Below are positions 1-64,000 of a stretch of 64,000 bases of DNA, one piece after another (position 1 is the first letter of the stretch; every line of letters begins with the position of its first letter). The translations under genes were made by a program, and so were the position numbers. The notes under the pieces are model-generated. The model saw only the letters and a program-made list of their open reading frames with translations, was not told the DNA's origin and searched no databases. This stretch comes from Peribacillus simplex (GTDB taxonomy: Bacteria; Bacillota; Bacilli; Bacillales; DSM-1321): assembly GCF_001578185.1 (NCBI RefSeq), contig NZ_CP011008.1:4430001-4494000 (forward strand). The letters are read 5' to 3'.

Positions 1-1
1 G

Positions 2-583
2 CTCTCATTTTCATCCCTGTTCATCATGGTTATCTTTACGGGCGGTTTCACTGACATACACTCGATTTTGGCTGGATTGGCAAACAAGATAACAACACCA
101 TTCTTTTTCATCCTTTTTGTGCTCTGTGCCTTCAGTGCAATCACCTCAACATTCGGTGCCTGCCTGCATTCATTGATAAGCCTGATCGTAGCCAATATTC
201 TTGTACCCTTTCAAACGAAAAAAAGCGACCAGCAAAAAATAAGGATGGCCTGCCTTCTTTCAACCTGTATTGGAGGATTGGTTTTCGTAGCTACGCTCTT
301 CTATTCCCCAAACCTTTTAGAGCTTTTATTTTATTCAGGTAATGTATATTCAGCATTGCTGGCTCCAATCCTTGTTATCGTATTCAGCAAAGGGAAAGTC
401 GCTGATTTCATACCGATAAGCGCGGTCCTGGCCATCGTTGCCTCATACATCATCAAGCCTTATGTAAGTGAATTCCAAAGCATATGGTTAAGTGGATTAG
501 CTTCATTGTCGATCATAGTGATTTGTATGATCCTTACCTTCATCAAGAACAAATGGAGGTTAGTGAAAACAAAACGGGAATGA
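2..583 (+). CDS. Sodium:solute symporter-like permease, C-terminal part (cut by window edge)
   Basis: The frame is open from base 2 to the stop at 581-583, so the N-terminal half lies outside the window. About 193 residues are visible, with five or more hydrophobic segments and a basic cytoplasmic tail (KNKWRLVKTKRE). The segment AITSTFGACLHSL resembles the A-x-x-S-T-x-x-x-x-L helix of the SSF sodium:solute symporter family. The substrate cannot be told from this piece. The first internal ATG at 26 is not a likely start because the frame is open upstream of it. Another secondary transporter family remains possible. Confidence 0.6.
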   Translation, partial: LSFSSLFIMVIFTGGFTDIHSILAGLANKITTPFFFILFVLCAFSAITSTFGACLHSLISLIVANILVPFQTKKSDQQKIRMACLLSTCIGGLVFVATLFYSPNLLELLFYSGNVYSALLAPILVIVFSKGKVADFIPISAVLAIVASYIIKPYVSEFQSIWLSGLASLSIIVICMILTFIKNKWRLVKTKRE

Positions 584-659
584 TTACGAAGCTGCACAGC
601 TAAGTGGTTACATAACAAACTATGTAATCTGTTACATGTAAAGCGATAAAAAAAGAAAA

Positions 660-681
660 GTTGCCGACATATGTCGGCAAC
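660..681 (-). terminator. Hairpin, terminator-like on the minus strand
   Basis: A perfect inverted repeat with 11-bp arms (GTTGCCGACAT / ATGTCGGCAAC). Read on the minus strand it is followed by CTTTTCTTTTTTT, as an intrinsic terminator would be. It lies about 350 bp beyond the end of the minus-strand oxidoreductase gene and 77 bp after the symporter stop, so it may end transcripts from the right. Confidence 0.6.
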
Positions 682-782
682 CCAAAGTTTAAAAAACAGA
701 TGAAGCATTTCGCATAGGAACTACCTTTTCGAGAAACTAACCTTATTCAAACCAGAAATTTCATCTATATTTCAAAGCAAAG

Positions 783-906
783 TTAATTGAACGGAAGGTG
801 CGAGACTTCTGGTTAGAAAAGCGCGTCAAAGGGAGACCCCGCAGGCACAAGAAGCGCCGAGGGCGGACCGCCCGCGGAAAGCGAGTGCCTGGAGTGGAAA
901 TCAAGA
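783..906 (+). repeat. Dispersed GC-rich palindromic repeat, copy 1
   Basis: About 124 bp, far richer in G+C than its surroundings. It begins TTAATTGAACGGAAGGTGCG, contains GGGAGACCCCGCAGGC and CCGCCCGCGGAAAGCGAG, and ends TGGAAATCAAG. Related copies in this window lie at 9098-9160, 21320-21414 and 21706-21824. The ends resemble inverted TTGATT/AATCAA pairs. Similar elements are widespread in Bacillaceae intergenic regions; I see no ORF. The rest of 584-1032 holds nothing else I recognise apart from the hairpin at 660. Confidence 0.8.
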
Positions 907-1032
907 AAGCAAAATCAATTATCATCTAGTTTTTATGGAGTTTTAATCTTAATCAATCAAGACTCTTGCCCTTTAAATCAAGGTTCATCGCAAAATATCC
1001 AAATCAAGTGCCTCTATCAATCACGTAATAAC

Positions 1033-1620
1033 TTAGCTTGCCACCTTTCTGAAATACCGATATACCTTTTCTAGCTTTTGGGTTTGTTTCCCCTTTGGGC
1101 TTTCCATATTACCGAATTCGAAAAACTTCACTTTTTTGATTCCGACAAAATTGAATAACGCTCTTTTCATCAATATTTTATGCGCATCATTCAACCAGAG
1201 AAGCGGATACTTTGCAGGTCCCTTCATCGTTGATACACATACGACCGACTTTCCTTTAAGAAGGCCTTCTGGGAACAATCCCTTTTTATCCCTGTAGGCG
1301 AAATTCGAAGAAAATAATTGATCAATGTATCCCATCAGCATTGCGGGAGGCCTCCCCCACCAGATTGGATAAACAAAGACAATCTTATCGGCCCAAGTAA
1401 TTTGATTTCTATATTTTTCAAGCTGAGGATCACGATGCATATCACGCCTTCGTTTATGCTCATTGAACTCCAAGAGCGGATTAAAGCCCTCTTCATATAA
1501 ATCCAAAACCTGCAGCCCCTTTATGTGGGTGTTCTCCTTACTTCCCTTGATGACTTTTTGTAAAAAGGCATAGCTTAAACTTTCATGATTTGGATATGTG
1601 TAAATGACTAGCATGTTCAT
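1033..1620 (-). CDS. NAD(P)H-dependent quinone oxidoreductase, flavodoxin_2 fold
   Basis: 195 residues, the usual length for the NQO1/MdaB/YwrO group of FMN- or FAD-bound NAD(P)H dehydrogenases that reduce quinones and electrophiles by two electrons in the cytoplasm. The N-terminal strand MLVIYTYPNHESLS is the flavin-phosphate loop, and VFVYPIWWGRPPAMLMGYID is the characteristic central motif of the family. The start at 1620 follows a GGGGGG ribosome binding site. It is transcribed away from a MarR regulator, with operator-like palindromes over its promoter (see 1639-1691), which suggests induction by quinones or other electrophiles. Confidence 0.85.
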   Translation of the reverse strand: MNMLVIYTYPNHESLSYAFLQKVIKGSKENTHIKGLQVLDLYEEGFNPLLEFNEHKRRRDMHRDPQLEKYRNQITWADKIVFVYPIWWGRPPAMLMGYIDQLFSSNFAYRDKKGLFPEGLLKGKSVVCVSTMKGPAKYPLLWLNDAHKILMKRALFNFVGIKKVKFFEFGNMESPKGKQTQKLEKVYRYFRKVAS

Positions 1621-1638
1621 GACGTCCCCCCTATTTAC

Positions 1639-1691
1639 TTATCATTTGATAACAATAATACAACAACACCTTTTTTGTTGTCAAATGATAA
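1639..1691 (-). promoter_or_regulatory. Promoter of the quinone reductase with two MarR-type operators
   Basis: On the minus strand a sigma-A-like promoter is visible: -35 TTGACA (positions 1684-1679), an 18-bp spacer, and -10 TATTAT (1660-1655). Two copies of one palindrome bracket it: TTATCATTTGATAA at 1639-1652, and on the minus strand TTATCATTTGACAA at 1691-1678, which overlaps the -35. Paired sites over a divergent promoter are typical of MarR repressors bound to their own intergenic region. Confidence 0.7.
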
Positions 1692-1740
1692 TTGTATTTT
1701 GACAACACTTTTGATATCTTCTCAGTAAGAGGTGAAAGTT

Positions 1741-2169
1741 ATGGACAAAAAAGTTCTTTTTGAAAAAATGGTCACATTTACAACTTCCGTACATCAAGTG
1801 ACACACGAATTGACCCAAAACGCCAAACCCGATTCCATCACGCCGGTACAATATCACATTCTTGAATATATAACAGTCAGTCAGCCTGTCACTCCAAGTG
1901 AAATCAGTGACTGTCAGCACATCTCCATGCCTAACACGAGCCGTGAACTGAAAAAATTAAGCGAAAAGAATTTAATTGAAAAAATAAGTGATCCGGAAGA
2001 TAGACGGAAACAATACATCCGCCTCTCCAAAGAGGGGGAAACGATGATGAACGAGGCTTTTGCAATCGTGGAATCCCGTTTCCAAAGCCGGCTGCAACAT
2101 GCTTCGAAGGAAGATTTAGCGGATATTGAGCGCGCAATGGATATTCTTCAAACTAAACTTTTTTACTAA
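1741..2169 (+). CDS. MarR-family transcriptional regulator
   Basis: 142 residues from ATG 1741, preceded by AAGAGGTG. A GTG nine bases upstream lies inside that ribosome binding site and is less likely. The winged helix is clear: ITPVQYHILEYI, then SEISDCQHISMPNTSRELKKL (recognition helix), then the wing LIEKISDPEDRRKQYIRLS with the D-x-R-R basic tip of the family, and a C-terminal dimerisation helix. It probably represses the divergent quinone reductase and itself through the palindromes at 1639-1691. The ligand is unknown; HosA/OhrR-type Cys sensing is not obvious, since the only Cys is in SDCQHIS. Confidence 0.85.
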   Translation: MDKKVLFEKMVTFTTSVHQVTHELTQNAKPDSITPVQYHILEYITVSQPVTPSEISDCQHISMPNTSRELKKLSEKNLIEKISDPEDRRKQYIRLSKEGETMMNEAFAIVESRFQSRLQHASKEDLADIERAMDILQTKLFY

Positions 2170-2181
2170 ATAAACAAAAAG

Positions 2182-2228
2182 GCTCCCGAGACTGAAGTTG
2201 ATTCTTTGTCAACTTCAGTCTCGGGAGC
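2182..2228 (-). terminator. Intrinsic terminator between convergent genes
   Basis: A long stem (GCTCCCGAGACTGAAGTTGA paired with TCAACTTCAGTCTCGGGAGC) with a short loop. On the minus strand the T-run CCTTTTTGTTT follows, so it terminates selO. It can also serve the MarR gene arriving from the left. Confidence 0.9.
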
Positions 2229-2250
2229 TCCTTCATAATCTCCATTATAA

Positions 2251-3708
2251 TCAGGTACCGCAAAAGGTTCGGTAAGGTGTTGTTGACGCAGGCAGTGTGG
2301 AGTATTCGGCTTGTTCATCAGAGTGTGCATAAGGGTTTGAGAGAACATCCAAAAGCCGTTCCATCACGCTGTAGTCCCCTTGTTCCACTGCCGCTTCCAA
2401 TGCTTCTTCAACCCGGTGATTCCGTGGGATCACTGCAGGATTGCTTTTCTCCATCAACTGATTCGAAGATTCCTTCGATTCCTTCTGCCTGCCTAGTCTA
2501 GCCAACCAGAGCTCTTGCCACTGGGCGAATTCAGGTGTCCCGAAAAGGACCGTATCCGCCATCTTATCTAAGGTCAAAGCACGGAAGGTATTGGTATAGT
2601 CGGCACCATGCTTTTTCATCATACTGAGGATGCCATTAATAAGGGCTTCATCCTGTGTCTCTTCGTTGAATAACCCCAGTTTTGCTCTCATTCCCGCTAA
2701 CCAATTAGTGTGATACAGATCATTAAAAACAGAAATCTTATCTTGGGCCAGTGTAACGGCCTGATCCTCGTCATCATGTAACAGCGGCAATAGGGATTCA
2801 GCGAATCGCGCAAGATTCCAACCCCCAATTATCGGCTGGTTACCATAGGCATAGCGGCCTTGAGTATCAATTGAACTGAATACTGTTGCAGGGTCATAGG
2901 CATCCATGAAGGCGCAAGGGCCATAATCGATGGTTTCTCCGCTAATCGTCATGTTGTCGGTGTTCATCACCCCATGAATGAAGCCAACCAGCTGCCATTG
3001 GGCAATGAGCTCAGCCTGACGCTTGACCACTTCCTGCAGCAGCGAGAGATAACGGCTTTCATCGGCTTCAATGTCTGGAAAATGACGCTTTATTGCATAG
3101 TCGGCAAGGGTCCGGAGTTCCTCGACCGTGCCCCATTTTGCAGCGAATTGAAAGGTTCCGACACGAAGATGGCTCGAAGCCACACGGGTCATGATGGCAC
3201 CAGGCAGCCCGGTTTCACGGATTACCGTTTCACCGGTCGTCACCACTGCCAGACTTCGGGTGGTAGGAATGCCGAGCCCGTGCATCGCTTCGCTGATGAT
3301 GTATTCGCGCAGCATCGGTCCAAGTGCAGCCCGGCCATCGCCCCCGCGGGAATATGGCGTTCTTCCCGGACCCTTCAGCTGGATATCGACCCTCTCGCCT
3401 TGAGGCAAGACCTGCTCGCCAAGCAATATCGCCCGGCCATCCCCTAACATATTAAAATGCCCGAATTGATGCCCCGCGTAAGCTTGGGCAAGAGGCGAAG
3501 CACCCTCTGGAAGCTCGTTTCCGGCAAACACCGCCACGCCATCATCACTTTGAAGCTTTTGAACGTCCAAACCAAGGAATTCAGCGACGCGTTCATTGAG
3601 AATGATCAACTCCGGTGAACGTACAGGAGTCGGGTTCGTGCTCGTGTGAAATTTTTCCGGAAGACGGGCATAACTATTGTCTAAATTCCATCCAGTTTCA
3701 TTTGTCAT
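2251..3708 (-). CDS. selO: Protein adenylyltransferase SelO (YdiU/UPF0061 family)
   Basis: 485 residues, close to the usual bacterial length. SelO is a pseudokinase-fold enzyme that transfers AMP from ATP to Ser/Thr/Tyr of proteins, with a role in redox homeostasis known from E. coli. Motifs seen: [19 protein letters not shown] (about 75-93), [18 protein letters not shown] (110-127), [20 protein letters not shown] (134-153), the active-site HGVMNTDNM (245-253) and [10 protein letters not shown] (260-269). Start 3708 has AAAAGGAG eight bases upstream. Stand-alone gene with its own terminator. The bacterial C-terminal redox Cys is present near the end (YRTFCGT). Confidence 0.95.
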
Positions 3709-3935
3709 GGTTTCTCCTTTTCTTGTTTTGACTTTATTGTATAAATGTTCTTTCTCTCGAGATTCAGTTAATCCACGCGATAAAACTCAGTGGCAGTCCA
3801 TATTAATGTCTACTTCTGCCAATTTATTATACCGTTTCCAATTAAAAATGGCTCTTTTTAAGTATGGGTGAATGATAATGATCATTAAATCTTTGGATAG
3901 CGTACCTCTTGCTAGTAATTTAGAGCTTGAAAAAA

Positions 3936-3957
3936 GCCTGCCGTTGATCCGGCAGGC
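3936..3957 (-). terminator. Strong minus-strand intrinsic terminator
   Basis: GCCTGCCG and CGGCAGGC arms around a short loop, followed on the minus strand by TTTTTTCAAG. No ordinary gene precedes it on that strand, but the small ORFs at 4078-4370 do, which argues that this stretch is transcribed leftward. Confidence 0.85.
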
Positions 3958-4077
3958 ACTGAATTTTTATATTAACTTCACTGGAAGAGTCATGTATTCA
4001 GTCATGCCTCCTCCACCTTTTTCTGTCTTCTTCCTTCCCGTTTTGTCTCCCACATCCCTCCCCAATCCAGGATATGC

Positions 4078-4221
4078 TTAATTCAGTAAAGTCAGGCTAA
4101 TAAAAGCAATGCCAAATATACAGTACAGACTGAGGGTAAAGGGCTGGGGAAAAATAATATATACTATCATACTAATGATCATTAGCAGGATGCTGAAGGC
4201 ATTTATCCTATCTCTCCACAT
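4078..4221 (-). CDS. Possible small membrane peptide, 47 residues
   Basis: ATG at 4221 follows AAAGGTGAG and starts two bases after the stop of the ORF at 4224-4370, so the two look translationally coupled. After a charged start (MWRDR) the peptide is almost wholly hydrophobic (INAFSILLMIISMIVYIIFP, then LSLYCIFGIAFISLTLLN), which fits two membrane helices. Downstream on the same strand a 12-residue ORF (MTEYMTLPVKLI, 3967-4005) follows a very strong GGTGGAGGAGG site, and then the terminator at 3936. I do not recognise the family; coding status is inferred from spacing and composition only. Confidence 0.4.
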   Translation of the reverse strand: MWRDRINAFSILLMIISMIVYIIFPQPFTLSLYCIFGIAFISLTLLN

Positions 4222-4223
4222 AC

Positions 4224-4370
4224 TCACCTTTGGTCAACTCCTTTTCCACAAGCGTAAGGTACATTTTCATCGCATACTTCTTCCGGTGCTGCCTGGCCGG
4301 CTTTGAGGAAACGCCTTAAAAGCACCCCTCTGACAGTCAAGGCAAGCAAAAATAGAGTTACTTTCTTCAT
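4224..4370 (-). CDS. Possible small secreted or membrane peptide, 48 residues
   Basis: Starts MKKVTLFLLALTVRGVLLRR and contains two Cys in PEEVCDENVPYACGKG. It is the first of three tiny ORFs reading toward the terminator at 3936. The ribosome binding site is weak (AAGTAATGACG), so expression is uncertain. It could be a decayed gene. The stretch 3709-3935 between selO and this unit shows nothing else. Confidence 0.3.
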   Translation of the reverse strand: MKKVTLFLLALTVRGVLLRRFLKAGQAAPEEVCDENVPYACGKGVDQR

Positions 4371-4553
4371 TCGTCATTACTTTAAGTTATAATGGCTGTG
4401 TGCCTAATTTGTATTTTTTTCATTTTTCGTTAGTAAGTAAGCGTATGATAATTTATAATTATAAAATTGAACCCACTAAACAGCCATGTAGCCAAAATGA
4501 TAAATCTATAAAAATAATCTAAATATTCAGACTCTTAAGGGGATATGAAATGA

Positions 4554-5246
4554 ATGATCTATAAAACTTTCAAGGTTGTATCGAGAACCTTGCACAAAGG
4601 CCAAACCGAGGATTTCGCCTATGTTTTTGAAGGGAAAAGCCTGCTGATTGGCCGTGCAAGCCAGCACTCCAAAGCTGATTTCATGCTTTACAATGACTTC
4701 GTTTCCAGGGAACATTGCCGGATTTATATGGAGGAAGGACAGCTTCTCATTGAGGATTTGGCAAGCAAACACGGTACCTCGGTGAACCAGATGCCGCTAG
4801 TTCCGGGCCATCCCTGCCTCATCGAACCGGGGGATTCCATTACTTTGATTAATGGATTGATTGAATTCATGATTTCCATCGACAACGATTTAACACGGGA
4901 TTTCACTCCGGTGAACCCGGAGATACAGCAAATCGTGGCTATCAATAAGCACCTTCAGACCGTGATCATCAATGATGAAGCGCCCATTAAAATGCCTACT
5001 AAGGAATTCGATTGCTTTAAGTTGCTTTATGAGAATTTGGACAACCTAATCTCAAAAGAAGAGATTGTCCAGCATGTATGGCCCGAGAGAATCGGTGATC
5101 CCGAGCAAATTGTGACGGCAGAAGAAATCGCTTCACTGCTGTACCGGGTGCGGAAACGGATAAATGGGCACTTCGTAATAAAAGCCGTCATTCAAAAGGG
5201 ATATTATATGAAATCCATCCTTTCATTCAAACTATCGGACCTGTAA
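4554..5246 (+). CDS. FHA domain fused to an OmpR-type winged-helix DNA-binding domain
   Basis: 230 residues. Residues 1-107 are an FHA domain, which binds phosphothreonine: LLIGRASQHSKADFMLYNDF, then SREHCRIYMEEGQLLIEDL, then SKHGTSVN carry the G-R, S-x-x-H and N-G-type signature positions. Residues about 140-225 form a winged helix like response-regulator output domains (PTKEFDCFKLLYENLDNLIS, KEEIVQHVWPE, EEIASLLYRVRKRI, VIQKGYYM). This suggests a transcription factor controlled by binding a Thr-phosphorylated partner, such as a PrkC/PknB-type kinase target, but no kinase gene is nearby. Single gene; GGGGA lies upstream of ATG 4554. EmbR of actinobacteria has a similar domain combination in a different order. 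Confidence 0.8.
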   Translation: MIYKTFKVVSRTLHKGQTEDFAYVFEGKSLLIGRASQHSKADFMLYNDFVSREHCRIYMEEGQLLIEDLASKHGTSVNQMPLVPGHPCLIEPGDSITLINGLIEFMISIDNDLTRDFTPVNPEIQQIVAINKHLQTVIINDEAPIKMPTKEFDCFKLLYENLDNLISKEEIVQHVWPERIGDPEQIVTAEEIASLLYRVRKRINGHFVIKAVIQKGYYMKSILSFKLSDL

Positions 5247-5273
5247 TGTTAATCAATCGAACTCTAAATGCAG

Positions 5274-5317
5274 GCATGAAAAAAAGCATTGCTGATACCC
5301 AATGCTTTTTTTCATGC
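5274..5317. terminator. Bidirectional intrinsic terminator
   Basis: GCATGAAAAAAAGCATTG and CAATGCTTTTTTTCATGC form a nearly perfect stem between the convergent FHA gene and the next minus-strand gene. The A and T runs inside the stem give a U-tract in either direction. Confidence 0.9.
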
Positions 5318-5319
5318 TT

Positions 5320-7122
5320 TTATTTCTTAGGTAAGTCCAGATTAGTGAATTGATCGACTGGAACTACATCTTCTTCCATATCCATCACCTTCAGCACAAC
5401 CCGGTCTCCTACATTCGTCAATACAACATCAGATAGTTCATTGACTCCAGGGTCTACTGAGAATCTCTTGGCATTGCCTTCTACGATTAAATAGAATACG
5501 TATCCATTGGAAAGATTGGCATCGTTGATCCTTGTAACTTTCCCCTTTATTTCTTTCATCTCAAATCCTTTTTGAGGCGTTACACCGCTGACTTTCCCTA
5601 AAGATGCAATCAGCTTTTTATAATTCCGGAAAGCTTCGTCTTTCGTTTTCCCAAAGACAACTTGGGGGTTATCGCTATTGGCATACACGATCGCCACACC
5701 TTGAAACTTGCTGCCCTTTGTAACCGGGATGACATAAGTGGGCGCACCGTATATCGTATAGAAAATTCCATTAGTGGCTTTCCAGCCTGGATATTTAGAC
5801 AAAAACTCACTCGCATTGGCGTTGGATTTTGCTTCCTTTCCAGTTAGAACGGACGTGACGCCTTTGTAGTACGTCATTTCACCGGTTTTGGCGTTGAAAA
5901 CACCGTAACCAACCAGGGTTTTTGAGTTTCCTTTTGATTTAGCCCTGGTAAAGTCCACTACATAAATCAATTCGCCTTTTTCGTTGAATGTAACTTGCAT
6001 ATTTTCCTCATTTGGAATCAAGACATCTTTCTTCGGCCCAAATAAGGACTGGTTTTTCCACCCGTGAACGTATTTCCCCCAGTAGGTCCAATATTCCAGG
6101 GCCGTTTCCAATGTGAATGTTCGATCTACCCATTCAGGTTCTTTTCCTAAAGGATAGTATTTCATGTCCCCCGTTTCAGGATTCACTACGACTACCCCGT
6201 CCACTGCGGGCCCGCTTCGGTATTTCAAATAATGTCCCACTGAAGCTACAAAGAAGGGCTTTCCGTCTTCGTTCGGTTCCAAATATGAATCATGGATGAT
6301 TTTATTCGGGTATGCTTTGCGGATGGTCCTTTCCAAATCATGATCGAGGTACTGTGAGGGAGCATACAGCATCTTCCCTTTTACCGTACTTGCCCCTTTA
6401 TCCGTCGATACGGCAGAAATCAAATTATAACCTGGCGTGTATCCCGCTTTCCCAGCTTTCAAAAATCCGTCCATTTCAATTGGTGAAGTATAAGTCAATT
6501 CATCATTAATATTGGTTAGGCGGTATTCGCCTTCAGTGAAATATGATGCATTTTCTATTTTATTAATCGCTGCATCACCTTTTGCATCTGCCATTTTCAC
6601 TGTAACAAGCGGCATGGTTTTTATATCTTGAACTTCTTCCAGCTCATTTTTCTTATCGACCTTTGTCCAGCCATGCAGATCTGCGGCAAAAGTGATGGGG
6701 TAAAACAGCATGATGACCCATGCTAATATCAAAACGAATCCTATCAAACTGTTGAAATATACATTCCAAGGTGTTTTTGGTTGCTTCTCAGCTTCGTTTC
6801 CCCTCCGATTTCGTCGGTTTATTGAAGATTCCCTGGCACTGTACACATACATTCTGGAATCAATGATGAGAATGAGCCCAAGAATGATGGCAAAACTCGA
6901 AAAGAATGCAGTGGCAGTTAGATCCAATAGCATAATATCGATAACGAAAAACAATATGGCAGCAGAAACTAAAAGTCTCAGCACCTGTTCAATGAAAAAG
7001 GATATATCTTTTTTGGTGATTGCGTTTGTCCATCTCTGCGGAATCAAGGAAAGTCCCAATATGGCAAATGGTATTTTCATAAAAATCCCTTTTAAGATGA
7101 AAACGAGTAGTGAAAGTATCAT
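5320..7122 (-). CDS. Membrane protein with four N-terminal helices and a large outer domain, function unknown
   Basis: 600 residues. Four hydrophobic segments lie within about residues 1-150 (for example LVSAAILFFVIDIMLLDLTA and LIGFVLILAWVIMLFYPITF), with a basic loop (NRRNRRGNEAEKQ) between the third and fourth. The remaining 440 residues are soluble and repetitive in pattern, with several strands of the form VVNPETGDMKYYPLG and VFNAKTGEMTYYKG that recall PepSY-like N-x-x-T-G-x-x beta hairpins. I would place that part outside the membrane. No catalytic motif was recognised. Start 7122 follows AAGGAGAG at somewhat long spacing (about 13 bases). Monocistronic, converging on the FHA gene. Confidence 0.7.
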   Translation of the reverse strand: MILSLLVFILKGIFMKIPFAILGLSLIPQRWTNAITKKDISFFIEQVLRLLVSAAILFFVIDIMLLDLTATAFFSSFAIILGLILIIDSRMYVYSARESSINRRNRRGNEAEKQPKTPWNVYFNSLIGFVLILAWVIMLFYPITFAADLHGWTKVDKKNELEEVQDIKTMPLVTVKMADAKGDAAINKIENASYFTEGEYRLTNINDELTYTSPIEMDGFLKAGKAGYTPGYNLISAVSTDKGASTVKGKMLYAPSQYLDHDLERTIRKAYPNKIIHDSYLEPNEDGKPFFVASVGHYLKYRSGPAVDGVVVVNPETGDMKYYPLGKEPEWVDRTFTLETALEYWTYWGKYVHGWKNQSLFGPKKDVLIPNEENMQVTFNEKGELIYVVDFTRAKSKGNSKTLVGYGVFNAKTGEMTYYKGVTSVLTGKEAKSNANASEFLSKYPGWKATNGIFYTIYGAPTYVIPVTKGSKFQGVAIVYANSDNPQVVFGKTKDEAFRNYKKLIASLGKVSGVTPQKGFEMKEIKGKVTRINDANLSNGYVFYLIVEGNAKRFSVDPGVNELSDVVLTNVGDRVVLKVMDMEEDVVPVDQFTNLDLPKK

Positions 7123-7319
7123 GGTTTTAAATATCTCTCCTTGTCATGTATGTTCCCATTTAACCATTTTATCACTTTTGTGCAACTAATTTACTGTCTT
7201 CAAAATATATCGAAATAATATTTCATCCATATCATAAAACTTCCAAAACTATTTACTCCAACGATGCTACTTTTATCGATTCAATGTTTATATAGATTCT
7301 AGAAAAGGATGGATGCCTT

Positions 7320-8711
7320 ATGATATATGAAGAAACTTACCAATACCTATTAAGAAATGTATCTTCCACTGAATTCGATACGTGTTTGTACGCCTTGCTC
7401 CACAGTGATTGGGACGGGGTCATCCAGAGCCCGCTTCATATGATGGCCCGAGGAGTCGGAACGACAGAAAAGTACTTAAGGCAGATCATCAATAAATTCA
7501 CCGCACCACAAGGATCTCTAAAGAAAGTGTTTGTGCCTGTTCCTCAAGGTGAAGATATCTTTTATAAGTTTAACCTTGGTCCCGCAAGTAATCTTGGTTA
7601 TAACAGGAAGACTGACCGTTATTGCAAGAAATACCGTTTCTTTTATAGCGATGCTTTCAAATCCTTAACGATTCATGGAAAACGGCTGCTGCTTATGGGT
7701 GCTTTCCGAATGTCTGTTTTGAAGTCTGAGTCAGTACTATTTGATTATAGTGAAATCGTCCCTGATTCCAGCTCGCTATTCACAAGGCAGCGCTTATTGG
7801 ATGCAATCGATGCAATCCATGACGCTTTAGGCCATTTAGTGACGATTTCTTTTGCAAGCAGGGCTTTTTCAAAGAAAGAAGTTCTCGTGTTCACCTTTAC
7901 CGAAGGTGTCTTGGAGCAGTATAAAGAAAATAGGGCGGAACGGACATTGTTGCGGAGAACGATTTTTAACTCTGGCTACCTTGGGCATATCAATGACTCT
8001 GTATGCAGGGAATTGGAAAGGGTCGGCAAATATATTTTCCGTTCATTTCTACAAGAAGCGACAAACATCTCCAATGATATCCAAAAGGAACTGCAGAAGT
8101 TAGCCCGTTTCGTCTATTCTCATTCTCTTAAGAAGTTTGGCCAGGCGCTTCCTGCCAATAAGCAGTTACTTCTTGCCCCAAAACAGGCCTCTGCTTATTT
8201 AAGCAAGATCATTTACAACGAAACATTGGAACAGATGGTCAAGTATGCCCACCAGGCAGAATCCATCAAAAGCCTGCTTGAACGCGCTCATTTTCATAGA
8301 AATATTTCCGAGAAGGCTCTCTGTCGGGAAGTGAATGATTTGGAAATGGCTGAACATATCGAGCCCATTCTCCAAAAGCACCATCAAGCAGAATTCATCC
8401 GCCATGTGCTGAACGACTGGTGCGAAACATGGCTCATTTCCCGTGTAAAGACTGTGACCGAAGAATTTCGGGCAGAAGGAAAAAAGAAAAGTACTGATGA
8501 TGATAAGCAGGTCGCTGCCGAGTATATGGCGCGCATTAGAAACGATACATATGGCCAGTTGGACAGGCTGTTGACCTTGACCCTTAAATTCGGCAATCAT
8601 GCAGTGGCCCCGGCTATCCGGAACTTTTCTCTTTCAAAGAAAAAGGAAACCCTCCAATCCTATTTCGCGATCCAAAAGAAGCGTCTGGATGTTCTCTCCA
8701 TTTCCTCTTAA
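7320..8711 (+). CDS. Unknown cytoplasmic protein, possibly DNA-binding
   Basis: 463 residues, no signal peptide or membrane segment, rich in Lys, Arg and Leu. The N-terminus (TCLYALLHSDWDGVIQSP, then MMARGVGTTEKYLRQIINKF) reads like a winged or helix-turn-helix segment of the kind seen in replication initiators and phage regulators, and the C-terminal half is strongly helical (KKKSTDDDKQVAAEYMARIR). I do not recognise the family. It starts with ATG 7320 and is followed by a clear terminator. A role in DNA binding is only an inference from the N-terminal helices. Confidence 0.65.
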   Translation: MIYEETYQYLLRNVSSTEFDTCLYALLHSDWDGVIQSPLHMMARGVGTTEKYLRQIINKFTAPQGSLKKVFVPVPQGEDIFYKFNLGPASNLGYNRKTDRYCKKYRFFYSDAFKSLTIHGKRLLLMGAFRMSVLKSESVLFDYSEIVPDSSSLFTRQRLLDAIDAIHDALGHLVTISFASRAFSKKEVLVFTFTEGVLEQYKENRAERTLLRRTIFNSGYLGHINDSVCRELERVGKYIFRSFLQEATNISNDIQKELQKLARFVYSHSLKKFGQALPANKQLLLAPKQASAYLSKIIYNETLEQMVKYAHQAESIKSLLERAHFHRNISEKALCREVNDLEMAEHIEPILQKHHQAEFIRHVLNDWCETWLISRVKTVTEEFRAEGKKKSTDDDKQVAAEYMARIRNDTYGQLDRLLTLTLKFGNHAVAPAIRNFSLSKKKETLQSYFAIQKKRLDVLSISS

Positions 8712-8735
8712 AATCACATATGTCATATGTTTTCC

Positions 8736-8763
8736 AAGAGAACGGATCCGTTCTCTTTTTTTT
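8736..8763 (+). terminator. Intrinsic terminator
   Basis: AAGAGAACG GATC CGTTCTCTT stem followed by a run of T, 25 bases after the stop of the preceding gene. Beyond it, 8764-9097 shows no gene or other structure I can support. Confidence 0.95.
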
Positions 8764-9097
8764 GCCTTCTTTGGGGACGAAGGCCGACTGTGAATTGCAG
8801 AATGACGATTGTGGTTTTGGGATGGCCCTCTGTGGATTTCTCCTCTGAATTCGTGTGTTGCATAATGGTCTTGTGGATAAGGGAACTTGGTCAGCAGATT
8901 GTTTTGACAACAGGCCTTAGCCCCTCTAATGGCATGGGCTTAAACATATAAGTTATCAAAGGGTCTAAGAATGGGCCTATATAAAGGAACTGAAAAAGTT
9001 TCTGATCATCAGTATGAATAAGGTGTTGAGTGCAGCAGGCTCTTTTAAAATAAGGCTCTTTTCGTAAAGATTGTTGTTTTTAAAACGAAACTTTTAA

Positions 9098-9160
9098 GGT
9101 TGATTGGAGCGGAAGTGCGAGACTCCCGCGGAAAGCGAGCATCTGGAGGGGAAATCAACC
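9098..9160 (+). repeat. Dispersed palindromic repeat, copy 2 (short form)
   Basis: 63 bp with exact terminal inverted repeats GGTTGATT / AATCAACC. It keeps only the outer parts of the longer copies: GGAGCGGAAGTGCGAGACTC joined directly to CGCGGAAAGCGAGC. The internal GGGAGACCCC block of copy 1 is missing, so this looks like an internal deletion derivative. Confidence 0.85.
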
Positions 9161-9254
9161 ACAACTCACTACCTGGTAAATAGCAACATAGTATTTGAAA
9201 ACAGCCTAAAATAAAAAGGCCCCACCATTTAGAATGGAAAGCCCTTATACCTTT

Positions 9255-10223
9255 TTATGGTATTAATAATATTTTCCCCGTACTTTTCCTGCTTTCAAGA
9301 AGTCTATGTGCATCAGCCCCATTTTCCAGCGAAAAAAGAGTCGGTTCTTCAACGAAGATTTTTCCTGCCATGATCCATTCAAACAACTCTGCTGTTCTTC
9401 TTTTCCTTTCTTCATGGGAAGTCAAGACATTCCAGAGGTCTCCACCTATTAATGCTTTGGATGTATCCATTAACATCCTTGGATCGATTTTCTCCGGATC
9501 GCCGCCTGCCATACCAAAGAAAACGACAGTCCCTCCAGTCCTTGTCGCCTCGAAACTATTCAGCAAGGTTTGGCCTACTGATTCATAAACGACATCAACG
9601 CCCTTACCTCCGGTTACTTCCTTAATGGAATTCATCCAGTCCGATCCGTAAAGGAAAACATGATCGGCACCCGTTTGTTTGGCAACAGCCGCTTTATCCT
9701 TTGTTGATGTCAAGCCAATGACCTGACTGCCCTTCATCCTGATCATCTGTGTCAGTAATTGGCCGACTCCGCCTGCAGCGGCGTGGACCAGAATGGTTTC
9801 TCCGTCTTTAACTGGATAGCTGTCATGAGTTAGATATTGGGCAGTCAATCCTTGTAGTAAAACGGAAGCGGCCGTTTCAAAGGAAATGCTCTCAGGCAAC
9901 GGCAGCAGTTTATCTGCTGGAACTGAAACCAGCTCCGCATTGGCATGGGGAACATCAGCAAACCCAACACGATCACCTGCTTTCACATGATGAACATCTT
10001 CCCCGACATATTCGATGACCCCCGCCCCTTCATAACCCAAAATAAATGGGGGATCACCCACCAAATGATAATTCCCTTTCCTTCTATATACATCAGCAAA
10101 ATTCAAGCCGATCGCTTTCATTCGAACGATCACGGCTGATCTTGAATGTTCAGGTTCTGCAATTTCTCTTACAGACAGAACTTCTGGCCCGCCGAAATCA
10201 TCAAAGACAAGTGCTTTCATCAT
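9255..10223 (-). CDS. Quinone oxidoreductase / zinc-independent alcohol dehydrogenase-like protein
   Basis: 322 residues from ATG 10223, which has AGGGAG at normal spacing; the open frame extends 23 codons further upstream without a ribosome binding site. This is the medium-chain dehydrogenase/reductase fold: N-terminal GroES-like domain (MKALVFDDFGGPEVLSVREI, then GLNFADVYRRKGNY, then PFILGYEGAGVIEYVG) and a Rossmann NADPH-binding domain with VHAAAGGVGQLLTQMIRMKG. The Cys/His zinc ligands of true alcohol dehydrogenases are missing, which fits NADPH:quinone reductases (Qor). Single gene; a weak hairpin with T-run follows at about 9217-9250. Confidence 0.88.
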   Translation of the reverse strand: MMKALVFDDFGGPEVLSVREIAEPEHSRSAVIVRMKAIGLNFADVYRRKGNYHLVGDPPFILGYEGAGVIEYVGEDVHHVKAGDRVGFADVPHANAELVSVPADKLLPLPESISFETAASVLLQGLTAQYLTHDSYPVKDGETILVHAAAGGVGQLLTQMIRMKGSQVIGLTSTKDKAAVAKQTGADHVFLYGSDWMNSIKEVTGGKGVDVVYESVGQTLLNSFEATRTGGTVVFFGMAGGDPEKIDPRMLMDTSKALIGGDLWNVLTSHEERKRRTAELFEWIMAGKIFVEEPTLFSLENGADAHRLLESRKSTGKILLIP

Positions 10224-10294
10224 CCTAACTCCCTTCAATGGTTCTTCTTTCTTAAAGATATAGGATGAACCGTTTGATGGCAAGAAACACAAAT

Positions 10295-10324
10295 GACCGC
10301 TCTCCCTTAAAGGCTAGAGCAGTC
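10295..10324 (-). terminator. Hairpin downstream of the small gene at 10336
   Basis: GACCGCTCT and AGAGCAGTC arms flank a 12-base loop, followed on the minus strand by ATTTGTGTTTC. It begins 12 bases after the stop codon of the 48-residue ORF. Confidence 0.6.
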
Positions 10325-10335
10325 AATAAGTTTAC

Positions 10336-10482
10336 TCAATCTGTATTGGAGCCAGGGCCGTTCTTTCGTTTATTCGCAGAATATTCCTTACCATGTGCTT
10401 CATGTTCTGCAATGATGTCTGCTTTCGGAATATGGTTATTCTTTTTCGGTGAAGCGATACGGTTGCGATGTTTTTTTCCCAT
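10336..10482 (-). CDS. Small basic hydrophilic protein, 48 residues
   Basis: The ORF starts at ATG 10482 with AAGGGGAG eight bases upstream, a strong site, and reads MGKKHRNRIASPKKNNHIPK and on to NGPGSNTD. It is rich in Lys, His and Asn, with no Cys and no membrane segment. The composition is like the many tiny, often sporulation-associated proteins of Bacillaceae, but I cannot name the family. A terminator hairpin follows directly. Confidence 0.65.
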   Translation of the reverse strand: MGKKHRNRIASPKKNNHIPKADIIAEHEAHGKEYSANKRKNGPGSNTD

Positions 10483-10651
10483 GATCTATCTCCCCTTCAT
10501 CCAATGCTATTTAACTTGAGCTGTTTAATACGTGCTAATGTTAGCTTGTCCGATTATTCCCGAAAATACCGGCAAAATAGGCACTTCATAATAAAGGAAA
10601 AACCATCAAAGAAACAGAATCATTAAAATGGATATATGGGGAGGGAATCAT

Positions 10652-11124
10652 ATGTTTCCTGTATTGTACACGAAAAGATTACGGGAAATTCGTGAAAGTG
10701 ATGCGGAAACTATCTTCCAATGTTTATCAAAAGATGAAGTCACCCGCTTTTACGGTCAGGATTCATTGAAAAATATCGGACAGGCGAAGGATATTGTAGC
10801 TTCTTTTGCGAAAAACTATCTTGAAAAACGGGTGATTCGATAGTACATTCGGTTTTCATGCCCACGGTCCCTAATACAGACGGGCGGAAATAGGATATGA
10901 GGTCAGTCCAGCACATTGGCGCAAAGGATATGCGTAAGAGGCTGTTAAAGAAATAATCGCTTAGGTTTCAACGGCCTTGCATCGGCGCGGTTGTTTTTCT
11001 GGAAAACCTGTCATCAAGTGATCTTTTGGGTAAGCTTTGGCTTTATCCAGGACGGAATATTAAGAAGTTATATGTATCAAAAAGGCTCCCTCATGATACA
11101 TATGTCCATTCCTTGCTGAAGTGA
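10652..11124 (+). pseudogene. Decayed GNAT (RimJ/RimL-type) acetyltransferase
   Basis: ATG 10652 follows GGGAGGGAA. The first 63 residues read as a normal RimJ-type N-terminus (LYTKRLREIRESDAETIFQC, then SKDEVTRFYGQDS) and then hit a stop at 10843. Later frames still encode family pieces: an A-E-I-G-Y-E-V-like piece near 10890, AHWRKGYA-like bases near 10915, FNGLHRIG-like bases near 10970, and FIQDGILRSYMYQKG near 11050, ending at about 11124. Several frameshifts separate these pieces, so the gene is dead. Confidence 0.8.
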
Positions 11125-11235
11125 ACCCCTAGGTAAAGAGAGAGTACCCCAGAAACGGATATACTTGGGTTCCTCACTATACCAACTGTTTCCTGCCGTT
11201 GGTGGTTAAAGCCAAATTGTTTTTTCTGCACTGAA

Positions 11236-12738
11236 TCATTTAACAACGGCATTCATTTTTTCATATGGATAAACCAATCCCGGGTCCATATTGAATTGGT
11301 CAAAAAAATGATCTTCAAAAAATTGTTTAATTTGCATTAATTCCGATGGAGTTGGAAAAGAGGATACCATAATTACTGGAATTTTCTGAAATCCGATAAT
11401 GTCTTCTTCCGTCGAAATGATTAAATCAATCTCTTCATACTTGTAAATCAATTCTTTGCTGGAGGGATCGAATGTTGAAATCCTCACCTGATTTCCGTAG
11501 TGATACTTTAACACTTCCCTTATATAATCTTTTTCGGTATATGTACGACAAACTAAAGCAACTATTATTGTGTGTTGATTCTTATTTCGCAGAATGGCTG
11601 CCTGAAGGAGTGAGAATATTTCCAAAACATCCAGTTTCTTAAATTTAAGCGGCACTGTCAAGAAAGATTTGGTAGCCAGCTTCTCTATGGTCTGAAAAAT
11701 TGGATTATATTCATAATAGGGAAGATATTGTAACATGGAATTCCTTACAGTCTCCATTTCAAATTCTGTTTCAAGTGATATTCTCTTTAATGTTTGGTAT
11801 AAATGGAACAAGAAGATATCATCTTGTGATAGATTAAAACAAACATATTCAGAAAGGGAATCCAAAAATTGAGTCAACGGAAAACCTTGTTTACTTTTCA
11901 TTCTGTTTCGAAGGTATCGAAGATGTTGTGATCTATTAACTGGTTTTTCCTCACTCATGAGATAAATCGATAAGTAAAATATTTCCTGAAGTTGGATATC
12001 TCGTGAGGGGCATCTTTCCATATAATGTCCTAGTTCTTTAGAGAAATCAAAATACTTACTGCCTTCGTAATTCATTAAGACTGATTTTGGATAGGAAACG
12101 AAATACCCCATAGTAACACGAAGATTAGATATATATAAAATCATTGTAAGTCGGTGTAAAGCACCAGTCCGAAATGACATCGAATATTTCGAAAACAAAT
12201 GAAGTAACGTTGTTTGAAATTCCTTTTCATCGAGAGAATCTTTATCTGTATAGGTTTCCAATGTCGCAAAATCCAAATTTTGCATGATAAAGCGCCGGAT
12301 TTTCTTTTCTTCCCCTACTAATTTGAATGGGCTAGCAGTTAAGTTTACACCTGCTTCCCGTACTACCTCCTGTAATTTTTCAAGGTGACGATATGCGGTG
12401 GAACGACTAATATGCACCTCTTGAGAAATCTGTGAAATATCAACACCATCATTCAAAAGAATTAACTTTAATATGTGAAAATAGGAATTCTTTTCTCTTA
12501 TTTGCACCAATAAATTTTCTAAAGTACCATTTTCAGGTTTAATAAGACATATTCCAAGACTTTCACTTTTCTCAAAACCCCAACCCTCGGGGATTAAAGT
12601 CTCCAGGAATTTTAAATCACGCCGGATTGTACTTTTTGAATACCCTGTTTTATCGGATAATTCAGCTAAGTTACTCCATTTATTATCCTTAAATAAATGA
12701 AAAATCACGTCTGAATAACGTTTATAAAATCGATTCAT
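11236..12738 (-). CDS. Mga/AtxA-like regulator with tandem HTH and PRD-like domains
   Basis: 500 residues. Two helix-turn-helix segments lie at the N-terminus (LAELSDKTGYSKSTIRRDLK, about 22-41, and ISQISQEVHISRSTAYRHLE, about 101-120). A long helical middle region of PRD or Mga type follows, then a C-terminal EIIB-like fold (TIIVALVCRTYTEKDYIREV, then EEIDLIISTEEDI). This order is shared by Mga, AtxA and the BglG-type regulators whose PRDs are phosphorylated by PTS proteins. No PTS gene is adjacent. Its nearest neighbour is the WxL surface operon, so it may control that operon, as Mga-type proteins often control surface proteins. Confidence 0.8.
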   Translation of the reverse strand: MNRFYKRYSDVIFHLFKDNKWSNLAELSDKTGYSKSTIRRDLKFLETLIPEGWGFEKSESLGICLIKPENGTLENLLVQIREKNSYFHILKLILLNDGVDISQISQEVHISRSTAYRHLEKLQEVVREAGVNLTASPFKLVGEEKKIRRFIMQNLDFATLETYTDKDSLDEKEFQTTLLHLFSKYSMSFRTGALHRLTMILYISNLRVTMGYFVSYPKSVLMNYEGSKYFDFSKELGHYMERCPSRDIQLQEIFYLSIYLMSEEKPVNRSQHLRYLRNRMKSKQGFPLTQFLDSLSEYVCFNLSQDDIFLFHLYQTLKRISLETEFEMETVRNSMLQYLPYYEYNPIFQTIEKLATKSFLTVPLKFKKLDVLEIFSLLQAAILRNKNQHTIIVALVCRTYTEKDYIREVLKYHYGNQVRISTFDPSSKELIYKYEEIDLIISTEEDIIGFQKIPVIMVSSFPTPSELMQIKQFFEDHFFDQFNMDPGLVYPYEKMNAVVK

Positions 12739-13615
12739 ACTATCACCTCTTTACCTGTCCACTTAATAAGACATTAGCCCTAAATGCACTTACCCTTTAC
12801 CCATTAAATACTTTAGTAAACTCCCTAAATGGTCCCATTTTCATCTAAACCTTTTCTTTTTTGGAACACTAGTTCAAATATGAATTGGTATATACCGATT
12901 TTGAACTCTCCCCGATAAGGTCATTATTATGATTTTCTGCTGTTAAATTTGTAGTGCAAAGAAAAAGAATCCTCTATTCCAAACCCGAATCTAAATAATT
13001 GGATTAAATGTTTAAAGATCATAATGAAAGAGACTTTTAAAACCTTTCTCCGGAACTAAGTGCTATGAACGTTTTAGAGAAGCGCCAGCAATGATATATA
13101 TGTAAGAAAAAGGAAACCAATATTGACCTATTTTGAAGGGTCTACGGCTTCCACAACGATCATAAGGGCTATACAGTTTTCCTGTACTCACTTCGTTAGA
13201 AAAGGAATATACAAAAAAAGGCCTCATTCACGTTTACAGGAGGCCAGTATGCATCGAATGACTTACCAACTTGTTAAAACGAAAATGAGGTGTCTATTAA
13301 GAGCCAGTGTACAAGAAAAAGCGAAACCGAGCATTTTACATTTTTTGTTTTAAATAATTCAGGTACACTTGCCCGATTTTAACTAGACACCAATCATAAG
13401 CACGGATGGGTTAACGGATAGGCTGTGTTTTAGCTAGCTACGTATTGGACATCCCTTGAGCCTTGTAAAGTCGTCCATTCAAACGATAGCCAATGTTCTT
13501 TCAGCTTCGGCATGTTCAATTTAAATTGACTTATCGTCACTTTAAAAAAGGAGAAGAACATGTTTGATTGGGTTTTATTCGATCATCTAAAAAATGATTA
13601 ACCATAGGCTTTTTT
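12739..13615. other. 877-bp gap without a convincing gene
   Basis: No supported ORF. A 76-codon open frame at 13123-13353 has no ribosome binding site and atypical composition. Inverted copies of GGTGTCTA (13289-13296) and TAGACACC (13384-13391) could be the ends of a decayed element. A 13-codon ORF (MFDWVLFDHLKND, starting near 13560) has a strong AAAGGAGAAG site but nothing else to support it. The promoter of the regulator at 11236 must lie at the left end. Confidence 0.5.
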
Positions 13616-15955
13616 TCATGGCGCATCCACTAAATTCCATTTAATCCTGCCCTTATAATCACCTATATAGACAAAAGGTTCCATTTTTAATAATATCCCC
13701 TGATTTTCTCGCCAATGTATGGATATCTCATCCATACTTTTGGTTGTATGTTCAAAAACATTCATGGCAACTCCTAGTAACATTTTTTCTTCTTTTCCAA
13801 ATTCATCAACAAAAGTTAAGGCATCTAATAAATAATGTCCGGCTCCATCAGAAAAATCTTCACTTAAAGTAGCCGTCAGCCGCCACGAACTGCCGGTACC
13901 ACGAGTATCCTTCACGCGAATATCCCAATCGGCATTTCGTTTTGCAAATGTCGGTTGATTTGGAATTTCCATGTCTACAAAACTAACATCCGTAGCGACA
14001 TTGGTGAAACTAACTTGTCCAATGACTTTCAAGGTGAGTTTTTCCACGTTTGATCGCCTGCCAGTATCATCCACACTGTAAACATATACAGTATGTGTCC
14101 CTACTGATAATTCATCTGCTGGAATGGTATGCTCGTAGCTGACTTCTTCCCCTTTATCAGCAACATTTGCTGCACCAGATGCAAATTTAATTGGCTCACC
14201 TTTATCCAGCACATAGTATAGGTCCACTTTGTCACTATCTGCATCACTCCATGTCCCTTTTATTGTGTAGCCACTTCCTAAATCAATAGGTAATTCCTTA
14301 TCAGCATCAACAAGTGTAAGAGATGGCGGTTCTACAACAATGATTTGTAGAGTTGCTACATTGGACTTTGCTCCATTTTCATCCGTTACATACACTTCAA
14401 AAGTGTTTTCCCCCATATTTAATTGGTCTTTTGAAAGGAGAAAACTCCAGTCGGCACTAACGGAAGACACATCTTTCTCTTTTTCTTCAGATTGGATTTC
14501 CTCTGAATTCAATTCATAGTAAAAAGTGCCTTTAGAATTATCACTATCTTTCCAAGTTCCTGTCACTTCATAATCTTCACCTTCGGATACGTAAACAGGG
14601 CCAGCATCATTTATTGCTACTTCTGGTGCTTGATTAGGCTGGATGACATAATCAATTGAATTGGTATCAATCACCATGTTATCTCCATTAAACCTAGCTG
14701 TTTCAGTAACTGAGGCAGCCTCCGTTGTTGCATTGACTTTCACTTGAAAAGAGACCGTCGCTGCATTTTGAGTGGAATTCATATTTGGAATACTAAGTGC
14801 CAGCGATTGTCCTGACCACGAATTATCATCTAATGCTGCAGTCTCACCAGGGGTTGTCAATGTCATGGAGCCTGGGATAAACGTAACATGATCATTCAAG
14901 ACCGTGTTCAAGATGATATTTTTCCAATTTTGTAAACCACCGTTATATTTCGCATAAAGCGTATAGGTTAATACATCACCTTTAAAAACTGAAGAGCCCT
15001 CCCCAACAACAGAATCATCCTGTCTCGTTATCGTTTGCTCAACTTCTGCATTTACTAAATCCGGTATTTCATCAAAAGCGACACGATTGGTTTGCTTGTA
15101 AGTAGGACCTGTTGAACCAGTGAATCCCCAATAAACTTTTGTAGAGCCAAAAACATCTTGTACATTTACAGCAACAGTAACTGGATTTACTCCTTCTAAT
15201 TGATACGTGAGTGCTTGGCTTGCAGCATCCCATTTCACTTCGAATTTACGCCATGTACCATTTGATAACAGACCGGGATACTGAACGCCAGTATTACCAT
15301 CTACGTTATTATGTTTCATGGTTCTCCTATTACTTTGTACCGGCCAAACACCAATGGAATAATCTATATAAGTATCGGCTTTCCCTGGATACCCCCATGC
15401 AACATGGTCATCGTTAACATTAGTATCAAAATAGCTAGTATCACCATCATTTTTATAGGTATCAAACTCAACAGCAAAACTTTTTTGAATGCCAGATGTT
15501 TTCGATCCATTATAGCCTTCGTCAGCCCAAACCCCCAAGCTTGCCCCAGATTTTGCAATAGCATTTACACCTCTTGAATCATTATGCATCACAAATGCCA
15601 TACCATCTGCCGCATTATTCCCATTATTTCCAAAATACAAATACATTGTGGCTGTAAAATCTTTGGTTAAATCCATTTTAATATCGTCGATTGACCAAAT
15701 TGCCCCCTTTTGATTTGCCGTTCCAGGGGTTACTGAAACCAGTTGATCGTTAATAATGGAGCTATTTGATCCTGTTGATGGAGTGGTAAACAGGCCATCC
15801 AATATAATACTGGATGGAGGATTATCTTCTACTGGACCGGCTGCCTCCACTTTAATGGATTCCACTGGCCCCAGCCATTGAAGACTTGAAAAAAACAAGC
15901 CCATAATAATGAGAAATGAGAAAGTGATTCTAGTGAATATTTTACTCTTCTTCAT
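13616..15955 (-). CDS. Large WxL surface protein with lectin-like and Ig-like domains
   Basis: 779 residues. Signal peptide about 1-38 (ITFSFLIIMGLFFSSLQWLG). Residues about 45-310 resemble bacterial L-type lectins (DFTATMYLYFGNNGNNAADG, AFVMHNDSRG, SFAVEFDTYKN). A beta-rich repeat follows near 320-440, then two Ig-like or cadherin-like modules (about 455-545 and 550-645, each with G-T-W-x-D-x-D-S). The C-terminal WxL domain holds SSWRLTATL and IKWNLVDAP, the two W-x-L motifs that bind peptidoglycan non-covalently. It overlaps the upstream DUF916 gene by 14 bp, so they are co-translated. Probably an adhesin that binds glycans; the ligand is unknown. Confidence 0.9.
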   Translation of the reverse strand: MKKSKIFTRITFSFLIIMGLFFSSLQWLGPVESIKVEAAGPVEDNPPSSIILDGLFTTPSTGSNSSIINDQLVSVTPGTANQKGAIWSIDDIKMDLTKDFTATMYLYFGNNGNNAADGMAFVMHNDSRGVNAIAKSGASLGVWADEGYNGSKTSGIQKSFAVEFDTYKNDGDTSYFDTNVNDDHVAWGYPGKADTYIDYSIGVWPVQSNRRTMKHNNVDGNTGVQYPGLLSNGTWRKFEVKWDAASQALTYQLEGVNPVTVAVNVQDVFGSTKVYWGFTGSTGPTYKQTNRVAFDEIPDLVNAEVEQTITRQDDSVVGEGSSVFKGDVLTYTLYAKYNGGLQNWKNIILNTVLNDHVTFIPGSMTLTTPGETAALDDNSWSGQSLALSIPNMNSTQNAATVSFQVKVNATTEAASVTETARFNGDNMVIDTNSIDYVIQPNQAPEVAINDAGPVYVSEGEDYEVTGTWKDSDNSKGTFYYELNSEEIQSEEKEKDVSSVSADWSFLLSKDQLNMGENTFEVYVTDENGAKSNVATLQIIVVEPPSLTLVDADKELPIDLGSGYTIKGTWSDADSDKVDLYYVLDKGEPIKFASGAANVADKGEEVSYEHTIPADELSVGTHTVYVYSVDDTGRRSNVEKLTLKVIGQVSFTNVATDVSFVDMEIPNQPTFAKRNADWDIRVKDTRGTGSSWRLTATLSEDFSDGAGHYLLDALTFVDEFGKEEKMLLGVAMNVFEHTTKSMDEISIHWRENQGILLKMEPFVYIGDYKGRIKWNLVDAP

Positions 15956-16967
15956 GCTTTTCCCCGCTTTTTTTCCTTCTTAGTAGAATAATGACCAGTA
16001 TGATTAATACCGCAATTAGCACGCCGATTCCTGCAAAAATAAGTGTATAGTCTTTTTCCAATTCAACTGCTTCTTTATTTAATTTCTTTGAATCATCACC
16101 TTTAATCTCAAACATTTTGTCAAATTTCCAGGTTTGATCTCCGTCTTTTGCCGTTATATATATATGATATTTGCCAGGCTCTAACGCTTGATTATCCCAG
16201 CTAATAGGAAAATCGAAATTAGAATTCGGTGCCATGGATACGCCATTCTTCTCTGAAGAGTGAAGCATCTTCCTGTTTCCTTCTTTCGTGATTCGGGCAT
16301 TCACTTCCAAGTTATTGACAATCATAGCTTCCGTGTTTTGCAGATTCGCAGTCACCACTGTGCGATAGTTCATCAATCCTGCTTGAACTTTATTTAACTT
16401 TAGATTGGGTTTTACCCTTTTATCCGTTTCGGTCAATTTGACGCCAATCACATACGAAAATTCATTGTTGATTTGAACATTATCATCTTCTTGTTTTTTG
16501 GCGCCTTGATTTATTTCGTACACATAGAATCCACCCAAAATCACTCCATCAAATGGTTCATCTGGCATTTGAATCGTAAAAGGCACTTTTTTCGTTTGAT
16601 TTCCTTTTAACGTTACTTTTTGTTTTGGGGAAATGAGATCAGAAAATGCATACTTTAATGAACGATCTTTTTTTTGATTATTTTTACTGTAATCAATCAC
16701 TCCATTTTGATTGGTTACGGCTGTATTCGGTTCAATCATTAAGTCGATTTTTTCACTCGAGTTATTCTTCACTGTTAAAGATATCGTTTGTTCGGCCCCC
16801 GGTTTCATATACAAGTCAAAGTAAGTCAACTTCTTATTGATTTGGTTTTTTGGAATATTGGCTTTGATTGAATATTCCATGGTCCCAGCAAAGGCTGTTT
16901 CATTCTGGGAAATGATTCCTAACCCAATCAATAAGGACACAATCAAAATAAATAGCCCTTTTTTCAT
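15942..16967 (-). CDS. WxL-associated membrane protein (DUF916 + DUF3324)
   Basis: 341 residues: signal peptide (FILIVSLLIGLGIISQNETA), a DUF916 domain (about 30-150, with PGAEQTISLTVKNNSSEKID and the hallmark EPFDGVILGGFYV), a DUF3324 domain (about 165-290, with VNARITKEGNRKMLHSS and PGKYHIYITAKDG), then one transmembrane helix (LIFAGIGVLIAVLIILVIIL) and a basic tail. In Enterococcus and Lactobacillus the equivalent proteins anchor WxL proteins at the cell surface as WxL-interacting proteins. Third gene of the operon, before the large lectin protein. Confidence 0.92.
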   Translation of the reverse strand: MKKGLFILIVSLLIGLGIISQNETAFAGTMEYSIKANIPKNQINKKLTYFDLYMKPGAEQTISLTVKNNSSEKIDLMIEPNTAVTNQNGVIDYSKNNQKKDRSLKYAFSDLISPKQKVTLKGNQTKKVPFTIQMPDEPFDGVILGGFYVYEINQGAKKQEDDNVQINNEFSYVIGVKLTETDKRVKPNLKLNKVQAGLMNYRTVVTANLQNTEAMIVNNLEVNARITKEGNRKMLHSSEKNGVSMAPNSNFDFPISWDNQALEPGKYHIYITAKDGDQTWKFDKMFEIKGDDSKKLNKEAVELEKDYTLIFAGIGVLIAVLIILVIILLRRKKSGEKHEEE

Positions 16968-17059
16968 CTATATCCCCCTCTAGTTTCAACATGATGTGAT
17001 ATATATTAATGGAACTTGGCTTACATAATTTCTTATAAAGCCAAGCCCTATTTGAGTAT

Positions 17060-17755
17060 TTAGCTAGGTGCGTTGGTTAATTCCCATGTTACAGTACCAC
17101 TGTAACTTTCGGCTTCAGCTGAGCCAGCCAAAACTTTTAGTTGCACATTACCATTATCGCCGTCAGAACCTGAAAATACGTCCAGCCATGTTCCGCGGCC
17201 AGTTTCTAAAGGTGCCTCCATGAATTTTTTTGAATCACTATTATCAAATGTAACGTCATAAGCCGTTGGCGGTTCAGAAACATTTGATGATTGTGATTTT
17301 ACTTGTCCATTTTTGAATGTTAACTCAGCCCCCTGTAAAGACTCCCCAGTGCTATTTTTTAATTCAGAAGCCTTTGCTGTCAAAACCCATCCTTCGCCCG
17401 TTCCGCGTTTATCTGAAACTTGTACATATGGGTCTTTATTATTTGCGTTATATGTAGTGTTCCCACTCATAATTTTTTGGGTTCCAAATTGGATGTTGGA
17501 GACATAGTCCAAAGTTAAAGATCCACTATTTCCCGTTCCGCCATTGTCTGGATCTATAGGATCAATCGGACTCGGTGGATCCGGTTCATCTGGATTGACC
17601 GGATCTACCGGCTTGGTAATACCCTCATCCGGAATAAAATCAATATAATTTTGGGAAATAGCGCTATTCACGACAGCTGCTTCCGCTGAATTTGTCGAAA
17701 AGATCAATCCAGCCAGAATCATACTTCCTGCCACTGACAGGGTAATTACTTTCAT
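17060..17755 (-). CDS. WxL domain cell-wall-binding protein
   Basis: 231 residues from the ATG at 17755, which has GAGGTGAGGAAG directly upstream; the frame is open for 13 more codons but those lack a site. Signal peptide (VITLSVAGSMILAGLIFSTN), then a Pro/Asp-rich linker (PVDPVNPDEPDPPSPIDPID), then a WxL domain of about 150 residues with GEGWVLTAKAS and the C-terminal TVTWELTNAPS. Second gene of the WxL operon, 26 bp after its upstream neighbour, with 92 bp to the DUF916 gene. Confidence 0.92.
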   Translation of the reverse strand: MKVITLSVAGSMILAGLIFSTNSAEAAVVNSAISQNYIDFIPDEGITKPVDPVNPDEPDPPSPIDPIDPDNGGTGNSGSLTLDYVSNIQFGTQKIMSGNTTYNANNKDPYVQVSDKRGTGEGWVLTAKASELKNSTGESLQGAELTFKNGQVKSQSSNVSEPPTAYDVTFDNSDSKKFMEAPLETGRGTWLDVFSGSDGDNGNVQLKVLAGSAEAESYSGTVTWELTNAPS

Positions 17756-17780
17756 CTTCCTCACCTCATGGTTTTTTATA

Positions 17781-18470
17781 TTATTGTGGTGCATCCAATA
17801 GACTCCAAGTCAATGTTGAGACATACTCTCCAGCTAAGTTTCCTGCAGGAACATTTATTTTCAAGTTGCTAGGATCAAATTGATCTACCCACGTCCCCAT
17901 TCCTTTTGAATCTTGAGCAGACATAAGGATTTGTGGTGCAGTTACTTCAGAATCAGTACCTAATTGTACTTCCCTTAATTCTGGTGCAGGTGAAACATTT
18001 CCTGGAGTTGTAACTGCAGTCCCGATTGGAAGTGTAACAGTGGCACCTTTTAGAATCATCGTTTCATCAGTTAGATCCTTGAATGGTGAAGTTGAGACCT
18101 GTAATGTCCAGCCAGCACCAGTACCACGAATATCCGTTATTTGAACGTTTGGTTTTTTTGTAGTTGTTGAATATTCCACAGCTCCACCGGATAATTGGTG
18201 GGTATTAAATTCTAAAGGCGAGACATTATCAATTGTTAGCGCCCCTGTATTTCCTGTTTCCCCATCCGGTTCACTAGGAACGATCGGGTCAGTTGGACCT
18301 GTTGTTTCATCTGCTGGCATTATTGTGATATGGCCATGTGAAGTGGCTCCTTTACCGTTTTCACTTCCTAATACTTCAGTTGGATCAACCGCGCTTGCAA
18401 ATGCAGGCGTCACGAATACCAGCAAGGCTGTCGCTGCCAGTCCTTTAAATAGAACCTTTTTTACATTCAT
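17781..18470 (-). CDS. WxL domain cell-wall-binding protein, first gene of operon
   Basis: 229 residues with a signal peptide (VLFKGLAATALLVFVTPAFA, cut near ASA), a short acidic linker, and a WxL domain with GAGWTLQVST and TLTWSLLDAPQ. Start 18470 has AAGGAGGAA. As a small, simple WxL protein it is probably the abundant partner of the larger lectin-type protein encoded last in the operon. The upstream region 18471-18967 should hold the operon promoter; AATACCTTTC occurs twice there (near 18533 and 18653), which could be regulator half-sites, but I cannot assign a -10/-35 with confidence. Confidence 0.92.
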   Translation of the reverse strand: MNVKKVLFKGLAATALLVFVTPAFASAVDPTEVLGSENGKGATSHGHITIMPADETTGPTDPIVPSEPDGETGNTGALTIDNVSPLEFNTHQLSGGAVEYSTTTKKPNVQITDIRGTGAGWTLQVSTSPFKDLTDETMILKGATVTLPIGTAVTTPGNVSPAPELREVQLGTDSEVTAPQILMSAQDSKGMGTWVDQFDPSNLKINVPAGNLAGEYVSTLTWSLLDAPQ

Positions 18471-18970
18471 TTTTTCAATTCCTCCTTAATTTTTATGAAG
18501 ATTTAAATGCCTACTAAATGAAGTTGCAACAATACCTTTCTTGAATCCCTCTAGAAACCCCTTAAAACGATGAACATACCTCTTATATTTTCACCATCCC
18601 CATTTCTCCTTTTGTAGGTTGATAGGCTGCAGCATCAATAGCTGGGACTACCAATACCTTTCATACATACAAAATGCCAATCACTAGAATATTTACGCCT
18701 TAATAAAAATGATTTTCCTAAGTTATCAAGTTATCGAGATAGGGTACGGAACAAGAACGGTTCTTGGCTCAACTTCATGAAAATCATTATATAAGTTAAA
18801 AATTAAAACATTGTTTCAATAATGAATTTTGCGTTTCCATTTAAGAAACTCCATTTAAGAAACTCATGATTTTGCTTTTCTTAGTGACTTACAAGTTGTT
18901 TTTTTATGCATCAAGTGTGAAAAAGGTCGCAAAAATTATATGCGGATAGGCGGCCGGAATAAGAAAAAAG

Positions 18971-18992
18971 GGTAACCTGCTTCAGGCTAACC
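18971..18992 (-). terminator. Hairpin with minus-strand T-run
   Basis: GGTTAGCCTG AAG CAGGTTACC on the minus strand followed by CTTTTTTCTT. It is a second terminator beyond the STAS gene and separates it from the WxL operon. Confidence 0.8.
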
Positions 18993-19110
18993 TTCATTCG
19001 GAAACATAATGAATAAATGTATCGTTGTACGTCAATGCCTATCCACTTATCCGAGGCAAAAAAAGCAGTGAATGGATTTCCTTAACACCCCAAATTACCC
19101 ACCAAAAAAA

Positions 19111-19129
19111 GCCGCCACAACATGGCGAC
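19111..19129 (-). terminator. Terminator of the STAS-domain gene
   Basis: GTCGCCA/TGGCGGC stem on the minus strand, then TTTTTTT, 15 bases after the stop codon. Confidence 0.85.
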
Positions 19130-19143
19130 TTCCATTTCACGAT

Positions 19144-19974
19144 TTAGGTGACTACAAGATAGTCCATCAAGGCCTGCTGCAGTGTACCCTTTGTTTCTGC
19201 TTTACCATCTAACTGAACCCCTGAACGGATCATCTTGATAACAACTTCAGGGCGTAATCCAGTCACCACGGCTTTACAACCCATCATTGCCGTTCCATCG
19301 AGAATATTCATTAAATCATTAATCATTTCAACTTCCATCTCGATGATACCGGATAAATCCAAGATCAATGTCTGTATCCTTAGTTTACCAATCTCCATCA
19401 ATACTTTTTCCTCGATTATCCGTATACGTGAATCATCGATTGTCCCAATTAACGGAAGGACGCAGGTAGTGGATGTTATTGGAATGATCGGGACGGATAG
19501 ATTTTCAACCAAGTTTTGCTGGGCCAGAATCAATTTGTCTTTATAATCGGAGTAACTGACGAAAAAGGATTTAAGAAATACATCAACCTTTTCATTCACT
19601 TTTTTCTCTAAATCAAAAAAGATCTTGGAATCCTCACTGAACAAATCTTTTGCATCTTCGAACTTATAAAGAAAGATCCAAAGCGTCCTGCGGATGGCCT
19701 GAATCCATTCCAACTTGAATGAAAGCGTCAAAGAGTGGGTTGCCCACGTAACTCCCTCTTGTTCGGCAAATGTAATCATATCCGTTTCATTCTGCTCCAC
19801 TATATAACGGATGAGCTTATGTGCATTATTCAAAAGGTCGACATTTCCAATCAGCAGAATTTCTTCAATTTTATCCCTGACATTGACCGCTTCTGATAAA
19901 AGATATTCTTCAAATTCACTTTTATTCTGCAAAAGGAAATCCATTATTTTTTCTTCCTCATAGACAAAACTCAC
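19144..19974 (-). CDS. RsbR-like stressosome protein with STAS domain
   Basis: 276 residues, the length of B. subtilis RsbR paralogues. Residues 1-150 are a helical, globin-like N-terminal sensor (QNKSEFEEYLLSEAVNVRDK). About 165-275 is a STAS domain (VLPLIGTIDDSRIRIIEEKV, then TLILDLSGIIEMEVEMINDL, then MGCKAVVTGLRPEVV). RsbR proteins form the stressosome with RsbS and RsbT and control sigma-B. The first phosphorylation position of the family (Thr in the D-I-T-G motif) is Ser here (DLSG); the Thr in VVTGLRPE is kept. GTG start with GGGAGTGGAG upstream. No rsbS/T nearby, so an orphan paralogue. Confidence 0.82.
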   Translation of the reverse strand: MSFVYEEEKIMDFLLQNKSEFEEYLLSEAVNVRDKIEEILLIGNVDLLNNAHKLIRYIVEQNETDMITFAEQEGVTWATHSLTLSFKLEWIQAIRRTLWIFLYKFEDAKDLFSEDSKIFFDLEKKVNEKVDVFLKSFFVSYSDYKDKLILAQQNLVENLSVPIIPITSTTCVLPLIGTIDDSRIRIIEEKVLMEIGKLRIQTLILDLSGIIEMEVEMINDLMNILDGTAMMGCKAVVTGLRPEVVIKMIRSGVQLDGKAETKGTLQQALMDYLVVT

Positions 19975-20107
19975 TCTTCTCCACTCCCTTTTTTGTAACT
20001 TTCAACTGTGATTTTTGTTACTATTAGTTTCTATGTTGATGGAGTTTTTTCCTGCAAATTGCCTCATATATTAAAGAGTTGGCGGCATCATATAATTTAA
20101 ATCCTGC

Positions 20108-20554
20108 TTACATCTCCTCGCCTGAAAAAACATTCTTCGATGCGGAGGAAAAAATCAGATGGGTGGACGATTTCCCGTATTTGATGGCCTCATCGACGAA
20201 TTCTTCCAGTGTTTCCATGGAAAATGTACTTATTTTAATAAGATAACTGTATTGACCGGCTAACCGGTGGCATTCCAGAACTTCAGGATGACTCAAGCTA
20301 AAATGATAAAAGTCTTTACATCTATCCGTTTCGAATAAAATGAATGCTGTTATTCTCCTATCAAGTTTTTCTAGGGATATTTCCGTTTTATATCCTTTTA
20401 TCACTCCGCTTTCCTCTAATTTAATAACACGTTCTTTAGTTGCTGGGGCTGTTAAGGAAACTTCATGTGCCAGTTCTTTCATGGACATGCGCCCATTATT
20501 CTCCAGCAAGGAAAGTATCTTTTTATCCGTTCGATCCAATTCAATCACCCTCAC
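20108..20554 (-). CDS. Lrp/AsnC-family transcriptional regulator
   Basis: 148 residues if the GTG at 20554 is used; a TTG four codons in, after GAGGGTGA, is an equally plausible start. N-terminal HTH (LDRTDKKILSLLENNGRMSM, then KELAHEVSLTAPATKERVIK), then the RAM ligand-binding and oligomerisation fold (VLECHRLAGQYSYLIKISTF). Divergent from the DJ-1 family gene 134 bp away, which it probably regulates. The palindromic AT-rich TTTATTATTAATAAA just upstream of its start is a candidate operator. Similar in type to the Lrp protein at 62439. Confidence 0.88.
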   Translation of the reverse strand: MRVIELDRTDKKILSLLENNGRMSMKELAHEVSLTAPATKERVIKLEESGVIKGYKTEISLEKLDRRITAFILFETDRCKDFYHFSLSHPEVLECHRLAGQYSYLIKISTFSMETLEEFVDEAIKYGKSSTHLIFSSASKNVFSGEEM

Positions 20555-20688
20555 TTTTTATTATTAATAAAATTCACCTAAACACATTATAAAATAAATA
20601 GAAATGAAATGATTACATAATTTATCGTATGTATTAAGGAAATCTCTTTTTATATAATAAATACAAATATAAATAAGGGGGATGCACG

Positions 20689-21273
20689 ATGAAAAAAGTA
20701 TTGATGCTGCTATCCAATGGATTCGAAGCGGTTGAAGCAAGTGTGTTTACAGATGTATTGGGCTGGAATAAATTAGAGGGTGATGGTACGACTGACCTGG
20801 TTACGGTGGGGCTTCATGAACAATTGAAATGCACATGGAATTTCATGGTGCAGCCGGAATTGACCCTCGATCAAGTGAACCTTGATGACTTCGATGCTTT
20901 GGCCATTCCAGGAGGTTTTGAAGAAGCCGGTTTCTATGATGACGCATATGATCAGAGGTTTCTTGATGTGATCAAGTATTTTCATAATAAGAACAAAATC
21001 ATAGCAACCATTTGTGTCGGTTCTCTCCCACTAGGAAAAAGCGGGATATTGAATGGAAAAAAAGCCACTACATACAATCATCCAACCAGTAAAAGACAGG
21101 GTCAGCTAAAAGAATTTGGTGCGATAGTCGTGAACGAACCGATTGTCACCACGGACAATATCATTACATCCTACAATCCATCCACAGCATTCGATGTTGC
21201 CTTCACGCTCTTGGAAATGCTCACTTCCAAAGAAAATTGTAAACATGTGAAGGAATTGATGGGTTTCCATTAA
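20689..21273 (+). CDS. DJ-1/PfpI family protein
   Basis: 194 residues with the family layout: VLMLLSNGFEAVEASVF at the N-terminus (Glu16 in the position that buffers the active Cys), then LAIPGGFEEAG, then IIATICVGSLPLGKSGIL with the nucleophilic Cys109. His after the Cys, as in PfpI proteases, is absent (Cys-Val-Gly), which is closer to the DJ-1/YajL or ThiJ-type amidotransferase-like deglycase/chaperone branch. Start ATG 20689 follows AAGGGGGATG. Divergent from an Lrp-type regulator. Confidence 0.85.
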   Translation: MKKVLMLLSNGFEAVEASVFTDVLGWNKLEGDGTTDLVTVGLHEQLKCTWNFMVQPELTLDQVNLDDFDALAIPGGFEEAGFYDDAYDQRFLDVIKYFHNKNKIIATICVGSLPLGKSGILNGKKATTYNHPTSKRQGQLKEFGAIVVNEPIVTTDNIITSYNPSTAFDVAFTLLEMLTSKENCKHVKELMGFH

Positions 21274-21319
21274 ATATGCCTTCGAAACGACACCTACATG
21301 ATTTGGATATTATTTGGAT

Positions 21320-21414
21320 GTTGATTTCCGCTCAAGAAACTCGCTTTCCGCGGGCGGTCGGGGAGCCTCCTCGGCTTGCGCCTGCGGGGTCTCGTACCTT
21401 CCTCTCCAATCAAC
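21320..21414 (-). repeat. Dispersed palindromic repeat, copy 3 (inverted)
   Basis: 95 bp ending GTTGATTTCC and CCAATCAAC, in opposite orientation to copies 1 and 2. It holds GCTTTCCGCGGGCGGTCGGG and CCTGCGGGGTCTCG. The remainder of 21274-21705 shows no supported gene. Confidence 0.85.
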
Positions 21415-21705
21415 TTTGTTACAAAATACAGATGGAAATCATACTTGGAGTCGAAGGTGTTTCTTTAGGTCAGTTGGTTCAGGAACATTATTTAAATGCG
21501 TTTTCCGAACTCTTTCTCCTACAGTCTTTTTAAAATAGAAGGATGAAAACTTGAAACATGGAAGATATCAAAGCAATTATGAAGGACAACGGACCGTGAA
21601 AGTAGCGGCAAAAAGAGGTATGGAATGGTCTAATTCCAAACCATGATTTTAAAAGAAACCTTTGGTTATGTTTTTTACTATTTTATACGGATGAAACCCT
21701 TAAAA

Positions 21706-21824
21706 GATTGAAGAAATTTGCGACACTCCTGCCGAATAACTGGCTAGCCGAGACCCCGCAGCCGCTTGCGGTGAGGAGGCTTGGCAGACAGTCGGCGGAA
21801 AGGGAGCGGATTTCTGAAATCAAC
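21706..21824 (+). repeat. Dispersed palindromic repeat, copy 4
   Basis: Diverged copy in the same orientation as copy 1: GATTGAAGAAATTTGCGACA, then GAGACCCCGCAGCC, then GAAATCAAC. It lies about 290 bp from copy 3 in inverted orientation. Confidence 0.7.
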
Positions 21825-21851
21825 TGGATCTTTTTTTCAAAAAGAAAAAAA

Positions 21852-21915
21852 CTGCAGGCAAACTCGTATTTTTCGAGTTCATCTACAGTCAGGGGTTCCG
21901 AATGGATTCGGAACC
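21852..21915 (-). terminator. Two stacked hairpins ending the hyu operon
   Basis: Just after the hyuB stop the minus strand forms GGTTCCGAATCCATTCGGAACC (21894-21915). A second stem follows, CTGTAG..AACTCG..CGAGTT..CTGCAG (21852-21888), with TTTTTTTCTTTTT behind it. The second is the canonical intrinsic terminator. Confidence 0.85.
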
Positions 21916-21924
21916 TTTTTCAGG

Positions 21925-23907
21925 TTACTTCCAATAAGCCAATGAACGGGTTTTCATGGATTCACGGAACTGTTTTGTTGATTCTGGCAAGACTTTATTC
22001 GTTGCATAATCGATGATGACACCATGCTGGCGTATGACATCCAAACTATCCAGCTCCCCATTGGCGAATTTATCTTCAACGATTTGAACGTTTTCCTCAA
22101 GCCATTGTTTACGGTTTTTTCTGATATAAGACCTTGCTTGTTCCGTTGCTTCATCATCTATCTCGAATAAATCGAGATCTTTATCGATTTCCTTGATAAC
22201 CACGCCATAATCCTTTTTAGCTCTCTTAATTGAAACATACTCATCGATAACATCTTCCAAAACATCTTCGGGACTTCTTTCAAGCGGATCTCCCAGACCC
22301 CCGCCCCCAGCGGATGGCCGAACAAAGGAATCCCCTTGCTTCACTTTTACATTTGAGAAAATCGCACCTAAATATCGTTCGTCTTCCTTGCCTGGATTCA
22401 GCCATGCTCCATGCGGGGAAGAAGGCAGCCCTCCAAAAATCCCCCAGGTTATTGAACGGGAACGATCACAGCAATATGACATGACCGTGTTTTTGACGTT
22501 CGTGAGTGTACCACCCTTTTCTACACCGCACCCGCCGCGGTATTTACCCGGCCCGGCAGAGTCCATAATGATTTCATGCTTCATCGTCACGACAGGTGAC
22601 AATCTTTCTTGTCCTTCACAAGGCTGTACGCTGAGTCCCAAACCGAATGTCGGAGAAGTGGCGTTCACACCATCCCGATCTGAGCGGCCTCCATGACCCC
22701 CGGCCATCCAGTCATACCACATGAAGTATTTATCTTGCTCCTGGCGTTGATCCCAACCGCCGATAAGTAAATATTCCAGGTTAAAAGAGCAAGCGATCGC
22801 CCTTTCCGGCATGATGTTGGACCAGAGTTCGAAACAAGCACTCATGATCTTTTCATAGGCACCTGAACAAAAACCCGTTACGGCTATCGGTGCTGGAGCA
22901 TTGACGACGGAGTTTTCCGGCAGTTCAATCTTCACCACTCTGTAAAAACCTGAGTTCAGAGGAATTTCGGGGAAGAATGTCTTGGTTCCTGAGTATGCTG
23001 CTGATAAAGAAGCCCCAAAACCGGCATTCAAAAAGCAGCCGATATAAGAATGCGAACCAGAAAGATCATAAAGGATCTCGTCATCCGTGATGGTCATCTT
23101 AACCCGGATCGGGATTAGACCGTCTCCGACTTCCGGATCCATATCAATATAATCAACGGTCTCCCAGGTGCCATTCGGTAAAGCCGCAACCTTGGCTCTT
23201 GCCAAACGCTCCACATAATTCTGCACTTCCGCAAAGGCAGATAAAGTCGTATCGATTCCATACTTCCCGATAATGGCAAACAACTGACGCTCGCCTACCT
23301 TGGCCGCTTCCACTTGAGCACGTAGATCGCCTACGCGTTCTTCAGGCACGCGCATATTCGTAACGAGAACATTGACCACATCTTTTAAAAACGTTCCTTT
23401 ACTATATATCCTAAGAGGAGGAATCCTTACCCCCTCGCCGAAATGTTCCTTGGCATTGATATCAAAGGATCCAGGTGTCGATCCCCCCATGTCGGCCCAA
23501 TGACCATTCGTTTGCATGAACGCAATGAGCTTGTTTTCATGAAAGACAGGCAGCAGGACCCGTGTGTCATTGAAATGAGTACCGCCCCGATACGGGTCAT
23601 TGACTAAGAATATGTCACCAGGATGGATGTCCCCTTCGAAGTCTTCCAGTACAGCCTTTGCCGTTAGATGCAGTGTACCTACATGGACGGAAATATCCTG
23701 TGTTCCTTGCATGACTGTATTTCCTTCTGCATCACATAGCGCACAGCTGAAATCCCGATTATAAATGACGAAGGAATAGCATGTCCGAAGGATTTGTTCA
23801 GCCATTTGATCTACAAGGTTAACGAAGCCATTTTTTATCACTTCAAATGTCACCGGATCTAAACCTGTTCCAACTCCAGATTGGTCAATTAACTGTTTAT
23901 TAGACAA
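21925..23907 (-). CDS. hyuB: Hydantoinase B / oxoprolinase family subunit (HyuB)
   Basis: 660 residues. HyuB pairs with HyuA to form ATP-dependent cyclic-amide hydrolases (N-methylhydantoinase, 5-oxoprolinase, caprolactamase) or acetophenone-type carboxylases. Family signatures: DPVTFEVIKNGFVNLVDQM, then HPGDIFLVNDPYRGGTHFND (about 96-115), then MQTNGHWADMGGSTPGS, then CSGAYEKIMSACFELWSNIM. The Gly-rich region SAGGGGLGDPLERSPEDV near the C-terminus is typical. Follows hyuA by 16 bp on the same strand. Domain content alone does not fix the substrate. Confidence 0.9.
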   Translation of the reverse strand: MSNKQLIDQSGVGTGLDPVTFEVIKNGFVNLVDQMAEQILRTCYSFVIYNRDFSCALCDAEGNTVMQGTQDISVHVGTLHLTAKAVLEDFEGDIHPGDIFLVNDPYRGGTHFNDTRVLLPVFHENKLIAFMQTNGHWADMGGSTPGSFDINAKEHFGEGVRIPPLRIYSKGTFLKDVVNVLVTNMRVPEERVGDLRAQVEAAKVGERQLFAIIGKYGIDTTLSAFAEVQNYVERLARAKVAALPNGTWETVDYIDMDPEVGDGLIPIRVKMTITDDEILYDLSGSHSYIGCFLNAGFGASLSAAYSGTKTFFPEIPLNSGFYRVVKIELPENSVVNAPAPIAVTGFCSGAYEKIMSACFELWSNIMPERAIACSFNLEYLLIGGWDQRQEQDKYFMWYDWMAGGHGGRSDRDGVNATSPTFGLGLSVQPCEGQERLSPVVTMKHEIIMDSAGPGKYRGGCGVEKGGTLTNVKNTVMSYCCDRSRSITWGIFGGLPSSPHGAWLNPGKEDERYLGAIFSNVKVKQGDSFVRPSAGGGGLGDPLERSPEDVLEDVIDEYVSIKRAKKDYGVVIKEIDKDLDLFEIDDEATEQARSYIRKNRKQWLEENVQIVEDKFANGELDSLDVIRQHGVIIDYATNKVLPESTKQFRESMKTRSLAYWK

Positions 23908-23923
23908 TGGAATCCACCTCTTT

Positions 23924-25963
23924 TTATTTATTTTGGGAAAGAATCAAGTTCCTGTATTTATCAACTTTTGCCGTGAAATTGGGTGGAATGACAGTCGTTG
24001 TATCAAGCTGATCCACTATGGCAGGTCCCGTAATTTCAGAGAATGCCGGAATGAGTTCCCGGTTATACACGTTCGTATTCACATAACCTTCCTCTTCGAA
24101 ATAAACATCACGCGTTTCCTTCAAGGCATCGGCCAGTGTGCCCCCAGGTTCATAGGTCGGAAATTCAGGTTTTGGCACAGTTCCGATAGCCGTAACGAGC
24201 AGCCCGTAAATTTCCACGGTCTGTTCTTTATCAGAGAAAGAAAACTCCCGTTCGTGCTCTTGATGGAAACGGTTAAGGGTCTCTTCCAATGAAGAAATTG
24301 GACAATCGACTTCTATCGCCAATGAACGCCACTGTCCCATATACCTCATGTCAATATATCGCATCAATGTGGAAGCTTCTTTAGCTACACCCTCTTCTTG
24401 CAATAATTCCTCGGCCTCTTTTTCCATCCCGATGAATTCTTTCTCTAAATCCCCTAACGAGACATCCTTGACATTCTTGACATAGGTTTTGGATATATCA
24501 TGACGAACATCGACCAGCAGGCATCCCATTGCCGCGGCAACACCCGGATGCGGCGGGATGATGACAGTCGGGATTTCCATTTCCTTGGCCAAGTACGCGC
24601 CATGCAAAGGCCCAGCCCCTCCGAAAGCCACAAGGGCAAAGTCGCGGGGATCGTATCCCCGTCTAACTGAAATCAGCCTTAGCGAATCACACATGTTGGC
24701 ATTGGCCACCCTTGTGATGGCATTCGCGGCTTCTTCAATCGTATATTTGAATTTCTTGGCGATCTTATCCACGACTTCAATCGCTTTTTGTTTATCCAGT
24801 TCCATCTGTCCATCCAATAGTTTTGTGCCAAGCCGTCCCAATACAATATTGGCATCGGAATTGGTCGGTTCCACTCCACCCCTGCTATAGCAGGCGGGTC
24901 CAGGAACCGCCCCTGCACTTTGAGGGCCATTGCGTAAAGAACCGCCTTCATCCACCCAAGCTAAGCTTCCGCCTCCTGCTCCTATCGTCAAAATTTCGAT
25001 ACTTGGGAACCCTATCGGATATCCATACTCAATATACCAATCTTTCGTAATCCGCAAATCACCTTCATGCATCAAGGAAATATCGGTGCTGGTCCCTCCC
25101 ATATCCAGCCCAATAGCATTATTAAAACCGCAAAGCTGGGCGATATGTTTACTGGCAATCGCACCTGCAGCGATGCCTGAGCTTGCAAGCCTTGCCGCAT
25201 AACGGGGAACGGTTTGGGATGTCATGACCCCTCCGCCGGAATGAAGCACTAATATGTCATCTTCATATCCCCGTTTATTCATTTCACCTTCAAGGGTTTT
25301 AATGTAGTTGCTGACAGTCGGTCCTAAAACCGCATTGACGATCGTCGTACTCATGCGCTCATGCTCAAAAATTTCAGGAAGGACCTCACTTGAAATGCAT
25401 ATATAGACATCCGGGAGTTCCTCCTGGATGATACGTTTCACTTTCGCCTCATTGCTTCCGTTAACATACGAGTTCATGAAGCAAACCGCGATGGATTCGG
25501 TACCGCGTCTTTTTAATTTCCTTGCCAGTGACCGTACTTCCTCTTCATTGATTTCCGTCAGGACATTCCCTGCAAAATCGATGCGTTCTTCCACTTCAAA
25601 ACGGTCTCTTCTTTGAATATACGGTTTGGCTACATCATCATATGTATCCCATAACTCAAGCTTGGTTCCGCGGCGGATTTCCGATACATCCCGAAATCCA
25701 ATGGATGTGATCAATGCTGTCTTTGGCAATTTCCTTTCAATCAAGGCATTGGTGCCTACCGTTGTACCATGGGAAAACACTTTAATATTTTCACAATCTA
25801 TTTCCGCTTTAGCAATTCCATCCAAAATACCGATCTCTGGATTCAGAGGAGTCGACGACGTTTTCGTAATTGAAATTTCCTTCGTGCTTTCATCAAAAAC
25901 GAAAACATCCGTAAATGTTCCGCCTACATCAATTGCGAGCCTAGTTTGCTTCGTACCTATCAT
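23924..25963 (-). CDS. hyuA: Hydantoinase A / oxoprolinase family subunit (HyuA)
   Basis: 679 residues, the ATP-binding ASKHA-fold partner of HyuB. N-terminal phosphate loop RLAIDVGGTFTDVFVFD, then FSHGTTVGTNALIERKLPKT, then SGGGVMTSQTVPRYAARLAS, then NNAIGLDMGGTSTDISL, then the C-terminal ALVAFGGAGPLHGAYLAKEM. It is the first gene of the operon. About 130 bp upstream, a structured leader ends in a terminator (26093-26286), suggesting that transcription into hyuAB is attenuated. Substrate unknown (hydantoin, oxoproline, lactam or other). Confidence 0.9.
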   Translation of the reverse strand: MIGTKQTRLAIDVGGTFTDVFVFDESTKEISITKTSSTPLNPEIGILDGIAKAEIDCENIKVFSHGTTVGTNALIERKLPKTALITSIGFRDVSEIRRGTKLELWDTYDDVAKPYIQRRDRFEVEERIDFAGNVLTEINEEEVRSLARKLKRRGTESIAVCFMNSYVNGSNEAKVKRIIQEELPDVYICISSEVLPEIFEHERMSTTIVNAVLGPTVSNYIKTLEGEMNKRGYEDDILVLHSGGGVMTSQTVPRYAARLASSGIAAGAIASKHIAQLCGFNNAIGLDMGGTSTDISLMHEGDLRITKDWYIEYGYPIGFPSIEILTIGAGGGSLAWVDEGGSLRNGPQSAGAVPGPACYSRGGVEPTNSDANIVLGRLGTKLLDGQMELDKQKAIEVVDKIAKKFKYTIEEAANAITRVANANMCDSLRLISVRRGYDPRDFALVAFGGAGPLHGAYLAKEMEIPTVIIPPHPGVAAAMGCLLVDVRHDISKTYVKNVKDVSLGDLEKEFIGMEKEAEELLQEEGVAKEASTLMRYIDMRYMGQWRSLAIEVDCPISSLEETLNRFHQEHEREFSFSDKEQTVEIYGLLVTAIGTVPKPEFPTYEPGGTLADALKETRDVYFEEEGYVNTNVYNRELIPAFSEITGPAIVDQLDTTTVIPPNFTAKVDKYRNLILSQNK

Positions 25964-26092
25964 ATAATTCCCACCCCTGCTACAAGATTTAAACTGCTTA
26001 TACCTTTGTGAACATTACTTTCCGTTAATCCTTGAAGGTCAGCCAGCCGTCGGAATTCTTAGCCAAAAACGAAATAAGATGAATGATGAAAT

Positions 26093-26286
26093 AAAAAAAA
26101 CCAGTCATATCAATAAAAAATAATTGATATAACTGGTTTTGATCTAGGTTTAGCTCCGCTGAATGGCGAAGTCTATTAGATTCGACAGTTATTTATAGAT
26201 TCATCTTTCAAATCACGGAGTCATTCAAGGCGATGCCTGGCAGAGTAGGAAATTTTCTTCAACTACCCTTATACACTATGGCTATG
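26093..26286 (-). promoter_or_regulatory. Candidate cis-regulatory leader RNA of hyuAB ending in a terminator
   Basis: On the minus strand about 150 nt lie between the promoter at 26293-26320 and an intrinsic terminator (AACCAGTTATATCAAT, loop, ATTGATATGACTGG, TTTTTTTT at about 26142-26094). The leader holds a GGGTAG/CTACTC hairpin and the segments GAATG, TCCG, CATTC and CGGA in that order, which could pair as a pseudoknot. ATAACTG about 40 nt before the terminator could pair with CAGTTAT of its 5' arm as an antiterminator. It matches no riboswitch class I can recall (TPP, SAM, purine, lysine, guanidine-I, T-box and others were considered). A terminator of an independent small RNA is the alternative. 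Confidence 0.5.
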
Positions 26287-26292
26287 TATTTT

Positions 26293-26320
26293 ATCTTACG
26301 TGAATTCACAATAAAGTCAA
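26293..26320 (-). promoter_or_regulatory. Sigma-A-like promoter for the hyuAB leader
   Basis: Minus-strand TTGACT (26320-26315), 16-bp spacer, TAAGAT (26298-26293). Position and strand fit initiation of the leader at 26093-26286. Confidence 0.65.
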
Positions 26321-26395
26321 GTGAATTTTTAGAATATTAAAATAACTATTTCCGAGGATCTATAGAGGATTTTTTACAAAAAGGAGGAAAATTAA

Positions 26396-26423
26396 GTAAG
26401 CATAACAATTTCGCTATGCTTAC
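26396..26423 (-). terminator. Hairpin after the small ORF at 26431
   Basis: GTAAGCATA / TATGCTTAC arms with a 10-base loop, followed on the minus strand by TTAATTTTCC; a modest T-run, so a weak terminator. It begins eight bases past the stop codon. Confidence 0.6.
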
Positions 26424-26430
26424 AGCATTG

Positions 26431-26601
26431 TTATTTATCAGGTGTTTCCAATGTGCCCTCCTCACTGTTTTTGAGGTAAACTTCAGAAATTCCATTCATG
26501 CCTTCCAATAGTTGTTCTTTAGTATAGTCCATACTGCCAACCAGTTTATTTTGCCTCTTATCATTATTCTCTTCTACAAATTTTGATTCTGAATCCGCCA
26601 C
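26431..26601 (-). CDS. Small acidic hydrophilic protein, 56 residues
   Basis: GTG at 26601 follows AGGTGAAAAAT. The peptide (VADSESKFVEENNDKRQNKL, then SMDYTKEQLLEGMNGISEVY) is charged and lacks Cys and membrane segments. Codon pattern and the following hairpin favour a real gene. Family not recognised. The 334 bp to its right (26602-26935) hold only AT-rich promoter-like sequence for the yjlC-ndh operon. Confidence 0.6.
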   Translation of the reverse strand: MADSESKFVEENNDKRQNKLVGSMDYTKEQLLEGMNGISEVYLKNSEEGTLETPDK

Positions 26602-26935
26602 ATTTTTCACCTCATCATTTAGGATGGCGAATAAAGATTGAAATATGTATGATGATAATGATAGACACCTTGCTCTAGGATAAAATAACCGTTTTAGTAA
26701 AAGCTTTCAGATCAAACATAGACCATTCATTAAAATTGGTCTATCATATATGCAGGAAAAGCGCATTTTTTGAATATTTTTAAAAAATCAGCTGTTTTCA
26801 TGAAGCTAAAGGGATATACTATAGGATAGCTTTCATTACATTTTTAAATGTATTTTTTGTGTCACACTTTGTGTAATTTTTTACAAGTTTTTCTATTTAC
26901 ATCAACAAAATGCTTATTGCAAAGGAGAATTGGAT

Positions 26936-27367
26936 ATGTCAGAAACGATTACCCAATCACAAACTGAACAAATTAATGCACGCCAAAAACAATTAGATTT
27001 ACTGGACCAATTATTAAAGCCCGAGGTTCAGGAATCCTTGAACACTTTAGTTGAGCAGTTACCAAAACTGACTGAATTAGTGAATATTTTAACAAAGTCT
27101 TATGATTTCGCTCAATCGGTTGCGACTGATGATGTTTTGAAAAATGATACGGTCAGCGCCATTTCGGAGATCGCTACACCTGTAGTGGGCTCAGTGAAAG
27201 GTCTTGCAGCTAACGCCATCGAAGCCAAGGATCGTGCAGAAGCGAATAATGATGTGATCGGTCTTTTTGGACTGTTAAGAATGATGAAAGACCCGCAAGC
27301 ACAAAAACTTTTCCGTTTTGCCCAAGCTTTTCTTGAAGTCTCTTCAGAACGCAAAAACCAAAAATAA
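26936..27367 (+). CDS. yjlC: DUF1641 protein, YjlC-like
   Basis: 143 residues from ATG 26936, which has AAAGGAGA at good spacing; a TTG two codons earlier is less likely. DUF1641 proteins are helical (NARQKQLDLLDQLLKPEVQE, then the family's FGLLRMMKDPQAQKLFRFA near the C-terminus). In B. subtilis yjlC lies directly upstream of ndh in one operon, and the same order and 39-bp spacing are seen here. It probably associates with the NADH dehydrogenase at the membrane, but its role is not settled. Confidence 0.88.
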   Translation: MSETITQSQTEQINARQKQLDLLDQLLKPEVQESLNTLVEQLPKLTELVNILTKSYDFAQSVATDDVLKNDTVSAISEIATPVVGSVKGLAANAIEAKDRAEANNDVIGLFGLLRMMKDPQAQKLFRFAQAFLEVSSERKNQK

Positions 27368-27406
27368 TTTGATAAACATTCAATCAGTAAGGACGGGGGA
27401 TTAACT

Positions 27407-28588
27407 ATGTCAAAACAAATCGTCATCTTAGGTGCGGGTTATGCGGGATTACTATCAGCCTTATCCGTACGTGAATATTACAATAAGGATGAAGTGCAGG
27501 TTACAGTGGTGAATCAATTTCCAACGCACCAAATCATCACCGAATTGCACCGTCTTGCAGGCGGATCCATTTCTGAACAAGCCGTTTCGATTCCTTTGGA
27601 AAAACTTTTCAAAGGAAAAGATATCGACCTTACCATTTCAAAAGTGGAGTCTTTCTCAGTCGATAAAAAAGAAGTGAAACTTGCGAATGGTTCCACTTTA
27701 TCTTATGATGCCCTAGTTGTTGCTTTGGGAAGCCAAACAGGATTCTTCGGCATTCCGGGACTTGAGGAAAACAGCATGGTCTTGAAATCCGTAAATGATG
27801 CTAACAAAATTTACAAACATATCGAAGATCGCATCCGTGAATATGCACAAACGAATAACGAAGCGGACGCTACAATCGTAATCGGCGGCGGCGGATTGAC
27901 TGGCGTCGAGTTAATCGGTGAAATCGTGGATCATTTCCCTAAAATCGCCAAAAAGTTCGGAGTGGACTTCAAGGACTTGAAAATCAAGCTTGTGGAAGCT
28001 GGTCCAAAAATCCTTCCTGTCCTGCCTGACCACTTAATTGAACGTGCCATGTCCAGCTTGGAAGCACGCGGCGTTGAATTCTTGACAGGTCTGCCTGTAA
28101 CGGGTGTTAAAGGAAATCAAATCGAATTGAAAGATGGACAAACGATCGAAGCCAATACGCTTGTTTGGACAGGCGGAGTCGCAGCACTTCCTATCGTAGG
28201 CGAATCAGGCCTTGAAGTGGATCGCGGCAAAGCAACCGTTAATGAGTATTTGCAATCCAAATCCCATAATGACGTATTCGTTGTCGGAGACAGTGCCGTT
28301 GCTTTCCCTCCAGAAGGCGGCCGTCCATACGCTCCTACTGCACAAAATGCTTGGCAAATGGGTGAGCTTGTTGGATACAACCTATATGCAGCCTTTGAAG
28401 GCAAGAAACTTGAAGAATTTTCACCTGTCAACTCAGGTACACTTGCAAGCCTTGGCCGTAAAGATGCAGTGGCAACCGTTGGGGCCAATAACACTTCCCT
28501 TAAAGGTCTGCCGGCTACATTGATGAAAGAAGCAAGTAATATTCGCTATCTATCACACATCAAAGCCCTATTCAGCCTCGCTTATTAA
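27407..28588 (+). CDS. ndh: Type II NADH:quinone dehydrogenase (non-proton-pumping)
   Basis: 393 residues, normal for NDH-2. FAD-binding GxGxxG at the N-terminus (IVILGAGYAGLLSALSV), NADH-binding Rossmann motif TIVIGGGGLTGVELIGE (about 155-171), the FAD-ribityl motif NDVFVVGDSAVAF (about 285-297), and the quinone-site segment PTAQNAWQMGE typical of the family (A-Q-x-A-x-Q). Oxidises NADH and reduces menaquinone on the inner face of the membrane; the C-terminal amphipathic helix region (RYLSHIKALFSLAY) would attach it. Start has GGGGGA. Rex control is known for the B. subtilis operon, but I do not see a convincing Rex box here. Confidence 0.93.
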   Translation: MSKQIVILGAGYAGLLSALSVREYYNKDEVQVTVVNQFPTHQIITELHRLAGGSISEQAVSIPLEKLFKGKDIDLTISKVESFSVDKKEVKLANGSTLSYDALVVALGSQTGFFGIPGLEENSMVLKSVNDANKIYKHIEDRIREYAQTNNEADATIVIGGGGLTGVELIGEIVDHFPKIAKKFGVDFKDLKIKLVEAGPKILPVLPDHLIERAMSSLEARGVEFLTGLPVTGVKGNQIELKDGQTIEANTLVWTGGVAALPIVGESGLEVDRGKATVNEYLQSKSHNDVFVVGDSAVAFPPEGGRPYAPTAQNAWQMGELVGYNLYAAFEGKKLEEFSPVNSGTLASLGRKDAVATVGANNTSLKGLPATLMKEASNIRYLSHIKALFSLAY

Positions 28589-28638
28589 TTTATAATAGCC
28601 GTGACGTGACATCCAGTTCATTGTATGTCCGCGGTACA

Positions 28639-28681
28639 TGCCCTTTCTTCCCGGTCATCGGGATTAAAGGGCATTTTTTTC
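28639..28681 (+). terminator. Terminator of yjlC-ndh
   Basis: TGCCCTTT and AAAGGGCA arms enclose an inner CCCGGTCATCGGG hairpin and are followed by TTTTTTT. Between this and 28906 no gene is seen. Confidence 0.92.
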
Positions 28682-28906
28682 ATGAATTTATTATAATGCC
28701 TGATCATGATGCAATGATTGACGAAAGATGTTAACAATGGACAGTGCTCGATTTTGTTGCTTATCCATTCTATAATTCCCCTGGGATTAGGCAACTCTCC
28801 TAAATCCTCTCCGTTAATTTTTATTAGCCCGTTTGTCGTTAACTAACGCTCAAGTAGGTACCATTGCGCATATCATAAAATTAACCTTATTAAAGGAGGG
28901 GTCTGT

Positions 28907-29023
28907 ATGAAAGGGAAAAAAGGAAAAGCAGCTTCATCTGGCAGTTCATCTACCGGTAGCACTTCTACTGGTGGCACTTCTACTGGCAACAAGTCCACTG
29001 GCCATAAATCTACTGGGAAATAA
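28907..29023 (+). CDS. Small Ser-Thr-Gly repeat peptide, 38 residues (upstream of CotH-SET)
   Basis: ATG 28907 follows a strong AAAGGAGGGG site. After a basic head (MKGKKGKAASSG) the peptide is a run of S-T-G units with variable spacers (SSTGSTSTGGTSTGNKSTGH, then KSTGK), ending at TAA 29021. The same frame continues for 42 more codons with more T/S-T-G units and a basic tail (see next entry), so the ancestral protein was about 81 residues and this stop may be a nonsense mutation or a readthrough site. Ser/Thr/Lys-rich repeats are the kind of sequence that CotH kinases phosphorylate in CotB and CotG, and a CotH gene follows 130 bp on. The opposite strand is also open, but lacks a ribosome binding site. 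Confidence 0.65.
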   Translation: MKGKKGKAASSGSSSTGSTSTGGTSTGNKSTGHKSTGK

Positions 29024-29152
29024 TCTACTGGCAACACAGCTACTGGTATCATAACTACTGGTATCACATCTACAACAACAACAGCTACTTCATTAAGGTC
29101 AAGTTCAAGTTCAAGCTCGTCCACTGGACGTGGCAAAAAAAGAAGAAGATAG
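29024..29152 (+). pseudogene. In-frame continuation of the STG repeat gene after a stop codon
   Basis: In the same frame as the ORF at 28907, codons after the TAA encode STGNTATGIITTG, ITSTTTTATS, then LRSSSSSSSSTGRGKKRRR and a final TAG at 29150. The poly-Ser block followed by GRGKKRRR looks like a functional, highly basic C-terminus rather than chance sequence. Whether it is translated by readthrough, restarted, or dead cannot be told from sequence. Confidence 0.6.
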
Positions 29153-29241
29153 ATAGTTAAATATAAAATGCTTCAGCTTGATTAATCCCTGATTGATCAA
29201 GTGGAAGTATTTTATGATATTACGGCTTCATTAAGGTCAAG
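29088..29241. repeat. 16-bp exact direct repeat
   Basis: CTTCATTAAGGTCAAG occurs at 29088-29103, inside the STG gene continuation, and again at 29226-29241, just before the CotH-SET start. The spacing is 138 bp. It could mark a local duplication or rearrangement of the repeat gene. Confidence 0.8.
29165..29212 (+). terminator. Hairpin between the STG gene and CotH-SET gene
   Basis: ATGCTTCAGCTTGAT and the partly complementary GATCAAGTGGAAGTAT flank a short loop, followed by TTTTATG. The T-run is short, so partial readthrough into the CotH-SET gene is possible. Confidence 0.55.
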
Positions 29242-29283
29242 ACTGTCCATAAAACATCTTATACAAGGAAGGAAGGTGAGTGT

Positions 29284-30804
29284 ATGTCTTATCATATTCC
29301 ATCTTATTTCTTAATGATAGAAGAAAAAAATCTAGAAGATTTACGTGCGGATATTTGGAGCGATGACCCTATTCCCGCCAATTTGAAAGTAGAAAACGAC
29401 AATTATGTTATCGATATTGCCTATCGGGGCTCTTATACCCGCAAATTCCGGAAAAGATCCTATTGGATTGATTTCATCGAGCCAGAACGATTCTTTGGCG
29501 CCCACAAAATCCATCTCAATGCCGAATACAGAGATCCTTCCCTCATTCGCAATAAACTCTCACTCGATTTCTTTCAAGACCTTGGTGTCCTTTCCCCTCA
29601 TAGCCAACACATCAACCTATTCCGAAATGGCACGTTTAAAGGTGTGTATTTACAATTGGATTCCGTCGATGGGTTTTTTTTAGAAAAAAGAGGACTTCCT
29701 GCCGGCCCGATTTATTATGCTGTCAACAATAATGCCAACTTTTCATTGAAAAGGGATGGGAAAGCGAAAGACTCCCTTACGTCAGGCTATAAACAAGCGT
29801 TTGGCAAACCCGCTGATGATGAATATCTAATCGAATTCATCAAAAAAATCAACACCACCCCACTTGCAAAGTTTCCTGAAGTAGTCTCGCAGCATCTTGA
29901 TATCCATAAATACTTACGCTGGCTGGTTGGAGCCGTTTGCACCATGAATAACGACGGTTTCACTCATAACTATGCACTATATCGCAATAGTAAAACGAAG
30001 TTATTTGAAATCATCCCTTGGGATTACGATGCCACTTGGGGACGCAAAGTCAGTGGAGGGATCATGGAGCACACATATGTCCCTATCGGAGGGAAAAAGG
30101 CAAACCACCTTATTCATCTGCTCTTGCAGGTTCCGGAATACAGTAAGTTCTACAAAGACCTCTTGGTTGAAACATTAGAAACCACATTTACTGTGAAGCA
30201 TATGGAAAATAAAGTATTACCACTGCACCAGGGCATTCGCCCCCACATCCTTCTTGATCCATATAAAAAGAATAAGATTGATCTATTCGACAAGGAACCG
30301 GAATTCATCTTCGAATTCATTCGCAAACGCAGTGATTACTTAAATAAGCACCTTGGTAGCCTAGATGAAAAAAATGCCACGACACAACTGATAGCCAAAC
30401 AGAACCGAAAAAGGGGAGTTGCTTCCGTGTCACCAATCTGCATTAAAAATACGGGGAAGTATGGCAGGGGAGTATATGCTACAAGGGATATTCAAAAAGA
30501 TGAACTCATTGAGGTATCACCTGTCATTATTTCACCCAAACATGAATGGAAATATTTAAAGAAAACCGCACTCTTTCATCACTGTTTCTATTGGGGAGAT
30601 GATGATGAAACTGTCATTGCCTTAGGAAATGGTTCACTATTCAATCATTCATACACTCCAAATGCGACATTCGATAATAATTTAGAAGATTTAACGATAG
30701 ACTTTTATGCACATAAAGATATAAAGGCTGGCGAGGAAATCACGATCAATTACAATGGTGAACCTGATGATAAATCCCCGTTATGGTTTGATGTAATCGA
30801 GTAG
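29284..30804 (+). CDS. CotH-type protein kinase fused to a SET lysine-methyltransferase domain
   Basis: 506 residues in one unbroken frame. Residues 1-355 are a CotH spore-coat kinase domain: DIAYRGSYTRKFRKRSYWID (44-63), LFRNGTFKGVYLQLDSVD (112-129), the catalytic-loop region MNNDGFTHNYALYRN (221-235) and the metal-binding IIPWDYDATWG (243-253). Residues about 384-495 are a SET domain: GRGVYATRDI (394-403), LFNHSYTPNATF (452-463, the N-H-S-x-x-P-N motif) and AGEEITINYNG (482-492). CotH phosphorylates Ser in CotB/CotG during coat assembly; SET domains methylate Lys using S-adenosylmethionine. Start follows AAGGAAGGTGAG. No signal peptide. All key motifs of both domains are kept, so both activities are plausible. 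Confidence 0.9.
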   Translation: MSYHIPSYFLMIEEKNLEDLRADIWSDDPIPANLKVENDNYVIDIAYRGSYTRKFRKRSYWIDFIEPERFFGAHKIHLNAEYRDPSLIRNKLSLDFFQDLGVLSPHSQHINLFRNGTFKGVYLQLDSVDGFFLEKRGLPAGPIYYAVNNNANFSLKRDGKAKDSLTSGYKQAFGKPADDEYLIEFIKKINTTPLAKFPEVVSQHLDIHKYLRWLVGAVCTMNNDGFTHNYALYRNSKTKLFEIIPWDYDATWGRKVSGGIMEHTYVPIGGKKANHLIHLLLQVPEYSKFYKDLLVETLETTFTVKHMENKVLPLHQGIRPHILLDPYKKNKIDLFDKEPEFIFEFIRKRSDYLNKHLGSLDEKNATTQLIAKQNRKRGVASVSPICIKNTGKYGRGVYATRDIQKDELIEVSPVIISPKHEWKYLKKTALFHHCFYWGDDDETVIALGNGSLFNHSYTPNATFDNNLEDLTIDFYAHKDIKAGEEITINYNGEPDDKSPLWFDVIE

Positions 30805-30831
30805 GCGCTTTTTGCTACCATTTTATTTTGA

Positions 30832-30876
30832 AAGAATCCATTTTGAAGGAAAATTGATCAAAATGGATTCTTTTTT
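30832..30876. terminator. Terminator between convergent CotH-SET and argS
   Basis: AAGAATCCATTTTGA and TCAAAATGGATTCTT arms with an 11-base loop and TTTTTT on the plus side. Confidence 0.93.
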
Positions 30877-30913
30877 ATTCAGTTTTCTTCGCTAATGCAA
30901 GAACGCTTTAACT

Positions 30914-32593
30914 TTACATTTTATTCGGCGCTGAAATTCCCAATAAACTTAGCGCATCCTTTAATACAATGGCTACGGAAAAAGCGAATGAGAGCTTCAT
31001 TTGTTTCCATTCATCTTCAACTAAGATTTTCGAATGTGCATAATACTTATTGAATGCGCGTGATAACTGCAAGCTGAATTTCGCGACTTGTGATGGGTCT
31101 GCTTGTTCAAATGATTTTTGGACAATGACCGGGTACTGCTCAAGCAGTTGGATGACTGACCAAGCATATTCTCCTAAAGCGTCAAAAGTGATGGCCTGCT
31201 CTTTAAATTCACCTTTTTCCAGCAATGATGAAATACGCGCAAATGTGTACTGTACATATGGACCCGTTTCTCCCTCAAAGTTCATCATTTGCTCTAATGA
31301 AAAATCAATATCGTTCATGCGGTTATTTTTTAAATCATTAAAGATTACCGCTCCGACACCGACCTGTCTTGCAACCAGTTCTTTCTGTTCAAGCGCCTGA
31401 TTTTTTTCTTCAATATTGCGCTTCGCCGTTTCGATTGCCTCTGCCAAAACATCCGCAAGTAGCACGACTTTCCCTTTACGTGTCGACATTTTCTTACCGT
31501 CTTTTAACATCATGCCAAATGCTACGTGCTGTAAGTCATTTGACCAATCGTACCCCATTTTTCCAATGACGTTAAAGAGTTGTTTAAAGTGCAGGGATTG
31601 TTCATTTCCTACAACATAAAATGTTTTCTTCGCCTCGTACTGTTGCTTACGATACATGGCCGCGGCTAAATCACGCGTGGCATAAAGTGTCGCACCATCC
31701 GTTTTCGTAATCAAACAAGGCGGCATATCTTCCAATTGCACGACATAGGCACCTTCGGATAGGGTAAGCAGGCCTTTTTCTTTTAGTTCCTCGACAACAA
31801 CATCCATTTTGTCATTGTAAAACGCTTCACCAGCATAGGAATCAAAACGGATGCCCAATAAATCATAAATCGTATCGAATTCTTTTAGAGACGCATCCCT
31901 GAACCATTTCCATAGTGCCAGTGCCTCCTCGTCCCCATCTTCAAGCGACTTGAAGCTAGCGCGTGCTTGTTCATTCAACGATTCATCCGTTTCAGCCATT
32001 TCATGGAACTTCACATAGATTTTCAATAATTCCTGAATCGGGGAAGCTTCGATTGCCTCCTTGTCTCCCCACAGCTTATACGCGACAATCAACTTCCCGA
32101 ATTGCGTGCCCCAATCCCCTAGATGATTAATACGCACGGCATTGTAGCCATTTTTTTCAGCAATGTTAGCCAATGCATTTCCTATGACTGTTGAGCGTAA
32201 GTGCCCCATGGAAAAAGGCTTGGCAATATTCGGGGATGAATAATCAATCACGACATTTCCCTGTACAGGCTGCTTACCGCCATACTTATCCTTTTCACTT
32301 AATATGGTTTGCAACACATTTTCCGTCACAATCTGTTGATTGACGAAGATGTTCAGATAACCACCCACTACGTTCACTTCTTGGATCAACTTACTGTTTA
32401 ATTGTTCAGCTATTTCAGATGCAATCACTTGAGGTGACTTTTTTAACTTTTTTGCAAGAGTAAAGCATGGAAAGGCGGCATCACCTAACTCCATCAATTT
32501 AGGCTTTTCCATTAATTTTTCTATTTCACTTGCTGGCATTTCATTGTTCAAAGCAGTTGAAATTAAGGCTGCAATTGGTTTATTCATCGTCAT
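30914..32593 (-). CDS. argS: Arginyl-tRNA synthetase, second (ArgS2-like) type
   Basis: 559 residues. N-terminal Add-1 domain, class I signature SSPNIAKPFSMGHLRSTVIG (119-138, HIGH-type motif MGHL), KMSK-like GKKMSTRKGKVVLL, and a C-terminal DALR anticodon-binding domain (YVQYTFARISSLLEKGEF). Charges tRNA-Arg with arginine. The HIGH region differs from the housekeeping B. subtilis ArgS (which, from memory, reads FVSANPTGDLHLGH) and matches the lactic-acid-bacterium-like type, so this may be an additional copy. Translation starts at 32593 after AGGAGGGG. Expression is controlled by the T-box leader just upstream. Confidence 0.93.
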   Translation of the reverse strand: MTMNKPIAALISTALNNEMPASEIEKLMEKPKLMELGDAAFPCFTLAKKLKKSPQVIASEIAEQLNSKLIQEVNVVGGYLNIFVNQQIVTENVLQTILSEKDKYGGKQPVQGNVVIDYSSPNIAKPFSMGHLRSTVIGNALANIAEKNGYNAVRINHLGDWGTQFGKLIVAYKLWGDKEAIEASPIQELLKIYVKFHEMAETDESLNEQARASFKSLEDGDEEALALWKWFRDASLKEFDTIYDLLGIRFDSYAGEAFYNDKMDVVVEELKEKGLLTLSEGAYVVQLEDMPPCLITKTDGATLYATRDLAAAMYRKQQYEAKKTFYVVGNEQSLHFKQLFNVIGKMGYDWSNDLQHVAFGMMLKDGKKMSTRKGKVVLLADVLAEAIETAKRNIEEKNQALEQKELVARQVGVGAVIFNDLKNNRMNDIDFSLEQMMNFEGETGPYVQYTFARISSLLEKGEFKEQAITFDALGEYAWSVIQLLEQYPVIVQKSFEQADPSQVAKFSLQLSRAFNKYYAHSKILVEDEWKQMKLSFAFSVAIVLKDALSLLGISAPNKM

Positions 32594-32606
32594 TTTCCCC
32601 TCCTAA

Positions 32607-32840
32607 ACAAAAAAGCCCCCGTCTCTAAATAAGAGACGAGAGCATAGTTTCCCGTGGTACCACTCTAGTTGCCACAAATTGTGACCACTTTCCATTGTTA
32701 ACGAGGTGACTCCCCGATGTTCTCTACTGGACGTTTCAAGAAATTTCTCCAAAGTGCGCTTCATTCATCCGTCCTGCATTAGGCTCACACCATCCCTAAC
32801 TCGCTTTCCATTTCAAAATGAACTACTCTCTTTATCACAG
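32607..32840 (-). promoter_or_regulatory. T-box riboswitch controlling argS
   Basis: On the minus strand the conserved T-box sequence AGAGTGGTACCACGGG lies at 32666-32651, followed by a terminator (GCTCTCGTCTCT / AGAGACGGGGGC then TTTTTT, ending near 32607). The antiterminator bulge pairs with the uncharged tRNA acceptor end. Stem I lies at about 32730-32840; GAAGCGCACTTTGG suggests the specifier codon CGC (Arg) at 32758-32756. Uncharged tRNA-Arg would thus raise argS expression. Confidence 0.92.
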
Positions 32841-32944
32841 AATTTTCAATATTATGATTTAATCCATCGTACACAATTTTAAAAAACGTGTCAACACAGG
32901 ATTTCTGATCTAACCCTGTCATAAAGTCTCTATCCCAAATCCAT

Positions 32945-33490
32945 CTAGCCAGCCGGTAACTTCATTTTATCCTTGATAGTCGAAAAATATTTCCTTACGG
33001 TCCCAATTGTGTTGCTTTGCTGATTTGAGGGGTCAAGTGTGGTTTGACCATCGGCTAACAGGCCTAACACACCCATTTCCTGGTCATTATTGTTGGAAGA
33101 CTCATCCATAAGTTCAGGGGAGTATATTCGCTTGCCATCCATTACGCTGCGAATCGAGCAGGCTAACTCTTCACTCGGGTTATCCTTCAATAAATAACCA
33201 CTTACATTTGCTTTTAAAGCAAGTTGAAAATAACCAGTCCTTCGAAATGTCGTTAAAATAATCACTTTGCATTCAAATGACTTTAAAGCTTCAGCTGCCT
33301 CAAGCCCGCTCTTTACAGGCATCTCCATATCCATGATACAAACATCCGGCTTTAATTGGTGCACAAGAGTAATAGCTTCTTCTCCATTACTGGCTTGCCC
33401 GGCAATTTCTATATCTTCTTCAAGATTGAGTAGAGAACTAATTGCCTCTAACAGCATTTGCTGATTCTCTGCAATGACAATTCGGATCAT
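32945..33490 (-). CDS. desR: DesR-like response regulator with a degraded output domain
   Basis: 181 residues; B. subtilis DesR has about 199. The receiver domain (1-125) is intact: AENQQMLLEAISSLL, phosphoacceptor Asp54 in CIMDMEMP, VIILTTFRRTGYFQLALKA, GYLLKDNPSEELA. The LuxR-type HTH is damaged: the helices that in B. subtilis read like KEIAQELSIKSGTV are replaced by TTLDPSNQQSNTIGTV, and the protein ends early at KLPAG. It follows the desaturase gene by 92 bp, with no desK histidine kinase between them, unlike the des-desK-desR order of B. subtilis. DNA binding is therefore doubtful. Confidence 0.8.
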   Translation of the reverse strand: MIRIVIAENQQMLLEAISSLLNLEEDIEIAGQASNGEEAITLVHQLKPDVCIMDMEMPVKSGLEAAEALKSFECKVIILTTFRRTGYFQLALKANVSGYLLKDNPSEELACSIRSVMDGKRIYSPELMDESSNNNDQEMGVLGLLADGQTTLDPSNQQSNTIGTVRKYFSTIKDKMKLPAG

Positions 33491-33582
33491 TTTAAGTTCT
33501 CTCCTTTACTGAGTCGTTATATGAAGAAAAGACTCCCCAAAATCCAAGGATTATTAAGGGAGTCTGGAATGATTCATGAACG

Positions 33583-34614
33583 TTACAATTCAGATTTCAC
33601 TTGAACGGAAACACTTTTTTTCGTTAAATGTTTTATGTCCTTAAAGCCAACAAAATTCTTGTTTTTCTCATCCCATAAACGGAAACAGAGCGACTGTAAG
33701 CTTGTAGCAAGAGTAATCGTTGGTACGTTCTTTAAAGGCTCTGTATTATTATGTGCATTTTCCAGTTTATAGTTAGGTACCCTAGGACTTAAATGGTGAA
33801 CATGATGGTAACCGATATTACCAGTAAGGAACTGCATCAGTTTTGGTAGCTTATAAAAAGAACTTCCTTCCACTGCTGCCAATACATATTCCCACTCCTC
33901 ATTTTCTTCAAAATAAGAGTCCTCAAATGTGTGCTGGACGTAAAACAGCCAAATGCCCACTGAACCTGATATTAAGAAAATGGAACCTTGTACTAAAAGA
34001 AATGACTGCCAGCCTACTGCAAGGCAAAGCAATGCCACTAAACCAACGATTAATACATTCGTCAAATAGGTGTTCATTTTTTCCTTCTTTCTAGCACCTT
34101 TTCGGTTAAATCTATTTTTAAGAAGGAAAACATAAATCGGACCTATCCCAAACATTACCAATGGATTGCGATAAAAACGATAGGCAAAACGAATTCTAAG
34201 CGGCGCAGCCAAATATTCATCCACCGTAAGGGTCCAAATATCCCCTGTACCCCGCTTATCTAAATTGCCACTTGTTGCGTGATGCACAGAATGCTCATGC
34301 CCCCATTGATCAAAAGGGAATACAGTCAAAACACCCATGACTGTCCCGACTATTCTATTCGCACGGCGGCTTTTAAAAAATGAATGATGCGTACAATCAT
34401 GAAAAATTATGAAAATTCTTGTCAAGAAGCCAGCAGCCAACACAGCTGGAATTAAGGTTAACCAATAAGAAACCGAAAGACTTATATATGCTAGGTACCA
34501 TAAAATAATGAATGGCCCTAACGTATTGATGATCTGCCATATACTTTCTTTTGTCGTTGATTGTTCAAAAGGAGCAATTTGTTTTCTCAAGTTTTTAGTA
34601 TTTTGTATGGTCAT
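33583..34614 (-). CDS. des: Acyl-lipid delta-5 fatty acid desaturase, Des-like
   Basis: 343 residues, membrane-bound di-iron desaturase. The three His boxes are present: HDCTHHSFF, HSVHHATSGN and HHVHHLSPRVPNY. Four or more membrane segments (FIILWYLAYISLSVSYWLTL and later pairs) anchor it. It introduces double bonds into existing phospholipid acyl chains at low temperature. In B. subtilis it is induced on cold shock by DesK/DesR; the operator-like repeat at 34691-34720 fits such control, but the local DesR is damaged and DesK is absent. Confidence 0.92.
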   Translation of the reverse strand: MTIQNTKNLRKQIAPFEQSTTKESIWQIINTLGPFIILWYLAYISLSVSYWLTLIPAVLAAGFLTRIFIIFHDCTHHSFFKSRRANRIVGTVMGVLTVFPFDQWGHEHSVHHATSGNLDKRGTGDIWTLTVDEYLAAPLRIRFAYRFYRNPLVMFGIGPIYVFLLKNRFNRKGARKKEKMNTYLTNVLIVGLVALLCLAVGWQSFLLVQGSIFLISGSVGIWLFYVQHTFEDSYFEENEEWEYVLAAVEGSSFYKLPKLMQFLTGNIGYHHVHHLSPRVPNYKLENAHNNTEPLKNVPTITLATSLQSLCFRLWDEKNKNFVGFKDIKHLTKKSVSVQVKSEL

Positions 34615-34690
34615 TAATCAATTGCACTTCCCTTTATTTTTTCGTTATTTCTTATTATAAAGAAATCAGCCTGATTTTATTAGTACCAGG

Positions 34691-34720
34691 TGTCATGACT
34701 AGAAGATGACAAATGTCATG
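34691..34720 (-). promoter_or_regulatory. Candidate DesR operator upstream of des
   Basis: On the minus strand CATGACATTTGTCATC followed by GTCATGACACC gives adjacent palindromic TGACA/TGTCA elements. A TAATAAAAT -10-like box lies about 20 bases downstream, toward the desaturase gene. The arrangement resembles tandem DesR sites in front of des in B. subtilis. The rest of 34615-34986 shows no gene. Confidence 0.55.
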
Positions 34721-34986
34721 TACAAGATATTTTCATCGGAAAACCCTACCAAAAAAAATGGAAAATAGCCAAAACTGGCTAACCGAATAGGACGGTATAG
34801 TTCCAACAAATCAATCTCCATTTGGAAGAATTTTTTTCTTATCATAGAAAGCTTAAAAACGACAAACCTATAATAAACTGTCGTAAATCTCGAGGGATAT
34901 TAGAGAGATGTTAATTATCAAACCTACTTATGATAGGCTTAGACTATGAGGATTTACCAGTTGAAAAACTGTAAAGGGGGATTAGT

Positions 34987-35148
34987 TTGGATAAGGAAAT
35001 GGAGAAAATAATTGTAAAATCATTTTTCACCAAAAGGCTCTAAGATAGAATTCTGTTCGAATTGTCTTCAGCCAAGAAACGCAAGGATTTTGAAGCTGAA
35101 CAAGAAGTCCTTCCATCTCCAAGATTTTTACTAAAAAGAAAACAATGA
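34987..35148 (+). pseudogene. Remnant of a short conserved Bacillus protein, interrupted by a stop
   Basis: After AAAGGGGGATTAG a TTG start gives LDKEMEKIIVKSFFTKRL, then TAA at 35041, then the same frame goes on as DRILFELSSAKKRKDFEAEQ before a second stop at 35146. Read through, FFTKRLxDRILFELSSAKKR resembles the start of a family of small Bacillaceae hypothetical proteins I have seen but cannot name. The rest of the gene is missing. Confidence 0.5.
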
Positions 35149-35307
35149 ATAATTGCATACTCAAATAGGACTACCAATTTTATAGTCCTATTTCTAGATG
35201 AAATATCAACATTAAACTTAACCATTAGTCGTAGCAGATTGCGCAGTGGAGATTAATTCCAGTTACTCTCCCTTTAAAAATAAATAAAGATCATAATTTG
35301 TCGAAAT

Positions 35308-35601
35308 GGAGGAATATTTCGTCCCACATGCAATTAATTCGACCTTCACGCAATTAATTCGTCCTACATGCAAATATTTCGACCTTCACGCAAATATTTC
35401 GTCCTACATGCAAATATTTCGTCCCACATGCAATTAATTCGACCTTCACGCAATTAATTCGTCCCACACGCAAATATTTCGACCTTCACGCAATTAATTC
35501 GTCCCACACGTAAATAATTCGTCCCACACGCAAATATTTCGACCTTCACGCAAATATTTCGTCCTACATGCAAATATTTCGACCCTACATCGAAATAATT
35601 C
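35308..35601. repeat. Tandem array of 20-bp units, about 14 copies
   Basis: From 35321 to 35580 there are 13 units in exact 20-bp register, with a partial unit before and a degenerate one after. Each unit joins one of two 10-mers (GTCCYACAYG or GACCTTCACG) to one of two others (CAATTAATTC or CAAATATTTC), so four combinations occur in a mosaic. The period is not a multiple of three, so this is not a coding repeat. It lies about 150 bp upstream of the GH18 gene. Confidence 0.95.
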
Positions 35602-35746
35602 GCCACAACAGCAGAATCGTAATCCTGTTTAGATGATTCCCTATTTTCTTCTATAATAAGGCGTTTCCACAATGTACCTCTATTTTATAGCTATTCTCCA
35701 TAGTAAACTAGTAAAGTTAAATTTTACAAAGGGGAATAAAATAATC

Positions 35747-37258
35747 GTGAAAAAATTCTTTGGATGTTTTATTATGTTAAGCCTTCTTTGTATGTGTCTC
35801 TTTCCAACCAGTGGTAGTTCATCAAGTAAAACCCAATACATAGGTTCTGTTAAAGTGGACAATACAAAAGTTTTTAGTTCTCCTAATTTAGGTACTACTC
35901 TATTAAAGACCTTAAAAAAGGGCGAGGAGCTTCCCGTCATTTCCTCTGCCGTTGGGGATTCCGCGGGCCCTATTATTCATAAAGTAAAGACTGGAAACAC
36001 ATTATGGAAAGTAGCAAATCAATATGGAGTTTCAGTAGGTGAGCTACAAAAAGAAAACAAATTAACTTCTTCCGAAATTACTGTTGGCCAAAACCTGAAG
36101 ATTCCCCAGAAATATAAGATCCATAAGGTTGTATCAGGAGATACTTTGTGGAAGATTTCTTCTAAATATAAGGTAACCACCAGTGATTTGACGAAATTAA
36201 ATAACTTACATGCGGTTACAATTAAAGTTGGCCAAAAATTGAAGATTCCGGATTATTACTACCAGGTTCAATTGCTTGATGGTAAAAAGGGATGGATAAA
36301 GAAATCCCAGCTTCAAAAAAAGGCGCAAAAACCTATCGTCATGGGCTGGATGCATAATGAATCGAAAGAAAACTACACCCAACAAATTAAACAACCTAAT
36401 TTAAATGTAGTTTCTCCTCGTTCCTATACGCTGACGGATTCCGGTAATTTCGTTTCCGTTTCTGCGGATGCCAAATTCGTCCAAAACGCCCATAAACAAG
36501 GAAAACAAGTTTGGCAACTTATCGGTAATCAATTTGACCCTGTTTTAACCGGTTCTGTACTAGGCAATACAAAAAAACGCCAGAAATTGGTTTCAGCTTT
36601 ACGTGATTCACTTGTTAAAACTAAAAGTGATGGAATAAATGTAGATTTTGAAAACATCGATCCAAAAAGCAAGAAGGACTTTGTACTTTTCATAGGCGAA
36701 CTGAAAAAGGCACTAAAACCGCATGGAATTAAAGTATCTGTGGATGTCACCCGAGAAAATGAAGACCCTTTTTGGTCAAAAAGTCTGGATAGGAAAGCTC
36801 TTGGCAAAATAGCAGACTACATAATCATAATGGGTTATGACGAGCATTGGGGAGGGAGCCCAGTAGCCGGGTCCGTTTCCTCGTTACCTTGGATCAAAGA
36901 AGGAACGAAGCTTTTAATGAAAGAAGTACCTGCCCATAAGATCATATTGGCTGTACCATTTTATACGAGAGAATGGGTAACCGATTTATCAACCAAAAAA
37001 GTGAAAAGTTATGACCGTACGATGGCTGAGGTCAACAATATCATTTCATCTCATAAACTTAAAAAGGCATGGGATAAAAATACTCAACAAAATTACGTGG
37101 AGTATACTTCCAATGGGGAAAAGCATCAAATATGGATAGAGGATACAAAATCGATGAAGCTCCGTATTGACCTGGTAAAACAAAATCATCTAGGCGGTGT
37201 ATCTGCTTGGTACATTGGATCAGAAACCCCTGACATTTGGGACGTATATCAAATTTAA
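35747..37258 (+). CDS. Secreted LysM-GH18 peptidoglycan hydrolase, SleL/YaaH-like
   Basis: 503 residues from GTG 35747 (site AAAGGGG, spacing about 12). Signal peptide (VKKFFGCFIMLSLLCMCLFP), an SH3-like stretch, two LysM repeats (HKVKTGNTLWKVANQYGVSV and HKVVSGDTLWKISSKYKVTT), then a GH18 glycosidase domain with the canonical D-x-x-D-x-D-x-E as DGINVDFENID and YIIIMGYDEHWGGSP. Related N-acetylglucosaminidases SleL and YaaH act on spore cortex. The SH3-like part appears split around the LysM units (GKKGWIKKSQLQ follows the second), an uncommon order. Cortex or vegetative wall as substrate cannot be told from sequence. Confidence 0.88.
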   Translation: MKKFFGCFIMLSLLCMCLFPTSGSSSSKTQYIGSVKVDNTKVFSSPNLGTTLLKTLKKGEELPVISSAVGDSAGPIIHKVKTGNTLWKVANQYGVSVGELQKENKLTSSEITVGQNLKIPQKYKIHKVVSGDTLWKISSKYKVTTSDLTKLNNLHAVTIKVGQKLKIPDYYYQVQLLDGKKGWIKKSQLQKKAQKPIVMGWMHNESKENYTQQIKQPNLNVVSPRSYTLTDSGNFVSVSADAKFVQNAHKQGKQVWQLIGNQFDPVLTGSVLGNTKKRQKLVSALRDSLVKTKSDGINVDFENIDPKSKKDFVLFIGELKKALKPHGIKVSVDVTRENEDPFWSKSLDRKALGKIADYIIIMGYDEHWGGSPVAGSVSSLPWIKEGTKLLMKEVPAHKIILAVPFYTREWVTDLSTKKVKSYDRTMAEVNNIISSHKLKKAWDKNTQQNYVEYTSNGEKHQIWIEDTKSMKLRIDLVKQNHLGGVSAWYIGSETPDIWDVYQI

Positions 37259-37287
37259 TCAATAGTTTAAAAGAAAACCCTAAAGGA

Positions 37288-37315
37288 AAAAGGCCTCACA
37301 TTGTGTGTGGCCTTT
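37288..37315. terminator. Bidirectional terminator
   Basis: AAAAAGGCCTCACA / TGTGTGGCCTTTT stem between the convergent GH18 and transporter genes; it overlaps the last codons of the latter. Confidence 0.88.
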
Positions 37316-38192
37316 TCAGCTTGACATCATTTTCAGGGGATTTAGAAGCCTTAAGTGAATAGATCACCCCAATAAATATTAATGATATACCCAAGATTTG
37401 AAATCCATCCGGTTGAAACCCTGAAAGCAGGATATCTAAAAGGATGGCAACTGCCGGATCTACAAAAATCATGAAAGATACTACATTTGTAGGCAAATGA
37501 CGAATACTATTAAAAAACAGAAGATATACAACGCCTGTATGGATGATGCCAGTAAGTACCGTATAAAACCATTCGGAAGATTTTAGTGTTGTGTAAACTG
37601 AAAAATCGACAAAAGGAATCAGTAATATAAATCCAATGAACATTTGCAGAAAAGTGGTCGCATATACACTGGTCTTTGTAATGCTCTTTCCTAAAAGCAT
37701 GGTAGCCGCATAGAAAAATGCAGCAATTATCCCATAAATGATGCCTTCCCATTCAGGAGATGATGATCGAAATCCATCTGTTCCCATAATGAATAATGTG
37801 CCAATGAAACATAGTGAAATTGCCAGGATAGAGAATATGGTCATTTTCTCCCTAAAGATGAAGCTCCCAATAATGAGTACAATGATTGGGGCTAAATGAT
37901 AGAGCGAAATGGCAATTGTCACGGAAATCTGTTCAAATGATTTAAAGAGGAATATCCAGTTTAATAAGTTGGCCACTGCACAGAAGATGATTAGCATCAC
38001 TTCTCTAAAATTCCATATTTCCTTCTTGAAATGCCCTGTAATCATCCAGACTGTACATAAGAATATGGCAGCACAAATGCAGCGAACAAATACCAATTCC
38101 AATGCTGGGAGTCCTGTTAGTTCTGAAAAGAAACCGACAGAACCAAAGATTGTCATCGCTAGTGAAAGTTGAAGAAGTGCTATTTTATTCAT
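37296..38192 (-). CDS. DMT-superfamily (EamA) transporter
   Basis: 298 residues from ATG 38192, which follows AAGGAGAAATGA; the frame is open nine codons further. Ten hydrophobic helices in two EamA repeats (for example AMTIFGSVGFFSELTGLPAL and GIIAAFFYAATMLLGKSITK). Members export amino acids, metabolites or drugs; the substrate cannot be predicted. Ends with a basic tail after the last helix (SKSPENDVKLKRP). Confidence 0.85.
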   Translation of the reverse strand: MNKIALLQLSLAMTIFGSVGFFSELTGLPALELVFVRCICAAIFLCTVWMITGHFKKEIWNFREVMLIIFCAVANLLNWIFLFKSFEQISVTIAISLYHLAPIIVLIIGSFIFREKMTIFSILAISLCFIGTLFIMGTDGFRSSSPEWEGIIYGIIAAFFYAATMLLGKSITKTSVYATTFLQMFIGFILLIPFVDFSVYTTLKSSEWFYTVLTGIIHTGVVYLLFFNSIRHLPTNVVSFMIFVDPAVAILLDILLSGFQPDGFQILGISLIFIGVIYSLKASKSPENDVKLKRPHTM

Positions 38193-38304
38193 TTCATTTC
38201 TCCTTATGAAATCACACATTATTTTATATTCATATAGCTAATACTGAAAAGTAATCCAACCGGTAATGGGCTGAAAGAACTTCATGCATAAATGAAGAAA
38301 AATC

Positions 38305-38333
38305 AAGAATCCCCTTTGTAAAAGGGGATTCTT
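38305..38333 (-). terminator. Terminator of the zinc-ribbon gene
   Basis: AAGAATCCCCTTT / AAAGGGGATTCTT stem, followed on the minus strand by GATTTTTC. It lies 14 bases after the stop. Confidence 0.85.
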
Positions 38334-38346
38334 TTTGTGCAGCTTA

Positions 38347-38550
38347 TCACCCCAGGAATAGATCCAGCAGATTACTGCCTGCAGATGATTGCTTATTATA
38401 AAACTCCGAATAACCGCAATTCTTGCAATACACAACCGTAAATTGATTATTCTGGACATCGAACATTTTTGACAATCCTGTTCCAGTCATTGCTACGTCC
38501 TTCTTGGCAGCATCATTGCTTCCGCATTTCATACATCCCTTTTCATTCAT
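38347..38550 (-). CDS. Small zinc-ribbon protein (DUF2082-like)
   Basis: 67 residues with two Cys pairs forming one zinc ribbon: CMKCGSNDAA and VVYCKNCGYSEFY. The C-terminal AGSNLLDLFLG is a family hallmark. Such proteins are annotated as predicted nucleic-acid-binding, but without direct evidence. RBS AGGAGATGAAGG is upstream of ATG 38550. Single gene. Confidence 0.82.
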   Translation of the reverse strand: MNEKGCMKCGSNDAAKKDVAMTGTGLSKMFDVQNNQFTVVYCKNCGYSEFYNKQSSAGSNLLDLFLG

Positions 38551-38598
38551 GATCCTTCATCTCCTAATTTATTAGATTCATTTTAAGTAACTAATTTA

Positions 38599-38997
38599 TT
38601 AACAATTATTCCTAGTAAAATCAATATATCTTGTTCCTTGAAAGGTTAAAGTGCCGACATCCCCTTCTGCAAGAATACCAAACATCTTTCCTGAAATATG
38701 GAATTCCGATCGATCACCACTCTCAAATTCAAATGTAATATAATAAGTCGTAGAGGAGCTTTGCGAGTGGAGATTGTTATTGTGATTGTATGAATGACCA
38801 TTCCTTATAGTATTTGTTCGTTTGACTTTCACCATTGCGGGAACAGATAAACGAGGAGATTTATCGTTCTTCTCCCATTGACTAAGACCCGAGAATAGGT
38901 TAACTATGATCATTATAAGAATGATAACAAAAATAATTCCTATAAATACCGGAGCACCTGTGAAAATCCAATCCCCGCTTCCACCAACATCATACAT
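38599..38997 (-). CDS. DUF2500 family membrane protein
   Basis: 132 residues with one N-terminal membrane helix (PVFIGIIFVIILIMIIVNLF) and a soluble beta-rich domain containing VKVKRTNTI, STTYYITFEFESGDRSEFHI and ILAEGDVGTLTFQGTRYIDF, the DUF2500 pattern. Function unknown. RBS GAGGAGGAAAAA. The sequence is followed within 50 bp by the zinc-ribbon gene on the same strand, which may be co-transcribed. Confidence 0.85.
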   Translation of the reverse strand: MYDVGGSGDWIFTGAPVFIGIIFVIILIMIIVNLFSGLSQWEKNDKSPRLSVPAMVKVKRTNTIRNGHSYNHNNNLHSQSSSTTYYITFEFESGDRSEFHISGKMFGILAEGDVGTLTFQGTRYIDFTRNNC

Positions 38998-39247
38998 TTG
39001 ATTTTTCCTCCTCGCCTCGATGACATAATATACGGATAAAATGGAAATAAGTTTCAGTTCACATTCAAAAAAATGGTGAATTAATTTGGATTTTCTTCCC
39101 CTTTACTCCCCACTTATCAATCTATATTTCCATAGAATGGGACCTTTTCATTTTATTTCCAGATTTTAAAGTAGAAAAAAAGTATTTGAAAATAATAGAT
39201 TAGATAACGATAAGATTCTAATCATTCCTTCCCGGTAAAAAAAAGCA

Positions 39248-39790
39248 TTAAATAACATCTGAATCATCTAATCGTATTTCTGCAACCCTTCCACCTTGAA
39301 CACACCAAAATTCTAAAGTAATATTCCGTTTATGGTCAATGTAGCCGATAATATCCGCTCCCTGTTCATAACTTTTATAGTAATGATCCCCATACTTCGA
39401 AAGAACGTCCGCTTTCTTACTTCCTAATTTAATCCCTTTGCCTGTTTGAAGGGAACTTTCAAATAGATCGTCATCCGCACTTGAAATGATTAACCGCATA
39501 ATTTTCCCTTTATCCTCGTCTGAATTGATAGTGGCCGTTTTTAACCCGCCTTTCCAATAATAATAATCATATGCATTGTTATTGTCTTGATCGATGGGTT
39601 CTCCATAATCTCTAATAAATTCTGGACTCGATATGTTATCCCAGACTTTATATCCCCCGATAGATTCATCAGACAAGTCCGTTGATTTTGTCAATTTCTC
39701 AGAGAATGCCGAGTACACATAGAAACCTAATGTTGTTCCAATAATAATAAGTACAATTACTAAATTACGTTTATACTGCATTTTTCCCAT
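39248..39790 (-). CDS. Membrane-anchored protein of unknown function
   Basis: 180 residues: one N-terminal helix (NLVIVLIIIGTTLGFYVYSA), then an outer domain with GGYKVWDNISSPEFIRDYGE and GIKLGSKKADVLSKYGDHYY. The latter resembles a small alpha-beta fold in which G-x-K-x-G-x-x-x-x-x-V-x-x-x-Y-G recurs in bacterial lipoproteins of the SmpA/OmlA or YjgB type. No close family recognised. A second Met three codons in (MQYKRN) is an alternative start. Confidence 0.65.
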   Translation of the reverse strand: MGKMQYKRNLVIVLIIIGTTLGFYVYSAFSEKLTKSTDLSDESIGGYKVWDNISSPEFIRDYGEPIDQDNNNAYDYYYWKGGLKTATINSDEDKGKIMRLIISSADDDLFESSLQTGKGIKLGSKKADVLSKYGDHYYKSYEQGADIIGYIDHKRNITLEFWCVQGGRVAEIRLDDSDVI

Positions 39791-39927
39791 CTCTAAAATC
39801 TACTCCATCCATATCGGAAATGAAAATATTGGCTATACCGATTTCCTTATTAAACTTTAACCTGACCTGAATAGGACGATTTGTTCATTTTTAATGATCG
39901 TCCCTGCCGTAAAAATAAATGGAGCTA

Positions 39928-40080
39928 CTAACTAGCAAACAGGAAGGACCTGATCCCCATTATGTATCCTCCGCCTATCCCGATCGCTACACCAAAAACT
40001 GTCCATTGTGATATGTAAATACCTATTAGAAATAAAATGAATCCTATAAGTCCAATTAACAGAACCTTTTTTTTATTCAT
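39928..40080 (-). CDS. Small membrane protein, 50 residues
   Basis: ATG 40080 follows AAGGGGTG. The peptide begins MNKKKVLLIGLIGFILFLIG and has two hydrophobic helices, the second Gly-rich (VFGVAIGIGGGYIMGIRSFL). Codon use and ribosome binding site support a real gene, but the family is not recognised. The following 40081-40374 contains only terminator-like hairpins (near 40228 and 40338). Confidence 0.65.
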   Translation of the reverse strand: MNKKKVLLIGLIGFILFLIGIYISQWTVFGVAIGIGGGYIMGIRSFLFAS

Positions 40081-40337
40081 TTTGCACCCCTTGGCCAATT
40101 AAAATATCCTTATACTATCTTATACGGATAAAATTGGATAAAAGTTTCATTCTATTACTAAATTGATGATTTGAAAGAAAGTCGAGTAAATAAAGCAGAT
40201 TCGAATACCTGCGTTTTTTTGCCCATGATAAAAAGGCTGCCGCAGCAACCTTTATCTTGAAGGGAATTTTATCCCATTATTACAAATAGAAAAATTTAAT
40301 TTATTGTATTTTTCTCTCGGCGGCTTCAATAAGAAAA

Positions 40338-40362
40338 ACCGAAATCAGCCACTGATTTCGGT
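40338..40362 (-). terminator. Terminator of the ABC transporter operon
   Basis: ACCGAAATCAG / CTGATTTCGGT stem, minus-strand T-run TTTTTC, 12 bases after the permease stop. Confidence 0.9.
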
Positions 40363-40374
40363 CGTTCCCTCTAT

Positions 40375-41334
40375 TTAATTAGTGATATCTTTTTTCTGGA
40401 AGAAGAAGAAAGTTAGCGCTAAAAAGATAAGATAATAGATGCCAAGTACACTCATTGAAAATCCAAGTGTAGCTCCATCGAACATTTCCATGGTTCCGGA
40501 AATATAGCCCCTTAAATCAAGGTGGGGGAATAAGACGAATTTTAACCACTCGTATTTACCGATGAATGATTGAATGACCATATTTAATGTCGAAGAGGCA
40601 AATAGGATGAAAATGGATATACCTACTGCAAGTGCTTGGTTTTTAAATAATGTGCTTAACATGAAAGCGATGGTCGTGATGACCAAGAATCCTGGTATCC
40701 AGTAAACGATCATGTCTACGAAATATTCGCCGACTACCACCGGACTGAATTCACCGAAAGATGCAGGATCCATTATTTTGTCTGAATACGAACCATTGCC
40801 AAAGAATATGATTCCGATTAGATAACTGAATATAAGCAGGCTCGCAAGTAATAACGCTGCAAATAACAGGGAAGTAATATATTTGGAAAGTAGAATCTTC
40901 CAACGTTTATAAGGCCTGATCAACAGTTGTTTAATGGTACCATCCGAAAACTCCGAGGAAACTAGCGAGCTGCAAACGATAACGACGAATAAAGTGACAA
41001 ACGATGTTAATGATGTAGTCCATTCCGCCATATATGTCCAATTCGTGTTTAAGTCAGGGTTTATATTATCAGCTAAAAGTTGCTTATTTAGATCAATGTC
41101 AGCCATGATAGCGTCTTTTTCATCGTCACTGATATCAGTAGCTTTCAATGACTTTTGCTGTTCTTGGATATCTGCCTTTAACTCTTGCTTCCAATCTTTA
41201 CCCTGTTCGCCGGCACTTAATTTATAATCGATGACTGCCGCCCCTAATGCTGCCAATAAAAGAAAAGCGATGAATATATATGTTGATACTTTTGAAAAGA
41301 TTTTCATCCATTCATTTTTTACTAAGGACATCAT
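40375..41334 (-). CDS. ABC-2 type transporter permease
   Basis: 319 residues with six hydrophobic segments, the first near the N-terminus (IFIAFLLLAALGAAVIDYKL), then a charged outer loop rich in Gln/Lys/Asp (KADIQEQQKSLKATDISDDE). The segment SSLVSSEFSDGTIKQLLIRP is the ABC-2 cytoplasmic coupling motif of bacitracin/lantibiotic-type permeases (BcrB/LtnE group). Its start overlaps the stop of the ATP-binding gene by 4 bp (ATGA), so the two are translated together and form one exporter. Substrate unknown. Confidence 0.88.
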   Translation of the reverse strand: MMSLVKNEWMKIFSKVSTYIFIAFLLLAALGAAVIDYKLSAGEQGKDWKQELKADIQEQQKSLKATDISDDEKDAIMADIDLNKQLLADNINPDLNTNWTYMAEWTTSLTSFVTLFVVIVCSSLVSSEFSDGTIKQLLIRPYKRWKILLSKYITSLLFAALLLASLLIFSYLIGIIFFGNGSYSDKIMDPASFGEFSPVVVGEYFVDMIVYWIPGFLVITTIAFMLSTLFKNQALAVGISIFILFASSTLNMVIQSFIGKYEWLKFVLFPHLDLRGYISGTMEMFDGATLGFSMSVLGIYYLIFLALTFFFFQKKDITN

Positions 41335-42263
41335 ACAGACTCCCTCATTTCCTGCTCAGTGATTTCAAAGAATTTATCTTCCAGTGATTTTCTAGTAATG
41401 CCAATTTCATAGACATCCAGTTGATTTCCATTAAAACTCCTGTTTATATCAGCCGTTTGTTCACGAGTAGCCGATACGGAGATTGTCTTCGCATCATATT
41501 TTAGAATCGTAATATCCACAAACTGTTCTTGAAGGATTTTTTTAGCTAGCTCCCCATCACTGACAGTGAATGAAACTTCATTTACCGTTTCGGTTTTTTC
41601 ATCTATAATATGTTCTTTCGTATGTATCAGCTTTCCTTTTTCGATAACGGCAAAACTATCACACATCAATTGCATTTCCGATAGTAAATGTGATGAAATC
41701 AATATCCCGACGCCTTCACTTGCCAGTACTTTCAAATAATCACGAAACTCACGAATCCCTTGTGGATCCAAGCCATTCGTCGGTTCATCAAAAATCAATA
41801 ACGACGGTTTATGTAAAATGGCCTGTGCCACGCCAAGGCGCTGACGCATTCCTAATGAATAGGTTTTAACCTTCTTATCGATGGCATGATCCAGTTTGAC
41901 AAGCTTTATGACCTCTTCTATTCGCTCATTGGATATGTCATTGGATGACATTCGGGCATAATGCAGGATATTCTTCCTGCCCGTCATGTACTTATAAAAC
42001 TCCGGGTTTTCAACAATGGCCCCCAATTGATTCATCGCACCTTCGAAATCTTTATCGAGGTCACTGCCATTGATCATGACAGTACCGCCCGTACGGTTGA
42101 TAAGACCAGTGATCATACGGATGATAGTGGTCTTACCAGCTCCATTCGGACCAAGCAAACCAAATATTTCATTACTTTTTATTTCAAAGCTCACATTGTC
42201 AACAATTGTCGCTTTTCCAATTTTTTTAGTTAAGGATTGAACCTTAAGAACCGTTTCAGACAT
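41331..42263 (-). CDS. ABC transporter ATP-binding protein (BcrA-like)
   Basis: 310 residues from ATG 42263, preceded by AAGGAAGG; a GTG- or ATG-type extension of 12 codons lacks a site. Walker A GPNGAGKTT, signature YSLGMRQRLGVAQA, Walker B LLIFDEPTNGLDPQG, H-loop SSHLL. The C-terminal extension (VNEVSFTVSDGELAKKILQE) is typical of BcrA/LolD-unrelated, lantibiotic-resistance-type ATPases. Operon with the permease at 40375. No two-component system is adjacent. Confidence 0.92.
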   Translation of the reverse strand: MSETVLKVQSLTKKIGKATIVDNVSFEIKSNEIFGLLGPNGAGKTTIIRMITGLINRTGGTVMINGSDLDKDFEGAMNQLGAIVENPEFYKYMTGRKNILHYARMSSNDISNERIEEVIKLVKLDHAIDKKVKTYSLGMRQRLGVAQAILHKPSLLIFDEPTNGLDPQGIREFRDYLKVLASEGVGILISSHLLSEMQLMCDSFAVIEKGKLIHTKEHIIDEKTETVNEVSFTVSDGELAKKILQEQFVDITILKYDAKTISVSATREQTADINRSFNGNQLDVYEIGITRKSLEDKFFEITEQEMRESV

Positions 42264-42422
42264 ATAATACCTTCCTTTTTTTATATTTTCCAAAATCACA
42301 CAAATCCAATATTACCATATTATGCATATTGTTACTATACTGATATTCTTCCATTTGGATAAAAGCATCCCTTGAATCAGCTGCAATCAATAGATTTGAA
42401 TTTCACCGTTCTTACCGATGGA

Positions 42423-42610
42423 CTACAAGGTTATGGCAGCCTCTCCGACATACCCATTTTCAAAATACCCATTGTTGGTTTCCGTATGCCGCTTCCCTTC
42501 CCTATCCTTATTGCGCAATAACATCGAACTCACATTAAAGTCTTCAGCCGGCGTCAGCTGCCCGCCCCCATAATTCCCAATATCAATATCACTGCAATGA
42601 CTTTTTTCAT
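42423..42610 (-). pseudogene. Frameshifted small secreted peptide gene
   Basis: From ATG 42610 the minus strand reads a signal peptide MKKVIAVILILGIMGAGS and then a stop. Shifting one base at about 42556 gives an uninterrupted tail (LTPAEDFNVSSMLLRNKDRE, then TETNNGYFENGYVGEAAITL) ending at TAG 42423. A single indel in the run GGGGGCGGGC explains both halves. Family not recognised. A sequencing error in the G-run is possible. Confidence 0.6.
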
Positions 42611-42698
42611 CGAAATAGCTATGTATCGTTTCTTTTTATTACGTTTCCGAATGAATAAAGTTACAGGTTTTTTTATATTAAAGGAAAATTCATGTTAA

Positions 42699-42938
42699 TT
42701 ATAAATAAAGCAACGTATAGGTAAAGCCGATGGAAATGGCCAGACCCAATGCAAAAAGAAAGATTCTTCTAATAAAAGAAGGGAAAAGTCTATAAACCAT
42801 CATTAAAATAAAATCGATGAAATTCGTTGGTATTCCAGAGCCGAAATCTTTGACTACTTTCTTGTCACCAAAAACGGCGAACCACATTACAAAAAGACCA
42901 CATAAAATGAAAATGAAGGAAAAAATCTTAAACCACAT
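42699..42938 (-). CDS. Small membrane protein, unknown
   Basis: 79 residues: an N-terminal helix (FSFIFILCGLFVMWFAVFGD), a middle amphipathic segment (NFIDFILMMVYRLFPSFIRR) and a C-terminal helix (IFLFALGLAISIGFTYTLLY). No recognised family. The ribosome binding site is GGGTGACATCGA, moderate. Confidence 0.6.
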   Translation of the reverse strand: MWFKIFSFIFILCGLFVMWFAVFGDKKVVKDFGSGIPTNFIDFILMMVYRLFPSFIRRIFLFALGLAISIGFTYTLLYL

Positions 42939-43000
42939 TCGATGTCACCCGTTCCTCATAACGATATTGTTTTAGTCTTATCTTAACTGGGCTTTAGGAT

Positions 43001-43219
43001 TCAAGTTTTCAAAATGAATTCTTCAACCCATACCTCTTGCATGGGAATCCCCTTTGTCCTCACCGAATCTTTCAAATCCGCATTCTTCCGGCACCAGGAT
43101 AGATCATAAATTATCCTTGACTGCCCGGCATAAAGAGGACGAACATTTACTTTCGTCAAAAAATTGAGCCCTGTAGCAATTCCTTTACCCCAATATTGCT
43201 TCCCAAACCAGTAACTCAC
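43001..43219 (-). pseudogene. GNAT acetyltransferase, C-terminal remnant
   Basis: YWFGKQYWGKGIATGLNFLT is the acetyl-CoA-binding motif A of RimJ-type acetyltransferases, and VRPLYAGQSR, RIIYDLS and EEFILK match the C-terminal half of the same family. The N-terminal 80-90 residues are absent and the C-terminal part has lost residues between RIIYDLS and the end, with the usual L-x-x-x-G-F core replaced. The gene is a truncated remnant. Confidence 0.75.
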
Positions 43220-43991
43220 TCCTCGTTTACCATTTTACAGAATATGGTCATTTTTTTGAATAACCCGATTTGATGTGATATCCTTCCATCGAGTCAAAAA
43301 CCACTTTGTCTAAACTTTCTAACCCTTCTATTAACAAAAAACAGGCAGTTATTTTTCGTACTCATATATCTAGTAACCGCGGAAAGCTATCCATGAAAAA
43401 CTCCATCATTGCTTTTCCTCTAAATTCCAACAACATTCTTCCAGGATACCTTACTAGTATCTGACTGCGCTCCCTCAAGATAACACTAATTGCCATAAAA
43501 GAAAGGACTAGCAACAAATTACATGAACAAAACTCCCAAATTAAACTTCACTTAGAATATAACGTTTTTTCATTAAAGCTGTCTTCATTTGGAAGCGGAA
43601 ACCCTCAACTCCTCGTGATTTCTTGAGTACATATCGTTTTTATTGGAAGAAACCTTTAAAATTTTTCTTATAAAACAGAACGCCATATCTTTGCTTAAAG
43701 TCCGTGAATGAAAAGACCTGACTTGAAGGAGCGGATTATTGAAAAAATCTATCCCTGAACGATGTTGCCTGGATTTAGTACACTCAATTCTTTTCCTGAT
43801 TCTTTTTAATAGAATCCAGAATCCGCTAATTACTAAGGATATGGTAACCCGTTCTCCGCCTCATTTCTTTTCTTTCTCTAACATGTTTTAACAATTCCTT
43901 AGTGCCTTCGCGGTGTTTTTCCTTATCTGCGCCTAAAAGAGCGATCGTTTAACGAATGGTTTAATTGCAGGAAACAACGAGGAGGATAAAC
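43220..43991. other. Gap of about 770 bp, no recognised gene
   Basis: No ORF with a ribosome binding site or family motif on either strand. GAATCC-rich inverted bits near 43790-43820 are too weak to call. The promoter of the 3D-domain gene should be at the right end. Confidence 0.5.
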
Positions 43992-44789
43992 ATGAAGAAA
44001 ATTATAATAACGATCCTAACGGCTTCTGTATTCATTCTAGGAGTTTGCATGCCAACTAAAGGCGAAGCCGCAGCTTTGGATCGCACACTCTCATCAGGAA
44101 TGAGTAATGGTGATGTAAAGGAACTACAAGAATTATTACTGACAAAAGGGTTTTTTCCCTATTTTGAAGCAACAGGTTACTACGGACCGATTACAAAAGA
44201 ATCCGTAAAGAAGTTTCAGGAAAAATCAGGGCTGAAAGCCGATGGAATAGCAGGAACAAAAACGAATCAGAAAATCCAGGTACTGAAAAGCGGGGATATC
44301 GGAAGACCTGTAGCTGAACTGCAGAGGCTATTGAAAGCCTCGGATGTTTACACATCAACGATCGATGGAATTTATGGTACAGGTACAAAACAAGCAGTCA
44401 TGAACTTTCAAAAGCAAAAGGGATTATCCGCTGACGGTATAGCCGGTGCACGGACTTTCAGTAAATTAGAAGAAAGAGCCAGTTTAGCAAGCTCGGCCGT
44501 TAAAGAACTGACGGTAACAAGTACTGCATATACAGCGAGCTGCGAAGGATGTTCAGGCACCACAAGAATGGGCGTCGATTTACAAAAATATGATGATGCC
44601 AAACTGATAGCAGTCGATCCGAACGTGATTCCACTAGGCTCCATCGTTGAAGTCGAAGGCTATGGACAAGCAATCGCTGCAGACACGGGCGGCGCGATCA
44701 AAGGAAACAGAATCGATGTATTCATCTCAAAAGAATCGGATGCTTTAACGTGGGGAAGAAAGCAAGTGAAGGTTAAAATAATTAAATGA
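43992..44789 (+). CDS. Secreted 3D-domain protein with two peptidoglycan-binding repeats
   Basis: 265 residues from ATG 43992, site GAGGAGG. Signal peptide (IIITILTASVFILGVCMPTK), two PG_binding_1 repeats (SNGDVKELQELLLTKGFFPY and GRPVAELQRLLKASDVYTST, each ending in K-G-L-x-A-D-G-I-A-G), and a C-terminal 3D domain with the three Asp positions (VDPNVIPLGSIVEVEGYG, IAADTGGAIKGNRIDVFI). The double-psi barrel of 3D domains is the lytic transglycosylase fold of MltA, and B. subtilis YocH has the same domain. Acts on cell wall; role in growth or spore cortex not clear. Confidence 0.9.
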   Translation: MKKIIITILTASVFILGVCMPTKGEAAALDRTLSSGMSNGDVKELQELLLTKGFFPYFEATGYYGPITKESVKKFQEKSGLKADGIAGTKTNQKIQVLKSGDIGRPVAELQRLLKASDVYTSTIDGIYGTGTKQAVMNFQKQKGLSADGIAGARTFSKLEERASLASSAVKELTVTSTAYTASCEGCSGTTRMGVDLQKYDDAKLIAVDPNVIPLGSIVEVEGYGQAIAADTGGAIKGNRIDVFISKESDALTWGRKQVKVKIIK

Positions 44790-44839
44790 TGCATGACGGA
44801 AACTTCGTTTTAATATAAAAATAGATACATAACAAAACC

Positions 44840-44873
44840 GAAAGAGCATGTATGGATCAATTCATGCTCTTTC
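44840..44873. terminator. Terminator between convergent genes
   Basis: GAAAGAGCATG / CATGCTCTTTC arms with a 12-base loop; serves the 3D-domain gene and, on the other strand, the acetyltransferase. Confidence 0.85.
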
Positions 44874-44880
44874 AGTCTGT

Positions 44881-45414
44881 TCAAACCAACTTGTACATGA
44901 TAATATCATCGACGTATTCACTTTCGTTCATCTTAAATTCCTTAATTTTACGGCCTTCTTCAACAAACCCCATACTTTTATAAAGTGATATTGCCCGATG
45001 ATTTGTTGAAAAAACTCCTAAACTCACCTTTTCAATGAACGGATTGGCTTCTGCCCATTCCAATAATGCTTTAACTAGTTTTTTTCCAATACCCATCCCT
45101 CTGAATTTTTCTCTAATCATGATCCCAAATGAGCCCTTGTGAGACATTCTCCTCCTATTTTCCGATTGAAATCCTATCCATCCAATCACTTCACCATTTA
45201 TTTCGGCCACGATGATGGTTTCTCGTTCATTTTCCAATAACCTTCGTATCCAATCCCTTTGTTGTTCTGGTGTTTTATTAAACTCGTCTGACAACGCAAT
45301 AAAGTACTCACCTTCGGAAATAACGGAATACTGTACATCCAAAATTGCTTCAGCATCTTTTAATTCACCAGTCCGAATCATATATATAAGACTATTATTT
45401 TTCGTTTCTGACAT
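44881..45414 (-). CDS. GNAT family N-acetyltransferase
   Basis: 177 residues from ATG 45414, preceded by AAGGGGGATTGGC; the frame opens ten codons further without a site. Motif A is clear: FGIMIREKFRGMGIGKKLVK, then LLEWAEANPFIEKVSLGVFS, then RAISLYKSMGFVEEGRK. This pattern is of the RimI/YhhY type. Its start lies inside the end of the upstream VOC gene (20-bp overlap), so the two are coupled. Substrate unknown. Confidence 0.88.
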   Translation of the reverse strand: MSETKNNSLIYMIRTGELKDAEAILDVQYSVISEGEYFIALSDEFNKTPEQQRDWIRRLLENERETIIVAEINGEVIGWIGFQSENRRRMSHKGSFGIMIREKFRGMGIGKKLVKALLEWAEANPFIEKVSLGVFSTNHRAISLYKSMGFVEEGRKIKEFKMNESEYVDDIIMYKLV

Positions 45415-45844
45415 GCCAATCCCCCTTATAAAGACTGCCCCCACTTGGATTCATTGACTGTGAAAACCTTAGTAAATAACCATCTGGATCTTGAACTAAA
45501 ATCTCTTTTTTTACAAACACCTCATTATCGCTTTCATAATGGTTTTCCATCATTTCTCTAAATAATTTTATTCCATGCCTTTTTAAAGCAGCCGCCAATT
45601 TTTCAACATCTTCAATATCAATTTGAAAATTAATCCCTCTTCCCAATGGAAATTTTAATACTCCTGTATCCCAACTTCCATTTATTTCTTCCAGCATAAT
45701 TTGCGATTCTCCCAAAGAAAGAAAGGCAAATTTATCATCAAAACGTTCATATTCTAAATGAAATCCCAAAATTTCAAGGTAAAATTTTTTCGATTCCCTT
45801 ATATTCGATACTGATAGTTCAGGTACTAGTGCATTGAACTTCAT
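45395..45844 (-). CDS. VOC superfamily protein, bleomycin-resistance-like
   Basis: 149 residues: LVPELSVSNIRESKKFYLEI, then FHLEYERFDDKFAFLSLGES, IMLEEING, INFQIDIEDVEKLAAALK and VQDPDGYLLRFSQS. These match the bleomycin-binding/resistance branch of the vicinal oxygen chelate fold, which acts by sequestering drug, though glyoxalase-like enzymes share the fold. Co-translated with the acetyltransferase downstream; an antibiotic-modifying pair is possible but not shown. Confidence 0.82.
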   Translation of the reverse strand: MKFNALVPELSVSNIRESKKFYLEILGFHLEYERFDDKFAFLSLGESQIMLEEINGSWDTGVLKFPLGRGINFQIDIEDVEKLAAALKRHGIKLFREMMENHYESDNEVFVKKEILVQDPDGYLLRFSQSMNPSGGSLYKGDWHVRNEK

Positions 45845-45901
45845 ATTCAGTTAAAGCCTCCTTGTCAGTGACCCGCTTAAATGTTCAGATACATCAATCT
45901 T

Positions 45902-46906
45902 TCAATAAATCAGGTTCGAATTGAAGTGAACAATAGGACGGCTTTCCATGATTCTTTGTTCGATTTTCTGAACGGTTTTATATAATTGATCATCCGCATT
46001 CTTCAAATCGTACTTTTTATGAAAAAAATTATATAACGTTAGATCCCTTAATTTTAAAAATAGCGGGATCGTATCGTAATCTACAAGTGCGAGTATATTT
46101 TCCGTCTCATAACCTTTTAGAAAATCCCCCATGAATTTGGCAGCATATCCATCGAGTTCTTTTACACCTTCACGTTCTAAACTCCACATAAGATAATACA
46201 GAGGTATGGCCAAGTCGCTCGCTAACCAGTGATAGGAACAGTCATCAAAGTCAAAAACATGAATCTTGCCTTCATGGAAATGGAAATTGCCGTTATGTAT
46301 ATCAGAATGAATCAATCCAAAATTATCTTGATGTATTGGAAGTGCATTTAATTTATTCATGATTAATTCTTGCTGGTGCATCACTTGCTCTGGAACATCA
46401 GATTGATAGTGCTCCGCATTCAATAATTCTTCTTCATGCCATTCGAGCCTTTTATATTCTGTTTCAGGCTTGTAACTTTTTGTTTTTTTATGCAGGTGGC
46501 CTATTGTTCTTCCCCATTCAAAAAATAAATGTCCGTCGAAATTTTTATCGGTGACTTTCACCCTTACGCCAGGGGCTTTTTCAAATAAACAACAATAAAA
46601 ATCTGTGCCATCCAGACCCTTTACAATTTCAACTAAGTTATTTTCAGTCGAAGGGATAACTTTCGGTATTTCACTTCCATTATTCTGTAAGTACTCTATC
46701 CACTTTAACTCAGCAAGCACTTGGCCTTTTGAACGATGTGATTGGTGTGTCATTCTTAAGATGTATGGTGTTCCATCCCTGTGAACCTCAAATACGTAGT
46801 TCTCTGCATCGCCAAGTTTTACTGAACTCTCTGTACTCACTAGAAAAAAATGCCCGGCCAATTCCACCAATGCATTAGAAAAAATCCGCTCTACCGATGC
46901 TTCCAT
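45902..46906 (-). CDS. Aminoglycoside-phosphotransferase-fold kinase
   Basis: 334 residues from the ATG at 46906; GGGAGTG lies upstream and a GTG/ATG start five codons earlier overlaps it. Kinase motifs of the APH/choline-kinase/homoserine-kinase II family: YVFEVHRDGTPYILRMTHQS, catalytic loop LIHSDIHNGNFHFHEG, and metal-binding IHVFDFDDCSYHWLASDLAI. Resembles the SrkA/YihE-like and homoserine kinase type II group. Substrate unknown. No gene in 46907-47323 (417 bp); I see no structure there other than AT-rich sequence. Confidence 0.82.
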   Translation of the reverse strand: MEASVERIFSNALVELAGHFFLVSTESSVKLGDAENYVFEVHRDGTPYILRMTHQSHRSKGQVLAELKWIEYLQNNGSEIPKVIPSTENNLVEIVKGLDGTDFYCCLFEKAPGVRVKVTDKNFDGHLFFEWGRTIGHLHKKTKSYKPETEYKRLEWHEEELLNAEHYQSDVPEQVMHQQELIMNKLNALPIHQDNFGLIHSDIHNGNFHFHEGKIHVFDFDDCSYHWLASDLAIPLYYLMWSLEREGVKELDGYAAKFMGDFLKGYETENILALVDYDTIPLFLKLRDLTLYNFFHKKYDLKNADDQLYKTVQKIEQRIMESRPIVHFNSNLIY

Positions 46907-47323
46907 TATCTTCACTCCCATTAATGATGATTTTACTTAGTTAATAAAAAAAAGAATTATAATATGCTTTATACGATATCAATACGCCTTTTCCCTTTAT
47001 TTGTATATCAGTTATATTCTAAATTCCTATGGCAACAAGGCGAAAGATATGTTTATAGTGTTGAAGCGATTACAGATTATCGGCTTTTATTACTCTATCT
47101 TCGTTATACAAATGGAACATGTCATGATCCCGTAAAAACCTCGCTTTTATTCATCATTGGAATTTCAGTTTTTTTTGCATCACGGTGCAATAATGTCCCA
47201 TCCGTAAGGTCCAATAGTGATAAAATCAAACAAACAGAGCTATGAAACCTCATATATAAAATATGAAATTGGCTACTAACAGGCATTGTGAAAAAGTCAT
47301 TAGAATAAAGGGGAAAGATATGA

Positions 47324-48022
47324 ATGGCAGAATTAATCGATTGGAAAAATAGTGCTCGCGGGCATAAATTTATAGCTTCTTTTAGCGGTGGAAAGGATAG
47401 TGTCTTAGCCCTATATAAAGCAGTGAAGGTTGGAGAAGCTGTTGGGCTGATCGTCATGATGGAGGAAGAAGGGAAACGTTCCAGATCCCATGGAATGCCT
47501 CCGGAACTCATTCGTGCCCAAGCTAAATCAATAGGTTTGCCAGTTTATACTGCAGCTGCAAGTTGGACAGATTATGAAAAAGTATTTATGCGCCTTTTAG
47601 AAAAAGCTAAAAATCAAGGGGCAGAAGTGTTAGTAACTGGAGACTTGGATATGCCTGCTCATGGCTGTTGGCACGAAAAGGTTACGAAGAATGCTGGATT
47701 AAAGCTTGGGATGCCTTTATGGGAGATGAACCATCGTGAAGCTGTCGAAGAGTTCATAAATCTAGGATTTGTAACGAACATTGTAACTGTTAATTTATCA
47801 CTTGGAATGCGAGAGGACGATTTAGGGCGAACGTTAACCCATGAATACGTGAAGGAGCTTGAAGCTCGTGGTATTGACCCTTGCGGAGAAGGCGGAGAGT
47901 TCCATACTACGGTAATAGACGGGCCCATTTTTAAACATCCTATTCCAGTTCGTAAATGTGAGATCATTAAGGACGGAGAATATGCTTTTTTACCTTTGGA
48001 GCTAGATCAGAAAATAACATAA
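47324..48022 (+). CDS. Dph6-like ATP pyrophosphatase (ATP_bind_4)
   Basis: 232 residues. PP-loop SFSGGKDSVLALYKA at 20-34 (S-G-G-K-D-S), VMMEEEGKRSRSHGMP, VTGDLDMPAHG and the C-terminal DPCGEGGEFHT of the diphthine-ammonia ligase family. In eukaryotes and archaea Dph6 amidates diphthine; bacteria lack diphthamide, so bacterial members have another, unknown adenylate-forming substrate. ATG 47324 follows AAAGGGGAAAG. Single gene with a terminator downstream. Confidence 0.88.
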   Translation: MAELIDWKNSARGHKFIASFSGGKDSVLALYKAVKVGEAVGLIVMMEEEGKRSRSHGMPPELIRAQAKSIGLPVYTAAASWTDYEKVFMRLLEKAKNQGAEVLVTGDLDMPAHGCWHEKVTKNAGLKLGMPLWEMNHREAVEEFINLGFVTNIVTVNLSLGMREDDLGRTLTHEYVKELEARGIDPCGEGGEFHTTVIDGPIFKHPIPVRKCEIIKDGEYAFLPLELDQKIT

Positions 48023-48089
48023 AAAAGACAGTTTTCATCCAGGATTTCGTGGCCTCGCCTCTGAATTTTCAGATGTAAAACTACTGCGG

Positions 48090-48117
48090 TTGTGAGGATA
48101 CCCCTCACAATCTTTTT
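48090..48117 (+). terminator. Terminator after the Dph6-like gene
   Basis: TTGTGAGG / CCTCACAA stem followed by TCTTTTTCTG. Confidence 0.85.
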
Positions 48118-48213
48118 CTGTTAATTTATTTAGCGGAAAGGCTAATATGAATTTTCTCCATATCGAGCTAGGATTCTTGGCATGACTTAAAAATTCTTTT
48201 CACTTCCTGCTTC

Positions 48214-48237
48214 AAAAAAAACGCCCTATGGGGCGTT
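48214..48237 (-). terminator. Terminator after the small gene at 48242
   Basis: AACGCCC / GGGCGTT stem; on the minus strand TTTTTTTG follows, five bases after the stop codon. Confidence 0.88.
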
Positions 48238-48241
48238 AAAA

Positions 48242-48472
48242 TCAAGATTCCTTTTCTTCTTCATTTGCTATTTTATTGAATTTCAAGATGGATTCTTGGA
48301 TTACTGGATTATTGAATTCTTCTTGGATGGCTGATTGTACAAATGAATCTTCAACATTCGTTTCGTCCCAAGCATTAACCATGTAATCTGGATCATTGTT
48401 CGAATGCTCTCTGTTATATTCTGAACTTTGCCGACGATTTGATTTACCGTCTTGTTTCTCATTATTCGACAA
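48242..48472 (-). CDS. Small hydrophilic protein, 76 residues
   Basis: TTG start at 48472 with GAGGTG seven bases upstream. Asn/Glu/Ser-rich (SNNEKQDGKSNRRQSSEYNR, then DPDYMVNAWDETNVEDSFVQ) with a predicted C-terminal helix. No Cys, no signal peptide. Codon pattern, site and terminator favour a true gene; function unknown. A neighbour of similar type lies at 48541, and the two may form one transcript. Confidence 0.65.
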   Translation of the reverse strand: MSNNEKQDGKSNRRQSSEYNREHSNNDPDYMVNAWDETNVEDSFVQSAIQEEFNNPVIQESILKFNKIANEEEKES

Positions 48473-48540
48473 CTATTTTCACCTCTATTAGAGTTCAATA
48501 ATATTTAAAAGCCCAAATCTGCTAAAAACCTTCCACCATT

Positions 48541-48807
48541 CTAAAGATCCTGGTCCTTCATTGAAATGGGTGATCCAGTAGAAGTATGTTGATTTACCCA
48601 GTCCAGCGACACTTTTGAAACGGCGGGCCACTCAGGTATTTGGGTTTTATGTTGTTCCACCCAGCTCATGCAATATTGCGGGTCTATATTGCTTTCTTCG
48701 GATTTTGCCAAGAATGACTGAATTGTAGTTTCCGTACAGTTTTCCCATGATCCACATGTATCCTGCCAAATATTTTCCATTTTATTTTGAATATTTTCGT
48801 TAGACAT
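48541..48807 (-). CDS. Small protein with conserved Trp/Cys, 88 residues
   Basis: ATG 48807 follows AAAGGAGGAACC. Contains IWQDTCGSWENCTETTIQSF and PQYCMSWVEQHKTQIPEWPA, so three Cys and several Trp, which suggests a compact fold or metal site. Family not recognised. Located 68 bp upstream of the 76-residue gene on the same strand. Confidence 0.65.
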   Translation of the reverse strand: MSNENIQNKMENIWQDTCGSWENCTETTIQSFLAKSEESNIDPQYCMSWVEQHKTQIPEWPAVSKVSLDWVNQHTSTGSPISMKDQDL

Positions 48808-49287
48808 ACGGGTTCCTCCTTTAGATAAATGGTTCTTTTATATATCTTAATTAAGTATGTCCAAGGCTAAATAAATCATTACAAAAATTTTTCCGGCATA
48901 GTGTTCAGTACGACTGCACTATGCTCCAAAAAGGCTTCAATGCCTTTTGATTTGAGACGTTTTTTTAACTTATACTTCGATTAGGGTCTCCTTATACGCT
49001 AACGTACCTGTTTGACTTATCTAATGAATGTATATGCTGCTTACATCTGCTGAGGGAGCATATATAACAGGGATGCCCTTCACATCAATGGCGGAATCAC
49101 GATGTCTTCATGAACCCAAAACGACCGAAAAGCACCATCCTTTTCGGCCGATTTCATTCATTCGATAAAGAAGGGGGCTGGCTGCCTGTTAAGCAGTAAG
49201 ATTGGGTCCCCACTTGTAGATTCTAAATAAATTCACTTTTATTATTTTAATTTCCTATTCCAGGGTATCGAATTACAGCGGAAACCC
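48808..49287. other. Gap with hairpins, no gene
   Basis: The strongest feature is the hairpin at 48896-48924 (GCATAGTG TT CAGT ACG ACTG CACTATGC, nearly complete pairing over 12 bp) with a second hairpin AAAAGGC/GCCTTTT just after it. ACGCTAACGTACCTGTTTGA near 48996 resembles the dispersed repeat seen at 54895. A further stem is near 49115 (GACCGAAAAG / CTTTTCGGCC). Confidence 0.55.
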
Positions 49288-50304
49288 TTATTTGTTAATC
49301 GAATTTTCTTCTTTCAAGTTAATTTTACCAATATGCATGCCTATTCCTAATGCAATGGCAGCACCTAAACAACTGAAAAGACAGCCAGCAGCCAAGTAAA
49401 AGGATGGATCTGATTCACCAATCATCACTGAAGCCACACCTCCAATTGCTGGAAATAGGGCAACCATGTATCCACTTTTTGCCCCACCTATTTTCTCTAC
49501 AAGCTTGAGGTAGAATAGCCAAGCTCCAAAGGAGGCGAATATAGTTAAATAGAACAAAGCAGACAAATATGAAATGGATGTCGGTATACTGACTGCTTGT
49601 CCTTTTATGAACACAATTGCCCCTAAAAGAATTCCTCCTGCTGCAAATCCAATTACATTAGCATAGATTGGGTTTACTTTCTTTTTAGCATTTCTAGCTG
49701 AGCATGCATCGCCCATTGCAGTAAGGATGGTACCAAGAACGGCTATCATGATTCCTTTTATATCATTAAATCCATGAATGTCATTCAAACTTGGGTAAAT
49801 AACAATACACACAGCCAGTACACCAATTACCCCTCCAATTAAGATACGAGAATGTAATTGTTCTTTCAAAAAAAGACGAAGGGCTATAGGTGTTAAAATG
49901 ACTTTCAATGAAAAGATCAATGTAACCATTGCCGCTGAACTTAAGATAGTCGCGTAATAAAGACATAAATAGCTTAAGGCAAAATTACATATTCCAAACA
50001 CAATAATAAATGGAACATCCTTTTTCATGGGTTTTCCTTTAGGTCTGAGAATGCATAAAAGAATGAAAAATAGTATTGCCGTCATACTTAAACGATATGT
50101 TAAAGATAACTCTAAACTCACAGGTGTACCTTGAATCTTTACGGCAATAAAATTAAGCCCCCATACTAATAAACAAAATATGTACATAAAGTTAGTCATA
50201 ATAAAATGACCAATTGGCGATATTGCCCACTTTCTTTTAGTATATTTAACTCGTCGTAAATGATTTTCCCATCCATAATTTAACCGCCTTATATTAAAAA
50301 TCAC
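49288..50304 (-). CDS. DMT-superfamily (EamA) transporter
   Basis: 338 residues if the GTG at 50304 is used. The first 35 residues are basic and unlike the family; MTNFMYIFCLLVWGLNFIAV (ATG at 50199) is the typical beginning, though neither start has a clear ribosome binding site. Ten helices in two EamA repeats (LCLYYATILSSAAMVTLIFS, then YSALFYLTIFASFGAWLFYL-like helices) and a hydrophilic tail. Small-molecule exporter of unknown substrate. The last two helices include GASVMIGE-like conserved Gly/Pro positions. Confidence 0.8.
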   Translation of the reverse strand: MIFNIRRLNYGWENHLRRVKYTKRKWAISPIGHFIMTNFMYIFCLLVWGLNFIAVKIQGTPVSLELSLTYRLSMTAILFFILLCILRPKGKPMKKDVPFIIVFGICNFALSYLCLYYATILSSAAMVTLIFSLKVILTPIALRLFLKEQLHSRILIGGVIGVLAVCIVIYPSLNDIHGFNDIKGIMIAVLGTILTAMGDACSARNAKKKVNPIYANVIGFAAGGILLGAIVFIKGQAVSIPTSISYLSALFYLTIFASFGAWLFYLKLVEKIGGAKSGYMVALFPAIGGVASVMIGESDPSFYLAAGCLFSCLGAAIALGIGMHIGKINLKEENSINK

Positions 50305-50433
50305 ATCCGGTTTTAATGTAATAATAAAGTAAATATTACCAATTCAAAAGGGATTGTCAATATATAAAAATACATTCCGAAAAAGCCCTCCAGTTCGGAG
50401 AGCTTTTCATTGGCTAACGAATATTAGCCTCTG

Positions 50434-50473
50434 ACTGCAGACAAACTCGGTAATAATTGAGTTTGTCTGCAGT
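50434..50473. repeat. Perfect 15-bp inverted repeat, hairpin
   Basis: ACTGCAGACAAACTC and GAGTTTGTCTGCAGT separated by 10 bases, at the point where the FosB-like fragment ends. No T-run on either strand, so it is not a standard terminator. Confidence 0.85.
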
Positions 50474-50560
50474 TGCTTTAAAAACATTTTGATAAAACTC
50501 AATGGATCTCTCTAAATTAGAAACTGAAAATAAAAAGTGATTCAAACCTTTTATAGACAA
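50450..50560 (-). pseudogene. Fragment of a FosB-like thiol transferase (VOC), N-terminal 35 residues
   Basis: A TTG at 50560 after GAGGTGGTAAT begins LSIKGLNHFLFSVSNLERSI and then EFYQNVFKA, which is the start of FosB/FosM-type metallothiol transferases (compare MLNGINHLCFSVSNLE from memory). After about 35 residues the sequence runs into a perfect 15-bp inverted repeat (50434-50473) and the rest of the gene is absent. Confidence 0.7.
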
Positions 50561-50574
50561 ATTACCACCTCATA

Positions 50575-51105
50575 TTAAGATTGCTTTTTTTTCGCCATTA
50601 GACGCTTATAAAGAGGATAGCCAAACATGTAATACCCTGAAAATGACAGCAATATTAAGGATAAACCTGTCATTGTGAGGATACTGTATCTATACCAATC
50701 GCCAAAGAATGATCCATCATGCAAAGTGATGAGGAAAGTCGAGTAATCCGGATTTGTGGATAACACTTTTCCCGTACTCACATCTAATTGAACACCTTGA
50801 CCGTTATTAAAGCGAACCTGGTAAACATTTGCACTTGGTCTATATTCAATTCTAAATATATCTTCAACCGAGTCCGCACCCGGAAGATCCTGAGACGTAG
50901 CAATGGACACGACCTTCTCCATAGGTATCGCTTGATCTGGACCCGCCTCTTTCCCCATCCTTAACTCATCAGCCACTCCGAGTGGTAACATATAAACAAG
51001 CACGAGCCCTGTGACTGCGATGAACATAAAAAAAACGGATAAAACCAATCCAGTCCATTTATGTATTTTTCGGCTTAATTGATACAACTTTACAGCTTTC
51101 GACAA
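50575..51105 (-). CDS. PepSY-associated membrane protein
   Basis: 176 residues: one helix near the N-terminus (WTGLVLSVFFMFIAVTGLVL), an outer PepSY-like domain (SVEDIFRIEYRPSANVYQVR, then GVQLDVSTGKVLS) and a second helix near the end (SILTMTGLSLILLSFSGYYM). This is a short form of the PepSY_TM proteins related to flavin and iron reductases (FhuF/YqjH-like). The full family has four helices, so this one may be a subunit. Start GTG/ATG 51105; role in iron or redox metabolism inferred only. Confidence 0.78.
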   Translation of the reverse strand: MSKAVKLYQLSRKIHKWTGLVLSVFFMFIAVTGLVLVYMLPLGVADELRMGKEAGPDQAIPMEKVVSIATSQDLPGADSVEDIFRIEYRPSANVYQVRFNNGQGVQLDVSTGKVLSTNPDYSTFLITLHDGSFFGDWYRYSILTMTGLSLILLSFSGYYMFGYPLYKRLMAKKKQS

Positions 51106-51155
51106 TGTTGAATCACATCCCTTGACTATTTTTTCAAAACAGTAATACCATACAA

Positions 51156-51602
51156 TTATAAATTTTTCTTCATAACCACCCGATCTTCATTTACAACATA
51201 ATCATTTTTCAGATAAAATGCTTCTGCGAGCCCGTCATTATCAGTTAATAAATATAGACTTTTAATCTCTCTTTTCTGCAGTTCATCTTCTAAAGATTGA
51301 AGCATTTTTGAGCCATGCCCTTTACCTTGCATTTCATTATTCACACAAAGTTCTGCCAAATAAAAAGTTAAACCTTGATAAGAAACCTTACTATTTCCAA
51401 CAACAAAACCAACAGCATTGTGATCAATCTGAAATAAAAATCCAAGAAATTTAGGCGTATGCAATAAGTCGGAAAGTCTCTCTTTAGCCGTTTCATATGT
51501 CCAACTTTCATTCCATGGTTCACGATTAAAAACGTTCATATAGAGTTCGATACATTGCTCCAAATTCTCCGATGTCAGTGGCAGCATTTCTGTCATATTC
51601 AT
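51156..51602 (-). CDS. GNAT family N-acetyltransferase
   Basis: 148 residues: LTSENLEQCIELYMNVFNRE at the N-terminus, AVGFVVGNSKVSYQG, then motif A LAELCVNNEMQGKGHGSKML, and SLYLLTDNDGLAEAFYLKND. Resembles the aminoglycoside 6'-acetyltransferase type Ib-like and general GNAT group; antibiotic resistance is possible but not supported beyond the fold. RBS is AGAAAGGAAGC. Single gene with a hairpin downstream on the far side (51697). Confidence 0.85.
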   Translation of the reverse strand: MNMTEMLPLTSENLEQCIELYMNVFNREPWNESWTYETAKERLSDLLHTPKFLGFLFQIDHNAVGFVVGNSKVSYQGLTFYLAELCVNNEMQGKGHGSKMLQSLEDELQKREIKSLYLLTDNDGLAEAFYLKNDYVVNEDRVVMKKNL

Positions 51603-51696
51603 GCTTCCTTTCTATTTTCATTAAAATTTTGTATATTAATCCAAATTATATCTTATGTTTGTAGAACTAACCTGTTTCTATAGAACCATAAAAGAA

Positions 51697-51717
51697 GAGC
51701 TGCCTTAAAGGCAGCTC
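51697..51717. repeat. Hairpin unit of a dispersed intergenic repeat
   Basis: GAGCTGCC TTAAA GGCAGCTC. The same hairpin followed by CGATCTTCAGCTAACG occurs at 54895 and, split by introns, at 61680-62400. Here only the hairpin and CCGAT are preserved. Confidence 0.75.
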
Positions 51718-51984
51718 CGATTTCTCAACTTTCACTAACGTTTTTTCCTGAACAATTTCTAAGCAATTGATTCTAAGAGTTATCCCACCTTCTTGCTTCT
51801 TTAGTTTCTACAACCACCCGACAGCAATACAATTCAAAAAAAGTCTTCAAGATTACTATTCAAACCCCATCATTAGTTTAAAACTCATGACTTTCAACAA
51901 TGGGGCGAGAATATCAGGTTCTTGCTACTTGTATCATTGCTTTTCCCAATTCTTAAAGATGTAATGATGCTGCTTAACGGATCA

Positions 51985-53250
51985 TCAAAATGTTGGTGGT
52001 ACGTGCTGAATGCTTGACTGTTCGGTTTGAACTTTATTCCATCCCTCCTGACGGAACTCTTTTTCCCACTTCGAAACCACAATACAAGCGAGAACATGTC
52101 CAGGCGTATTACAAGCGGTACGTGCCATATCCAGCACACGGTCAATGCCTGCTATAATTGCGACGCCTTCTGCTGGAAGCCCTACCGCTGAGGCGGTGGC
52201 TAAAAGGACAACCAGCGAACCGGATGGAACAGCAGCAATTCCTTTTGAGGTTGCAACAAGAACCCCCATTACAATCAATTGTTGGCCAAAATCCATCGGG
52301 ATGCCATATGCTTGTGCTAAGAAAATAGAGCAAACAGAAAGGTACAATGTCGAACCATCACAATTCAGTGATAGCCCAGAAGGAATAACGAACGAAACAA
52401 CACGTTTCGAACAACCGTATGCTTCCATTCGATCCATTAACTGAGGCAGAATGGTTTCCGTACTTGTCGTGGAAAATGCGATGAGGAACAAATCCCATAC
52501 CATTCGAAACACTTTAAAGTAAGAAATCTTCAAGAACCAAGCAATTATTGGAAACAGTCCGAAAATAACAATAGCAAGCCCTAGATACACAACCCCTATC
52601 AACTTTGCCATAGGGATTAAAAGAGCGATACCATACTGTCCAACAGAGGCTGCCATGAGCGAGAGTACACCAATCGGTGCTGTTACCATGACCATTTGTG
52701 TCAGTTTAAACATGATATTTGCAACTGATTCCATAAACTTCATTGCCGGCTCTGACTTTTTGCCAATTGCTCCAGCAGCTACACCAAATAGAATAGCGAA
52801 GAATATAACAGCTAATAAATCACTTTTTGCCATCGCATCAACAATGTTGCTTGGAATGATGTTAACAAGCATCGTTTTAAAATCGACAACTTTGGTAACG
52901 CTTTCATTTAATTGTGTGATATCTTTCTGGGCAAGATGGGACAAATTAAGCCCAGCACCAGGCTTTAAGATGTTAACAAGTAAAAGACCAATGCCTAGAA
53001 TCAGGGTGGTAATAAATTCGAACCAAATAATTGTTTTAAGTCCTAATGAACCCATTTTTTTCATGTTTCCGTCGCCTGATGAACCAATGACAATAGTAGT
53101 GAAAACAATAGGCACAACAATCATTTTAATGAGATGAATAAAAGCGTCCCCAATCGGTCTTAAGGATTGGCCAAGTTCAGGAAAAAAATGTCCGATAAGT
53201 GCCCCAATAAACAATGCAATTAACACTTGAAAAGCAAAAAACTTTTTCAT
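51985..53250 (-). CDS. Dicarboxylate/glutamate:cation symporter (GltP/GltT/DctA family)
   Basis: 421 residues. Multi-helix symporter with the family signatures: serine-rich loop FSTTSTETILPQLMDRMEAY, then SGLSLNCDGSTLYLSVCSIF, then VPSGSLVVLLATASAVGLPA, then DRVLDMARTACNTPGHVLA (TM8 binding site with D-x-x-x-T-x-x-N). Transports glutamate/aspartate or C4-dicarboxylates with H+ or Na+. The C-terminal tail (KWEKEFRQEGWNKVQTEQSS) is longer than usual. The arginine that marks dicarboxylate versus glutamate selectivity cannot be settled by eye. RBS GGAGGGCAACCT. The upstream gap 53251-53709 has AT-rich promoter sequence and repeats, but no gene. Confidence 0.9.
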   Translation of the reverse strand: MKKFFAFQVLIALFIGALIGHFFPELGQSLRPIGDAFIHLIKMIVVPIVFTTIVIGSSGDGNMKKMGSLGLKTIIWFEFITTLILGIGLLLVNILKPGAGLNLSHLAQKDITQLNESVTKVVDFKTMLVNIIPSNIVDAMAKSDLLAVIFFAILFGVAAGAIGKKSEPAMKFMESVANIMFKLTQMVMVTAPIGVLSLMAASVGQYGIALLIPMAKLIGVVYLGLAIVIFGLFPIIAWFLKISYFKVFRMVWDLFLIAFSTTSTETILPQLMDRMEAYGCSKRVVSFVIPSGLSLNCDGSTLYLSVCSIFLAQAYGIPMDFGQQLIVMGVLVATSKGIAAVPSGSLVVLLATASAVGLPAEGVAIIAGIDRVLDMARTACNTPGHVLACIVVSKWEKEFRQEGWNKVQTEQSSIQHVPPTF

Positions 53251-53709
53251 AGGTTGCCCTCCCTGAACGAAAGATTAATAGCAATCACACAATATTTCAA
53301 TAAATAGAATAAACTTTCTCTTTTGACTATTGAATGAGAAAGAAGAAATAGCTTTTAATTGTTCCGGCTTATTCCATACAAAACCTCCCTTATAAAAATA
53401 TTTGTAAATATAGAAAATACTGTATCATTTTTTCAAAAAATAGTAAATTATTGAATTACTATAAAGTTATAAGAATAAATTATTAATCCCGTTACGAATA
53501 AAAATTGCACTTCCAACATATGTGCAGCTTTGAAAAAAGATCAATCAAAACATGCCATTATACCAACACTTTATAGCGGTGTTACTGCTTTTTTATTTAT
53601 ATTGAAAATAGTATTCTTTAATAATTATAGTATGGTTAAACTACGTATTCCGTCGTTCGTAGAATATATTTACATGCTTCTGTAGCTTTAAAATAACGAA
53701 CAAAAAGAA

Positions 53710-53748
53710 AGAGCATGTTTTGAAAAAAGATCAATCAAAACATGCTCT
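53710..53748. repeat. Dispersed hairpin repeat, copy A
   Basis: AGAGCATGTTTTGA and TCAAAACATGCTCT arms around AAAAAAGATCAA. A near-identical unit lies at 58766-58806 and a partial one at about 53530-53556 (TTGAAAAAAGATCAATCAAA). The loop sequence is more conserved than the neighbouring DNA. Confidence 0.85.
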
Positions 53749-53855
53749 TATTTAATGTGATCGATTCACTTCTTTTATTGAACCTTATTCCACTAAAGCC
53801 CATGATAGTTTAAGTGATTTCATTCACAATATTTCAGTAAAAAATTGAAATTCCT

Positions 53856-54062
53856 TTAGTTCACAATAAATACTACAATCCCTATTATAATACACAGAAT
53901 TCCACTCAAAAATTGTCCTAATCCTGAAGCTTCTCCCATTAACAGTAAATTGAATATGTTTTTGTTTTTTCGATTTTTTCCAAATAAGCCATCATCTGTT
54001 CTCATACGATAAATACCCCAAACTACTAAAACTATCCCAAAAATAAATAATATAAAAAGCAT
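53856..54062 (-). CDS. Small membrane protein, 68 residues
   Basis: ATG 54062 follows CGGAGGAATG. Two helices (LFILFIFGIVLVVWGIYRMR and QFLSGILCIIIGIVVFIVN) flank a basic loop (FGKNRKNKN). No family recognised. It lies 48 bp after an XRE regulator gene on the same strand, possibly the third gene of that operon. Confidence 0.65.
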   Translation of the reverse strand: MLFILFIFGIVLVVWGIYRMRTDDGLFGKNRKNKNIFNLLLMGEASGLGQFLSGILCIIIGIVVFIVN

Positions 54063-54110
54063 CTACATTCCTCCGTTGTTTGTTTAATATGTGCATCTTT
54101 GTGAAATGTA

Positions 54111-54314
54111 CTATTTGTCATCCTCATCGAAAATAAAAGTTTCTTCGATTGATAAATCAAAAACTGAAGCTATTTTATACGCAAGTAGTACAGATGGATT
54201 ATACTTTTGTTTTTCTAATGAGATGATCGTCCTAGAAGATACACTTACTTTATCAGCTAATTCTTGTTGCGTTATTCCATATTCTATTCGCAATTCTTTT
54301 ACTCTATTTTTCAT
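54111..54314 (-). CDS. XRE-family HTH regulator (YozG-like)
   Basis: 67 residues: MKNRVKELRIEYGITQQELA, DKVSVSSRTIISLEKQKYNP, SVLLAYKIASVFDLSIEETF. This is the short Xre/Cro form that usually sits beside small membrane proteins. RBS TTAGGAGGC. Follows the 54327 membrane protein by 12 bp on the same strand. It probably binds the palindromes at 54762-54804 and represses its operon. Confidence 0.88.
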   Translation of the reverse strand: MKNRVKELRIEYGITQQELADKVSVSSRTIISLEKQKYNPSVLLAYKIASVFDLSIEETFIFDEDDK

Positions 54315-54326
54315 AAAGCCTCCTAA

Positions 54327-54725
54327 TTAAAGGACAAGATTGTAATACTTTCTAGACCCAATTTCACTAATTATTAAAGATACTAAGAAAACAAATAATG
54401 CAGTATTTGTTGGGATTGCCACAAAATTAGTTAAAAACATAAGAATTAAAATTTCGCATATCACAATATGCAAAGAAAAGCGGGCAACTTTTCCATCAAT
54501 TAAAGCATCTCTTTCGTCATATTCCTTTGATAATTCCTTTTCTAGTGATTTATTCTTTCGGGATGTAATGTAAGAAATTGTTGAGTACAACAAAAGTATT
54601 CCACCTAGGAATACAAAGATATAGCCAAAATTAAAGCTTACTGATGTATCGAGAATCATTCTAATGATTCCAAATATAATTATCAAGGTTGAAACTAAAA
54701 AACGCTGTATGAATAGATTTTTCAA
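54327..54725 (-). CDS. Membrane protein paired with the XRE regulator
   Basis: About 132 residues if translation begins at TTG 54725, which follows AGGAGAGG; an ATG at 54773 would add 16 residues but lies inside the operator repeats and has no ribosome binding site. Four hydrophobic helices (FLVSTLIIIFGIIRMILDTS, GYIFVFLGGILLLYSTISYI, and two more) with a central acidic-basic loop (KELSKEYDERDALIDGK). The D-E-R-D loop is typical of a family of Bacillaceae membrane proteins encoded with YozG-like regulators. Function unknown. Confidence 0.65.
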   Translation of the reverse strand: MKNLFIQRFLVSTLIIIFGIIRMILDTSVSFNFGYIFVFLGGILLLYSTISYITSRKNKSLEKELSKEYDERDALIDGKVARFSLHIVICEILILMFLTNFVAIPTNTALFVFLVSLIISEIGSRKYYNLVL

Positions 54726-54761
54726 ACTACCTCTCCTAATCAACTTATTCTCCTCGGGTAA

Positions 54762-54804
54762 AGTTAACTTCATGTGAAGTTTATTTCACGTGAAGTTAAC
54801 TTCA
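54762..54804 (-). promoter_or_regulatory. Clustered palindromic operators upstream of the XRE operon
   Basis: Three overlapping symmetric elements occur within 43 bp: ACTTCATGTGAAGT, TTCACGTGAA and TGAAGTTAACTTCA. They share the half-site ACTTCA. This density is typical of Xre-type repressor cooperativity. AATATACTTTTATAG to the right could hold the promoter. Confidence 0.7.
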
Positions 54805-54884
54805 TAATATACTTTTATAGAACAAACGTCAATCGATAAATAATGCAAAGTATCGCACCATTTTTTATAAACGCCGGCATAAAG

Positions 54885-54945
54885 AATAAACTTCCTTATA
54901 GGCAGCTCCGATCTTCAGCTAACGCATCTGTTTGTTTAAGTACAT
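54885..54945. repeat. Dispersed intergenic repeat, intact copy (shows intron target)
   Basis: Contains AGGCAGCTCCGATCTTCAGC, TAACGCATCTGTTTG and TTTAAGTACATTTC. The segment CTTCAGCTAACGCA is exactly what results when the intron at 61711-62389 is removed from its site, so this copy reveals the empty target. Related degenerate copies occur near 48996 and 58862. Confidence 0.8.
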
Positions 54946-55034
54946 TTCTTCACCAATCTATTCAGTGACATTAACCTAAATATCCATAAAAAAATCACCT
55001 CACCTTTAAGGACTAGAAGTTAGGTGAGATGAAT

Positions 55035-55415
55035 TCAATCAAACTTTACATAATCCCCTTCTTTGATTTGATTCTTTTCAAACCATCCAAGATTCACTTC
55101 AATTGCATAATGATAAGAAAGTCCCGGATCATAGGTAGGGCATTTATCCTCTTTACAAGGTTCCATATCAAGTATTTTCAATATTTCACCATCTGAATCA
55201 AGAAAAGCAATAGATAAAGGAATTAATGTGTTTTTCATCCAAAATCCACTATATATTTTTTCTGAAAACACAAATAACATCCCCTCATTTTCAGGTAATT
55301 TTCCAACAAACATTAAGCCCTTTTCTCTTTTTCTTTGAGTATCTGCAACTTGAACGATTAATCTAGTTTCCCTGTTTCCACTGAGTATTTTTAACATTTT
55401 TATTCTATTTTTCAT
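55035..55415 (-). CDS. DUF192 family protein
   Basis: 126 residues from ATG 55415, site AAGGTGAG; a GTG two codons earlier is less likely. DUF192 hallmarks: VQVADTQRKREKGLMFVGKL, then GMLFVFSEKIYSGFWMKNTL, then IPLSIAFLDSDGEIL and HYAIEVNLGWFEKNQIKEGD. The fold is a small beta-barrel; family members are often exported, but this one has no signal peptide. Function unknown. RBS and spacing typical of a single gene. Confidence 0.88.
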   Translation of the reverse strand: MKNRIKMLKILSGNRETRLIVQVADTQRKREKGLMFVGKLPENEGMLFVFSEKIYSGFWMKNTLIPLSIAFLDSDGEILKILDMEPCKEDKCPTYDPGLSYHYAIEVNLGWFEKNQIKEGDYVKFD

Positions 55416-55596
55416 GTTCACTCACCTTCGAGTATTATTATTAGCAGGAAAGAAACTTGATATCTTTTTAAAAGAAGTTCATGAGATTGATATTTCCTTT
55501 ATTCGAAAAAACGTCTTTTTCCCCTAATAATAAAAAGGAAGAAAGTTGGAGATAAAACTAGAGCTAGAAGAAAAAATAACTAGGCAAGATTCTGGA

Positions 55597-56106
55597 TCAA
55601 AAAATCCAGTTAAAGAGTGCGTAAACTCCGATTAATGCAAAAATAATTGTTAATATTATTATTGAGAAGCAACCAAAAATAACTACCTTATCTTTGAATG
55701 GATCTTCAGGTTCTTCCAGCAAATTTTCTTTAACTTTATTTTGTATAGGGGAAATTACCTGATCTAATTGCAATCTTTTTAAAATTTCACTATCACCTTT
55801 AAATTTTATAGCTCTTCCTATTCTGATAGGATCGTTCCCCATAGATTTTTCGAATTGAATACACGCTTTTACCATTTCTGGTGACTTATTCTTTTCTAAA
55901 TACCAGTATCGACCAGCCATTGAAGGGTATTTTAATGCAAAATATATGTCCCCCAACTTTCTACGGAGGTCTAATTCATTAGGAAAGGTTGAAATTAACC
56001 CGTGTAGTCTATCCCGTGCTTTCCCTAAATCATTTTTTTCAATGTCCTCTTCTATCTTCTTTATAGTTTTAACAGGTATCTTATCTATTAAAAACACCTC
56101 ATTCAC
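55597..56106 (-). CDS. DUF6584 family protein with TPR-like helices and C-terminal membrane helix
   Basis: 169 residues: helical repeats (KIEEDIEKNDLGKARDRLHG, then ELDLRRKLGDIYFALKYPSM, then GRYWYLEKNKSPEMVKACIQ) ending in a hydrophobic helix (VVIFGCFSIIILTIIFALIG). The A-G-R-Y-W-Y-L pattern is diagnostic of DUF6584. Function unknown. Start 56106 after AAGGTGAATG. Confidence 0.82.
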   Translation of the reverse strand: MNEVFLIDKIPVKTIKKIEEDIEKNDLGKARDRLHGLISTFPNELDLRRKLGDIYFALKYPSMAGRYWYLEKNKSPEMVKACIQFEKSMGNDPIRIGRAIKFKGDSEILKRLQLDQVISPIQNKVKENLLEEPEDPFKDKVVIFGCFSIIILTIIFALIGVYALFNWIF

Positions 56107-56158
56107 CTTTGTACTTTACGGTCTTTATTTCTCGACAGTTCAAAATATTTCCTTTTTT

Positions 56159-56180
56159 CAACTAAACTGCCCATTTAGTT
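56159..56180. repeat. Dispersed hairpin, CAACTAAA...TTTAGTT type
   Basis: CAACTAAACTGCCCATTTAGTT. A second copy (CAACTAAACTGCCCCGTTAG) lies at 59758-59780 immediately left of the group II intron. Confidence 0.7.
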
Positions 56181-56241
56181 TCATAAGAAAACAACCTGGC
56201 TTATTGAAGTTAGCAACCTTTAGCACAACAAAAACTCCCCA

Positions 56242-56416
56242 TTAAGTCCACTCTTTTCCATGTTCACAAATGAATTTAATATCGTTTTGGTAATGTTCAA
56301 GATGCCCTTCATCTATCATCTTTTGAAAAGCAATGTCACCTTCACTGGCTTTTCTTGTAATTGTTTTACATACCCCCTCTAATCGTAGCAATCCTATTTC
56401 CAAATACTCTTCTTCT
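56242..56416 (-). pseudogene. Fragment of an unrecognised gene (C-terminal part)
   Basis: The minus strand reads EEEYLEIGLLRLEGVCKTIT, then RKASEGDIAFQKMIDEGHLE, then HYQNDIKFICEHGKEWT and a stop at 56242. The composition is clearly coding, but upstream the frame is broken within 30 bases and no start is visible. Family not recognised. Confidence 0.5.
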
Positions 56417-56462
56417 ATTCAATACGATCTAACTCTTTGTTTTATTCGGTACCCCTTTTTAA

Positions 56463-57314
56463 TTAACCAATCGTCTTCAGAACATTTTTTAATTGTACGA
56501 TATTGTTCTGTTCGCCGTCGTTCATCTTAAAAACGAAAACGGTATTAATGACATTGTTAAAGCTTAAATTGTAGTAGTGAATGTTTGTATAGTTATATAA
56601 GTCAATAAGCTTAGTATTCAATACTGCAATGGTATTGCTGATTTGCAAAAAATCTTGGATACTGCTGATTGATTTTATTTCCTTTAATTTATATGGTATT
56701 TGATTATTCATAAGCCATTCGGTCACAGCTCTTGTATACATACAACCTATACTCAATACGAGCAATGTAATAGGTGTTTTCCAATCAAAATTGATGATAT
56801 GGTCCTTACTTGAAATGATCTCGAATGTTTCAGTTGCAACGATTTCATAAGTTAAGTCGGGATATTTCTTAATAGGTTCACTAATGAGTGCACAATCTAA
56901 TTCGGAATTGTGCACTTTTTGGTTTATGGCATTACTGGAATCTACAGCGAAATCCACATCCATTTGAATGTCGTTCATATTCAAAGTGTTCGCGATGTGG
57001 GCACCATAGATTTTCAAGGTTGTATGTGATGCGCCAAAATCCACTTTAGCGTTAGTTTGAAAGGCACCGATGCTTTGTAAAAATTCTTCGTACTCTTTTG
57101 CAATAAGTTGAAGATAGTTTTTATACTGTAATCCTACACTAGTGATTTTCAATCCTTGGGGCGTGCGATTAAAAACAAGTTTGCCAATTTCCGACTCTAT
57201 TTTTTTCACTTTAGCCGTAAGGGCGGATTGAGTATAGTTCGTGATTTCTGCAGACTTACTTAAATTTTGACGGTTTAATATTTCAATTTTCAATGCTATT
57301 TCTTTGATGTTCAT
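56463..57314 (-). CDS. LysR-family transcriptional regulator
   Basis: 283 residues: N-terminal HTH (KIEILNRQNLSKSAEITNYT, then QSALTAKVKKIESEIGKLVF, FNRTPQGLKITSVG) and a substrate-binding-fold effector domain (VDFGASHTTLKIYGAHIAN, then SELDCALISEPIKKYPDLTY). Divergent from an MFS transporter, 191 bp away, which it likely controls. RBS is GGTGTGCCAACT, weak. Confidence 0.85.
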   Translation of the reverse strand: MNIKEIALKIEILNRQNLSKSAEITNYTQSALTAKVKKIESEIGKLVFNRTPQGLKITSVGLQYKNYLQLIAKEYEEFLQSIGAFQTNAKVDFGASHTTLKIYGAHIANTLNMNDIQMDVDFAVDSSNAINQKVHNSELDCALISEPIKKYPDLTYEIVATETFEIISSKDHIINFDWKTPITLLVLSIGCMYTRAVTEWLMNNQIPYKLKEIKSISSIQDFLQISNTIAVLNTKLIDLYNYTNIHYYNLSFNNVINTVFVFKMNDGEQNNIVQLKNVLKTIG

Positions 57315-57505
57315 ATAGTTGGCACACCCTATAAAAAAATTTTATGAACCCTATCATTTCCCTCCATTTTACGCTTCTGGGCAGGCAGAGTAAACTCTAG
57401 TTAGCTTAATAAGTAAGGGAGACTAGATAATGTTAGAAGCTAATAATGAGAATATATCCCACCGAATTCTTATTGAACGATACATCAAACATAGGGGGAG
57501 CATTA

Positions 57506-58756
57506 ATGCATACATATTATAAATGGTTAATCGTATTGGTGGCCACGTTATCCCAAACTGCAGCAACCTTTGTGACATATGGCATGGGACCCATCGCTGC
57601 ATTTTATCAAATTGAATGGAATTTAACACCGCTTCAAACAGGCTTCATTGTTTCAGCGGTCAATATTGGGCCGATGTTTTCAATGCTGGCGTTCGGTTAC
57701 TTGATGGATAAAAAAGGGGAAAAACACATTATCGGGTGGGGGACCATTTTATTGGGGCTCTCAGCTTTAACGCTGGTTTTTGTTAATGATTATATTGTAT
57801 TGCTGCTTTTATTATTGTTGGTCGGTATATGGTACGGAAGTGCTCAAACCGGTGGAAGCACGGCCATCGTAAAATGGTTTCCAAACGAACATAGAGGGCT
57901 GGCTCTAGGGATAAGACAGACGGGAATACCGCTTGGAGGATCTTTAGCCTCTGCAGTTTTATCCTATACATATTATCATTTCAATTTGTCATCAGTTCAT
58001 GTAGTACAAGGGATCGTAGCAATAATGGGAGGGCTGCTCTTCCTATTATTATATAACGAACCAGAAAGAACGAGTGAAACAGGATCAGCCTCGGTCGGGT
58101 TCAAGGAGAAAATGAGTGTCATCAAAAATAATAAAGAGTTATATCCGATGTATATAGTAGGTGTTGTGATGATGTCATTACAGATGATTATCATTGCGCA
58201 TTTTATGAGTTATTTGCACAACGAAGGGGGCTATCCATTAACAGAGGCAGGAAAATATTTAAGCGTCGTTTTAATAGGTGGTATGGTTGGACGGGTAGTC
58301 ATCGCCTGGGCCAGTGATCAATTCTTTGAAGGTCAAAGGGAAAGATTATTGCTTATTGTGATGGCTGTTACCGTAATTCTTACAGTGATCCTGCCGCTCA
58401 TCATGACTGTTGAAATGGAAATCTTGATGCTATTATTTTGTTTTCTTTTGGGCTTTGTAGCCATTGGTTGGTATTCCATTTTTATTGCTTGTATCACAGA
58501 GCAATCGGATTCCCGTTTTATAGGTTTAACGGTGAGTTCAGCATTGACATTAAATCAATTATTCATTGTCATAGCACCCTCTTTATTCGGATTAGTCGTT
58601 AATCTATTGAACAGTTATCAACAAGCCCTATATTTGACCGGAATATCTGTAGCTTTGGGCGCGATTAATTTATATAGAGCAAAAATAAAAAAAAGAATGG
58701 ATCATGGGATCACCACGAAGTTTGATCAAATTAATACAAATAACCTTGATAAATGA
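57506..58756 (+). CDS. Major facilitator superfamily transporter
   Basis: 416 residues from ATG 57506, site AGGGGGAGC; the frame is open 20 codons upstream without a site. Twelve helices; the loop between helices 2 and 3 has GYLMDKKGEKHIIGWGTILL, and RGLALGIRQTGIPLGGSLAS marks helix 5. A second R-x-x-x-G-type loop is in the C-half (MVGRVVIAWASDQFFEGQRE). Substrate unknown; divergent LysR regulator suggests inducible uptake or efflux of a small acid. Confidence 0.87.
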   Translation: MHTYYKWLIVLVATLSQTAATFVTYGMGPIAAFYQIEWNLTPLQTGFIVSAVNIGPMFSMLAFGYLMDKKGEKHIIGWGTILLGLSALTLVFVNDYIVLLLLLLLVGIWYGSAQTGGSTAIVKWFPNEHRGLALGIRQTGIPLGGSLASAVLSYTYYHFNLSSVHVVQGIVAIMGGLLFLLLYNEPERTSETGSASVGFKEKMSVIKNNKELYPMYIVGVVMMSLQMIIIAHFMSYLHNEGGYPLTEAGKYLSVVLIGGMVGRVVIAWASDQFFEGQRERLLLIVMAVTVILTVILPLIMTVEMEILMLLFCFLLGFVAIGWYSIFIACITEQSDSRFIGLTVSSALTLNQLFIVIAPSLFGLVVNLLNSYQQALYLTGISVALGAINLYRAKIKKRMDHGITTKFDQINTNNLDK

Positions 58757-58765
58757 ATTAATTGA

Positions 58766-58806
58766 AAGGGCATGTTTTGAAAAAAGATTAATCAACACAT
58801 GCCCTT
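58766..58806. repeat. Dispersed hairpin repeat, copy B (also the MFS terminator)
   Basis: AAGGGCATGTTTTGA and TCAACACATGCCCTT with loop AAAAAAGATTAA. Same unit as at 53710-53748, with compensating changes at the outer stem (GGGC/GCCC here, AGAGC/GCTCT there). Begins 10 bases after the MFS stop. Confidence 0.85.
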
Positions 58807-58857
58807 ATTCTCTTTAATTGGATTATTCTTTTTAAAAAAATCGATCATTTTTTTTGT

Positions 58858-58902
58858 GTTCCTTAATCAGCTAACGCACTCGTTAGCTTAAGTACAATAA
58901 TT
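58858..58902. repeat. Dispersed repeat, palindromic CTAACG part
   Basis: AATCAGCTAACGCACTCGTT followed by AGCTTAAGTACA: GCTAACG / CGTTAGC form a 7-bp palindrome. This is the right-hand part of the repeat at 54885-54945. Confidence 0.75.
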
Positions 58903-58975
58903 CAAAATCTTACTTTTTTAGATAAAAACTATTACTAAAAGTTTTATATTGTATAAATATTTTAAATATGAAAAA

Positions 58976-59033
58976 AAGCTTACTCAAAGAGTAAGCTTCA
59001 GGCTGTCGACAAAGTCGACAGCTGTTTTTTATA
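58976..59033 (-). repeat. Paired hairpins, first with a second copy at 59158
   Basis: AAGCTTACTC AAA GAGTAAGCTT (58976-58998), identical to the unit at 59158-59180, followed by GCTGTCGAC AAA GTCGACAGC and TTTTTT on the plus side (terminator-like). Minus-strand T-run TTTTTTTCATATT lies at the left end. The rest of 58757-59178 has no gene. Confidence 0.8.
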
Positions 59034-59102
59034 AAAAGTTTAGCAACAATATATTGTGTCCTTCTTTCAAACTTACAACTAAATATGCTAATTAAAAGAT
59101 AA

Positions 59103-59145
59103 AAAAACCCCTTTTTCTCCAACAATTCTTTTGGAAAAGGGGTTT
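59103..59145 (-). terminator. Terminator of the cwlJ gene
   Basis: AAACCCCTTTTTC / AAAAAGGGGTTT-type stem around CTCCAACAATTC, with minus-strand TTTTTTATC. About 35 bases beyond the cwlJ stop. Confidence 0.85.
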
Positions 59146-59178
59146 GTCTACACTCTGAAGCTTACTCAAAGAGTAAGC

Positions 59179-59619
59179 TTAACCTCTATAAACACTATCA
59201 CATGTTGCAGGTTTTGGTTCATAAAAACAATGTTCTTTAAATTGACCAGTTTGAGGTTGATCATACCATGTTGGAGGGCATGGAGCATGTGGATTAAAAT
59301 ACCAAAGAGCATATCTAGCCGGATGCTGTCTCCAGTACTTCAAATTCTGTTCTGCTAATCTTCTTTCAATACCTCTCGCTCTTTGATAAAATACATTCCC
59401 TTTTTGAACAGCTTCAAAAGAATAATTTCCTCCTTGTACATGATAAATGACTTGTGGAATTGTTCTTAAACCTTTAAAGTCTAAACAATTAGCTACAAGA
59501 CGATTTACAATTACATTTCCAACATATAACATTCCTTGTTGTCCTTCTCCTTCGGCTTCTGCTCTCATCATCCTTGCCATTAAGTCAACGTCTGAACTTC
59601 GGTAGCTTGCTCTTGCCAT
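59179..59619 (-). CDS. cwlJ: Spore cortex-lytic cell wall hydrolase CwlJ
   Basis: 146 residues from ATG 59619, preceded by GGGGTGG; an upstream in-frame ATG adds 15 residues with a poor site. The entire protein is a SleB-type hydrolase domain: SSDVDLMARMMRAEAEGEGQ (catalytic Glu in A-E-A-E-G), GMLYVGNVIVNRLVANCLDF, KGLRTIPQVIYHVQGGNYSF, HCFYEPKPATC. Very close to B. subtilis CwlJ (142 residues), which degrades spore cortex during germination and needs GerQ for coat localisation. No gerQ is adjacent here. No signal peptide, as expected for CwlJ. The adjacent left repeat abuts its stop codon. Confidence 0.93.
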   Translation of the reverse strand: MARASYRSSDVDLMARMMRAEAEGEGQQGMLYVGNVIVNRLVANCLDFKGLRTIPQVIYHVQGGNYSFEAVQKGNVFYQRARGIERRLAEQNLKYWRQHPARYALWYFNPHAPCPPTWYDQPQTGQFKEHCFYEPKPATCDSVYRG

Positions 59620-59784
59620 TTTTTCCACCCCAAAAATATTATATGAAAAATAGCCTACAGCCATGTCTTTTATTTATGTAATATAAAGTGCTTAGTTATA
59701 ATAACTTACAGCTTTTAAGTAAAATGAAAACTATTGCATTCTTTTTTCCCTTTATTCAACTAAACTGCCCCGTTAGTTGTATAA

Positions 59785-61672
59785 ATCGAGTAGGAGGAGG
59801 CGCCTAGCCTCCGACCTCTCACACCACCGTACGTACCGTTCGGTATACGGCGGTTCAGTTTAAGTCTGACGTAGTTTTGTATATCGTTCATATAGATTTA
59901 CTAACCCATGATGGAGCCAATAAACATTATTAAGGGTTTTGTCTAGAATAGGACTATGCGCTATGCGCCAATAACCCTTTCTGCTATTTCCCCATTCATA
60001 TGCTTTTCCAAATGGGACGCCTAATCCTTTGAGTTTCCTCACCCTCGTTCTTGGTAATTTCCATTGCTTCCATAGGCACATTCTGAGTCTTCTTCGAATC
60101 CATGAATCTAAATTCTTCAATACGTTCGGAGTATCAATGAGGGCGAAATACCCCATCCAACCTCTAAGGTATTGCTTTAACTTATTTATTCGGAGTTCCA
60201 TGGGTATCGGTAATTTTCTCGAGGTCATTTCCCTGATTCGTTTCTTTACCCTCTTCACCGTTTGTTTAGCCAGTAGAACCTTCGGGTTCTTCTTTGACTT
60301 CGTGAAACTAAAACCGAGAAACGTTCTGTTCCAAGGGCGATCATACTTCGACTTCTCGTAGTTGACCTTTAGCTTCAGTTTATTTTCAATGAAGCTTGAG
60401 ATATTTCCCATTGCACGTTTGGCGGCTTTTCGTGTCTTCACAAAGATAGTACTGTCATCCGCATACCTTACGAATCGAAGATTGCGTTTCTCTAGTTCTT
60501 TATCTAAATCGTCTAACATGATATTAGATAATAAAGGACTTAACGGACCTCCTTGCGGAGTTCCCTCCTCACTTTTATGAAAAAGTCCGCCTATCATAAT
60601 GCCTGCTTGAAGGAATTTACGAATCAGTTTAAGAACTCGTTTATCTTCAATTTTCCGCTCTAACATTCCCATGAGCTTGTCATGATTCACTTTATCGAAG
60701 AACTTCTCCAAATCCATATCCACTACCCATGTATAACCTTCGGTTATATAGGACTTTGCCTTTCGAACCGCCTGGTGCCCTTGTTTGTTAGGGCGAAATC
60801 CATAGCTATTCTCCGAAAAGGTCGAGTCATATATCTTGGTCAATATTTGGGCAATGGCTTGTTGAATGAAACGGTCTAGAACGGTTGGAATACCCAAAAG
60901 CCGAACTCCGCCGTTTGGTTTCGGGATTTCGATACGACGGACGGGCTTCGGTTGATAGGTACCCTGTAAAAGGGCAGTTTTCATGTTGTACCATTCGGTT
61001 ACGAGGTGCGGTCTCAGGTTTTGAACGCGCATTCCATCTACACCATGGCTTCCCTTATTTCTTTCTACACGCTTCAATGCCTGTATTAAGTTTTCCCTCT
61101 CTAGTATCTGTTCCATTAACATCGTTGATATCCTTTCTACGTGGATAAATGGTCTATTTGTGCCTTTATCTGCTCCACCCTTTTGAAGTTCCCCGTGTAT
61201 TCACCACTTCTTCCTTCAAATAAGTTCCGTTAGGAATTGTTTGCTTCTTCACAGATAACGAACGCCTAGTATTCATCCTTCTTAATCTGTTCGGTCCTTC
61301 CTTGTCTTCTCGAGTAGACAAGTACTATGACCTCTGCTGACTTCTGATGATTCAGCTGTCCATCACTGGAAAGGTTACCAAGTGTACTTGGCTGTCATCA
61401 GACCTCCCCGGGTAAGAGTGCAATCTTTCCCTCCATCTATCTGCTTCATTTACTCTGTACCACCTTCGGCAGTAAGGACTTTGTTTTGTTTCGCAAACTC
61501 ATCCAATGATACCTAGCCTTATATGAAGTTCGTGTTCCTCAGACCGGAGGTTTGCCGCTTGCTTCCTTCAGATTCCACGTCACCGTGGACACCCTTGCAT
61601 TAAGCTAACCACTACTACTGCCTTCATGATTCGGGACTTCCACCCTATAGATTGCACCCATGCCGGGCGCAC
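59785..61672 (-). mobile_element. Group II intron, bacterial class C (full length, about 1.9 kb)
   Basis: On the minus strand it begins GTGCGCCCGGCATGGGTGCA (61672) with GGGTGGAAGTCCC following. A stretch of about 550 nt of RNA domains precedes the reverse transcriptase gene at 59860-61122, then domain V (CCGTATACCGAACGG, GGTCGGAGGCTAGGC) and the end CCTCCTACTCGAT at 59785. It is inserted just after a terminator-like stem (GAGCTGTC TTT AAGGCAGCTTTTTC at 61673-61697), the preferred target type of class C introns. Flanks join to form one known dispersed repeat. Confidence 0.9.
59860..61122 (-). CDS. ltrA: Group II intron reverse transcriptase/maturase
   Basis: 420 residues. RT domains are intact: GSHGVDGMRVQNLRPHL (RT0/1), PVRRIEIPKPNGGVRLLGIP (RT2), VVDMDLEKFFDKVNHDKL (RT3), EEGTPQGGPLSPLLSNIMLD (RT4), RYADDSTIFVKT with the catalytic YADD at 220-223 (RT5), FLGFSF (RT7). 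Maturase X domain follows (LKQYLRGWMGYFALIDTPNV). No HNH endonuclease domain, which fits the class C type. Reading frame appears undamaged, so the intron may be mobile. Confidence 0.93.
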   Translation of the reverse strand: MLMEQILERENLIQALKRVERNKGSHGVDGMRVQNLRPHLVTEWYNMKTALLQGTYQPKPVRRIEIPKPNGGVRLLGIPTVLDRFIQQAIAQILTKIYDSTFSENSYGFRPNKQGHQAVRKAKSYITEGYTWVVDMDLEKFFDKVNHDKLMGMLERKIEDKRVLKLIRKFLQAGIMIGGLFHKSEEGTPQGGPLSPLLSNIMLDDLDKELEKRNLRFVRYADDSTIFVKTRKAAKRAMGNISSFIENKLKLKVNYEKSKYDRPWNRTFLGFSFTKSKKNPKVLLAKQTVKRVKKRIREMTSRKLPIPMELRINKLKQYLRGWMGYFALIDTPNVLKNLDSWIRRRLRMCLWKQWKLPRTRVRKLKGLGVPFGKAYEWGNSRKGYWRIAHSPILDKTLNNVYWLHHGLVNLYERYTKLRQT

Positions 61673-61710
61673 GAAAAAGCTGCCTTAAAGACAGCTCTGA
61701 TCTTCAGCTA
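61673..61710 (-). repeat. Segment of the dispersed repeat between two introns
   Basis: Only 38 bp of host DNA separate the two introns: GAAAAAGCTGCCTTAAAGAC and AGCTCTGATCTTCAGCTA on the plus strand. It is the central part of the repeat at 54885-54945. Confidence 0.85.
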
Positions 61711-62389
61711 GTCGAGTAGAAGGGAACCTCTCTACCTTACGGTAGATTGTGTTCCTGCCCCCCTCACAGAACCGTGCTTGCGCTATTCACGCACACGGCT
61801 CCTCCTAGTTACCATTCACAAAATGTAGCTAATCTCTCAGATTCAGATTTTGCTAATTCTGCTATCCTTAGTAGTTTTGTTTCCATTTATCCCTACCTCT
61901 GAGTGTAGTAAATGTTTCCCTAGTAAGGGTGATAACTGGTAGCTAGCCTTTCCTCCATCGGCATTACCCAACTTCATTGGTACTACGCTGCTATCCGACT
62001 CCCTACACAGCATTTGGTTTCCTTGCTTTTTATCGCTTGTACACCATACTCTTCTAATAAGAAAAGACCGATAGGGTCTCCCGAGTTGCCGTATCATATC
62101 GATGTGTAACGTGCCAAGGTCTCTGACTCCAGAGAGGTTTTATCCATCTTGCCCTTAACGAAGGATAAAATGTAGCTTTCTGCTGTGCGTAAAGCATCAG
62201 CCCTCTCGATTTACTAACTTTATGGAGCTCAATCCCTTCAACCATTTGGCTTTCGGCCCGCCACCTAACTGTCTACGCTTAAAGACTAAAGTTACCTTTA
62301 GCCCTCCAAGACTCGCTACGAGCGAATGGCTAGTTCTTACTCGACGGGAATCCCACCCGCTATATGATACGACCTAGGCTCGGCCGCAC
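61711..62389 (-). mobile_element. Group II intron with deleted ORF (about 679 bp)
   Basis: Minus strand: 5' end GTGCGGCCGAGCCTAGGTCG (62389), RNA domain segments, a stub of the maturase gene (METKLLRIAELAKSESERLA then TFCEW and stop, near 61880-61805), a domain V-like hairpin GGAGCCGTGTGCGTGAATAG and CAAGCACGGTTCTGTGAGG, and the end CTTCTACTCGAC at 61711. The stub matches the usual N-terminus of class B/CL maturases, so about 1.7 kb of coding sequence is missing. Removing 61711-62389 regenerates AGCTAACGCACCCG, as in intact copies. Confidence 0.88.
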
Positions 62390-62438
62390 ACGCACCCGTT
62401 AGTTTAAGTATATTTATTCACAAACTCCCCATATAACA

Positions 62439-62849
62439 CTATTTATTAATAACAATCGATAATTTATAGTTTGCATGCTCGTTTAACCCTTCTAAAAGTT
62501 TATTCATTAGTTCATTCGATGGAAATTTACATTCAAGAAGATAACAGCCATCTCCACTGATTTTATAGTTACGTACAAGGTATTGTTCCTGAGTTTTGAT
62601 GAATGATAAATATGGCTGATGGTTAGTGCTTTGTGTAATGATAGTTAGAAAAGCATGTATATAAAATCCCAATTTGACTTGATTAACTTTAATGCCATAT
62701 CCCTCAATAACTCCACTATCCTCTAATTTCGCAACTCTGGCTGAAGTAGCTGGACCAGTCAAATGGACTTTCTCACCTAATTTTTTCATCGTGATACGAC
62801 TGTTCTTGGATAGTTCATCAAGGATATCCATATCCGTCTTATCTAACAT
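62439..62849 (-). CDS. Lrp/AsnC-family transcriptional regulator
   Basis: 136 residues from ATG 62849 (MLDKTDMDILDELSKNSRIT), which has AAAGGAT upstream; a GTG eight codons earlier lacks a site. HTH: MKKLGEKVHLTGPATSARVA, then KLEDSGVIEGYGIKVNQVKL. RAM-like domain: FLTIITQSTNHQPYLSFIKT. No target gene is obvious nearby. Divergent from relP, separated by 133 bp. Confidence 0.87.
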   Translation of the reverse strand: MLDKTDMDILDELSKNSRITMKKLGEKVHLTGPATSARVAKLEDSGVIEGYGIKVNQVKLGFYIHAFLTIITQSTNHQPYLSFIKTQEQYLVRNYKISGDGCYLLECKFPSNELMNKLLEGLNEHANYKLSIVINK

Positions 62850-62897
62850 TTTAATAATCCTTTCATTTTTCACTATGTTGATAAATAATCAGTAAAA

Positions 62898-62935
62898 GCA
62901 ACTTTCACAAAAATGGGAAGTTGCTTTTTTTTTTA
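62898..62935 (+). terminator. Terminator-like hairpin in the relP leader region
   Basis: AGCAACTT / AAGTTGCT arms followed by ten T on the plus strand, about 48 bp upstream of the relP start. No plus-strand gene lies upstream, so it either ends a short RNA or attenuates relP transcription. A TATGATAAT box between it and relP suggests instead a promoter downstream of the hairpin. Confidence 0.6.
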
Positions 62936-62982
62936 GGGTATCTTGGTTATGATAATAGAATAATAACAGGAGGGCTGTGGAC

Positions 62983-63624
62983 ATGCTGAAAAAAAAGATG
63001 AAAATCGAGGTTATTCAAAAAGTATTAGACAATTGGAGGGGGTTCTTTTTACCTTACCAAATGGCCCTACATGAATTAGAAAGTGATTTCAAGGTTATTG
63101 ACTTAGAATGGAAAACACAACATGGCTATTCTCCTATTGAACATATGAAAACACGTATGAAAAAATTAAGTTCTTTGGTGGAGAAAATACAAAAAAAAGA
63201 AATTCCTTTAACACAAGAAGCGGTGAGGAATGAAATAAGAGATATTTTGGGAGTTAGAATTGTCACAAGTTTTATTGATGACGTATATATGTTGAAGGAG
63301 CATATCGAGCAACGTGAAGACATTCGAATGATACGCGTAAAGGATTATATTCAGGACCCGAAAATGAGCGGATATAAAAGTTTGCACCTGATTGTAGAAA
63401 CCCAAGTCATCTTATCCAACGAAATAATATGGGTTCCTGCAGAAATACAAATTCGTACTTCCGCTATGGATTTTTGGGCATCCACCGAGCATAAACTAAA
63501 CTATAAATATCAAGGCGAGACTATACCAGAGGATGCTCAAAAGCAGCTAATTGAGCTTGCCAAAGCTTCTTCCTTAATGGATAAAGAAATGTCAAGATTA
63601 AGAACAAAATTACTGGCCAATTAA
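62983..63624 (+). CDS. relP: Small alarmone synthetase (RelP/YwaC-like)
   Basis: 213 residues from ATG 62983, site AGGAGGG; a GTG two codons earlier is too close to the site. Single RelA/SpoT synthetase domain: HGYSPIEHMKTRMKKLSSL, DILGVRIVTSFIDDVYMLKE, IRVKDYIQDPKMSGYKSLHL, AEIQIRTSAMDFWASTEHKL. Makes (p)ppGpp from GTP/GDP and ATP without ribosomes. Closer to YwaC (RVKDYIQTPK) than to YjbM by remembered motifs. No hydrolase domain. Single gene. Confidence 0.9.
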   Translation: MLKKKMKIEVIQKVLDNWRGFFLPYQMALHELESDFKVIDLEWKTQHGYSPIEHMKTRMKKLSSLVEKIQKKEIPLTQEAVRNEIRDILGVRIVTSFIDDVYMLKEHIEQREDIRMIRVKDYIQDPKMSGYKSLHLIVETQVILSNEIIWVPAEIQIRTSAMDFWASTEHKLNYKYQGETIPEDAQKQLIELAKASSLMDKEMSRLRTKLLAN

Positions 63625-63690
63625 GCAAACAATCGTGACACCTTTCTCATTTCAACCTTAAGTCAATCTGACAAATAAAAACACTTAGTC

Positions 63691-63831
<141 letters not shown>

Positions 63832-63873
63832 TTAACGGACGTTAAAAGTAGTTGATTTTATAAAAAAATGCCC

Positions 63874-63901
63874 CGTTCGCAAAAATGTACTTTTACGAAC
63901 G
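63874..63901 (-). terminator. Terminator-like hairpin
   Basis: CGTTCG and CGAACG arms with AAAA/TTTT inner pairs. On the minus strand GGGGCATTTTTTT follows, so it ends transcription from the right edge of the window. Confidence 0.75.
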
Positions 63902-63982
63902 ACAGGAACAACGCTATACCTCCCATTTCGGAAATTTTATACTCTAAGAGAATTCCAACCTAAAAAGTCGCTCTCCTCTACG

Positions 63983-64000
63983 TGAACTGACCCCATAAAG
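63983..64000. mobile_element. Possible end of an IS3-family element at the window edge
   Basis: TGAACTGACCCCATAAAG resembles the terminal sequence TGAACTGACCCCC of many IS3/IS150-group elements of Bacillus. Only 18 bp are visible, so this is a weak call. Confidence 0.35.

Follow-up and report, generated by a model that had tools for sequence, protein, structure and literature searches.

A CotH-type kinase and a SET domain are joined in one gene of the analysed DNA (64,000 nucleotides, hereafter the window, from a genome of 5.52 Mb in two contigs whose closest named relatives are Peribacillus), and this fusion is conserved within its genus. The gene is linked to a gene for a basic repeat protein, and together they make up a three-part cassette. 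We read the locus as the fused form of a spore-coat modification system in which a repeat protein would be the common substrate of a CotH kinase and a SET lysine methyltransferase; the kinase activity, the methylation and the sharing of the substrate are predictions, and we put the probability of this reading at about 0.5. The sequence-only reading had placed both domains, each of them complete, in this one polypeptide and knew of no described case. Full-profile Pfam matches within a single intact frame confirm the first point; the second agrees with a full-text literature search (most subscription journals outside its range), in which no listed match concerned a CotH-SET fusion or pair by its title or abstract, and none dealt with lysine methylation of a spore-coat protein. 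The two families are known, and as far as that search reaches, their combination and the cassette appear to be undescribed.

29284 to 30804, + strand: CotH-SET fusion gene, 506 amino acids, ATG start, single intact frame of 506 codons
29284 to 30366, + strand: CotH kinase part, residues 1 to 361, by Pfam, PDB sequence matches and AlphaFold2 model
30367 to 30426, + strand: linker of 20 residues (60 nt), at the position of the intergenic spacer of unfused relatives
30427 to 30804, + strand: SET part, about residues 382 to 506; a free SET protein of 125 amino acids might start internally at the GTG at 30427
30643 to 30663, + strand: SET motif NHSYTPN, residues 454 to 460
30730 to 30753, + strand: SET motif GEEITINY, residues 483 to 490, including Y490, which we take to be the catalytic tyrosine

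The CotH family profile PF08757 aligns over its full length (1 to 322 of 322) with residues 45 to 353 at 261.6 bits (cut-off, 23.8), and the SET profile PF00856, also over its full length (1 to 105 of 105), with residues 394 to 491 at 64 bits (cut-off, 22.4). The motifs that had been picked out by eye (NNDGFTHN and PWDYD for CotH, NHSYTPN and GEEITINY for SET) are all present, and both SET motifs, including all seven residues of NHSYTPN, are invariant in the six fusion protein clusters. The same holds for D224 of the NDGF motif and for D247 and D249 of PWDYD. By motif and by an equal spacing of 23 residues only, D224 and D247 are equated with D228 and D251 of Bacillus subtilis CotH, mutants of which are inactive (excerpts of PMC7821199). 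Among sequences in the PDB, B. cereus CotH (5jd9) matches residues 5 to 361 (E value, 1.6e-109), Schizosaccharomyces pombe Set7 (5h6z) matches residues 383 to 492 (E value, 5.1e-15), and vSET (1n3j) matches the SET part (E value, 1.3e-8). The AlphaFold2 model of the whole protein has a mean pLDDT of 82.4, with a good CotH half and a less confident SET half; the top structural match of the CotH half is 5jd9, with a TM score of 0.96 by target length. As the SET half of the full-length model came out weak with the mixed alignment (A3), this part was also modelled alone; of the five resulting models, the best has a mean pLDDT of 86.7, and two were poor (38 and 36). The best model adopts a SET fold whose best match is Set7 (TM scores by target length of 0.81 for Set7 and 0.85 for vSET). 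Both domains are thus complete, with conserved catalytic motifs and the expected folds, from which a protein kinase and a methyltransferase activity are predicted. The SET part shares its fold, its length and the motifs NHSxxPN and GEExTxxY with the minimal SET lysine methyltransferases vSET (PBCV-1) and S. pombe Set7; unlike them, it is bacterial and fused to, or encoded beside, a coat kinase.

The fusion is the derived state of a more widespread gene pair. In the named loci (79 loci from a SET search, the best 80 of 461 relatives, so that the counts are not frequencies), CotH accompanies SET in at least 20, of which at least 4 are fused and at least 16 are separate neighbours in at least nine Bacillota genera, namely, among the matches listed, Rummeliibacillus, Sporosarcina, Psychrobacillus, Pseudobacillus (a record titled Bacillus wudalianchiensis), Aneurinibacillus, Neobacillus, Solibacillus, Domibacillus and Tuberibacillus. 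The SET gene follows cotH in 14 of the 16 listed unfused pairs and precedes it in 2; the latter (L094 and L096) are both from Domibacillus and have the order repeat gene, SET, cotH. CotH trees were built from 39 and 65 rows, with 4 duplicate rows omitted. All 14 fused CotH rows form one clade in the 65-row tree (SH-aLRT, 93), which is nested in a larger clade whose other rows from named loci are gene pairs, and its closest row is an unfused CotH of 361 amino acids (P0007), the contig of which is as long as that of P0124, a separate SET protein. Most SETs of the cassette type group together (SH-aLRT, 95) in a SET tree of 102 rows and few columns, apart from the free-standing SETs of Bacillaceae. 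The latter belong to the same SET family (the copy in the window's own genome, at C1:4797818, is 54% identical) and differ in forming a separate clade and in not lying beside CotH; the B. anthracis enzyme of this kind is described in PMC3980110 (excerpts). In neither tree do the pairs of Tuberibacillus and of three genomes of the window's genus (G002, G003 and G022) belong to the main cassette clade; the latter three loci (L070, L069 and L068) represent a second CotH-SET pair on a separate branch in each. In G022 and G002, this second pair has an opposite-strand repeat gene of Gly-Thr-Lys type (TGKGG, GTGK), compared with Arg-rich repeats in relatives without SET; no repeat was detected in G003. 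The parts of the cassette are separable: SET occurs without CotH in the stretch examined in Cytobacillus purgationiresistens (a cassette-clade SET at 3890 to 4390 of the 8.4-kb locus L088) and in G032 (L071), and a cassette-like CotH occurs without SET in L160.

The candidate substrate is encoded upstream of the fusion gene.

28907 to 29023, + strand: repeat gene and candidate substrate; KGKKGK at the N-terminus, repeats of the STGNK/STGHK type, and 38 codons before an in-frame TAA
29024 to 29152, + strand: the frame continued past the TAA, Ser/Thr-rich, ending in ...GKKRRR and then TAG

A Shine-Dalgarno-like aaaggagggg lies directly 5' of the repeat gene, and a same-strand upstream gene that starts with M(P)KGKKGK and continues with Ser/Thr/Gly/Lys repeats is found at all nine fusion loci. 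In all five genomes of the window's clade, an in-frame TAA (29021 to 29023 in the window) stands at the corresponding place and leaves 37 to 46 codons, so the candidate substrate of this clade would be only 37 to 46 amino acids long, a point against the shared-substrate reading. Past this stop, a Ser/Thr-rich frame ending in GKKRRR follows in four of the five genomes, and the frame changes in G020. The second clade has four fusion loci, none of which shows such a stop over the sequence inspected, namely the complete gene for L010 and L013 and the first 100 codons for L011 and L012. By a fixed composition criterion, a repeat stretch lies near cotH and SET in 16 of the 20 listed named loci, and visual inspection added three more, L085 (long TTTEG/RRKHRR repeats), L086 (a short stretch) and L092 (truncated by a contig end); at the N. 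fumarioli locus (L090), neither the criterion nor inspection by eye revealed a repeat gene. The same criterion found a repeat stretch anywhere in only 3 of the 59 listed SET-only loci, two of which (L143 and L147) look like chance frames. The repeat gene of Bacillus (Pseudobacillus) wudalianchiensis (L085, 1652 to 2752) has 366 codons with many near-identical units of the ECTTTEGRRKHRRN type.

The arrangement resembles the CotH/CotB/CotG system of B. subtilis in that a CotH-family kinase lies beside a gene for a basic Ser/Thr-rich repeat protein. It differs in that the repeat gene lies upstream in the same orientation and starts with KGKKGK, and in that a SET gene is added, here by fusion. No CotG-like divergent partner gene was found at the fusion locus, and we take the window's repeat gene to lack a CotG-type N-terminus. 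The other CotH of the same genome (L001), which is distant in the CotH tree, has an opposite-strand Arg-rich repeat gene that is CotG-like by position and composition (no profile was used). In B. subtilis, the Ser/Lys/Arg repeats of CotB and CotG are polyphosphorylated by CotH, a kinase on which the striated outer coat depends (excerpts of PMC7821199), and by analogy the repeat protein of the cassette would be a natural CotH substrate.

In the proposed mechanism, the cassette would comprise a short, probably disordered Ser/Thr/Gly repeat protein, basic mostly through Lys, a CotH-type Ser/Thr kinase and a vSET/Set7-like lysine methyltransferase. The repeat protein would be made in the mother cell, presumably late in sporulation; CotH would then phosphorylate many of its Ser and Thr residues, and SET would methylate Lys in the KGKKGK tail, in the STGNK-type repeats or in both. 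This would yield a zwitterionic coat polymer in which the lysines, though still charged, could no longer take part in cross-links. That the linked SET would act on lysines of the repeat protein is suggested by linkage and composition, and the gene pair or fusion beside a Ser/Thr-rich basic repeat gene points to a coat protein that may be both phosphorylated and methylated.

It is possible, with the odds against it, that SET instead methylates another protein, such as the kinase itself, a further coat protein or a nucleoid protein, that the fusion serves only to bring both enzymes to the coat together and in equal amounts, and that the repeat protein is a substrate of CotH only. CotH of B. subtilis acts on Ser/Lys/Arg repeats, and a control search for the SET family in that species gave no match. 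Bacterial SET proteins are described in a review mainly as acting on histones, including histone methylation in hosts (excerpts of PMC3980110); there, the SET protein of B. anthracis is reported as methylating histone H1 and as dispensable for spore formation, and that of Methanosarcina mazei methylates histone H4 in vitro. In addition, some SET-linked repeat stretches are poor in Lys (L094, L116 and L186). Against this alternative stands the association of SET with an unusual repeat gene: 24 of 26 SET-bearing loci have this gene on the same strand, versus 3 of 35 CotH loci that lack SET (rows without a repeat, 4 with SET and 5 without, and 3 duplicate SET loci are excluded), a contrast to which no probability was assigned because the rows are related. 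Within the genus, moreover, SET adjacency goes with Lys-rich and not Arg-rich repeats: more Lys than Arg is seen in the repeats of all 11 SET-linked loci that have one, versus 0 of 15 CotH loci without SET, rows that are related by descent and amount to two or so separate origins of the linkage.

Over all loci, those of the genus included, Lys exceeds Arg in 19 of the 26 loci with SET (6 reversed, 1 tie) versus 11 of the 35 without (23 reversed, 1 tie). Lys richness is thus not specific to SET, since those 11 loci show it too, and the six SET-linked loci with Arg-rich rather than Lys-rich repeats speak against the cassette reading. The Lys-to-Arg comparison does not serve as proof of methylation, the rows being non-independent and counter-examples occurring on both sides. 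Two CotH loci, L160 (G313) and L161 (G111), have a same-strand repeat gene and no SET in the stretch examined; past the basic N-terminus, the repeats of L160 are without Lys and those of L161 contain Arg pairs (STGRR-like).

The shared-substrate reading can be extended, more speculatively, to a dedicated three-gene coat system of several Bacillota genera that places phosphate and methyl groups on one repeat protein and creates a silaffin-like zwitterionic polymer, possibly organizing or mineralizing the spore surface, with the two writers fused in one clade; we hold this extension to be rather doubtful. Diatom silaffins are Ser/Lys repeat peptides with phosphoserine and methylated Lys (excerpts of PMC4557024); the likeness is an analogy of design drawn from composition, and no homology is claimed. 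The zwitterionic C-terminus of B. cereus CotB1 is reported to be essential for coat silicification (excerpts of PMC11818168). Coat phosphorylation by CotH is established in B. subtilis (PMC7821199, excerpts), and the cassette would add to it a defined natural role for a bacterial SET enzyme and offer a compact system in which to test how two charge-related marks shape a biological polymer.

The junction retains traces of the unfused state.

30410 to 30418, + strand: AAAGGGGAG, resembling a Shine-Dalgarno site, within the fused frame; the other four loci of the window's clade differ from it by one base or none

In the 14 listed unfused pairs considered here, the spacer between cotH and SET measures 7 to 197 nt, with 57 to 71 nt in eight of them, a range that includes the 60 nt of the fused linker. 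The start codon of all 14 unfused SET genes lies 11 codons ahead of the YGRG motif, and a clear Shine-Dalgarno-like site precedes it in 13; codon 382 of the fusion (GTG, 30427) occupies the same position. In the one clade of fusions, the stop codon of cotH has disappeared and the spacer has turned into the 20-residue linker, so that one polypeptide carries both domains.

These traces raise the question of whether the fusion is a selectively neutral read-through of the gene pair, the working SET enzyme being a free protein of 125 amino acids made from the internal GTG or ATG and the two enzymes acting separately; we regard this as unlikely. In the window's clade, a AAAGGGGAG-like site and a GTG or ATG at the old start position are kept in all five loci, and because they persist, a free SET protein may also be formed there. 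Separate SET proteins of the genus in databases start at this codon (P0121, 125 amino acids, and P0123, 124 amino acids), and a third (P0122, 138 amino acids) starts within the linker; P0121 and P0122 may stem from gene prediction or from strains in which CotH is broken. The longest contig of P0123 has the same length, 72750, as that of the fused P0003, and the Peribacillus sp. Bi96 record of this length carries an intact fused frame in its DNA. The linker is also less constrained than the domains by dN/dS, and P. butanolivorans keeps an intact cassette-type SET adjoining a CotH broken by several stops (L081, 3400 to 4390), which indicates that SET can outlive its kinase. Two observations speak against neutral read-through. 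The linker frame is open in all nine fusion loci and all six protein clusters, with an in-frame length difference between the clades. In the second clade, moreover, the start codon is kept in two of four loci and lost in the other two, and all four lack a suitably spaced AAAGGGGAG-like site (a GAGG two bases ahead of the codon is too close). A free SET protein is thus unlikely in the second clade.

A search for further fusions and their spread, as suggested by the sequence-only reading, returned five more protein clusters that cover 100% of the fusion at 73 to 87% identity. Among 36 genomes of the genus, 9, including the window's, contain a full-length match without internal stop. CotH and SET are separate adjoining genes in G002, G003 and G022; SET is kept and CotH broken in G004, whose locus matches the P. 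butanolivorans record; SET is present and CotH was not found within the surrounding 16-kb stretch in G032; SET fragments alone remain in G007, G011, G028 and G031; and one genome gave no match of any kind. In 299 genomes sampled from the order, full-length open fusions were found solely in this genus (G000 and G034), and an apparent further fusion from a different family (G200, 67% along the full length) was rejected since it consists of two separate frames with a stop between them. A sample of 398 class genomes contains 3, one of them the window's, whose SET has an E value below 1e-50, and each of these SETs lies beside or within a CotH; the other 5 genomes with a match have weaker SETs, and there the stretch examined showed no CotH. 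So few carriers among the sampled class genomes indicate that the CotH-SET system is sporadic, and its loss or breakage in several genomes of the genus indicates that the locus is dispensable. Six fusion loci (the window, L064, L065, L066, L076 and L077) share the same flanks, an NADH-dehydrogenase-like gene and argS; L066 and L077 end at contig ends, and L066 has about 6 kb between the fusion and the first flanking gene.

Both domains are under purifying selection. In three distant comparisons, dN/dS was 0.13 to 0.17 for CotH, 0.12 to 0.15 for SET and 0.49 to 0.80 for the linker; two closer comparisons, which rest on few changes, gave 0.14 to 0.32 for the domains. The objection that the halves might be separate genes in close relatives, joined here by a frameshift, therefore holds in its first part, with at least 16 separate pairs, and fails in its second, since nine genomes are intact, the fused CotH rows form one clade, and dN/dS is low. 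An assembly error or a decaying pseudogene is highly improbable and, as far as can be judged from DNA, refuted for the window's gene, because the frame is intact in nine separate assemblies and dN/dS is well below 1 in both halves, even though relatives hold remnants in the form of the SET fragments and the broken CotH mentioned above.

A putative mother-cell promoter at the locus is weakly indicated.

28869 to 28877, + strand: CATATCATA, weak mother-cell-sigma-like -10 box upstream of the repeat gene

The sigma-K -10 consensus is CATANNNTA. The sequence CATATCAT is conserved in all nine aligned fusion loci, and the exact CATANNNTA occurs, among fusion loci, in the window's clade only. Upstream of the genes of interest, CATANNNTA was found for 6 of 20 repeat genes and 3 of 25 cotH genes, against a background of 2.1% of 90-nt windows, and because so few genes carry the box, no regulatory claim is made. 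A scan for sigma-70 promoters and terminators gave nothing above shuffled sequences. Among other SET loci, tandem SET genes occur in a metagenome-assembled genome (MAG) of Chlamydiae (L156, 3926 to 4815), and opposed SET genes occur in one of Acidobacteria (L136, 3971 to 4858).
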